Shown here: one piece after another, positions 1 to 30,836 of the stretch
Numbering within the stretch: position 1 is the first letter of the stretch
Layout: every line of letters begins with the position of its first letter
Source of the DNA: a virus
Virus record (IMG/VR): IMGVR_UViG_3300009545_000051
Span: 1 to 30,836 of that record
Reading direction: 5' to 3' (one strand)
Length of the DNA stretch: 30,836 bases
Notes under the pieces: generated by a model
Database searches by the model: none
The model's input: only the letters and a program-made list of their open reading frames with translations
What the model was told of the DNA's origin: nothing
Translations under genes and position numbers: made by a program

Positions 1-2
1 AC

Positions 3-209
3 ATAGGCCGCCCGTCGAAGTGGGGCAACCCCTTCGTGCTCGGCCAGGATGGTACGCGAGAGCAGGTCGTCGCGCTGTATCGCCGCGGCCTGGAATGTAG
101 CGAGCTGCTGGACGATCTCCACGAGCTTCGCGGGAAGGTACTCGGCTGCTGGTGTGCGCCGCGGCCGTGTCACGGGGACGTGCTGGTGGAGATGGCGAAT
201 GACGGCTAG
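3..209 (+). CDS. DUF4326-like protein, 5'-truncated by the window edge
   Basis: The frame is open from the left edge and ends with TAG at 207-209, giving 68 visible residues. It begins IGRPSKWGNPFVLG and continues to a GKVLGCWCAPRPCHGDVL segment. The SKWGNPF block and the CWCxPxxCHGD block are the hallmark pair of DUF4326, a small family common in actinophages and bacteria whose biochemical role is not established. The Cys/His cluster suggests metal binding, which is inference. Its last 11 bases overlap the terminase start (ATGACGGCTAG), so the two are translationally coupled. The start codon is outside the window. Family assignment is fairly secure; function is unknown. Confidence 0.8.
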   Translation: MGRPSKWGNPFVLGQDGTREQVVALYRRGLECSELLDDLHELRGKVLGCWCAPRPCHGDVLVEMANDG

Positions 210-1695
210 GCCCAAGGGCCGGCTGCGGTGGCAGTACGACCACTTCTGCTGGTTCTACGAGCAGCTCACCCTTCCCGAGGGGCGCCCCGCACGGTTGGAG
301 GGCTTTCAGCGGCTGATCCTGCGGGAAATCTTCACCGAGGGCCGCGTCGAGCTGCTGGTGCTGATCCCGAAGGGGCACGCCAAGACAACGCTAATGGCCG
401 CACTCGCGGTCTATCACCTGCTAATCACGCGCAACGCCAACTGCTACATCGGCGCGGCGGACAAGATTCAGGCCGAGGAGATGTACCGCTTCGCCTGTCA
501 CTTCGTTGACAGCGAGCCGGAAATCGCCGCCCGGCTGAAGGTACTCAAAGGCACGCACAAGATCGAGTCCCGGATCGACCAGGGCTTTATCCGCGTGCTG
601 GCCTCCGATGACTCCAAGCAGGGCGGCAAGAAACAGGGCTTCAACCCGACGCTCGCACTGATTGACGAGCTGCACGCCCACGAGAACGACAACCTCTATA
701 CCGACATGCGCTCGGGGCTGTTCAAGCGCAAAGGCATCCTTGTCACGATCAGTACCGCAGGCTGGGACCTCGAAGGGGCGCTGGGCGCGCTGCGGCAGAC
801 GTTCCTCGACTGCTCCGATAAACGGCGGCGTCTAATCGCGCTCCCGAATGGGGACGTGGAGGAGCACCCGGACGGGCGGCTCATTGCCGCCCGCAAGCCT
901 TCGGGCAACAGCGTCATGCTGGAATGGGCGCTGATCCCGAAGGGTCCGGGCGAGCCTGGGGACGACGTCGAGGACATGGCGGTCGTAAAGCTCGCCAACC
1001 CGGCGAGTTGGGTGACGATCGAGTCGCTGGAGGACGCCAAGGAGTCTCTGACACCCTGGACGTTCCGGCGCTACCGCTGCAACCTGTGGACGCTGGCCTT
1101 TGAATCGTGGCTCCCCGAGGGCGCCTGGGATGCACTGGTCGAGTGGGACCTGGCGTTGGTCCCGGGACTTCCGATTGTGGCCGCTGTTGACATGGCGCGA
1201 TACATGGACTGCGCCGCCCTCGTGGTGGTGCAGAAACGCCCCGACGGGCTGTTCACCGCGGCCGCTTGGATTCGGCGAGGCAGCGAAGATGATCCCGTTC
1301 CGTACGGCGAGGTGAAAGACGCCGTGATGACGTTGCACGAGAATTTCGACCTGCGCGCTTGCGCGGGCGATCCGAAGTACCTGGATCAACTATGGGAGGA
1401 ACTCGAAGCGGAGGGTGTCGCGGTCGAGGAGTTCCCGCAGTCACCCGAGCGAATGGGACCTGCCGCCGTGCGGCTGCGTCAGGCGATCGTCAAGGACAAG
1501 CTGCTGCGCCACGACGGCGACCCCGAGTTCGCAGCGCACATCATGGCCCCCGTGGCAAAGGAGATAGGAGACGACATGTTCAAGCTGGTGAAGTCCAAAC
1601 GCAACGGGCCGCCGATCGACGGTGCGATTGCCCTTGAGATGGCGCTCGCGCTCGCAACCGAGCAAACGGCCGAGCCAGGCGCCGCGCTGTGGTAA
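199..1695 (+). CDS. terL: Terminase large subunit (TerL)
   Basis: A 498-residue DNA-packaging motor subunit: an ATPase that pumps DNA into the prohead, with a nuclease that cuts concatemers. The ATPase half has a Walker A-like PKGHAKTT (about residues 57-64), which departs from the classical GxxxxGK[ST] as many phage terminases do, and a Walker B LALIDELHAH with D156 and E157. The C-terminal RNase H-like nuclease shows VAAVDMARYMD (D331), a second acidic GDPKYLD (D391) and a late PPIDGA. The frame is open back to 49, but the ATG at 199 is chosen: it makes a short overlap with the preceding stop, and the sequence after it (MTARPKGRLRW) looks like a terminase N-terminus. No small subunit is visible; it may lie upstream. 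Confidence 0.93.
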   Translation: MTARPKGRLRWQYDHFCWFYEQLTLPEGRPARLEGFQRLILREIFTEGRVELLVLIPKGHAKTTLMAALAVYHLLITRNANCYIGAADKIQAEEMYRFACHFVDSEPEIAARLKVLKGTHKIESRIDQGFIRVLASDDSKQGGKKQGFNPTLALIDELHAHENDNLYTDMRSGLFKRKGILVTISTAGWDLEGALGALRQTFLDCSDKRRRLIALPNGDVEEHPDGRLIAARKPSGNSVMLEWALIPKGPGEPGDDVEDMAVVKLANPASWVTIESLEDAKESLTPWTFRRYRCNLWTLAFESWLPEGAWDALVEWDLALVPGLPIVAAVDMARYMDCAALVVVQKRPDGLFTAAAWIRRGSEDDPVPYGEVKDAVMTLHENFDLRACAGDPKYLDQLWEELEAEGVAVEEFPQSPERMGPAAVRLRQAIVKDKLLRHDGDPEFAAHIMAPVAKEIGDDMFKLVKSKRNGPPIDGAIALEMALALATEQTAEPGAALW

Positions 1696-1937
1696 ATCCG
1701 TTCAGCAACCGTCGGCGCCTAGTGCGCCTTCACCTGCAGAACGGCGTAACGCTGGACCGGAGCGGCATCACGGAGTCGCCCGGCGTGACTATCGAAGGCA
1801 TCCTCGTCGCTCGAACGCGCTGGGACTACATCCTCGTAGCAGCGAAGCTGATCGAGGGCCCGGAGCAGACGATCCCCCTGGAGGGGGGCGCTGAAGTCGA
1901 GCGCGCTCGGGTGCTCTTCAAACAGGTAATGGACTGA
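1689..1937 (+). CDS. Small hypothetical protein between terminase and portal
   Basis: An 82-residue protein starting at GTG 1689, overlapping the terminase stop by 7 bases. The sequence has a basic N-terminus (NPFSNRRRLVRLHL) followed by alternating hydrophobic/polar stretches (VTIEGILVARTRWDYILVAA) that suggest a small beta-barrel-like fold. No catalytic motif or membrane segment is seen. Small proteins of this size and position recur between TerL and portal in actinophages, so it may be a head or packaging accessory, but that rests on position only. I do not recognise a named family. Confidence 0.6.
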   Translation: MVNPFSNRRRLVRLHLQNGVTLDRSGITESPGVTIEGILVARTRWDYILVAAKLIEGPEQTIPLEGGAEVERARVLFKQVMD

Positions 1938-1947
1938 AGGGGGCTGC

Positions 1948-3297
1948 ATGATCCTTGCCACCCCTCGCGGGGACGTACAACCCCGCGCTGCGGGCATGTT
2001 CGCGGGTGAGAGCACCATCCCGACGCCCGCCGAGGGGGTGGGGACAGGTGCCTGGTCCATAGCCGGGCGGCGCGTCACACCGCAGATCGCTGCCGGCCTG
2101 CCGGCAATCCTGCGCGGTGTCCGGCTCCTCGGTGAAACGGTCGCAGCCATGCCGCTCGGCGTCGTCAAGACTGACGCCAACGGCGACCACGAACAGGCCG
2201 TCGGGAGCTGGCAGTACGAAGTACTGCACGACACGCCGAATGACACGCAAAAGACGCCGTTCGCGTTCAAGGAGTTCGTCGTCGCCTCGATGGTGGCGAT
2301 GGGGAACAGCTACTCGCTGAAGGCCAAGTCGCGTGGTCGCGTGCAGGCCCTGTACCCGCTGAAGCCTTCGCGCGTGCGCCCCAAGTATCCCAAGGGCGGC
2401 GGCCCGCTCGAATACGAAATCCGGGAAGATAACGGCAGGATCGTCACGCTTACGGCTGACGACGTTCTCCATATACCGGGCGTGCTGTTCGATGACCCGT
2501 GCATCGGTATCTCGCCGATCATGTTGGCCGCGAACACGCTTGGCACGGCGATCAGCGCCGAGGAGTTCGCCGGCCGCTTCTTCGACAACGACGCGACGCC
2601 CTCGGGCGTCATTTCGTTCAAGCAGGGCGGCGATTCCAAAGCGGCGAAAGACACCCGCGAGACGTGGGAGGATCGGCACCGGGGCAGCAGGCGCTCGCAC
2701 AAGGTGGCCGCGCTGTTCGGCGAAGCCACGTACCAGCAGATCGGTGTGAACGCGGAGCAGGCGCAGATCATCGAATCGCAGCGGTGGAGCGTGGATCAGG
2801 CCGCGCGCGTGCTCGGGCTGCCCGCCTGGGCGCTAGGTGGCGTCGATCAAAACCCGCGCTCGACCCCCGAGCAGCGCAACTCTGAGCTGCTCACCTTCTC
2901 GATCTCGGCCTGGATCAAACGGTTCGAGGAAGGGCTGCACGCCGACCCCGACATGTTCCCCGACAAGTCGCTGTTCCCGTTCTTCGAGACAGAGGGCCTG
3001 GTCCGGGCGGAAATGTCACTCCGGTACGAATCGTACTTGAAGGCACGACAGGGCGGCTGGCAGTCGGCGAACGACATTCGGCGCAAGGAGAACGAACCGC
3101 CCATCGAGGGCGGGGACGTGTATCAGGAAACGCCCGTTGGTGGCGCCCCGGCGCTGCAGCCGGGCGCGGACGAAGGGCCACCGCCGGACGACCCCACGAA
3201 GGCGAAGGATGTTCCGCCCGTTCGCGAGGACACATCGGAGCAGGAGCAGCAACCGCTACCAATGCCCGCCTACGGCGTGCCATCGAAAGGACAGTAA
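1948..3297 (+). CDS. Portal protein (HK97 family)
   Basis: A 449-residue portal, the dodecameric ring at the capsid vertex through which DNA enters and leaves. Family features in order: the helical LPAILRGVRLLGETVAAMPL (about residues 50-70), LHDTPNDTQKTPFAFKEF, VASMVAMGNSYSLK, YPLKPSRVRPK, DDVLHIPG followed by DPCIGISPI, a FDNDATPSGVI segment, the RWSVDQAARVLGLPAWALGG segment, and a C-terminal YESYLKARQGGW helix. The last 70 residues are Pro/Glu-rich and probably disordered. Length is normal for HK97-type portals. ATG 1948 follows a GGGGG-containing leader 11 bases after the previous stop. It sits directly before the protease and capsid genes, the standard head-gene order. Confidence 0.93.
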   Translation: MILATPRGDVQPRAAGMFAGESTIPTPAEGVGTGAWSIAGRRVTPQIAAGLPAILRGVRLLGETVAAMPLGVVKTDANGDHEQAVGSWQYEVLHDTPNDTQKTPFAFKEFVVASMVAMGNSYSLKAKSRGRVQALYPLKPSRVRPKYPKGGGPLEYEIREDNGRIVTLTADDVLHIPGVLFDDPCIGISPIMLAANTLGTAISAEEFAGRFFDNDATPSGVISFKQGGDSKAAKDTRETWEDRHRGSRRSHKVAALFGEATYQQIGVNAEQAQIIESQRWSVDQAARVLGLPAWALGGVDQNPRSTPEQRNSELLTFSISAWIKRFEEGLHADPDMFPDKSLFPFFETEGLVRAEMSLRYESYLKARQGGWQSANDIRRKENEPPIEGGDVYQETPVGGAPALQPGADEGPPPDDPTKAKDVPPVREDTSEQEQQPLPMPAYGVPSKGQ

Positions 3298-3298
3298 C

Positions 3299-4072
3299 TT
3301 GAAACCTTCGCTGCGAACGCCAGCGGGCGCCGTCAGACGGTTCGTCTATCCCGGCGATCTGGAGTGTCGGGATAGTGGCGCCGAAGCCGGCGCGTACAAG
3401 ATCGTCGGCCATGCGGCCGTGTTCGACAAGCCTTGCGACTTTCGTTACTTCACGGAGTACATCGCGCCAGGCGCCTTCGAGAAGGCACTCCAGGCCGACC
3501 CCTTGGAAGTGGTGTCGAACTGGCAGCACGACGATCGCTGGATACTCGGGCACACGCTGAACGACACGCTCATCCTGAGCGAAGATGGTGAGGGCCTGCT
3601 GCAGTCCACAAAAGTTGCGCCGACGAGCTGGGGTAGCGACCTCCGCATCCTTCTGGAGCGCGGCGACATTCAGCAGGCGTCCTTCTGTTTCACCATCAAC
3701 GCGGAGACGTGGGAATACGCCGACGAGGGCACTGATGACGAAGAGGTCACGGTGACTATCACGGAGATCGGCACGCTGTATGACGTGACGGTCTGCGCCC
3801 TTGGCGCGTACCCACAGACGGACGTCTCCATAGCCAGCCGCGACCGGCTGGACTCAGCACTTCGCCAGGGACATGTCCCTGGCTTGACCCTGGAGGACGC
3901 GCGCGAGCGTGGCCTCCTTGGTAGTGCCACTCACGCGGCCGATGAGGTCCTAGCGGGTGGTCGTGTTGCTCACGCGGCCGACAAGGCCCTAGCGGGCGAC
4001 GCAGAACGCGAGGCAACTCGCGCCGGGACGCGCAAGCGCATGAACAGCGCGCGTCTCACTACACGAAAGTAG
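3299..4072 (+). CDS. Prohead maturation protease (HK97 family), TTG start
   Basis: A 257-residue serine protease that processes scaffold and capsid during prohead maturation. Visible family features are the strand AYKIVGHAAVFDKP, YFTEYIAPGAFEKAL (residues 57-71), VVSNWQHDDRWILGHT with the probable catalytic His, LRILLERGDIQQASFCF with the probable catalytic Ser, and ITEIGTLYDVTVCALGAYP. The frame is open back to 3137 inside the portal gene, but the upstream part is Arg-rich out-of-frame sequence. TTG 3299 is chosen because an AAAGGA Shine-Dalgarno sits at about 3286-3291 and conserved sequence starts immediately after. The C-terminus carries a duplicated Ala-rich segment (HAADEVLAGG then HAADKALAGD), probably disordered or removed on maturation. 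The capsid gene follows within 6 bases. Confidence 0.9.
   Translation: MKPSLRTPAGAVRRFVYPGDLECRDSGAEAGAYKIVGHAAVFDKPCDFRYFTEYIAPGAFEKALQADPLEVVSNWQHDDRWILGHTLNDTLILSEDGEGLLQSTKVAPTSWGSDLRILLERGDIQQASFCFTINAETWEYADEGTDDEEVTVTITEIGTLYDVTVCALGAYPQTDVSIASRDRLDSALRQGHVPGLTLEDARERGLLGSATHAADEVLAGGRVAHAADKALAGDAEREATRAGTRKRMNSARLTTRK
3864..3883. repeat. Perfect 20-bp palindrome inside the protease gene
   Basis: GCCAGGGACATGTCCCTGGC is its own reverse complement over all 20 bases, with no spacer. It encodes RQGHVPGL in the linker after the protease domain. Both the DNA symmetry and the resulting RNA hairpin are possible functions; neither is demonstrated. Confidence 0.9.
3930..3996 (+). repeat. Two-copy 39-bp-period direct repeat in the protease C-terminus
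   Basis: CTCACGCGGCCGA at 3930 and again at 3969, each followed by a variant of a(t/c)(g/a)aggnCCTAGCGGG. The copies encode HAADEVLAGG and HAADKALAGD. Two diverged copies indicate an old in-frame duplication. Confidence 0.85.
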
Positions 4073-4077
4073 AACTA

Positions 4078-5469
4078 GTGAAAATCGAGCAGCTCCGCGA
4101 GGCGGTCAAGGCTGCCTTCAAGCGGATGGACGAGGCCTTCACTCAGCTCGAAAACCCCCAGGAGGGGGCCGACGAGCTGAAGCTGCAGGCCAACTTCGAT
4201 GAGGCCGAGAGGGCTCACACGGAGGCAGTGACGAAGCTGGAGCGTGCCGAGGCACTTGCCGAGGCCCGCGACGCGCTTCCCGTAGACCCGAACGTACCCG
4301 CGGACGTGCCGGACGACGGCAGTCTCGTGGTGGACGACGGTGCAACGGTCGAGGTCGGAGACGGCCCGGAAACGTACACCAAGGGTGGTCCGCACTCGTT
4401 CATGCAGGACCAGCTCAAAGCGCAGAAGGGCGACAGGGGCGCGACCGAGCGCATCGTCCAGAACGCGCGCGAACTGGCGGCGAAAGGCAAGTTCGGCAAA
4501 GGCACGTTCGATGAGCGCGCCATCGCCGAGACGGCAGGAGCCGGTGGCGAGCTGGTAGCGCCACTGTACCTGCAGGATGAGTACCTCGCGCTTGCGCGCG
4601 CGGCACGCCCGTACTTCGATCTGCTGTCGAAGCGTCCGTTTCCGCCGAACACCAACAGCATCAACATTCCGCGCCTGAAAACGGGTACGGCGACGGCAGC
4701 GCAGAAAGACCTGGGTGCTGTCAAATCGCAGGACATTACCACCGGCTTGCTTACCTTCCCGGTTATCACCGTGGCGGGTCAGCAGGACTTCGCACGTCAG
4801 CTCTTTGACCGTGCGGTGCCCGAGCTTGCCGACATGGTCGTGTTTCCCGATCTCGTCGCGGACTACCTCACCAAGACCGACCTGCAGGCCCTGACGGGGT
4901 CCGGCGTTGCGCCGAACGCCAAGGGTGTTGTCGAAACGGTCGAAGCGGGGCAGAAGGTCACATGGACGCAGGCGTCTCCGAAAGTCAAGGAATTCTATTC
5001 CAAGGTTGCAGACGCGATCCAGCGGATTCACACCAAGCGGTTCCTGCCGCCTTCCGCGATCGTCATGCACCCGCGTAGGTGGGCTTGGCTGCTCGCCTCC
5101 GTGGACTCGAACGAACGCCCGCTGTTCCTCCCCGCGGCTAATCAGCCGTTCAACGCGACCGGCGTGCAGGACGGCGTCCAGTCGCAGGGGCTCGTGGGCC
5201 AGATGCAGGGTCTGCCGGTCACGGTTGACGCCTCGATCCCGACCAACCTCGGAGCGGGCACCAACCAGGATCTCGTCATCATTCAGCGTGTCCAGGACTC
5301 CTGGGTGCTGGAGGACGAGCCGGTCAAGACGCGCGTGTACGAAGAGGTTCTGTCGAACGAACTCGCCATTCGTGCGCAGGTCTTCAACTACCTGGCGTTG
5401 ACGCACGAACGCTACGCAGAAGGCATTTCCACCATCGAAGGAACGGGTCTTGTGACCCCGACCTTCTAG
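4078..5469 (+). CDS. Major capsid protein (HK97 fold) with N-terminal scaffold domain
   Basis: A 463-residue capsid subunit. Residues 1-70 are a charged heptad-rich coiled coil (EQLREAVKAAFKRMDEAF, FDEAERAHTEAVTKLERAEA), matching the delta/scaffold domain of HK97 capsid proteins that the maturation protease removes. An acidic linker follows (about 70-100). The HK97-fold core starts near AIAETAGAGGELVAPLYLQ, continues through SINIPRLKTGTATAAQKD (E-loop region), ALTGSGVAPNAKGVV, SAIVMHPRRWAWLLA, and ends DEPVKTRVYEEVLSNELAIR. GTG 4078 starts 5 bases after the protease stop, with only a weak GAAAG leader, so translation may depend on coupling. The order terminase, portal, protease, capsid is canonical. 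Confidence 0.93.
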   Translation: MKIEQLREAVKAAFKRMDEAFTQLENPQEGADELKLQANFDEAERAHTEAVTKLERAEALAEARDALPVDPNVPADVPDDGSLVVDDGATVEVGDGPETYTKGGPHSFMQDQLKAQKGDRGATERIVQNARELAAKGKFGKGTFDERAIAETAGAGGELVAPLYLQDEYLALARAARPYFDLLSKRPFPPNTNSINIPRLKTGTATAAQKDLGAVKSQDITTGLLTFPVITVAGQQDFARQLFDRAVPELADMVVFPDLVADYLTKTDLQALTGSGVAPNAKGVVETVEAGQKVTWTQASPKVKEFYSKVADAIQRIHTKRFLPPSAIVMHPRRWAWLLASVDSNERPLFLPAANQPFNATGVQDGVQSQGLVGQMQGLPVTVDASIPTNLGAGTNQDLVIIQRVQDSWVLEDEPVKTRVYEEVLSNELAIRAQVFNYLALTHERYAEGISTIEGTGLVTPTF

Positions 5470-5485
5470 GAAGCGCCCTCGCCAG

Positions 5486-5512
5486 CCCCTGCGGGCTTCG
5501 CGCTCGCAGGGG
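5486..5512 (+). terminator. GC-rich hairpin just after the capsid gene
   Basis: CCCCTGCG at 5486-5493 pairs perfectly with CGCAGGGG at 5505-5512 around an 11-base loop, starting 17 bases after the capsid stop. There is no downstream T-run, so it may act as an mRNA 3'-end stabiliser or attenuator in the highly expressed capsid message rather than as a classical intrinsic terminator. Confidence 0.5.
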
Positions 5513-5535
5513 TCATAGGTGGCGGGTGTGTCTCC

Positions 5536-5603
5536 CTACCCCTATCGGGTAGCCCGCGCGTGCTCACGCAAAGGTCACTCGTCACCTGGCAGCTACGGCT
5601 GCC
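5536..5603 (+). other. Two further perfect hairpins in the post-capsid gap
   Basis: CTACCC/GGGTAG (5536-5541 with 5547-5552, loop CTATC) and GGCAGC/GCTGCC (5588-5593 with 5598-5603, TACG tetraloop). Together with the hairpin at 5486 and the fold at 5630 they make the 5470-5742 gap densely structured. I see no credible protein-coding frame here; the open frames have scrambled, Arg/Cys/Ser-rich translations. Confidence 0.55.
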
Positions 5604-5629
5604 CGCGGTCCACCAGGGGGTGCCGTTGC

Positions 5630-5706
5630 GCGGTTCGCTGCCACTGGACAGCCATCCGGCCCTCGCGCCGGCCGCAACGTTGTGTGTTCGAGTCACACAG
5701 GCCGCA
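5630..5706 (+). ncRNA. tRNA-like cloverleaf, not a canonical tRNA
   Basis: Four helices fall in tRNA order. GCGGTT (5630-5635) pairs with GGCCGC (5700-5705) with two G-U pairs. GCTG/CAGC (5637-5640 with 5649-5652) encloses a D-loop-like CCACTGGA. CCGGC/GCCGG (5656-5660 with 5667-5671) has a 6-base loop. GTGTG/CACAC (5682-5686 with 5694-5698) encloses TTCGAGT, a textbook T-loop. The anticodon-position loop (CCTCGC) has six bases and no U33, the acceptor has six pairs and the variable region is long. It could be a decayed tRNA, a tRNA-like RNA, an attachment-site remnant carrying a tRNA T-arm, or coincidence. Confidence 0.35.
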
Positions 5707-5742
5707 GTTGCAGCACCCCACACGAAACAGGAGACAGAGCGC

Positions 5743-6228
5743 ATGAGCGCAGGACGATTCACATCCTACGGAGGCGCGTGTGACCCGACGGCCATCATCG
5801 GCCACCCCCCCGAGTCGCGCGATTGGAAACCGGGAGACGCAATCTACATGCCGACGGTGGAGTCGACGGCACGCATCGAGGCTCACGTCACGGTGGATGC
5901 GGGACTGCAGCGTCCAACCTACATCGGGCGCCGGACCTGGCTGATGAAGAAGGTTCACGTCGGGCATGACGCGGTGATCGGCGACGATTGTGAGTTGGCA
6001 CCCGGCACGGTCATTGGCGGCCACGCCTTCGTGTCACAAAAGGTGAAGTTTGGGATCGGCGTACTAGTGCTCCCGTTCGTACGCATCGGCGAGGGCGCGC
6101 GTCTCGGCGCGGGCGCCGTGGTCACGCGGGACGTTCCCGCTGGCGAGGTGTGGGCTGGCAACCCTGCGCGCAATCTCCGTTATACACCAGGCGCCGCCAC
6201 GCAGGCTTGCGCCGGAATGGGCGTCTAG
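5743..6228 (+). CDS. Left-handed beta-helix (hexapeptide repeat) acyltransferase
   Basis: A 161-residue protein of the LbH acetyl/acyltransferase superfamily, enzymes that transfer acyl groups from CoA or ACP to sugars. The [LIV]-G-x4 coil pattern runs from about residue 43: ARIEAHVTVD, YIGRRTWLMKKVHVGHDAVIG, CELAPGTVIGG, VKFGIGVLVLPFVRIGEG, ARLGAGAVVTRDVPAGEV, then GNPAR, the typical C-terminal motif. The His of VGHDAVIGD is in the position of the usual catalytic His. ATG 5743 has an AGGAG Shine-Dalgarno at about 5729; the upstream in-frame extension is not credible. It is followed by a glycosyltransferase, so an acylated sugar on a virion or host-surface protein is a plausible product, by inference from context. 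Confidence 0.85.
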   Translation: MSAGRFTSYGGACDPTAIIGHPPESRDWKPGDAIYMPTVESTARIEAHVTVDAGLQRPTYIGRRTWLMKKVHVGHDAVIGDDCELAPGTVIGGHAFVSQKVKFGIGVLVLPFVRIGEGARLGAGAVVTRDVPAGEVWAGNPARNLRYTPGAATQACAGMGV

Positions 6229-6425
6229 TGCATGGCGCGCCACAGCACCACCTCACCTACATACGCGACAGCGACCGGACGCGCGTGATCTTTATTCTTG
6301 AGGGCGAGCTGGCTGACTGTGTTCAGCGCGCCATCGAACAGGCCCCGCTGGGCTTTCGCCTCGCGGCCCTAAAGGCCGACCACACGGGCCGTATCGCCAT
6401 TCGCGCCGACGGAGACGACTACTAA
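6228..6425 (+). CDS. Small hypothetical protein linking acyltransferase and glycosyltransferase
   Basis: A 65-residue protein from GTG 6228, which shares its G with the preceding TAG; its TAA overlaps the next ATG (TAATG). Sequence features: VIFILEGELADCVQRAIEQA, then FRLAALKADHTGRIAIRADGDD, resembling an alpha/beta mini-domain, with no motif I recognise. Overlaps on both sides place it firmly in the acyltransferase-glycosyltransferase operon. Confidence 0.6.
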   Translation: MHGAPQHHLTYIRDSDRTRVIFILEGELADCVQRAIEQAPLGFRLAALKADHTGRIAIRADGDDY

Positions 6426-7126
6426 TGCGCGTCGTCGCGCTGTGTAGCTGGTACGACGAGAAGCCCTCACACCTAGCGGGCCTCGTGGCTTCGCTCTCGG
6501 GCGTCGCTGACCACATCGTTGCGGTGGATGGGGCGTACGCCCTCTACCCGCGGGGCCGCGCACATAGCCCCTCGGGGCAGGCGGACACGATTCGCGAGAC
6601 GGCACGCTCGCTTGGGATCGGTTGCACAATCCACGAACCGCAGATCACCTGGCAGGGTCAGGAGGTCGAAAAGCGCAATTTCATGTTTCACCTGGCGGAA
6701 CGGATGACGACAAACGACGACTGGTACCTGATCCTCGACGGTGACTCGCTGGTGACGCAGGTGGGCTATAGCCTGCGGGACGTTCTAGCCCAGACCGAAC
6801 ACGACGTCGCCGAAGTGACTATGTGGAGATACCGCGAGCACTTCGAGCCACACGAACGCCCCTTCGTCACCGACGCAATCGAGGAGACGCCGTTCCGGTC
6901 GATGTTCCGCGCGATCCGCGGGCTTTCGGTCGTCGGGCGTCACTACCACTATCTGACACCCGACGGGCGCTTTCTGTGGGGCGACGGCAACGTGACCCCC
7001 GCGCTCAGCCTCCCGGCGATGCGCCTGCAGCACCGGAACGAGGCACGCGACCTGTGGCGCGCGAAGGCGGCCAAGACCTACTACGACACCCGCGACAAGC
7101 TGGGGGTGGAGGGACTGACACGATGA
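6425..7126 (+). CDS. GT-A fold glycosyltransferase
   Basis: A 233-residue glycosyltransferase-like protein. The N-terminus MRVVALCSWYDEKPSHLAG and the strand ADHIVAVDGAYALYP resemble family-2 GT-A enzymes, in which the first beta strand and an early Asp bind the nucleotide sugar. The metal-binding DxD motif is present as YLILDGDSLV (about residues 101-110). Later RYHYLTPDGRFLWGDG-like sequence and an MRLQHRNEAR segment may form the acceptor side. No membrane segment is seen, so it is probably cytoplasmic. The position directly behind the capsid gene and beside an acyltransferase points to modification of a virion protein. Some mycobacteriophages are known to glycosylate capsid and tail proteins with their own enzymes; the target here is inference. 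Confidence 0.8.
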   Translation: MRVVALCSWYDEKPSHLAGLVASLSGVADHIVAVDGAYALYPRGRAHSPSGQADTIRETARSLGIGCTIHEPQITWQGQEVEKRNFMFHLAERMTTNDDWYLILDGDSLVTQVGYSLRDVLAQTEHDVAEVTMWRYREHFEPHERPFVTDAIEETPFRSMFRAIRGLSVVGRHYHYLTPDGRFLWGDGNVTPALSLPAMRLQHRNEARDLWRAKAAKTYYDTRDKLGVEGLTR

Positions 7127-7269
7127 GAACCAACGAGCAGGCCGCCGCGTACATCGCCAGTGTCATCAAGGAGCGCGAAGCGTACAGGGCCGCAGGTGAC
7201 AGGGAACAGGTGGCGCACTGCGAAGAGGAGATGAAGCGTGTGCGCGGAGACGTCAGGCAGACGCGATGA
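7123..7269 (+). CDS. Short helical hypothetical protein
   Basis: A 48-residue protein with ATGA overlaps at both ends (7123 and 7266). The sequence is almost entirely charged helix: NEQAAAYIASVIKERE, then DREQVAHCEEEMKRVRG. It has one Cys and no membrane segment. It is too short for secure family assignment. The tight coupling supports real translation. Confidence 0.6.
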   Translation: MRTNEQAAAYIASVIKEREAYRAAGDREQVAHCEEEMKRVRGDVRQTR

Positions 7270-8099
7270 CGAAACGACGGCATATCGCCTCCATTGCTGC
7301 GGCAACCATGCTGCTGATTGGCGGCCTGATTACCGGCGTCGTAGCGCTCGAACCCGCCGGAACGGCACCCCGCACCGCGGCTCATTTCCCGCCCAAAGGC
7401 GGGGAAGGTGGGGGCGGTGAAAAAGGCGAAACGGGCCTGAGCGTTCTAAACGGCAGTGGCTCCCCCAGCAGTGGCACGGGGCGCGTGGGCGAGTTCTACA
7501 TCGACACGACGGCGCACGCGATATGGGGGCCGAAGCTCTCCTCGACGTGGAGCGGCACCGGCCCCACTTCGCTGTTGGGGCCGACGGGACCGCCTGGCTC
7601 GACCGGCGCGACTGGGCCGCAGGGACCGCAAGGGATTCAGGGCACAGCCGGTGCCGAAGGGAAAGAAGGGAAAGCCGGACCCGAAGGCCCGCAGGGCGTC
7701 AAAGGGCTGACGGGCGCCGAAGGCCCCAAAGGCGCTACCGGTGAAAAAGGTGAAAACGGGCTGCCCGGAGCGACCGGCGCACAGGGTCCCGCCGGCCCCG
7801 CGGGCAAACTCGAAATCGGCGCGGTGGTCGAACCACTGAAAGAACGCGCCCAAAACACTCTCTTTGAATGCTCGGGCGCGAGCGCTTGCCTCGTCTACCT
7901 GACGATTTCGTCCAAACCCGAACTCACGGTCTACAAAATCGAAATCGAAGCGGAAACGATCATCGAAGCGAACTACACCGGCAAAGTGGCTTCCGAAAAA
8001 CGGCCGTTTACGTTCGTGCTCGCCGCCGGGAAAAAGTGGAAAGTCCCAACGACTGCGACCATTACCGAAATCAAATCGACCTATCAGGTGCTGTCGTGA
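7266..8099 (+). CDS. Signal-bearing collagen-like protein
   Basis: A 277-residue protein. Residues 1-28 form a signal peptide or anchor (basic MTKRRH, then a hydrophobic core AAATMLLIGGLITGVVAL). A Gly-rich stretch follows, then VGEFYIDTTAHAIWGPK (residues 74-90), a motif that often precedes collagen repeats in phage fibres. Residues 105-180 are 25 uninterrupted Gly-X-Y triplets rich in Pro, Glu and Lys. The C-terminal 97 residues are a beta-rich domain (VYKIEIEAETIIEANY) with two Cys, a likely trimerisation head. Virion fibres normally lack export signals, so this may be displayed on the host surface, or the hydrophobic segment may anchor a fibre. Glu codons are nearly all GAA, unlike the preceding glycosyltransferase. 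Confidence 0.88.
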   Translation: MTKRRHIASIAAATMLLIGGLITGVVALEPAGTAPRTAAHFPPKGGEGGGGEKGETGLSVLNGSGSPSSGTGRVGEFYIDTTAHAIWGPKLSSTWSGTGPTSLLGPTGPPGSTGATGPQGPQGIQGTAGAEGKEGKAGPEGPQGVKGLTGAEGPKGATGEKGENGLPGATGAQGPAGPAGKLEIGAVVEPLKERAQNTLFECSGASACLVYLTISSKPELTVYKIEIEAETIIEANYTGKVASEKRPFTFVLAAGKKWKVPTTATITEIKSTYQVLS

Positions 8100-9001
8100 T
8101 CTACGCCCAACCCGGGACCGCCTTTCAGGCCGTCCTCGACAACGCCCCGACCGGACTCGTTGGCACAATCGGAGTTCGAGTGATCCGCGACCTCGACGGC
8201 GCTACCGTCATTGCACGCACCACAGCGAACATAACCGAGGTGGTCGCGGGGTCGGGGACGTATCTGGCAAAACTGGCGGCCGCGCCGGCCGAAGCCGGCA
8301 GCTATCTCGTCTTTTGGGACACGGGCACCGTGACGCCCTCGACTACCTCGACCGAGGAAATGGTCGTTGGCGCAGCCACGGCGCTAAACCCCCCGCCGAC
8401 GGGCAGCGAACTCTGCACTCTCGCCGACGTGCGGCTGCTAATGCAGAAGGCGGCGACGGATACCGCACAGGACGCCTTCATTCAGTCACAGATTCTCCGG
8501 GTGTCGCAGGAGGTCATGGACTGGTGCGAGCGACAGTTCGCCCCGGTCGAAGAACATGCGACCAAGACATTTAGTTGGGAACGGACGGGCACGCTCGTCA
8601 GCTTCGCCCCGTTCGACCTGCAGAGCGTGGACAACCCGGAAACCTCCGTTGTTGCCGACAGCGACAACGCGACGCCCTACGTGCTCACCAAGGAAGAGTA
8701 TCGGCTGTGGCCGTATGAGGGACGCAACGGCGTGTTCACCGGAATGAAGGTGCAGCCGTTCGGCGCCTCGTACGGCAGCATTGAGTGGCCGACGCGCCAG
8801 CTTACGGTAACGGGCAAGTGGGGTTTCCCTTCGGTACCCCTGCCGGTCGTTGACGCGACGGCACTGACGGTGGTTCACCGGATCACCGGGAATGTAGCGG
8901 CCTATCGCTCGCCCGACGAAGGTCCGGTTGCCGTCCCCAAGCAGGGCTTCCCCACGGAGGCGCTCCACATATTGGCGAAATACAAGCGAGTGCCGTTCTA
9001 G
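8096..9001 (+). CDS. Head-tail connector with N-terminal beta-sandwich domain
   Basis: A 301-residue protein from GTG 8096, overlapping the preceding TGA (GTGA). Residues 1-90 form a beta-rich domain (TAFQAVLDNAPTGLVG, TVIARTTANITEV, GSYLVFWDTGTVTP) that looks Ig-like. From about residue 103 (ELCTLADVRLLMQKAATDTA, then DAFIQSQILRVSQEVMDWCE) it has the helical pattern of the gp6/gp15-type head-tail connector family, which forms the ring beneath the portal. The C-terminal part (RLWPYEGRNGVFTGMKV, LTVTGKWGFPSVP) is also seen in fused adaptor proteins. The fusion of a beta-sandwich to an adaptor is the notable feature. Position after the capsid block fits the connector role. Confidence 0.75.
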   Translation: MIYAQPGTAFQAVLDNAPTGLVGTIGVRVIRDLDGATVIARTTANITEVVAGSGTYLAKLAAAPAEAGSYLVFWDTGTVTPSTTSTEEMVVGAATALNPPPTGSELCTLADVRLLMQKAATDTAQDAFIQSQILRVSQEVMDWCERQFAPVEEHATKTFSWERTGTLVSFAPFDLQSVDNPETSVVADSDNATPYVLTKEEYRLWPYEGRNGVFTGMKVQPFGASYGSIEWPTRQLTVTGKWGFPSVPLPVVDATALTVVHRITGNVAAYRSPDEGPVAVPKQGFPTEALHILAKYKRVPF

Positions 9002-9444
9002 TGGCCGCCACCTCGGCGCCCGCTGTGAAGGCTGCGCTACTGACGCTAATGCGTGCTACTGGCTCGCTGTCCGACGTGCAGCTTGAATATGCACATCCCG
9101 GAGCGACGATCCAGCAGGAATACGTCTTCTACCACAAGACCAGTGAGCGGGAGAAGGCTGCGGCCCTCGGCCGGAAGCGCCGGGATGAGGACTACGTCAT
9201 CGAACTGATTGTTGGCGTGGCCCGCGACGGCAACGACGCGCAGGCGGCCGAGGAGCGCTGCTGGGCAATCGTGTCGATTATCGAGAACCTCGTGCGCCTG
9301 AACCCCGGGCAGGCCGGGGACGTCATGGAAGGAATCGTCTCGGGCTGGGTGGTATGGGGCGGCGCTGAAATGACGCCGCTAATCGAGGCGGGACAGCGAC
9401 TAGCCGAGGCCGTATGCCGCGTCGAGGTCAAGCATCGGAAGTGA
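9001..9444 (+). CDS. Tail terminator-like protein
   Basis: A 147-residue protein from GTG 9001, which shares a base with the preceding stop. Sequence order fits tail terminator/completion proteins that cap the tail tube: an N-terminal helix (PAVKAALLTLMRAT), VQLEYAHPG, a charged region (KTSEREKAAALGRKRRDEDY), a central strand YVIELIVGVARDGND, a helix AQAAEERCWAIVSIIENLVR, and C-terminal strands. Similarity is pattern-level, and position between connector and tail tube supports it. It could alternatively be a head-closure protein. Confidence 0.6.
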   Translation: MAATSAPAVKAALLTLMRATGSLSDVQLEYAHPGATIQQEYVFYHKTSEREKAAALGRKRRDEDYVIELIVGVARDGNDAQAAEERCWAIVSIIENLVRLNPGQAGDVMEGIVSGWVVWGGAEMTPLIEAGQRLAEAVCRVEVKHRK

Positions 9445-9481
9445 GGGGCCACCTGGCCCCGTAACGCCCGCCGAACGCGGG
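9445..9481 (+). other. Two adjacent hairpins after the tail terminator-like gene
   Basis: GGGGCC/GGCCCC (9445-9450 with 9455-9460, loop ACCT) and CCCGC/GCGGG (9467-9471 with 9477-9481, loop CGAAC). No T-run follows. They may slow transcription or define an mRNA end before the abundant tail-tube message. The rest of the 121-base gap up to 9565 shows only a leader with an AAAGGA ribosome site. Confidence 0.45.
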
Positions 9482-9565
9482 TGTGGACGAAACCCTCGCC
9501 GTAGGCCGCGCAGGGCGGCAGACGGCCCGCAAATGGCCCTAAACGGGCGACAGAAAGGACCCGCA

Positions 9566-9790
9566 ATGCGGTTGATCTATCGCGGTCCCGTTCAGGGCGT
9601 TTACGTGCTGGACGGCAACGACGAGGTGCGCTTCACCGTCGTCGGCAAGGAGGACGAGCCGGACGCGCTGGTTTATCAGAGCGACACGGTCGAAGTGCCC
9701 GACAGGGTCGGGAAGAATCTCGCCAAGCAGGACACCTGGGAAAAGGTGAGGGCGCCTGCAGCGACGTCAAACGACAAAGGGAGTAAGTAG
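9566..9790 (+). CDS. Small protein upstream of tail tube
   Basis: A 74-residue protein. ATG 9566 is preceded by AAAGGA at about 9553. The sequence MRLIYRGPVQGVYVLDG and EVRFTVVGKEDEPDALVYQS is a compact all-beta pattern, with a charged disordered tail ending KGSK. Similar small beta proteins precede the tail tube gene in several siphoviruses, but I cannot name the family. Its stop directly abuts the tail-tube ATG (TAGATG). Confidence 0.6.
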   Translation: MRLIYRGPVQGVYVLDGNDEVRFTVVGKEDEPDALVYQSDTVEVPDRVGKNLAKQDTWEKVRAPAATSNDKGSK

Positions 9791-10783
9791 ATGGCTCTAG
9801 CAGGTGGCCTTTCAGCACAGTTCGGGATGGCCGACGAGACGACGTTCGCCACGATCACTCCGCCGTCGCGGTTCTTGGAGTTCAACAGCGAATCCATCAA
9901 AAAGACGCTTGAGCGTCTGACGTCGTCGGGCCTTCGGCCGAACCGGCGTAATGTGCGCAAGCAGCAGTGGACGACCGGCCGCGAAGGCGTTGCGGGTGAT
10001 ATCGAGTTCGATATCAACACGCAGGGCTTCGGACTTCCCTTCAAGCACGCGCTGGGGAATATCACATCCTCGCAGCCGAACGCGGGCTCATTCCCGACCG
10101 TCTGGGAGCACACGGCGACTGTCGGCCAGCTTGACGGCAAGTCGTTCACCTCCCAGATCGCGGTTGGGGACACGGGAGGCACCGTCCGAGCGTTCACTTG
10201 GTCGGGTTGCAAGTTCGTCAAGTGGGAACTGATGTGCGACGAGAACGGCTTCCTCAAATTCAAGCCGACGATCGACGGTGCCAGCGAGTCCACGGCGACG
10301 GCGCTTGCGTCGGCAGCCTACGCGGCCAACGCCGTGCCACTCGCCTACACGGGCGGGGAAATCAAGATCGCGGGCAGCGAAGTACCGACCAAGAAATTCT
10401 CCCTGGCCGGCGACACGCAACAGAAGCTGGACCGCTACTTCATGCGCGGCAGCTCGTCTCAGCAGAAGAAAGAGCAGCTGGAGGCCGGGCTGCGCGCCTA
10501 TACCGGCAAGCTCGACGTCGAGTTCATGGGGCTGACTGAGTACAACCGCTTCGTCAACGGGACGGAAGCGGAAATCACGGCCTTCTTCGAGGGTCCGGTC
10601 ATCGCCGGCACCTTCAAATACGCTGTCGAGGTCACACTGCCGGCCTGCCGTTTTGACGGCGAAGGCCCCGACGTCACGGGTGCCGACCTCGTGGACATCT
10701 CGCTCCCCTATGTCGCGCTGGACGACAACGCCGGAACGGGCGGTGTGCAAATTCGGTACAGGACAATAGATACTGCCCCCTGA
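9791..10783 (+). CDS. Major tail tube protein
   Basis: A 330-residue protein resembling the phage tail tube family that polymerises around the tape measure. Visible features: MALAGGLSAQFGMADETTFATITPPSRFLEF, cut here at its natural turns (an early GMADETTF loop and PSRFLEFNSESI), then a basic linker, GVAGDIEFDINTQGFGLPFK, and late strands KLDVEFMGLTEYNRF and GTFKYAVEVTLPACRF. The DIEFD and GLPFKHALG segments are typical of the long-form actinophage tube proteins. Size and position before the chaperone and tape measure genes are correct. Confidence 0.85.
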   Translation: MALAGGLSAQFGMADETTFATITPPSRFLEFNSESIKKTLERLTSSGLRPNRRNVRKQQWTTGREGVAGDIEFDINTQGFGLPFKHALGNITSSQPNAGSFPTVWEHTATVGQLDGKSFTSQIAVGDTGGTVRAFTWSGCKFVKWELMCDENGFLKFKPTIDGASESTATALASAAYAANAVPLAYTGGEIKIAGSEVPTKKFSLAGDTQQKLDRYFMRGSSSQQKKEQLEAGLRAYTGKLDVEFMGLTEYNRFVNGTEAEITAFFEGPVIAGTFKYAVEVTLPACRFDGEGPDVTGADLVDISLPYVALDDNAGTGGVQIRYRTIDTAP

Positions 10784-10828
10784 ACCTAGGCGGCTTCGTG
10801 CGGCGATCCGTTACCTGGAGTGTGACTA

Positions 10829-11281
10829 ATGCCTCGCTATGCCGTGCGGGACCAGGGCCTTGCGATGGTCGGATTCCAGCAGCTCAACGTCGCCCTAGGT
10901 CGGATCGGTGCGGGGAAGGCCGACTTCGGCCTCGCCTACGAGCTTCAGCAGCGGCTTAGAACCATCGGGGAGGCAGTGGCAAAGGCAGCGCCGCAGTTCG
11001 TTAGTCACCGAACCGGCCGTCACGGCGACCCGGGCAACCCCAGCCTGGAGGAATCCGTGCGCGTGAGCGTCACGCAACGGCAGGCATCGGTTTACTCGAC
11101 GGCCCTCCACGGCGGGGCGCAAAACGTGGGGGGCAAGGTTGGACGTAATCACGCCACGCTGCTGAAGCGAGCGGACGTCTCTGGCTGGATGATAAAGGCT
11201 GTCGGTTCCGAGCGGGAGTTTGTCCGCGAGGAGGTTGACAGCCTTTTGGAGTGGCTAGAGCGCGAATTCGTAGCGGGCTAA
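10829..11281 (+). CDS. HK97 gp10-like tail/neck protein
   Basis: A 150-residue protein. ATG 10829 has a TGGAG ribosome site at about 10814-10818. The pattern matches HK97 gp10-like neck/tail components: an N-terminal LNVALGRIGAGKADF helix, LRTIGEAVAKAAPQFVSHRTGRHGD, a central LEESVRVSVTQRQASVYS strand pair, the conserved-looking AQNVGGKVG loop, and a C-terminal amphipathic helix. In most siphoviruses this gene precedes the tail tube gene; here it follows. A tube-associated minor protein is the alternative. Confidence 0.65.
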   Translation: MPRYAVRDQGLAMVGFQQLNVALGRIGAGKADFGLAYELQQRLRTIGEAVAKAAPQFVSHRTGRHGDPGNPSLEESVRVSVTQRQASVYSTALHGGAQNVGGKVGRNHATLLKRADVSGWMIKAVGSEREFVREEVDSLLEWLEREFVAG

Positions 11282-11301
11282 TTCACACAAAAGGAGAATG
11301 C

Positions 11302-11715
11302 ATGGCAACACTGAGAATGCAGTTGGACGACGAGGAGTATGAGGTTGACCTGGACCGGCTGACGTTGGGCGAGGCTCGCCGACTGAAGTTGCAGGCAGGC
11401 ATGAAGGACCTGTCGCACTTCAACTTCTTTGACCCCGAGCAGATGGTGACGCTGTTCGCCATCGCCGTGCAGCGTGAGCACCCCGAGATGGGCGAGGCGG
11501 ACGTGCTCGCCAAGATCGAAGCGCTAGATGCGACCCCGATCCTTGAGAACTTCACCAAGCAGATCGAGGCCGCAGCCGCAGCGGAGGCCGAGGCGGACCC
11601 TACCGCCGCCGTTACGGCCAGCGTGGCCGACGGCTCAACAATCTCGAACAGTGGCGACCCGGCGATGAACCCCGAGCCCGATGGGAGCCAGTCCTCCTCC
11701 GAGTTTACGGCATAG
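11302..11715 (+). CDS. Tail assembly chaperone, short form (gpG-like)
   Basis: A 137-residue protein. ATG 11302 has an AAAGGAG ribosome site at about 11290. The start MATLRMQLDDEEYEVDLDRLTLGEARRL is broken here at its typical domain edge; it matches the N-terminus of actinophage chaperones, followed by helices DPEQMVTLFAIAVQREHPEM and EADVLAKIEALDATPI. The C-terminal third is low-complexity (Ala/Glu, then Ser/Pro). Such chaperones bind the tape measure during tail assembly and are usually made in two forms by frameshifting. The gene lies immediately before the tape measure, as expected. Confidence 0.8.
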   Translation: MATLRMQLDDEEYEVDLDRLTLGEARRLKLQAGMKDLSHFNFFDPEQMVTLFAIAVQREHPEMGEADVLAKIEALDATPILENFTKQIEAAAAAEAEADPTAAVTASVADGSTISNSGDPAMNPEPDGSQSSSEFTA

Positions 11716-11825
11716 AGCCGTGGCAGATGGCTCGGTACGAGATACCGGAGCTGGCCCGTATCAACGCAGAAATCAACGCCATGGACGAGGCGGCAGCGGA
11801 CGCATCCCGTAAATCGCAGCACTGA
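11712..11825 (+). CDS. Probable -1 frameshift extension of the tail chaperone (gpGT-like)
   Basis: The -1 frame relative to the chaperone is open from at least 11583 to TGA 11823-11825. Past the chaperone stop it reads IEPWQMARYEIPELAR followed by INAEINAMDEAAADASRK. The EPWQ-hydrophobic-pELaxIna pattern is typical of chaperone long-form extensions. I see no canonical X-XXY-YYZ heptamer before 11713, so the slip site is unidentified. The alternative is independent translation from ATG 11727, for which no good ribosome site is visible. Confidence 0.6.
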   Translation: MEPWQMARYEIPELARINAEINAMDEAAADASRKSQH

Positions 11826-11836
11826 GAGGTGACGAC

Positions 11837-14800
11837 ATGGCGGCACGTACTGCGGAGGTCATCTTCGTTGGCGATGCGGCATCGCTCATCAAGGCATCCA
11901 AGGAGGCGGCGGCTGCCACAGACGCAGCCGCCGCCAAGATCGAGGGCTCCAATCGGCGGGTTGCAGCCTCTAGTGAGGCTACCGCTCGCGCCAGCAAGTC
12001 CGCGTCGAAGGTAGGGCGCGACGCCGCAGCGGCCGTTGCCGCAGTGGTCGTCGGCTCGGCCGCCCTGGCCGTCAAGTTGGAAAAGGCCACGGCCGGTGTC
12101 GCTGCCGCGGGTGGCACATCCGTTGCAGCGGCTAGCAAGATCACGTCTTCGTTCAAGCACATGGCCGAGGGCGAGAACAGCGCCCGGATGGTGGCCGAAG
12201 CGTACTCAACCGTTGCGGGGGAGCTGAAGAACGTTGAGGGGCACGCCCTGAACGCGTCCGAGGCGCTCAAGGTGATGAACGCGGCCGAACGCTTGTCGTT
12301 GGCGACCGGCGAAGACCTGAAGTCCTCGACCGAAGCGCTCGGGAAAGTCATGCTCACGTATGGCATCCACGCAGAGGGCGCAGGTGCCGCGAGCGACATT
12401 CTGTTCAACGCCTCGAAAGCGACCGGCTCACAGCTCGGGACGCTCGCGCAGACCGTTGATCGAATCCGGGGCAAGCTCGGCGCGCTGGCGCCGACGCTCG
12501 GTGAATCGGCCGGCCTAATGGACGATCTGGCAAAGCATGGGCTCAGCGGACGCCTGGCGATGGGTGCGCTAAGCGGCACATTCAACACCCTCCTCGGAGG
12601 CGGCAAGAGCGTTGCCGCGATGGCGAAGCAACTTGGCCTGAACATCTACGATTCACACGGAAAGTTCGTCGGCCTGTCATCGGTCATAAAGCAGCTACAA
12701 CCGAGACTCGCTGGCCTGACGCAGCAGTCACAACTACAGGCGACCAAGGCTCTGTTCGGCGCGTCCGCCAACAAGCAGCTCCTGAGCATCATCCTCCAGG
12801 GGCCACACGCCTTCAACGCGGCGACAGCCGCCATGTCGAAGCATGGGACCGCCGCGTCGGCCGCGAAGAAGCAATCCGAGACGCTGGAGGGTGAGTGGCG
12901 CAAGGAGAAGGCCACCGCCGAGAATCTGGGTGGGTCGCTTGGCAAGGTGCTGGTTCCCGCCATGAGGGCGGCGACGTCGGCGATCATGGACAGCGTTGAT
13001 TGGCTGAAACGGCACGAAGCCGCAGCCATTGCGCTAGGCGCCGTTATCGGCGGCGTGCTCGGCTTGGCTATTTCGGTGTACGCCTACACCAAGGCCACCA
13101 AGTTCGTCAAAGCGACGCAGGACATGATCGGAGCCGTCAAAACGCTGGCGGCGAAGATCGCGGGCTCGTCCGCTGTGGTCGAGACGTCCTTTGCTGCGCA
13201 GGCTACGGCCGCCGAGGCGGGCGCTACCGCCACCGCTGCCGCACAGGACGGCCTGGCAACGGACATTGCTGCGAAGGACGCGGCGATCGTCACTGCCAAC
13301 GAGGAGGCCGGTGCCTCCTTTACCGCCATGCTCGGCCCGATCGCTGCCGTAGTGGCTGCGGTTGTCGCGGCGCAGCCACTCATCAACAAACTGACAGGTG
13401 GCGGGATCAGCGGCGAACATAATGCCGCCGCGCATAATTCGTTCGGCACCGCCGGCTTTGGCCTGCAGTCATCGGGTGGCAAGGCTGACAAAATCGCCCG
13501 CTTCCTCCAGGAACGTGGCGGTCTTCCGGCCGCCACGGCAGCCGGAATTACGAAAATCCTGGGCGCCGAATCGGGCCTGTCCACGACCAACGCCGGCTCC
13601 GAAGGCGCATACGGGATCGCGCAGTGGCTGGGCTCGCGGCTGTCCGGCTTGCGCAAGTTCGCGGGACGGCACGGCACCTCGGGTAACTCCCTAGAAACGC
13701 AGCTCGAATACCTGCTGCACGAACTGCACGGCCCGGAAAAGGGTACGCTCTCAAAGTTGATGAAGGCCTCCTCGGTAGGGGCGGCCGAAAAGGTGTTCGT
13801 TGAAAACTTCGAGCGACCCGCGAAGTCAAATTACGGTGCAATCTACCGACGTGCGAAGACGTACCACATCAGCTACGGCGGTAAGCACATTGGCTACAAT
13901 GCCGCAGGCGGTCCTGTTGAAGAAGGCATCGTCCACGCGCACTACCACACGCCCCAGCACGGCCACCCGACCCGAACCAGTGGTACGGGTACGGTGCAGA
14001 CACTAGAACAGGAACACGAAGCGGCCAGCAAGGTCAAGAAAGCTGCGGCGAAGGCAAAGGCGCACCTGCTGTCGCCGCAGCAAATCGTAGCCTGGGCCGA
14101 ACAGCACGTCGGCAAGTTCGCCGAGTCCACCGGGAAGAACACCGGCCCGGAACTGGACAAGCTGCAGGGCGAATTTCACACTCGCGCAGCCGCATGGTGC
14201 GCCGAGTTCGCAACGACCGCCGCGATGATGGGCGGGGCGAACAAGGCAATCCGTACGGCCTCGGTTGCGACGATCCGCCAGTGGGCCGAAGAGGGCAGCC
14301 ATGGCTACCGCAAGGGCGTCAGCCACACTCCTCATGTCGGCGACATGATGATGTTTGGCAACAGCCACGTCGGTTTCGTGCGCTCGGTCAACGGCAGCAA
14401 AGTGACCACGATCGAGGGCAACACCTCCTCGGGCAAGGTTGCGATCAAGACGCATGGCGTGGGCGAAGGTGACTATGCGTCGCCGATCTATCGCAAGTCC
14501 GCGACGGGTGCCGGCGCGTTGAAAGAACTCACCGCAGGTTACGCCACAGCGGCGAAGGAAGCGGCCAAGAAACTAGCAGCCGACGCAAAACAGGGCCAGT
14601 CGCAGCTCTCGAAAATCCTGGCCGCCGTTCATTCAGGCAAGCTCGAAAACCTGACGCAAGTGGTCGGAGCCAGCCACGATAAATGGCTGGCTCGCCTTGA
14701 GGCGAAGCTATCGGGCTATCACACGTCCAAGCTGACTGACCTCAGCGGCAAACTGGTCGCAGCCCACTCCAAGTCCCTCGCCGCGATGCAGCAGGCGCTC

Positions 14801-15694
14801 GCGCGTGCCTGGCACGAAACGGTGGCAACAATCCGGTCGAAGATGACCGAACTCGTTTCCGAAGCCGGCAAGGCGTGGAAGGCGATTCAACAAGGCGTGA
14901 TCGAAGCCGCCCACAACGCCAAGATCAAGGCACTCGAAAGCGGCCCCCTGTCCGGTGCGCTGAAGAAACAGCACGAAGAAGACGAAGCGGAACAGGCCAG
15001 GCAAACCGAAGAATCGAACAAGAAGGCGTTGGAAGACGCACAGAAGCACGTACGCGAAGCCAAGGGAAACGAAAACCCGGAAGAACTGAAAACCGCGGAA
15101 GAAGAACTACGCCACGCCGAAGAAGCGATAACGCATTTCAAGCGCGAACAGGATGAGAAGCGCGAGGAAACGCAACTCGAACAGGAACGCAAAGGGATAG
15201 ATCAGGCACAGGAAATTGAACTGGAATCCCTCGACGCGCGGCAGGCGCAGTACGAAGCGATGCTGACAGGGCAGCTTGCGGCCCTGGGCTCGCAGCTCGA
15301 AAAGGGCGAGATAGCTTACGAAGCCTACGCGGCGAGGGTGAACGCGATACTCGCAAGCGTCGGGATTGCCTACACGCCCGAAGGGCCTGGCCCGACGCCG
15401 GCACCGCCTGTCATCGTCAAGGAAACGAAGCAGCCGACTAGCCGTCATCGGGCGTCGGGCGGATCCGTCTACTCGCCCCCGTATTGGGTGGGCGAGGTAG
15501 GCCCCGAGCTGTTCACTCCTGGTGTCGCTGGCACGATCACCCCGGCCAGCCGTTCAAGGGCGGCAGCGGGCGCTACAGGGGTCGCTGGTGGGCCATCCGT
15601 TCTGTTCACCGGCCCCGTCACCATGGGTTCGCGCCGGGACGCTGACCGCCTGGCCCAGCAACTCGCACACAAGCTCGCCTACGGAGGGCGCTAA
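11837..15694 (+). CDS. Tape measure protein with two peptidoglycan-hydrolase domains
   Basis: A 1285-residue protein that sets tail length and is ejected ahead of the DNA. ATG 11837 has a GAGAGGTG ribosome site. Residues 1-370 resemble the TP901-type tape measure core. Hydrophobic segments lie near 395-420 (AIALGAVIGGVLGLAISVY) and 496-515 (LGPIAAVVAAVVAAQPLI). Residues about 549-680 form a phage-tail lysozyme-like domain with ILGAESGLS (catalytic Glu near 578), GAYGIAQW and a C-terminal ENFERPAKSNYG. Residues about 745-895 form a CHAP/NlpC-like domain with AAWCAEFA (C788), NSHVGFV (H844) and TIEGN (E860/N862). A long coiled coil spans about 1025-1165. The C-terminus carries the classic VGEVGPELFTPG motif. 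Glu codons switch strongly to GAA in the second half. Confidence 0.93.
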   Translation: MAARTAEVIFVGDAASLIKASKEAAAATDAAAAKIEGSNRRVAASSEATARASKSASKVGRDAAAAVAAVVVGSAALAVKLEKATAGVAAAGGTSVAAASKITSSFKHMAEGENSARMVAEAYSTVAGELKNVEGHALNASEALKVMNAAERLSLATGEDLKSSTEALGKVMLTYGIHAEGAGAASDILFNASKATGSQLGTLAQTVDRIRGKLGALAPTLGESAGLMDDLAKHGLSGRLAMGALSGTFNTLLGGGKSVAAMAKQLGLNIYDSHGKFVGLSSVIKQLQPRLAGLTQQSQLQATKALFGASANKQLLSIILQGPHAFNAATAAMSKHGTAASAAKKQSETLEGEWRKEKATAENLGGSLGKVLVPAMRAATSAIMDSVDWLKRHEAAAIALGAVIGGVLGLAISVYAYTKATKFVKATQDMIGAVKTLAAKIAGSSAVVETSFAAQATAAEAGATATAAAQDGLATDIAAKDAAIVTANEEAGASFTAMLGPIAAVVAAVVAAQPLINKLTGGGISGEHNAAAHNSFGTAGFGLQSSGGKADKIARFLQERGGLPAATAAGITKILGAESGLSTTNAGSEGAYGIAQWLGSRLSGLRKFAGRHGTSGNSLETQLEYLLHELHGPEKGTLSKLMKASSVGAAEKVFVENFERPAKSNYGAIYRRAKTYHISYGGKHIGYNAAGGPVEEGIVHAHYHTPQHGHPTRTSGTGTVQTLEQEHEAASKVKKAAAKAKAHLLSPQQIVAWAEQHVGKFAESTGKNTGPELDKLQGEFHTRAAAWCAEFATTAAMMGGANKAIRTASVATIRQWAEEGSHGYRKGVSHTPHVGDMMMFGNSHVGFVRSVNGSKVTTIEGNTSSGKVAIKTHGVGEGDYASPIYRKSATGAGALKELTAGYATAAKEAAKKLAADAKQGQSQLSKILAAVHSGKLENLTQVVGASHDKWLARLEAKLSGYHTSKLTDLSGKLVAAHSKSLAAMQQALARAWHETVATIRSKMTELVSEAGKAWKAIQQGVIEAAHNAKIKALESGPLSGALKKQHEEDEAEQARQTEESNKKALEDAQKHVREAKGNENPEELKTAEEELRHAEEAITHFKREQDEKREETQLEQERKGIDQAQEIELESLDARQAQYEAMLTGQLAALGSQLEKGEIAYEAYAARVNAILASVGIAYTPEGPGPTPAPPVIVKETKQPTSRHRASGGSVYSPPYWVGEVGPELFTPGVAGTITPASRSRAAAGATGVAGGPSVLFTGPVTMGSRRDADRLAQQLAHKLAYGGR

Positions 15695-17310
15695 TGCTCA
15701 GCAAGGTTACGCTAGCGAATGCTGCGGGCGAAGATGTTGTCATCCACGAAGACACCCCGACGAGCCGGCGTCTGCTCATAGACGCGAAAGGGCTCGTTGG
15801 GGTAGGACCGCTTCGTGAGTCCAAGCGCGTGCGCCCCTCGGCGCACGGGTCGATCAACGAGACTTCGTTCGAGGAAGGTCGCACCATCCAGCTAACGGGC
15901 GAGGTGTGGTCGCAGGCCAGCATCGAGGCCGCTCTAGAAGAATTCCGCAAGGTCGTTCAGCCGATGCTGGAAACGCTAGACAACGGCCCGGCGCTGCTGA
16001 AGTGGACCGAGGGGTCCACGGGCCTCAAAAAGCAAATGCTCGTCACGCTCGACTCCGAAGTCGAGCCGACACTGGCCGAGGCTCAGCAGTTCCTGAACTA
16101 CCCGGTGTCGTTCTTTGCGGAGGACCCGCGCGCGTACTCGCAGGCGGAAACGAACGTTGGGCCTGGTGCCAGCGTTACCAGCGCCTCTGCAACCTCCACC
16201 GAGTTGACCACGATAGCCAACGGCAAGCGCCCTATTGCCGTGCTTGTTGACGCCTCCTTCATATATTGGATTGACGGGCTCACGGCCGCGATCGGTCGCA
16301 TGACGCTGGCCGGCGGAAGCCAACTGACCGAATGGGTGAAAACCGCCGAACCCCCGATCTGCATTGCGATCAATGGCACGAACGTTTTTTGGGGTACGGC
16401 CGGTGGCAAGATCGGCAGATGCACTATCGCAGGTGCCACGATCGAAAACGAATGGTGGAAACCTAATAGGGAAATCCGCTGCATGGCGCTGACCACCACA
16501 AAAATCTATTGGAGCACAAATCGCGGAGCCGCCAGCGAAGAAGGCAAGCGCGGGGAAATCTGGACCCGAGAACTCGCGGGCGGTGGGGCGCAGGGCGTAG
16601 GCACATGGCAGGTCCCAAACATAGCCGCAATGGCAGCCGACGCCAACTTTGTCTATTGGGGTACGACAGCTCAAACAATCGAACGGATAAAAGTCAATCT
16701 TGGGGGCCTTGAACAATTCTGGATCGCCGGTATCGGCGTGAGCCCTGCCGGCCTTGCGGTCAGCGCTTCGTTCATATACTGGCTCGGCACGGACGCCAAG
16801 GTGATCGGCCGTGCGACCATCGCGGGTGCAACCGTAGAACCCCTATTTATGAACGGGCTCATGCCCGAACCCGGGGGCCTCGCAGTCAACGCCGAACATC
16901 TTTACTTCAGCGATACCGATAGTGCCGGCGAAGCGGCCATGGCTAGAACCCCAACCCTGGCCGCGAGCGCATCGGGGGGCGGCATCACGGTCGCGCAGGC
17001 AGGCAACCGCCGGACCCCGCTGATCTTCACGATCAGGGAAGCCGTAAGAAATCCGTCGATCGTCCGAACGAGCGACAACGCTCGTATCGTGTTGAAATGC
17101 AAATTGACGGTCGGGCACGTCCTCCAAATCAATACGGCCACGCGGACTGTCACGGAGGATGGCGTCCCGGCTCCGCAATTCGTGGACCCGCAAACCAATT
17201 GGGCTGCGTTTGAAGCGGCCCCGAGCCCAGCGAGTCAGACATACATACTCACCGGAAACGAACTATTTAGCACCACGCTCGAAGCCGCCTACAGGTCGGC
17301 CCATGCCTAG
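15694..17310 (+). CDS. Distal tail (Dit-like) protein with a six-repeat propeller-like insert
   Basis: A 538-residue protein. ATG overlaps the tape measure stop (TAATG). Residues 1-150 have the look of a siphovirus Dit N-terminal domain (RRLLIDAKGLVGVGPLRESK, RTIQLTGEVWSQASIEAALE, YPVSFFAEDPRAYS). Residues about 430-538 resemble the Dit C-terminal galectin-like domain (LIFTIREAVRNPSIVRTSDN, VLQINTATRTVTEDG). Between them six YW-type repeats occur: FIYWIDG, NVFWGTAGGKIGR, KIYWSTN, FVYWGTTAQTIER, FIYWLGTDAKVIGR and HLYFSDT, the signature of YWTD/DUF5050-like beta-propellers. The insert has about 15 GAA to 1 GAG Glu codons against 8 to 9 in the N-terminal flank, suggesting separate ancestry. A baseplate hub with a receptor-binding propeller is the favoured interpretation. 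Confidence 0.82.
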   Translation: MLSKVTLANAAGEDVVIHEDTPTSRRLLIDAKGLVGVGPLRESKRVRPSAHGSINETSFEEGRTIQLTGEVWSQASIEAALEEFRKVVQPMLETLDNGPALLKWTEGSTGLKKQMLVTLDSEVEPTLAEAQQFLNYPVSFFAEDPRAYSQAETNVGPGASVTSASATSTELTTIANGKRPIAVLVDASFIYWIDGLTAAIGRMTLAGGSQLTEWVKTAEPPICIAINGTNVFWGTAGGKIGRCTIAGATIENEWWKPNREIRCMALTTTKIYWSTNRGAASEEGKRGEIWTRELAGGGAQGVGTWQVPNIAAMAADANFVYWGTTAQTIERIKVNLGGLEQFWIAGIGVSPAGLAVSASFIYWLGTDAKVIGRATIAGATVEPLFMNGLMPEPGGLAVNAEHLYFSDTDSAGEAAMARTPTLAASASGGGITVAQAGNRRTPLIFTIREAVRNPSIVRTSDNARIVLKCKLTVGHVLQINTATRTVTEDGVPAPQFVDPQTNWAAFEAAPSPASQTYILTGNELFSTTLEAAYRSAHA

Positions 17311-17702
17311 GCTTCGGGGCTAGTAACTGTTTCGCCTTCCGAAGACGGCAGTTCGCCTCCGATTGGTGGCGGTTCGCCCGGTTCGCCGGGTTCGGGTTCG
17401 AGGGACGGTTCTAGGCTTTCGCGTTCCTGTTCAGACGCGAAGGCTTCGACGCCTTCTTCTTCTTCGGCATAGCTGTCTGTTTCCGACGGGGCCGCTGCCG
17501 GGGCCGTGCTGGGTGGGGCTATCGCCACAGGCGCCGCAGGCGCGAGGTGGCGATGCCTTAGCAAATGGGCGCAGCGATGCGGGTGGCTCCTGTGGTGATG
17601 ACAGGCCGCCTGGTGGTGGTGCGCGTCGGCCGTGGGCGCAAGCCAGCACAGCGACAGACAGGCGAACCCCAATGCCATGACGTGGCACCGAATCTGTTCC
17701 AT
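17307..17702 (-). CDS. Minus-strand secreted His-rich/Glu-rich protein (moron candidate)
   Basis: A 131-residue protein on the opposite strand that exactly fills the 440-base gap between two tail genes. Residues 1-27 form a signal peptide (MALGFACLSLCWLAPTADA, with an A-x-A cleavage site). Residues 28-52 contain 11 His and 2 Cys, suggesting metal binding. The rest is Ala/Pro-rich, then Glu/Pro/Gly-rich and probably disordered. Its TAG stop shares the palindromic CTAG (17307-17310) with the convergent distal tail gene. Glu codons are almost all GAA, as in the tape measure's second half. No large plus-strand frame competes. The family is not recognised; a lysogenic-conversion or surface-modifying moron is possible. 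Composition bias leaves some doubt that it is expressed. Confidence 0.6.
   Translation of the reverse strand: MEQIRCHVMALGFACLSLCWLAPTADAHHHQAACHHHRSHPHRCAHLLRHRHLAPAAPVAIAPPSTAPAAAPSETDSYAEEEEGVEAFASEQERESLEPSLEPEPGEPGEPPPIGGELPSSEGETVTSPEA
17684..17700 (-). promoter_or_regulatory. Degenerate copy of the 17-bp operator motif at the moron start
   Basis: Read on the minus strand the site is GGAACAGATTCGGTGCC, matching the window's operator family GGAACC-RRWWC-GGTDCC with one left-arm mismatch. It lies within codons 1-7 of the minus-strand gene, where a bound repressor would block initiation. As it overlaps coding sequence, chance similarity is possible. Confidence 0.4.
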
Positions 17703-17708
17703 GCACCG

Positions 17709-17737
17709 AACTTACAAGCTCCGTCGGCGAAAAGCAA
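17709..17737 (-). promoter_or_regulatory. Candidate leaderless promoter for the minus-strand moron
   Basis: On the minus strand TTGCTT (17732-17737) is followed after exactly 17 bases by TAAGTT (17709-17714), which fits the actinobacterial TANNNT -10. The ATG lies 6 bases downstream of the -10, so the transcript would be leaderless. Hexamer matches are only moderate. Confidence 0.35.
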
Positions 17738-17750
17738 GTGAGGTTGACGA

Positions 17751-18932
17751 ATGGCGTCCTGGGACTTCCTGCTATGCGATTCAACAGGCCAACCGCTAGC
17801 CGAGATGACGACGGCCGCGGGCAAACAGGTCAAATACAGTCGCAACCACTTCGCCGAAGCGCAGTTCGTCATTTCTCACCGCGACGAAGCGGCCGGCCCG
17901 CTTATGCGGGCCGTGGCCGAAGGCCCCATGCCGACCCTACGCGCCTATCGCAAGGCGGCTGGGCATCCCAACGCCACGCTCAGGTTCAACGGCTACCTCG
18001 CACCATTCACGGAGGACTTGCAGCCCGACACAGCCCTCATCACCGCGCAGTTCCGGTCGCCCTTCGGTCGGCTGTACGGGGACGGCACGTCGGGGGTCGG
18101 TCGGTACACGGGCGCGTCGATCCTCGCCAGCGAACAGGATCACGTCGTCATCGCGCGAGAACTAATCGCGCTATACGGCGGCATCTACACAAAAGAAAAC
18201 ACGGCACCGGCCTTTGGGGGGCTCGTGGCGCCCGGACTCTCCTACGTCGGCCTTGGGCTCGGCACGGACACCGCACCTACGGTGCTCCGCTCGATCACCT
18301 ACCAACGCGCCAACGTCGGACAGGCGATCATCAACCTCTCCGAAGCTATCAACGGGTTCGACTTCGATGAGACGTACGTAGAGCAGGGCACCACGTTGGC
18401 GCTGTTCAACACCTACGCATCACAGGGCGAAGAAAAGCCAAACGCGCAGTTTCAGTACGGGCCGAGCACGCTCGCCAACGTAGCCTCGGTCCAACGCACC
18501 ACCGCGTCGCCCGCAAATGTCATCGTCCTGCTCGGCGCCAACGGCCTGAAAGCGGAAGTCCGCAACACGGTGTCAATCGCCAAATACGGCGAATGGGTAT
18601 ATCTCGATCAGGTCAGCGACGCGACGGCGCAGGGCGTTCTCACGGCGCGAGCGGAAGCCATCGCGGCTCGCTCGGGCGGGCCGGTCAAGACGCTGTCAAT
18701 TAGCCCGGACCTCGGTGTCCCCAACTGCCCGCAGCCGTTCGATGACTTCTACCTCGGGGATACGGTGAACTTCTATGGGGTTGACGGTGCATTCAGCGAG
18801 AACATGAAACCGCGAGTCAACGAAATGACGATCGTGATTGACGAAAACGGCTTCGAGACAACTAGCATCCCCGATCCCAACGCGCCCTACCTCCCCGACT
18901 CGCTACACACCACCTTCAAGGTGCAGGCGTAA
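17751..18932 (+). CDS. Tail protein of the siphovirus ReqiPepy6 Gp37-like type
   Basis: A 393-residue protein. ATG 17751 has a GTGAGG ribosome site. The sequence opens with MASWDFLLCDSTGQPLAEM, then VKYSRNHFAEAQFVISHRDE, RAYRKAAGHPNATLRFNGYL and DTALITAQFRSPFGRLYG. This is the two-domain start of tail-hub proteins (gp27/Tal-like) in the Gp37-like family. Later parts read INLSEAINGFDFDETY, NVIVLLGANGLKAEV and a final DDFYLGDTVNFYG. Its place after the distal tail protein fits a hub or tail-associated protein. No lytic motif is seen; the hydrolases are in the tape measure instead. Confidence 0.75.
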   Translation: MASWDFLLCDSTGQPLAEMTTAAGKQVKYSRNHFAEAQFVISHRDEAAGPLMRAVAEGPMPTLRAYRKAAGHPNATLRFNGYLAPFTEDLQPDTALITAQFRSPFGRLYGDGTSGVGRYTGASILASEQDHVVIARELIALYGGIYTKENTAPAFGGLVAPGLSYVGLGLGTDTAPTVLRSITYQRANVGQAIINLSEAINGFDFDETYVEQGTTLALFNTYASQGEEKPNAQFQYGPSTLANVASVQRTTASPANVIVLLGANGLKAEVRNTVSIAKYGEWVYLDQVSDATAQGVLTARAEAIAARSGGPVKTLSISPDLGVPNCPQPFDDFYLGDTVNFYGVDGAFSENMKPRVNEMTIVIDENGFETTSIPDPNAPYLPDSLHTTFKVQA

Positions 18933-19327
18933 TGGGACAGGTGACGAGGCCGCCGACCGTCGAGGGGTACGTCGCGGAATTGGAGCAGCGAATAGCCAAC
19001 CTAGAGCGCCGGCAGGCGGCCGCAGTCGTGGCACCCGAAGGAATAAGTGCGAAAGTCTCAAACGGCGTCGCCGTTCGCACCGAAGGCGCGACGGTGCAAT
19101 TCGTAGGCGTCCTCTCGGGCACTGCGGAACTGCCGTCCGGGACCGTCCTATTCACGCTGCCCGTTGGCTTCAGGCCGCCCTTCCTGCTGCGTATAGATAC
19201 GCCCAATATCAGCAAAGTCACCCTCAATCTTTGCCTGATCGAATCAGACGGAAAAGTGACGCTCGCCGTTACCGCTCTGGTCGGAGAGTTCATCAGCTTT
19301 GACGGCAAGTTCTTTGCGCTTCGCTAG
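18932..19327 (+). CDS. Small tail-tip/base protein with N-terminal coiled coil
   Basis: A 131-residue protein. ATG overlaps the previous stop (TAATG). Residues 10-30 are a heptad-like trimerisation helix (YVAELEQRIANLERRQAA), followed by an all-beta domain with AELPSGTVLFTLPVGFRPPF. The 'LPxGFRPP' segment recurs in C-terminal head domains of phage fibres and minor tail proteins. Its short length suggests a compact trimer at the tail tip rather than a long fibre. Receptor contact is inference. Confidence 0.65.
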   Translation: MGQVTRPPTVEGYVAELEQRIANLERRQAAAVVAPEGISAKVSNGVAVRTEGATVQFVGVLSGTAELPSGTVLFTLPVGFRPPFLLRIDTPNISKVTLNLCLIESDGKVTLAVTALVGEFISFDGKFFALR

Positions 19328-19338
19328 GGGGTGTGCAG

Positions 19339-19656
19339 ATGGCCGACGAGAAGAACGGCAACAACACCGGCAGCAATGACCGCGCCACGGTAGCCCTAGT
19401 CGCCGAGAAGGTGGAGGGGCTGAAGGAGCTGACACGCGCCGGGTTTATCGACATGCAGCGTCAGCTCGACGTGCTGGTCACGGTGCCCCGGGAAGTAGTC
19501 GAGCTACGCGGGAAACATGACTCGCTAGAGCGTCGCGTGACCACGATCGAACGTGACGACGAACGCGGGCGCGAGTGGAAGCGTGGCCCGCTACTGGTCA
19601 TCGTCGCCGGCCTTGGCGTCGCTGCGATCAATCTGCTCCCGATCGTTCTCAAATAG
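19339..19656 (+). CDS. Holin-like protein (XhlA-type: coiled coil plus C-terminal membrane helix)
   Basis: A 105-residue protein. ATG 19339 is chosen over GTG 19333 because GGGGG at 19327-19331 gives normal spacing. Residues 1-80 are hydrophilic with coiled-coil character (VAEKVEGLKELTRAGFIDMQ, ELRGKHDSLERRVTTIERDD). Residues 85-103 form one membrane helix (GPLLVIVAGLGVAAINLLPI) with a terminal Lys. This architecture is that of XhlA-like holin/haemolysin proteins encoded beside endolysins. It starts the lysis region. Confidence 0.65.
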   Translation: MADEKNGNNTGSNDRATVALVAEKVEGLKELTRAGFIDMQRQLDVLVTVPREVVELRGKHDSLERRVTTIERDDERGREWKRGPLLVIVAGLGVAAINLLPIVLK

Positions 19657-19669
19657 GGGAGGCCGGCAA

Positions 19670-19978
19670 ATGAGTAAATCCGCGTGGCTGGCACTCCTCG
19701 TCGCCTACCTCCTGAGCGGGGTGTCGTTTTACTACGTCATTCACGAGCAGGCGTCGAACCGTAAGCGCACGGTTCTGGAAAACTGCGAAGGACAAAATGA
19801 ACGCAATCGCAACACGGTTGCCGCCTATGACAGCAGAATCGCCAAGATCGGGCCGACGCTGCCGGTCGCCCAGCGTGCGCAGCTAAAGCAGAGTCGCGCA
19901 CTTACCGTGGGGCTTATCAACGCCGTTGCGCCGGTTCGCAACTGCACCGAAGTCCTACATCGCGCCGGCTTCAACTAA
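19670..19978 (+). CDS. Single-span membrane protein in the lysis cassette
   Basis: A 102-residue protein. ATG 19670 has a GGGGAGG ribosome site at about 19656-19662. Residues 5-24 are a membrane or signal-anchor helix (AWLALLVAYLLSGVSFYYVI). The rest is a hydrophilic extracytoplasmic helix with two Cys (ENCEGQNERNRN and VRNCTEVL) that could form a disulfide. The layout resembles Rz- or antiholin-type accessory lysis proteins, but no sequence match is claimed. Position between a holin-like gene and the endolysin supports a lysis role. Confidence 0.55.
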   Translation: MSKSAWLALLVAYLLSGVSFYYVIHEQASNRKRTVLENCEGQNERNRNTVAAYDSRIAKIGPTLPVAQRAQLKQSRALTVGLINAVAPVRNCTEVLHRAGFN

Positions 19979-19997
19979 CCCCCTCCTAAGGAGACAC

Positions 19998-20798
19998 ATG
20001 CGAAAGTCACTAGCGTCCTCGCGGGCGTTCCTCGCCATGCTCGGAGCTGGCGCCATCCTTGGCGGCTGCGGCTCGCACGGGTTCACCCCTCCGCAGTCTG
20101 CGGCACGCCCCGACGGTTACACGCCGGCCGCACCGCCGCTGACCCTGGCGGGGCGCTCTATCCATATCTCCACGCGCGGGCTGCGCCTGATCGAGTCCTT
20201 CGAGGGGTTCGGCTCATGTCCCTACTTCGACGCCTACGGGCGCGTATGGACCAGGGGCTATGGTGAAACTGAAGGTATCCATCGCAGCTCGCCGTGCATC
20301 TCGCGCTCGACTGGAGAGGTCCGCCTGCGTGGGTTGGTCGAAGCTCGCTACCAGTGGGCGGTGCGCGGGCTCGGCGTCTCGTTCAATCAGAATCAGATCG
20401 ACGCGCTCGATTCGTTCGTGTGGAACCTCGGTGCGGGGATTTTCACTGGCTCGCTGCGTCGCTCGATCCAGGCGCACAACCCCTACCCGCTGCTGGCGTA
20501 CGACCATGCGGGCGGCGTCGTGCTGTCGGGCCTCGCACGCCGCAGGCGCGAGGAGGTGGCTCTGTTCCTGCTGCGTTCGCCCGCCCCCGCGCCGCCGACG
20601 CAGCAGCAGCTCAAACGCCGTCTATGGGCCGACTACCGCAAGCGCGATGCGCTGCGCGTGCTGTTGACCCGTCACTCATGTCGTCCTCCCCTACACGCCA
20701 GGCCCGGGCGTTATCACACGGTTTGCGGACGCTGGCTACGTGAGGGCGCCGAAGTCAACCGCGCGATCAACGCGCTCCACAAGAAAGGCATTCGCTAG
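19998..20798 (+). CDS. GH24 endolysin with a lipoprotein-type signal
   Basis: A 266-residue lysozyme. ATG 19998 has an AAGGAG ribosome site. Residues 1-24 are a signal peptide ending in the lipobox ILGGC (C24), predicting lipid attachment after export. The catalytic domain (from residue 55) shows the T4-lysozyme triad pattern: E69 in SFEGF, D78 in YFDAYG and T85 in WTRGYGET, plus GVSFNQNQIDALDSFVWNLG. The enzyme would cleave the MurNAc-GlcNAc bond. The C-terminal 80 residues are basic with RRRLWADYRKRDALR-type sequence, possibly wall-binding. Exported endolysins are known, but a lipobox on one is unusual. Confidence 0.85.
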   Translation: MRKSLASSRAFLAMLGAGAILGGCGSHGFTPPQSAARPDGYTPAAPPLTLAGRSIHISTRGLRLIESFEGFGSCPYFDAYGRVWTRGYGETEGIHRSSPCISRSTGEVRLRGLVEARYQWAVRGLGVSFNQNQIDALDSFVWNLGAGIFTGSLRRSIQAHNPYPLLAYDHAGGVVLSGLARRRREEVALFLLRSPAPAPPTQQQLKRRLWADYRKRDALRVLLTRHSCRPPLHARPGRYHTVCGRWLREGAEVNRAINALHKKGIR

Positions 20799-20800
20799 AC

Positions 20801-21832
20801 ATGCGCAAGTGGCTGGTCCCGGGCACGGCTGCCCTCATCGCCGCGGCACTGATTGCCGCCTACCCCGGAGGATCGCAGCATCCGTCAGTCGCCCTGGCAG
20901 CCACGGCGACACCGCTCGAAGCGGCCGTCAAGGCCGACTCAGCCGCCGATTCGGCCGTCAAGTCGGCCGAATCGAGCCTCGCCGCAGCGCGTAGCGTCAA
21001 GACCGCAACGGCCGAAGCCGTGCTTGCTGCCGAATCAAAAGAAGAACAGCCAAAGGAAGAAACAAAAACGAGCGCCGTGGTGAACTCGTCGCCGACGGGT
21101 CCGGGCGGCACATGGAAGGCCGAGTTCGCGGACGGCTTCAACGTGCCGCTTGCGCAGGACCCGGCATGGAAGGTGAAAACGAACTCGAAGGGGTGCTGCG
21201 GCAATAGCAACGAAACCTCTACGGAGGTCGCTAGCGCCAGTCGGCAGAGTGAAGCAAACGGGCTCGAACTGCTCTGCGAAGGACTCGCTTGCTCGGGCGT
21301 CAGCACTAACGGGTTCACCTACCAGCTCGGCCGTGGGGCGTCGTTCGCGTTCGAGACTGTGGCGAAGCTGCCTAACAACACGTCGAGCGGCGAGGACCCG
21401 GGGTTCTGGAGCATCAGCACCACGCGCTGGCCTCCCGAGCTGGACTTCTTTGAGTATTGGGGCTGGAATTGCACCACGGGCTGTATCGGCGGCTTTCCGG
21501 TCTACAAATCAAGCGGGCTCGGCACGAAGGAAGCCTATGTGACACTAGGTACCCTGCTCGGCGAACAGCCTTGGCTGAAGTACCACCGCTATACGACGGT
21601 TGTCGAAGGCTCGACGTTCACGGAGTACGTCGACGGCAAACGCACCGGCGGCTTCGCACAGTCCGTCAACACGGACGCAATGAACGTGATCCTGACGCAC
21701 GCCCTGCGGGTCAGCACGACGCCGAGGAGCACATGCTTCTGCGTGCGATCGGTCGCGGTGTACGAGGACGCAGCCCACGCCGGCCAGTTCGTGTCCAATG
21801 CCGGCACGGCGCCAGGCACCATCATCAAATAA
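20801..21832 (+). CDS. Secreted GH16-type glycosidase in the lysis cassette
   Basis: A 343-residue protein. Residues 1-33 are an export signal (LVPGTAALIAAALIAAYPGG core). Residues 35-90 are an Ala/Glu-rich helical spacer. A GH16-like jelly-roll follows from about residue 105 (WKAEFADGFNVPLAQDPAW). The retaining-glycosidase signature is complete: ELDFFEYWG, with E213 nucleophile, D215 and E218 acid/base. Seven or more Cys suggest disulfides and an extracytoplasmic site. GH16 enzymes cut beta-1,3/1,4-glucans, galactans or similar polymers, so it may degrade a host capsule or cell-wall glucan. It follows the endolysin by 2 bases. Confidence 0.82.
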   Translation: MRKWLVPGTAALIAAALIAAYPGGSQHPSVALAATATPLEAAVKADSAADSAVKSAESSLAAARSVKTATAEAVLAAESKEEQPKEETKTSAVVNSSPTGPGGTWKAEFADGFNVPLAQDPAWKVKTNSKGCCGNSNETSTEVASASRQSEANGLELLCEGLACSGVSTNGFTYQLGRGASFAFETVAKLPNNTSSGEDPGFWSISTTRWPPELDFFEYWGWNCTTGCIGGFPVYKSSGLGTKEAYVTLGTLLGEQPWLKYHRYTTVVEGSTFTEYVDGKRTGGFAQSVNTDAMNVILTHALRVSTTPRSTCFCVRSVAVYEDAAHAGQFVSNAGTAPGTIIK

Positions 21833-21844
21833 AGGAGACAACGT

Positions 21845-22576
21845 ATGGCGGGGACCCTCGGGCGAGTAACACCGCCCGACTTTGAGCACGTAGAGAAGTA
21901 CCCGCTGCGCGCGCTCGGCGCCGCAGCGCCGACGGACGTGCCGGTCACGCTCGGCGTGAACTGGTACACGTCGTTTGACCCGGAGGGCGGTAAGTTGCGT
22001 CAGACCAAGGACGGGTCCTGGCACTTGCCCGACGCGAGCAGGGAGGACCTCGGCACCGTCCGGGGCGGCCACAGCTTCTGCCTGGAGCCCATGGGCGCCG
22101 TGAAACTGAACACCGAGGCCCACCGCATCTTCTACAACCAGGGCGAGGAGGGCGCGTGCGTCGGCTTCGGGCATTCTCGCGCACAGACGATCCTCCGCGG
22201 GACCCTGTTTGACGCCTTCTGGCTGTACGACGAGGCGCGGAAGGTAGAAGGGACGTACCCCGACGGCGAGGGCTCGACCTGCCGCGCGGCCTGCAAGGTG
22301 CTCCAAACGATCGGCCACCGCGAACAGGTGGGTCAGGAGGTCTGTACGCGTGACGTCGGCGATGGTCCGGTCAAGACTACGCTCGGCATCAGCGCGTATC
22401 GCTGGGCCACCACGGCCGATGAGGTACTCGCAGCGCTCGCGCGACCGAACGCTCAGGCCGTCCCCTTCAATAATAATTGGGGTGACGATTACCCGGACGT
22501 CGTCTGGATGCCCGTAGCGACGCTGGAGCGTCTGCTGCAGGAGGACGGCGAAGCCGACGTCGTAACCGCCCGCTGA
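21845..22576 (+). CDS. Papain-like (C1A-type) cysteine protease-like protein
   Basis: A 243-residue protein with AAAGGAG before ATG 21845. The core YNQGEEGACVGFGHSRAQ (C105) matches the papain active-site helix with its oxyanion Gln (Q99). A downstream AFWLYDEARKVEGTYPD and STCRAACKVLQTIGHRE fit the family. The Asn is in FNNNWGDDYP. The usual C-terminal His segment is absent; instead a candidate GGHSFCL (H76), preceded by VTLGVNWYTSFDPE, lies before the Cys. This N-terminal His order recurs in actinophage proteins as far as I recall. There is no signal peptide. Possible roles are virion maturation or cleavage of host peptides. Confidence 0.65.
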   Translation: MAGTLGRVTPPDFEHVEKYPLRALGAAAPTDVPVTLGVNWYTSFDPEGGKLRQTKDGSWHLPDASREDLGTVRGGHSFCLEPMGAVKLNTEAHRIFYNQGEEGACVGFGHSRAQTILRGTLFDAFWLYDEARKVEGTYPDGEGSTCRAACKVLQTIGHREQVGQEVCTRDVGDGPVKTTLGISAYRWATTADEVLAALARPNAQAVPFNNNWGDDYPDVVWMPVATLERLLQEDGEADVVTAR

Positions 22577-22577
22577 C

Positions 22578-22742
22578 GTGGCACCACCGGATAATTGCTG
22601 CGTCTGTGGCTTCAGGATGAAGCGGCAGGGCGGCAACTGCAAATGCCCCTGGAGTACGCCGTTTCAGATGTGGCCGGCCCACCTGCTCGGCACGGTCAAG
22701 GCGATGGTCCACCGTCCCGGCGGGCCACGCGAAAACAACTAA
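22578..22742 (+). CDS. Small Cys-rich, probable zinc-binding protein
   Basis: A 54-residue protein from GTG 22578, which begins one base after the protease stop. It contains NCCVCGF (C7, C8, C10) and NCKCPW (C21, C23), a compact zinc-ribbon-like arrangement, then a basic C-terminus. It is too short for family assignment. The open frame, coupling and conserved-looking Cys pairs support a real gene. Confidence 0.5.
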   Translation: MAPPDNCCVCGFRMKRQGGNCKCPWSTPFQMWPAHLLGTVKAMVHRPGGPRENN

Positions 22743-22757
22743 CCCCGAAAGGCCCAT

Positions 22758-22976
22758 ATGAGTAACCCGTTGACCGCTGTGCTGGCGTTCTTGCACGGCC
22801 TCTGGGCGAAGGAGCCCACGCGTATCACGTCGGCGATCGTCGCCGTCGTCCTGTTCGTCGCAGCAAAGGTCGGGGTGGTAATCCCCGAAGCCGACATTCT
22901 GGAGGCCCTCGGGCTGATTCTGCCCGTCCTGTTCGGCGGCGAGGTTGTCCGCCGCAAAGTCACTCCGACCCGCTAA
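22758..22976 (+). CDS. Two-span membrane protein, holin-like
   Basis: A 72-residue protein with GAAAGG before ATG 22758. Two hydrophobic segments are visible, ITSAIVAVVLFVAAKVGVVI and ILEALGLILPVLFGGEVV, with a cytoplasmic-looking N-terminus (LWAKEPTR) and a basic tail (RRKVTPTR). Small two-span proteins of this type are often annotated as holins in actinophages. With the XhlA-like gene upstream it may form a holin/antiholin pair. Confidence 0.6.
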   Translation: MSNPLTAVLAFLHGLWAKEPTRITSAIVAVVLFVAAKVGVVIPEADILEALGLILPVLFGGEVVRRKVTPTR

Positions 22977-22986
22977 GGAGCCACCG

Positions 22987-23901
22987 ATGGCCGACCTCCC
23001 CGTCAACGGGGACCTGCTGGGCCTGGCCGGGAAGTTCATAACCGACCAGGCCCTCGCGGATCACCTGAAGGTCCCCCGTACGACGCTACGGGATCATATC
23101 TACCGGCTGGGCATGCGCGAGGCGATCAACGCCGCGCGCGAACGGCCCGAGGTAGAGGCCCCGCCCGTCGAGGTTCCGGTGATTCACCGTGACTACTCGG
23201 GGGAGAGTCGGCATTACGTCTACCCGCTTGGCGACGTTCACCTCGGAGCCAAGCGCCACAGTCCCGAGTTGTGGGAGGACTGGCTGGGCTACCTGCGTTC
23301 GCGGAAAACGTCCTCGATGCTTGGGACGGGCGACTTCCTGAACACGGCGATCGTTGGCTCGAAGTCCGACGTGTACGACGAGCGCATGACCGTCGGCCAG
23401 GCAAAGCGCCTGTTGACCAGGCAGCTCCGTCCGCTCGCCGAGGAAAACCGGCTGGACGCGCTGATGCCCGGCAACCACGAGGTACGAATCACCCGGGCGA
23501 TCGGCGACTGCCCGATCCATGACGTCGCCGACACGCTCGGCGTGAACTATGTGGAGGCCGCGGCGCTGTTCGTCTACACGGTGGGCGAACAGACGTACGA
23601 AGTCTACATGCGCCATGGAACCGGCATGGGCCAGTCCCTAGCGACGCTAGCGAAGTCGGGCTATGTGATCGGTGCCGACGTGTATGTAACCGGGCACACG
23701 CACCGCCAGGCCGTGACCGCCGATGATTATTTCGGTCGCATCGACTCAAAGATCACCCGGCGTAAGCGGTACTTCGTCAGCTCGGGCTCGTTCATGGGTT
23801 ACGAGCGCTACGCCGCCGAACGCGGCTATCCGCCCTCGCGGATGGGCGCACCGCGCATATTGCTCGACGGTCGGAGGTGGGACGTCCATGTCTCGATCTG
23901 A
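22987..23901 (+). CDS. Metallophosphoesterase with N-terminal HTH-like domain
   Basis: A 304-residue protein with AAGGAG before ATG 22987. Residues 15-45 (FITDQALADHLKVPRTTLRD) look like a helix-turn-helix. The calcineurin-like phosphoesterase core is complete: GDVHLGA (D83, H85), GTGDFL (D116), PGNHE (N163, H164), MRHGTGM and TGHTHR. These bind two metal ions and hydrolyse phosphoesters. The HTH fusion suggests a DNA or RNA substrate. It opens the DNA-metabolism half of the window and its 3' end overlaps the next gene by 14 bases. Confidence 0.85.
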   Translation: MADLPVNGDLLGLAGKFITDQALADHLKVPRTTLRDHIYRLGMREAINAARERPEVEAPPVEVPVIHRDYSGESRHYVYPLGDVHLGAKRHSPELWEDWLGYLRSRKTSSMLGTGDFLNTAIVGSKSDVYDERMTVGQAKRLLTRQLRPLAEENRLDALMPGNHEVRITRAIGDCPIHDVADTLGVNYVEAAALFVYTVGEQTYEVYMRHGTGMGQSLATLAKSGYVIGADVYVTGHTHRQAVTADDYFGRIDSKITRRKRYFVSSGSFMGYERYAAERGYPPSRMGAPRILLDGRRWDVHVSI

Positions 23902-24397
23902 GCCGATCCACGGCGGCTACCCCGGCGAGGTCAGCCACGGCCCGAGTATGAACCCGAGGTCGCGGAGGTGCTTGGTGGCCCGTAGCCCACATCCCCTGGT
24001 GGCCGAGTTCCACGCCGCCGCAGGGGCACCGATCCGGCAGACGCCCACGATCCCGCCCCGCAAGGAGGCAGACGCGCGGGTCAACATGGCGTTCGAGGAG
24101 TACGACGAGCATGAGCGCGAGGTCGCCGACTACCAGGAGGATGTTCGACTACAGAACGCAGGGCCGACCCGCGAGCGCGACCACATTGCCAAGGTGGGAC
24201 GTGAGCTGGGGGACGCTGTATACGTTGCCTACGGTACGGCACTGGAGTATGGAGTGGACCTCGACGCAATCATTGCTGAGATACACGCGGCGAATATGCG
24301 CAAGGTGCGGGGCGGGGTGAAGAAGCGGAAGGACGGCAAGGTGCTCAAGCCCGACGGATGGGAGCCGCCCGATGTGTACCGAGTCATTTTCGGGTGA
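23888..24397 (+). CDS. MazG/HisE-like nucleotide pyrophosphohydrolase
   Basis: A 169-residue protein. From residue 37 (LVAEFHAAAGAPI) it follows the all-alpha NTP pyrophosphohydrolase pattern: FEEYDEHERE (E70/E71, E74), then ELGDAVYVAYGTALEYGVDL (E106, D109) and HAANMRKV (N136). These acidic residues and the late Asn-x2-Lys segment coordinate Mg and phosphate in the family. Phage versions probably trim nucleotide pools. The first 30 residues are unlike the family, so the true start could be further in, for example near the GTG coding V30; ATG 23888 is kept for its overlap with the preceding gene. Confidence 0.75.
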   Translation: MSRSEPIHGGYPGEVSHGPSMNPRSRRCLVARSPHPLVAEFHAAAGAPIRQTPTIPPRKEADARVNMAFEEYDEHEREVADYQEDVRLQNAGPTRERDHIAKVGRELGDAVYVAYGTALEYGVDLDAIIAEIHAANMRKVRGGVKKRKDGKVLKPDGWEPPDVYRVIFG

Positions 24398-24869
24398 TAC
24401 CTGGAATGGCTGCCCCGTCTGCAAGGGGTATGGGCGCGTGCCAACGGTCATGCTGCCGGCGCTGGGGGGTGCGGTCGAGTCGCTGCCCGAGGTTCCCCCG
24501 AGGCCAGAGGGTCTGCTGTGCATCGCTTGCGCCGGCACGGGCAACCAGCGCGCGTACCGCGAGTTGCTCGCCTATCGCATGGGTATCCGCGCGGGGTTTG
24601 AGGCGATGAGTAGGGCGATGCCCGACCTGAGCGGCACGATGGGCCTAGATGCCCTCCAACGCGCCCTAGACGAACAGGAAACGGAGGCGGCATGGGAGAG
24701 GCCAGTCGAGTATGCCCGCTTATCCGCGCGGCCGACGCGGTCTACGGTGAGCGTCCCGAGAACTACGGGCACCCGGCCGAGAACTTCGAGCACATCGCAT
24801 CATTGTGGCGGGCGCTGTTCGGCTGGGACGTCGTCGCCGAGGACGTGGCCCTGGCAATGGTGCTCTTGA
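24372..24869 (+). CDS. DnaJ-type zinc-finger protein with an out-of-frame tail over the next gene
   Basis: The 165-residue frame starts inside the previous gene. It contains CPVCKGYG (C14, C17) and CIACAGTG (C50, C53), two CxxCxGxG motifs as in the DnaJ zinc-binding domain, then a helical region ending near DEQETEAA (residue 106). The last 58 residues read across the next gene in another frame and look non-biological (Ser/Thr/Arg-rich). At 24690 the codons are GCA TGG, so the next ATG is followed by G where an A would create the usual ATGA stop/start overlap. One substitution would restore a 107-residue protein. Binding of nucleic acid or a protein partner is inference. Confidence 0.6.
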   Translation: MCTESFSGDTWNGCPVCKGYGRVPTVMLPALGGAVESLPEVPPRPEGLLCIACAGTGNQRAYRELLAYRMGIRAGFEAMSRAMPDLSGTMGLDALQRALDEQETEAAWERPVEYARLSARPTRSTVSVPRTTGTRPRTSSTSHHCGGRCSAGTSSPRTWPWQWCS

Positions 24870-24970
24870 AGCTCTCGCGGCTCAAGCGGACGCCCGGACA
24901 CGAGGACAGCGCGACGGACGTTGCGGGCTACATCGAGGCGTATTGGATGATCCGAGCGCGCGGTCGCTAA
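24692..24970 (+). CDS. DUF6378-like phage protein
   Basis: A 92-residue all-helical protein. The sequence AADAVYGERPENYGHPAENF, HIASLWRALFG, VAEDVALAMVLLKLSRL and DSATDVAGYIEAYWMI matches a widespread phage family annotated as DUF6378. The YGxPxENF block and the ED-VALAMxLLKLSR helix are its constant parts. Function is unestablished, though the fold resembles helical nucleotide-handling proteins and the gene neighbours a MazG-like enzyme. Confidence 0.7.
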   Translation: MGEASRVCPLIRAADAVYGERPENYGHPAENFEHIASLWRALFGWDVVAEDVALAMVLLKLSRLKRTPGHEDSATDVAGYIEAYWMIRARGR

Positions 24971-24973
24971 AGG

Positions 24974-24990
24974 GGAACCGGATCGGTGCC
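24974..24990 (+). promoter_or_regulatory. Operator-like site D
   Basis: GGAACCGGATCGGTGCC is an imperfect palindrome (arms of 6, spacer 5). It is the exact reverse complement of the site at 25635-25651; with one flanking base the identity is 18 bp. It lies 66 bases upstream of the gene at 25056. The rest of the 85-base gap holds a possible TTGTTC-17-TACACC promoter pair and the hairpin at 25024. Confidence 0.7.
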
Positions 24991-25023
24991 GATGCTGCTA
25001 GCGTTTTGTTCCATTACATAGAA

Positions 25024-25040
25024 CCCCTTACACCGAGGGG
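25024..25040 (+). other. Leader hairpin before the 25056 gene
   Basis: CCCCT (25024-25028) pairs with AGGGG (25036-25040) around TACACCG, directly before a purine-rich ribosome-binding region (GGGAAGGGTTGGG). It could modulate translation of the small downstream gene. Confidence 0.35.
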
Positions 25041-25055
25041 AAGGGAAGGGTTGGG

Positions 25056-25319
25056 ATGGAGCCCCTGACGGCGACTGAACGACAATCCATTAGACGGGTG
25101 CTCGCATGCCTTGAAATCGAGCGCAGGACGCTAGCCCGCGAGGGCGTAGGCGCGGGGGAAGCCTTCGCGGCATGGGAGGGCATGGCGGACGCCATCAAGG
25201 AGAACCTGTGCGACGTTTGTGACGACGACGCCTCACCTGCCCCGCAGCGCGCCCGGCGCCGCTCAAAAGCGACCCGGGCAGGGGGCGGTGCCAGTTCGCG
25301 GCGGCCTCGTGCCAGATAG
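25056..25319 (+). CDS. Small hypothetical protein converging on the HTH regulator
   Basis: An 87-residue protein. Residues 1-48 are helical (ATERQSIRRVLACLEIERRT, EAFAAWEGMADAIKEN) and end in CDVCDDD, a possible metal site. The C-terminal 30 residues are Arg/Ala/Ser-rich and overlap the antisense regulator gene by 125 bases, so they may be poorly constrained. An operator-like site lies upstream at 24974. The small size and its position beside the regulator suggest an anti-repressor or Cro-like partner, but no HTH is visible, so this is only a hypothesis. Confidence 0.5.
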   Translation: MEPLTATERQSIRRVLACLEIERRTLAREGVGAGEAFAAWEGMADAIKENLCDVCDDDASPAPQRARRRSKATRAGGGASSRRPRAR

Positions 25320-25551
25320 CGCCCTCGTCCAGGTCCGGGATTAGCGCGACATAGGCCGCAATTATCTGCGGCGCCTTCTCGCCCCATTTCCCGGCCTCCC
25401 ATCGTTTGATCGTCGTATGGCTCACGCGGGCTGCGGCTGCTATCTGGTGCAGCGAGACGTCACCTACACGTACGCGTGCTCGCCAGAGCAGAAAGACGAG
25501 GTTGTTCTGGACGATCGTTAGGCCGTGTAAATGCGGGGGATGGTGCGCCAT
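25195..25551 (-). CDS. XRE-type HTH transcriptional regulator, minus strand
   Basis: A 118-residue protein on the opposite strand. Residues 30-56 (VSLHQIAAAARVSHTTIKRW, then EAGK) form a typical XRE helix-turn-helix with the terminal W-E-x-G. It continues with APQIIAAYVALIPDLDEGA. The C-terminus is basic and overlaps the convergent 25056 gene. It is one of only two minus-strand genes in the window and is divergent from the ERF gene across a 130-base region holding three operator-like palindromes. This layout is that of a lysogeny switch regulator controlling its own promoter. Whether it is the CI-like repressor or a Cro-like factor cannot be told from sequence. There is no peptidase/oligomerisation domain, so it is shorter than lambda CI. 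Confidence 0.8.
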   Translation of the reverse strand: MAHHPPHLHGLTIVQNNLVFLLWRARVRVGDVSLHQIAAAARVSHTTIKRWEAGKWGEKAPQIIAAYVALIPDLDEGAIWHEAAANWHRPLPGSLLSGAGRAAGQVRRRRHKRRTGSP

Positions 25552-25586
25552 ATCGCGCCTATGTTCGCTGTTGCCTCGGACGTTCC

Positions 25587-25615
25587 TGTATCGGCCGGAA
25601 CCAATACGGTTCCAA
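25587..25615 (-). promoter_or_regulatory. Candidate promoter of the HTH regulator
   Basis: On the minus strand TTGGAA (25610-25615) is followed by a 17-base spacer and GATACA (25587-25592). Operator A (25597-25613) covers almost the whole spacer, so repressor binding would block it. Hexamer matches are moderate; the spacing and operator overlap are the stronger evidence. Confidence 0.4.
25597..25613 (+). promoter_or_regulatory. Operator-like site A
   Basis: GGAACCAATACGGTTCC has perfect 6-bp arms around a 5-bp spacer. It is the most symmetrical member of the family and lies 46 bases upstream of the HTH regulator start. Confidence 0.75.
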
Positions 25616-25629
25616 ACCTGCTAGGTTCC
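25613..25629 (+). promoter_or_regulatory. Operator-like site B (degenerate)
   Basis: CAAACCTGCTAGGTTCC shares one base with site A. The right arm is perfect and the left differs at two positions; AACCT-GCT-AGGTT within it is a perfect inverted repeat. Its centre is 16 bp from that of site A. Confidence 0.55.
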
Positions 25630-25634
25630 CCCGC

Positions 25635-25651
25635 GGCACCGATCCGGTTCC
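25635..25651 (+). promoter_or_regulatory. Operator-like site C
   Basis: GGCACCGATCCGGTTCC is the exact reverse complement of site D. It lies 31-34 bases upstream of the ERF start, where it could control the rightward transcript. Centres of A, B and C are at 25605, 25621 and 25643. Confidence 0.7.
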
Positions 25652-25681
25652 GCGGACTAACTCGACTGATTCGGGGGTCGC

Positions 25682-26293
25682 ATGATGGCACGAACTGCCC
25701 TGTGGGGCGCGCTGCTCGCTGTCCAAAGCGAGGCGAGCACGATGCGTAAGGATGCATCGAACCCGCACTTCAAATCGAAATACCTCTCGCTGCCAGCGTT
25801 GATGGAGCAGGGACTCCCGCTCCTCACGTCCCACGGCTTGGCCTGGTCGGCACGGCCATGCGGTACCGCCGACGAACCGCGCTTGCGATACACGGTGGCT
25901 CACGCCGAGAGCGGCGAGGAACTGACCGAGTCGATGCCTACGTGTCCGGCGAAGCGGGACCCCCAGGGCATGGGGTCGGGGATCACATACGCCAAGCGCT
26001 ACGCCTTTGAATCGACACTCGGCTTCGTTGCTGACGAGGACGACGACGGCAACGCGGCATCCGCGCGCGCACCACGCGCCCCATCACGCCGCACCGCGAG
26101 GTCCACAGTCGCCAAGGCTGAGACTTTGCGTCGGGTGAAGGCGCTGATTCGCGAGACGACGGAGGACAACGCCCGGCTCGCCTTGGTCGCGGTCGGAGTA
26201 GACGCAGGCGACGGCAAGGTGGGGGAGGCCGTCAAGGGACTTACGCAGGTTCAAGCCGAGGCGCTGATTCTGCGCCTCCCGAGCAAGGAGTGA
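25682..26293 (+). CDS. erf: ERF-family single-strand annealing recombinase
   Basis: A 203-residue protein; ATG 25682 or ATG 25685 (better spaced from GGGGG at 25673-25677) is the start. Residues 8-125 match the ERF family: LLAVQSEASTMRKDASNPHF, KSKYLSLPALMEQGLPLLTS, HGLAWS, and the signature DPQGMGSGITYAKRYAFEST followed by LGFVADEDDDGNAA. ERF proteins anneal complementary single strands during phage recombination. The C-terminal 75 residues are helical and may contact SSB or the exonuclease. It is the first gene rightward of the control region, consistent with early expression. Confidence 0.9.
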   Translation: MMARTALWGALLAVQSEASTMRKDASNPHFKSKYLSLPALMEQGLPLLTSHGLAWSARPCGTADEPRLRYTVAHAESGEELTESMPTCPAKRDPQGMGSGITYAKRYAFESTLGFVADEDDDGNAASARAPRAPSRRTARSTVAKAETLRRVKALIRETTEDNARLALVAVGVDAGDGKVGEAVKGLTQVQAEALILRLPSKE

Positions 26294-26299
26294 GAAACA

Positions 26300-26572
26300 A
26301 TGAGCCGCAGAGCACGGCAAGGCGAGCAGATACAAATACCCCCGGCGCAGATCACCATTCCCTTCTGCGCGATCGAGCTGGCAGACCCGAGCGAGGACGG
26401 AAGCGCGGCGCTGATGTGCCGCATTTTCTCCCCGAATTTGTCACTCGTGATCGTGCTGCAACCGGAGCAGCGCGCCGAACTAGCAAAGGCAGCAGCCGCT
26501 CCACACGTTGAGCGGCCATCGGCCGCAGACGTTGCAGCGGTTTCTAGCGCAGGTTCGGTAATCGTCCCGTGA
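26300..26572 (+). CDS. Hypothetical protein between ERF and exonuclease
   Basis: A 90-residue protein from ATG 26300, with the GAGTGAGA region as a weak ribosome site. The basic N-terminus (SRRARQGEQIQIPPAQITIP) leads to a beta-like stretch (CAIELADPSE, ALMCRIFSPNLSLVIVLQPE) and an Ala-rich tail. The strand pattern looks like a small beta domain. Its place between the two recombinase genes suggests a shared operon, but I recognise no family. Confidence 0.55.
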   Translation: MSRRARQGEQIQIPPAQITIPFCAIELADPSEDGSAALMCRIFSPNLSLVIVLQPEQRAELAKAAAAPHVERPSAADVAAVSSAGSVIVP

Positions 26573-27402
26573 GCATCCCCGAGGTTGTCTTCTCGGAGAA
26601 GCCGCGGGGGTACCACGTCAACGGCGTGAAGGTCCCTGGAGTAACCACGGTCCTCGGGATTCTGGATAAGCCAGCACTCCCGCCGTGGGCGGCAAAGATG
26701 ACGGTGCTCGGCGTGGCGCGCCTGATGATGGAACGTCGCCTTCCCGCAGTCCCGAGCAACCCGGAGCGCCTGCGCCAGAAGCTGGCCGCAGAGAACATCA
26801 AGGTCCCCGAGAACCCCGACCGCGAGGCACTCGCATCAGGGGTGGCGCATCTCCTCAAACGCCGGCTGAAAAGTCGGAAGCTCGATCACTTCTCCATCAC
26901 CGGAGACGCGATCGACCGAGGAAACGCCGTGCATAAGGCACAGGAGGACTGGATCAACCACCGCCGCATACCCGTCCTGGCTAACTACCCGGAGACGCAC
27001 CGCGGTTATATACAGGGCTGGACCCGCTTTGTGCTGGAGTGGGAGCCCGAATTCCTGGAGGCGGAGCGCCCGATCGGCTCGGCTGTTCACGGATTCGCTG
27101 GCACCCGAGACACGGTCTGCCGTGTCAGGCACGCGAAGTACGGGCGCTGCCTGCTCGACCTCAAGACTTCCAAGGCCGTGTATCCGGGAACGATGTTCCC
27201 GCAGCTCATGGCCTACGAGATTGGCGGGGTGGAGTGTGGCGATGAGCCCACGGATCGGCAGGGCATCGTCCGAATCGGAGACGGTGAATTTGAGGTCGCT
27301 TGGTCGGTTGCCGAACCGGACGACTTTCTATCGGTCCTGCACGCCTACAAGCGCCAGCAGGCACTCATCGCACGAGCCAAGGAGACGCGCAATGCGGAGT
27401 AG
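26569..27402 (+). CDS. PD-(D/E)XK exonuclease (Cas4/RecB-like)
   Basis: A 277-residue protein from GTG 26569, overlapping the previous stop. The nuclease motifs are complete and in order: G118-x3-H122 in RGNAVHKAQEDW, D181 in AGTRDTVC, D197-x-K199 in LLDLKTSKAVYPG, and Q212-x3-Y216 in PQLMAYEIGG. This is the RecB/Cas4-like or lambda-exonuclease-related fold that resects DNA ends. Paired with an ERF annealing protein it forms a standard two-component phage recombination system. No 4Fe-4S Cys cluster is seen, so it is not a true Cas4. Confidence 0.85.
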   Translation: MSIPEVVFSEKPRGYHVNGVKVPGVTTVLGILDKPALPPWAAKMTVLGVARLMMERRLPAVPSNPERLRQKLAAENIKVPENPDREALASGVAHLLKRRLKSRKLDHFSITGDAIDRGNAVHKAQEDWINHRRIPVLANYPETHRGYIQGWTRFVLEWEPEFLEAERPIGSAVHGFAGTRDTVCRVRHAKYGRCLLDLKTSKAVYPGTMFPQLMAYEIGGVECGDEPTDRQGIVRIGDGEFEVAWSVAEPDDFLSVLHAYKRQQALIARAKETRNAE

Positions 27403-27961
27403 AGTTCTCAACAATGAACAGGTGGCGTCCGTTCGTCGGATGCTCGGCAACGGCATATCTGCGGACCTGATTGCCGCGAACATGGGGGTTTCAAGCGCGA
27501 CGGTGCACGACATTCGCCGCGGGCGTACACACAGTCACCACGGCGGCGCCGATCCCTTTCCGGAACAGATAAGGGCGGCACTCGAACGCGAACGGCGCAA
27601 GGGGGTTGAGTTCCCCGTTGCGTGGGCGAATGCCCTGGAGCTTCACCCCGCGCCCTATGACTGGCGTTCCAAGAATGCAGGAGAGGGAGTCTCGCCGCTG
27701 GAGTTCGCCAGGCACGTATTCGCCCGTGCCTACGCCGGCATACCCCTAACTGGCAGCGTGACCGCACCCGAGCCCAGCGTGTCAACGACGCCGCGGCCGA
27801 AGGTGAAGCCCACACGCCGACACTGTCGCTGGGGCGCCGGCTGTGACACCGCAGTCAATGGCACGGCGCGCTTCTGTGCCAGGCACCGCGACATTCTGGC
27901 GACCATCGCACTCAGGCCATACGAGGCATCCCGTGAGTACGAAACCCTCGCCGTTGCATAG
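27392..27961 (+). CDS. HTH and zinc-motif DNA-binding protein
   Basis: A 189-residue protein from ATG 27392, overlapping the exonuclease by 11 bases. Residues 7-44 hold a resolvase/transposase-type HTH: NEQVASVRRMLGNGISADLI, then AANMGVSSATVHDIRRGR. The centre is helical (EQIRAALERERRKGVEFPVA). The C-terminal region has basic Pro-rich sequence then HCRWGAGCDT and RFCARHRD, a Cys/His arrangement suitable for one zinc ion. Probably a phage transcription factor or recombination accessory protein; no specific family is named. Confidence 0.65.
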   Translation: MRSRVLNNEQVASVRRMLGNGISADLIAANMGVSSATVHDIRRGRTHSHHGGADPFPEQIRAALERERRKGVEFPVAWANALELHPAPYDWRSKNAGEGVSPLEFARHVFARAYAGIPLTGSVTAPEPSVSTTPRPKVKPTRRHCRWGAGCDTAVNGTARFCARHRDILATIALRPYEASREYETLAVA

Positions 27962-28232
27962 GGTCCCCAACGGGCGTCTGCGAGAGGAGGCCGTGGCCCG
28001 GGTTGAGCGCGGCCTCCTCTCATGGCACGAGCTGGCGGTCGCCGTCGGCATCCGGCGACGCCAGCGGCCAGGGCATCGTGACGGTGAAGGCGATACCACG
28101 CGCTTGCGCCGGATGCTAGGGCTGGTCCCCGACGGACACCAAACGCCGTGCTTCATTTCGACCCTTAGCTACGAGAAGGCGCTGGCCCTCGCGCGTGCGC
28201 TCGGCTGCGACCCGGCCGACGTCGGCCTATGA
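27933..28232 (+). CDS. Small HTH-like DNA-binding protein
   Basis: A 99-residue protein from GTG 27933, chosen over an in-frame upstream ATG because conserved-looking sequence starts at HRVPNGRLREEAVARVERGL. The helix LSWHELAVAVGIRRR, the DTTRLRRMLGLVPDG segment and the final YEKALALARALGCDPADVGL match small HTH proteins frequent in actinophages. It overlaps its neighbours on both sides (29 and 4 bases). Confidence 0.65.
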   Translation: MSTKPSPLHRVPNGRLREEAVARVERGLLSWHELAVAVGIRRRQRPGHRDGEGDTTRLRRMLGLVPDGHQTPCFISTLSYEKALALARALGCDPADVGL

Positions 28233-28789
28233 GCGCCGCGTCGATCTTGTCACTGCGCATCTACGACCTTGAACTGCGCGACGACGGCTGGCATGCGGTA
28301 GTCGTCATGGCGGGCCAGTCACGTCAGGTGGACAGAACGTGCGGATCATGGCGCGTGACCCCGCAGACGGCCCCCGACGGGGCGCTAGCGCGACGCTGGG
28401 CGCACGTTCGTCCAAACGTCGCGGCCGAACTCCAGCGGGCCGTGCGCAGGCTCGAAAAAGCTGGTACCGTATCGGTTCCACGAACAAAGGAGGACAGCAC
28501 CATGAGCGCAGCAACGAAGGCTAAACCAAGCAAGGCAGCGAAAGCGAAACCGAAGGCGGCGGCGAAGCCGAAACCGGCGAAGGCCAAGACCAACCGCGGC
28601 AAGGCGTCGAAGGCAAAAGGCGCGGCGAAAATGAGCCGCGCCGAGTCGCGCAAGCGTCAAGACGATGCGCTGAAGATGCATGACGCGGGCAAGTCCTACA
28701 AGGAGATTATGGAGGCGCTCGGGTTCGCCAACCCGGGGCACACGTACAACTCCGTGGTCGCCGCGAAGAAACGCCGGGACGCGAAGTGA
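28229..28789 (+). CDS. Composite ORF: small N-terminal domain fused in frame to H1-like protein
   Basis: A 186-residue open frame from ATG 28229 (ATGA overlap). Residues 1-90 (ILSLRIYDLELRDDGWHAVV, then a WRVTPQT segment and a helix VAAELQRAVRRLEKAG) form one small domain. The frame then runs without a stop through an operator-like site and a strong ribosome site into the Lys/Ala-rich protein that also has its own start at 28502. Two products are likely: the full fusion and the shorter H1-like protein. Confidence 0.6.
   Translation: MSAASILSLRIYDLELRDDGWHAVVVMAGQSRQVDRTCGSWRVTPQTAPDGALARRWAHVRPNVAAELQRAVRRLEKAGTVSVPRTKEDSTMSAATKAKPSKAAKAKPKAAAKPKPAKAKTNRGKASKAKGAAKMSRAESRKRQDDALKMHDAGKSYKEIMEALGFANPGHTYNSVVAAKKRRDAK
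28463..28479 (+). promoter_or_regulatory. Operator-like site E inside a coding frame
   Basis: GGTACCGTATCGGTTCC; its reverse complement GGAACCGATACGGTACC differs from site A at only two positions. It lies 23 bases upstream of the internal ATG 28502 and just before an AAAGGAGG ribosome site, which argues for a separately regulated internal promoter. Confidence 0.65.
28502..28789 (+). CDS. Histone H1-like Lys/Ala-rich protein with C-terminal HTH-like segment
   Basis: A 95-residue protein from internal ATG 28502, with a near-consensus AAAGGAGG at about 28486-28493. Residues 5-50 are KPxK/AKPK repeats (SKAAKAKPKAAAKPKPAKAK) resembling bacterial H1/Hc1-like DNA-condensing tails. Residues 51-95 (SRAESRKRQDDALKMHDAGK, then SYKEIMEALGFANPGHTYNS) form a helix-turn-helix-like unit. 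It probably binds DNA non-specifically through the tail. It is nested in frame within the 28229 ORF. Confidence 0.65.
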   Translation: MSAATKAKPSKAAKAKPKAAAKPKPAKAKTNRGKASKAKGAAKMSRAESRKRQDDALKMHDAGKSYKEIMEALGFANPGHTYNSVVAAKKRRDAK

Positions 28790-28959
28790 GCGCGGCAACG
28801 ACGCCTAAGTTGGCGCGGGCCGAGCGCCTCGGCGAGAACCCCATGCAGCACGCCCGGCGTCTCGTTCGCGAGAACCACGCGAACGGGCTGCACCCCGATT
28901 ACCGGGAGTACTGTCCGGACTGTCGCTTCGAGCGTGACACGGGGGACAGCCGGCGATGA
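28786..28959 (+). CDS. Small CxxC protein
   Basis: A 57-residue protein from GTG 28786, overlapping the previous TGA. The helical RAERLGENPMQHARRLVREN and a C-terminal YCPDCRF give one CxxC; with His residues (ENHANGLHPD) it may bind zinc. Small proteins with the RLVRENHA-to-CPDC layout recur in actinophages. Function unknown. Confidence 0.55.
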   Translation: MSAATTPKLARAERLGENPMQHARRLVRENHANGLHPDYREYCPDCRFERDTGDSRR

Positions 28960-28996
28960 GTGGATCAGCGATCCAGCCCCGTGGACGGGACGTCGG

Positions 28997-29299
28997 ATGA
29001 AGGCGGGCAGTCGCCTAGCGACCCTTGCGGCTCGCATCAGGCGCTCCCGGCAGCCAGCCGAGCAGTGTCGGACGGTTGCACCGAAGGCGTGGGCGCCGCA
29101 GCAGACGCTCACACAGGCAATCCAAAGGGCACGGGCGAAGGGGCCACGCCCGGCCGTCATGCGACACATGGCGTTCCTGGTCGCGCTGCCCGAGCGACGC
29201 ATTGGCACGTACACCGACGGCGGCCCCACGCGGCAGCCAGTGGACAGGAGAAAGGGGCGCGCCGCAAGGCGCGCACGCCGTAACAACAGGAGGCGATAA
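28997..29299 (+). CDS. Small basic hypothetical protein
   Basis: A 100-residue protein from ATG 28997. Three overlapping frames are open here; this one is preferred for its helical content (SRLATLAARIRRSRQ, TLTQAIQRARAKGPR) and coherent MRHMAFLVALPERRIGTYTD. It ends in an Arg-rich tail. The high basic content suggests nucleic-acid binding. Confidence is limited by the competing frames at 28960-29283 and 29025-29306. Confidence 0.4.
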   Translation: MKAGSRLATLAARIRRSRQPAEQCRTVAPKAWAPQQTLTQAIQRARAKGPRPAVMRHMAFLVALPERRIGTYTDGGPTRQPVDRRKGRAARRARRNNRRR

Positions 29300-29302
29300 C
29301 CA

Positions 29303-29653
29303 GTGACGGCCCTTCTAACCGGCGGGGCAATCCTCGCCGCAATTCAACTAACAGTTTTGACGATCGGCTACCTCGCCGGGAAACGCAAGGAGACGCGATA
29401 TGGCAATCGCCACGATAACGGTAGTGGGGAACCTTGGACGGGACCCCGAGACGAAAGAGGCAGGATCGAGCAGCGTGTGCTCGTTCAGCATCGCCCACAA
29501 TCGCAAGGCCAAGGGCGACGAGTTCACCGATTGGTACAACGTGGACGCCTGGGGCAAGTTGGGCGAGCTGTGTCAGCAGTACCTGGCGAAGGGGAGAACA
29601 GTCGTTGTGTCTGGGTCGCTGGCGCAACGTGCATACGAGACGAAAGACGGTGA
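29303..29653 (+). CDS. Small membrane protein reading through into the SSB gene
   Basis: GTG 29303 has an AGGAGG ribosome site at about 29289-29294. Residues 2-26 are one membrane helix (TALLTGGAILAAIQLTVLTI) followed by AGKRKETR. From residue 33 the frame overlaps SSB by 254 bases and reads as scrambled sequence until 29653. The junction is CGA TAT GGC; an extra A would give CGA TAA TGG, the usual TAATG overlap. So a single-base loss may have removed the stop of a 32-residue membrane protein. Confidence 0.5.
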   Translation: MTALLTGGAILAAIQLTVLTIGYLAGKRKETRYGNRHDNGSGEPWTGPRDERGRIEQRVLVQHRPQSQGQGRRVHRLVQRGRLGQVGRAVSAVPGEGENSRCVWVAGATCIRDERR

Positions 29654-29780
29654 GGCCCGCGTCTCGCTCGACATTCGCGCGACCGACGTTCACTTCGTAG
29701 GCGGCGCAGGCGAGTCCAGTGGTGCCGGCGAGGCCAAGGCCGCAGCCGGACCTGCCGACGACGACGACATTCCGTTCTGA
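29400..29780 (+). CDS. ssb: Single-stranded DNA-binding protein
   Basis: A 126-residue SSB with AAGGAG before ATG 29400. The OB-fold starts MAIATITVVGNLGRDPETKE and includes VCSFSIAHNRKAKGDE, FTDWYNVDAWGKLGELCQQY, LAKGRTVVVSGSLAQRAYET and a final VSLDIRATDVHFVGG. A short Gly/Ala/Ser linker ends in the acidic tip DDDDIPF, the conserved peptide that recruits partner proteins. With ERF, exonuclease and resolvase it completes the recombination set. Confidence 0.95.
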   Translation: MAIATITVVGNLGRDPETKEAGSSSVCSFSIAHNRKAKGDEFTDWYNVDAWGKLGELCQQYLAKGRTVVVSGSLAQRAYETKDGEARVSLDIRATDVHFVGGAGESSGAGEAKAAAGPADDDDIPF

Positions 29781-29941
29781 TGCTGCTCCTTCTCATCGCG
29801 GGAATCGTTCTGCGGGCTACCGGTGGCTGGTTTGCGGATCAGCATGTCGTCGGCGACATTCTCATATGGGTAGGTGCGATCACAACCCTCCTATGGGTGG
29901 CCTTCGCCGCGTGGCTTGTGGGGTTCGCGGTGCGCAAGTGA
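29780..29941 (+). CDS. Small two-span membrane protein
   Basis: A 53-residue protein whose ATG overlaps the SSB stop (TGATG). Two hydrophobic stretches are seen: LLLLIAGIVLRATGG near the start, and ILIWVGAITTLLWVAFAAWL followed by VGFAVRK. It is predicted to be a membrane hairpin. No family is recognised. Confidence 0.5.
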   Translation: MLLLLIAGIVLRATGGWFADQHVVGDILIWVGAITTLLWVAFAAWLVGFAVRK

Positions 29942-30246
29942 AGAACATGAAGGCGGCAGGCACGCGCCGCGAGCGTCAGGTGCGTGACCTGCTCATTGAG
30001 GACGGCTGGATTGTCATGCGTGCACCCGCGAGCATCGGCGCCGCCGACCTAGTCGCCCTCAAGGCAAACAACACGCCGCGGTTCATTCAGGTGAAGGCGG
30101 TAGTCGGCAGCCCATACAAGACCTTCGGACCAGCAGAGAGACAGGAGCTGAGCATGGTGGCACGACAGGCAGGCGGCATGGCCCAGCTATGCCATTGGCC
30201 CCCGCGAGGACCCTGTAGGTGGGTCCCTGAGGCGGTGTGGCCGTGA
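29938..30246 (+). CDS. Hjc-like Holliday junction resolvase / VRR-type nuclease
   Basis: A 102-residue protein from GTG 29938 (GTGA overlap); ATG 29947 is an alternative. The PD-(D/E)XK layout of archaeal-type Hjc is visible: E12 in GTRRERQVRDLL, D37 in ASIGAADLVAL and Q51-x-K53 in FIQVKAV. Such enzymes cut four-way junctions or branched DNA. Position after SSB and the ERF/exonuclease operon supports a recombination or packaging role. Confidence 0.75.
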   Translation: MKNMKAAGTRRERQVRDLLIEDGWIVMRAPASIGAADLVALKANNTPRFIQVKAVVGSPYKTFGPAERQELSMVARQAGGMAQLCHWPPRGPCRWVPEAVWP

Positions 30247-30836
30247 GCGCGATCTACTACAAGGCAACGCGCCTTGACGGTACCGCGTTCCATGACCGCA
30301 AGGTAAAGTACGAGGTCGGCAAAACCGTTCGCCCGGTACCGCACCACGGACCTCGTCGGGTATGTGGGCCGGGACTCCTTCATGCAGCGGATGTACCGGG
30401 TGAAACGCTGATCGGTGGAAGCTGGCCCTGCCGGCTATTCGAGGTGACGGGCAAACCGTACGCGGGGTTCGATGCGGGCCATCGACACAAGGGCGGCTTC
30501 CGTCAACTGAAGGTGGTGCGCGAGATTGACGCACACCACGCGCTCGGCCCGAATGGTCGCTATGTCGCGGGCATCATCGAGCGCAGTAGGGCGATGACCT
30601 ACGACGAGGCGCTGCAATTGGCCGCTGCCAGGGCCGCTGCCGGGGCCGCTGCCTGGGCCGCTGCCTGGGCCGCTGCCAGGGCCGCTGCCTGGGCCGCTGC
30701 CGGGGCCGCTGCCAGGGCCGCTGCCTGGGCCGCTGCCTGGGCCGCTGCCGGGGCCGCTGCCGGGGACGCTGCCTGGGACGCTGCCTGGGCCGCTGCCTGG
30801 GCCGCTGCCGGGGTTAGCTGCCGCGACCTCATCACT
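30243..30836 (+). CDS. DUF7666-like protein with Ala-rich repeat, truncated at the window edge
   Basis: The frame is open from GTG 30243 (GTGA overlap) to the right edge, 198 codons without a stop. The start reads AIYYKATRLDGTAFHDRKVK, then CGPGLLHAADVPGETLIGG, which resembles DUF7666, a phage-associated domain of unknown function. A second part (GFRQLKVVREIDAHHALG, IIERSRAMTYDEALQLA) leads into 16 Ala-Ala-Ala-X repeats. Family assignment is from memory and moderate. The C-terminus is not visible. Confidence 0.65.
   Translation, partial: MSAIYYKATRLDGTAFHDRKVKYEVGKTVRPVPHHGPRRVCGPGLLHAADVPGETLIGGSWPCRLFEVTGKPYAGFDAGHRHKGGFRQLKVVREIDAHHALGPNGRYVAGIIERSRAMTYDEALQLAAARAAAGAAAWAAAWAAARAAAWAAAGAAARAAAWAAAWAAAGAAAGDAAWDAAWAAAWAAAGVSCRDLIT
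30621..30812 (+). repeat. 12-bp tandem repeat, 16 units
   Basis: Units of GCCGCTGCC-N-GG run without interruption. The tenth base varies among A, G and T, giving codons AGG, GGG and TGG, so the protein repeat is AAA-R, AAA-G or AAA-W. Two units (30765 and 30777) start with GAC, giving D-A-A-W. No unit has C at the variable base. Confidence 0.95.

Follow-up and report, generated by a model that had tools for sequence, protein, structure and literature searches.

Distal tail proteins (Dits) form hexameric rings, in which the C-domain of each copy lies at the periphery and makes contact with the hub or with receptor-binding proteins (PMC7048315, PMC7291167). In certain phages, this scaffold is elaborated further. 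For evolved Dits, which bear carbohydrate-binding modules (CBMs), binding to host cells has been demonstrated (PMC7291167), in agreement with the premise of an earlier, sequence-only reading of the DNA considered here, namely that Dit insertions elsewhere carry such modules. The Dit of mycobacteriophage Corndog, gp58, also contains a large domain, in this case situated between domain I and the C-terminal domain (PMC13252515). Finally, a beta-propeller is found in the siphophage baseplate of Staphylococcus phage phi11, where the cavity of the receptor-binding protein Gp45 has been proposed to accommodate GlcNAc (PMC4901313).

The DNA analyzed here is virus record IMGVR_UViG_3300009545_000051 (30,836 bases), the whole of which is referred to as the window. 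On the basis of sequence comparison and structure prediction, it very probably encodes a Dit in which a complete six-bladed YWTD/Vgb-like beta-propeller occupies the linker between the ring domain and the C-domain.

Dit identity of the flanking regions

The ORF in question (15694..17310, plus strand; 538 aa) lies between sequences encoding a tape measure protein (11837..15694, plus strand; PF10145, PF18013, and PF05257) and a hub/Tal-like tail protein (17751..18932, plus strand; phrog_1885 minor tail, E 5.6e-6). When read by eye as unaligned sequences, the latter resembles the products of hub genes found downstream of Dit in two relatives lacking the insert, L003 and L005. Pfam family PF22768 (SPP1_Dit) matches Dit residues 437-507 (E 2.7e-7; 31.2 bits, cut-off 25). 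Among PHROG families, matches were obtained with phrog_5577 and phrog_5360 (minor tail protein), the former covering the N domain and the latter spanning both flanks across the insert, together with a weaker match to phrog_33 (Dit).

The insert-free relatives were reached via the tail-tube protein and N-domain alignment, and encode Dits of 280 aa (L003, 15910-16752) and 298 aa (L005, 3959-4855). Alignment with these two proteins, which also served to set the bounds of the insert, defined an N-terminal ring domain (residues 1-158; 15694..16167, plus strand) sharing 48% identity with L003 and 44-46% identity with L005, and a C-terminal Dit domain (residues 429-538; 16978..17310, plus strand) that pairs with the C-domains of both relatives and shares 27% identity with that of L005. 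The sequence-only reading had described an insert splitting the Dit into N- and C-terminal halves and had proposed comparison with Dits lacking it. That comparison bears out the description, with L003 and L005 aligning on either side of residues ~159-428, a region missing from both.

As a natural insert-free stand-in for the window flanks, the L005 Dit was folded, yielding a model with a mean pLDDT of 69. The best PDB matches to this model (Foldseek) were Dit-bearing tail tips or baseplates of Douge, monocin, NF5, SPP1, p2, 80alpha, Bxb1, and TP901-1, with the Dit structures matched being 2x8k, 8zdo, 9j1k, 2wzp, 6v8i, and 4v96. Comparison with the SPP1 Dit (2x8k) gave a Z score of 13.5 over 230 residues and an rmsd of 8.7, a high value of the kind that might arise from a different hinge angle between two domains. 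The L005 Dit also aligns with minor tail proteins of Streptomyces phage SV1 and Arthrobacter phage KeAlii (80-89% of its length; ~22-28% identity), and the Dit scaffold can, therefore, be described as actinophage-like. The cultured actinophage matches to L005 run uninterrupted for ~710-800 bases, with no gap the size of a propeller. The window protein thus presents the C-terminal SPP1_Dit domain, the N-terminal ring domain (its fold as predicted for L005), and the gene position of an SPP1-type Dit, and is assigned from its sequence as the ring-forming Dit of a siphovirus-type tail. Family matches, alignment, and the predicted structure of the insert-free homologue accordingly agree with the earlier assignment of the flanks as Dit.

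Several other features of this region were noted. The tape measure protein contains two peptidoglycan-hydrolase-type domains, tail-lysozyme (PF18013) and CHAP (PF05257). The Dit and hub genes are separated by a gap of ~440 bp containing an antisense ORF (17307-17702, minus strand; 131 aa) with a signal-peptide-like start, whereas in L003 these two genes overlap; given that overlap, the content of the gap may correspond to a moron gene or to chance. Further downstream, the N-terminus of a phage lysozyme-type endolysin (19926-20798, plus strand) looks like a lipoprotein signal (AILGGC), which is unusual for endolysins. The adjoining ORF (20801-21832, plus strand) presents a secretion-signal-like N-terminus and weak similarity to GH16 (PF00722, E 6.5e-4, under the cut-off).

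The inserted module and its predicted propeller fold

The inserted module (residues ~159-428, with blades at ~168-416; 16168..16977, plus strand) contains six [IVL][YF][WF] motifs, found at residues 190, 231, 271, 320, 361, and 403 (nucleotides 16261, 16384, 16504, 16651, 16774, and 16900, respectively) and spaced by 41, 40, 49, 41, and 42 residues. When the insert sequence was shuffled 20,000 times, a mean of 0.16 motifs and a maximum of 3 were obtained, such that the six YW-type repeats first noted from the sequence can be considered real. The corresponding blade repeats, all on the plus strand and with approximate bounds, span 16237..16377 (repeat 1, VDASFIYW..IGRMTLAGG), 16360..16500 (repeat 2, INGTNVFW..IGRCTIAGA), 16480..16640 (repeat 3, LTTTKIYW..., with a loop 8-9 residues longer), 16627..16760 (repeat 4, ADANFVYW...), 16750..16890 (repeat 5, VSASFIYW..IGRATIAGA), and 16876..16977 (repeat 6, VNAEHLYF..., the closing blade).

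In the AlphaFold2 model of the window Dit, generated from an 11-sequence alignment, residues 181-410 form a block with pLDDT values mostly of 80-92 and with strands in regular groups, the values being lower (60-73) in the region of blade 3 (residues ~271-310). The whole model has a mean pLDDT of 72.4 and, with 11 sequences in the alignment, a pTM of 0.51, so that the position it gives the propeller with respect to the Dit domains is provisional. When compared with the PDB using VIA-align, the insert matched Pizza6, a designed six-bladed propeller, with a Z score of 28.1 (236 residues; rmsd 2.3). Other matches were to NHL propellers (Z ~26), the propeller lactonase RPA3624 (Z 25.4), and the YWTD propellers of LRP6 (Z ~25). 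Structure prediction thus returned the closed, six-bladed propeller that the sequence-only reading had anticipated.

In terms of sequence, the closest chains of solved structure are those of LRP2, LRP4, and LRP6 (LRP2, phmmer E 1e-10). Since the insert scores under the Pfam gathering threshold for Ldl_recept_b (12.3 bits vs. 21), it is termed YWTD-like by fold and motif, rather than being considered a member of that family. Vgb_lyase gave no match in the window insert, with only the sister propeller in L010, described below, passing the threshold.

Relatives and origin of the module

Direct searches of viral contigs and cultured phages, using the whole window Dit or the insert as query, returned no relatives. 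These were instead reached through the tail tube, N-domain alignment, and motif patterns. The pattern YW-x7-IGRA, applied to 2.9 million viral contigs, yielded seven contigs. Two more propeller proteins, L034 and L036, were obtained with a second pattern. Other pattern matches (L033, L035, and L037-L043) were set aside, as the sequences are not six-repeat YW propellers. L014 was likewise set aside; here, a PEP-CTERM YWTD propeller with four Ldl_recept_b stretches (L014:1170-2156, plus strand) is found on a viral-classed contig that is possibly host DNA.

The Dit-propeller architecture was detected in records L010/L029 and L012/L028, with the gene lying directly 3' of that encoding the tape measure protein in both. 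L010, a 69-kb contig, encodes a Dit of 510 aa whose linker holds a propeller, as in the window, scoring above the cut-offs of both SPP1_Dit (46.9 bits) and Vgb_lyase (71.6 bits). L011, a fragment identical to L010 in its N-terminal sequence, was left out of the separate count. L012, an 80-kb contig, encodes a 954-aa Dit (full gene L028:3863-6727, minus strand) in which an additional N-terminal region precedes the ring domain and a linker propeller, and in which, as read from the sequence and alignment, YW repeats recur within the C-domain. Two propellers, in the linker and in the C-domain, thus appear to be present in this protein. A BFVD match, A0A6J5MW16 (596 aa; uncultured phage), may be another propeller Dit. 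YW propellers are also found in other phage proteins. In L013/L031, a 792-aa possible Dit (L031:1640-4018, minus strand) with a propeller mid-protein directly follows a 2037-aa protein at the tape-measure position and has no clear Dit family match, and in L009, the propeller protein shows tail-fibre PHROG matches and a CBM5/12 match under the curated cut-off.

In 50,697 cultured-phage records, tblastn searches with the window Dit, its insert, and the L036 propeller returned nothing. When L010 was the query, the C-terminal part matched sequences in Streptomyces phages, one annotated as Dit-like, and the propeller part matched two Streptococcus phage proteins annotated as putative hydrolase. No match to the L012 queries was obtained at E 0.01, and the only three seen at E up to 1 are weak and do not span the propeller. 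An N-domain alignment search of bacterial and archaeal species genomes found nothing, and in the Acidobacteriota, the sole cellular group covered, weak propeller matches were obtained in 5 of 297 genomes. Among the open-access papers listed for propellers and Dit structures, none was seen to describe a Dit containing a propeller.

The relationships of the rings and of the propellers were then compared. In the ring domain, L010 and L012 share 52-53% identity with each other and only 18-23% with the window, whereas their linker propellers share just ~23%. Rather, the L010 propeller is nearest to those of L009 (41%), L036, and an acidobacterial genome protein, and the L012 linker propeller is nearest to those of L013 and the window, with the window propeller scoring best with L012_p1. 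Forcing the L010 and L012 propellers into one clade was 23 log units worse (p-AU 0.023), in a propeller tree that is poorly resolved, with long branches and modest internal support. At the same time, the closest relatives found of the window ring, L003 and L005, are without an insert. Together, the existence of insert-free relatives and the discordant ring and propeller relationships argue for acquisition or replacement of the module independently of the scaffold, although faster evolution of an exposed domain could add to the disagreement. The propeller module would, as such, have been gained, lost, or exchanged apart from the Dit scaffold, and independent exchange is considered likely on the strength of these sequence comparisons.

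The sequence-only reading had reached a similar view from a flip in Glu codon use. The counts themselves were reproduced, with GAA:GAG ratios of 15:1 in the insert, 8:9 in the N-terminal flank, and 4:1 in the C-terminal flank. As evidence of foreign origin, however, the skew was rejected, since an equal preference for GAA is seen in ORF 7266-8099 (21:1) and in 270-codon stretches of the tape measure gene (up to 16:1 and 33:3). When overall synonymous usage was considered, the insert and flanks differed with a permutation P = 0.026. Separate acquisition is thus better supported by the comparative evidence, namely, the insert-free relatives and the discordance between ring and propeller, than by the codon argument. 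ORF 7266-8099 (plus strand) is itself extreme in its Glu codon use relative to its neighbors and overlaps ORF 7868-9001.

Codon use in the insert that differs somewhat from the rest of the window, together with the existence of cellular YW propellers (L008; Acidobacteriota genomes), would also be expected were the insert an assembly artefact, i.e., a chimera of a phage Dit and a cellular propeller gene. Such an origin is nonetheless highly improbable, given that the sequence forms a single open frame, with the C-terminal Dit domain in frame downstream, and that the architecture is shared by two further records of uncultured phages, the rings of which are distantly related.

Proposed role and comparison with known systems

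Because Dits form hexameric rings, a domain in the linker would be repeated six times around the tail tip. Here, six copies of the window protein, as in other Dits, would form the ring joining the tail tube to the hub, with six propellers, one in the linker of each copy, positioned around the tail-tip rim. Each propeller would bind a ligand at the host surface, probably a cell-wall or surface glycan, and such binding would strengthen or determine adsorption. By analogy with described systems, adhesion or receptor binding is the more probable function of the propeller. The L009 protein, with its tail-fibre PHROG and weak CBM5/12 matches, was counted in favor of this assignment.

The propeller could alternatively serve as a structural adaptor, a platform on the Dit ring to which another baseplate protein, either receptor-binding or accessory, would dock, with no contact of its own with the host. 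Precedent exists in Corndog, where domain II, found in the same linker, helps form a deep pocket anchoring the gp60 trimer (PMC13252515), and in 80alpha (PMC7048315) and p2 (PMC7291167), where the receptor-binding protein is anchored by the Dit C-domain. In the window, however, no clear fibre or receptor-binding protein gene was seen from the hub to the endolysin; the only products read in this interval were a minor-tail protein of 131 aa and one of 107 aa whose C-terminus is hydrophobic. Moreover, docking of a Dit partner is inapplicable to those other phage proteins that carry YW propellers, including that with tail-fibre and CBM5/12 matches. An adaptor role is, as such, considered unlikely. 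Still, the absence of a fibre gene from the window does not alone implicate the propeller, since insert-free L003 shows no obvious fibre gene either.

An enzymatic role, whereby the propeller would act as a Vgb/SGL-type lyase, lactonase, or glycan hydrolase degrading a host surface polymer, was also considered, as the sister propeller in L010 exceeds the Vgb_lyase cut-off and RPA3624, one of the structures matched by the window model, is a propeller lactonase. Yet the family match may reflect merely the broad propeller fold, and the window insert holds a single His, at a repeat position adjoining the YW motif. In the first 11-row propeller alignment, no polar residue was invariant or nearly so, a pattern more in keeping with ligand binding that has diverged than with a catalytic site common to all. 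Catalysis thus appears quite improbable.

Taken together, the best explanation overall, held with moderate confidence, is that the window protein is a variant of the evolved Dits in which six propellers around the tail tip constitute an exchangeable host-adhesion module. Judging solely by the Dit relatives and by distant terminase matches to Streptomyces phages, the host is probably actinobacterial. A broader and distinctly more tentative proposal is that in uncultured, probably actinobacterial, phages, a swappable YWTD-like propeller in the linker, and sometimes also in the C-domain, could be the main host-recognition cassette, passing from one tail protein to another irrespective of the scaffold, with the Dit ring itself serving as the receptor-binding protein.

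Like the evolved Dits of Lactobacillus, lactococcal 936, and streptococcal phages, the window protein is a Dit ring protein decorated by an inserted module, and that module is absent from homologous Dits. In the evolved Dits, however, CBMs are found in galectin-domain loops (PMC7291167), whereas the window protein presents a propeller in the ring/C-domain linker and is, therefore, a variant, rather than a typical evolved Dit. L012, with its apparent second propeller inside the C-domain, differs in this respect from the linker-only arrangement of the window. Corndog gp58 offers an insert at the corresponding position, although there a Rossmann-like alpha/beta domain, rather than a predicted propeller, is found. 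In phi11 Gp45, the propeller is five-bladed and part of a separate trimeric receptor-binding protein, as opposed to lying within the Dit. The YWTD/LRP and Vgb-like propellers (PF00058, PF24684, and PF16472) are similar to the window insert in their YW repeats but are found outside phage tail proteins, with the insert scoring under their Pfam gathering thresholds. Finally, a common Dit scaffold is shared with SPP1 gp19.1 and the minor tail proteins of Streptomyces SV1 and Arthrobacter KeAlii.

CBMs in C-domain loops and one solved alpha/beta domain in the linker of Dits were thus already known. What is new is the presence of a predicted linker propeller, a type of binding module not found in cultured phage Dits at the sensitivity of tblastn, in three uncultured phage records representing two distantly related ring families. 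This offers a point from which to test how uncultured, probably actinobacterial, phages recognize their hosts and, alongside Corndog gp58, supports the linker between the Dit ring and C-domain as a general site for inserted modules.
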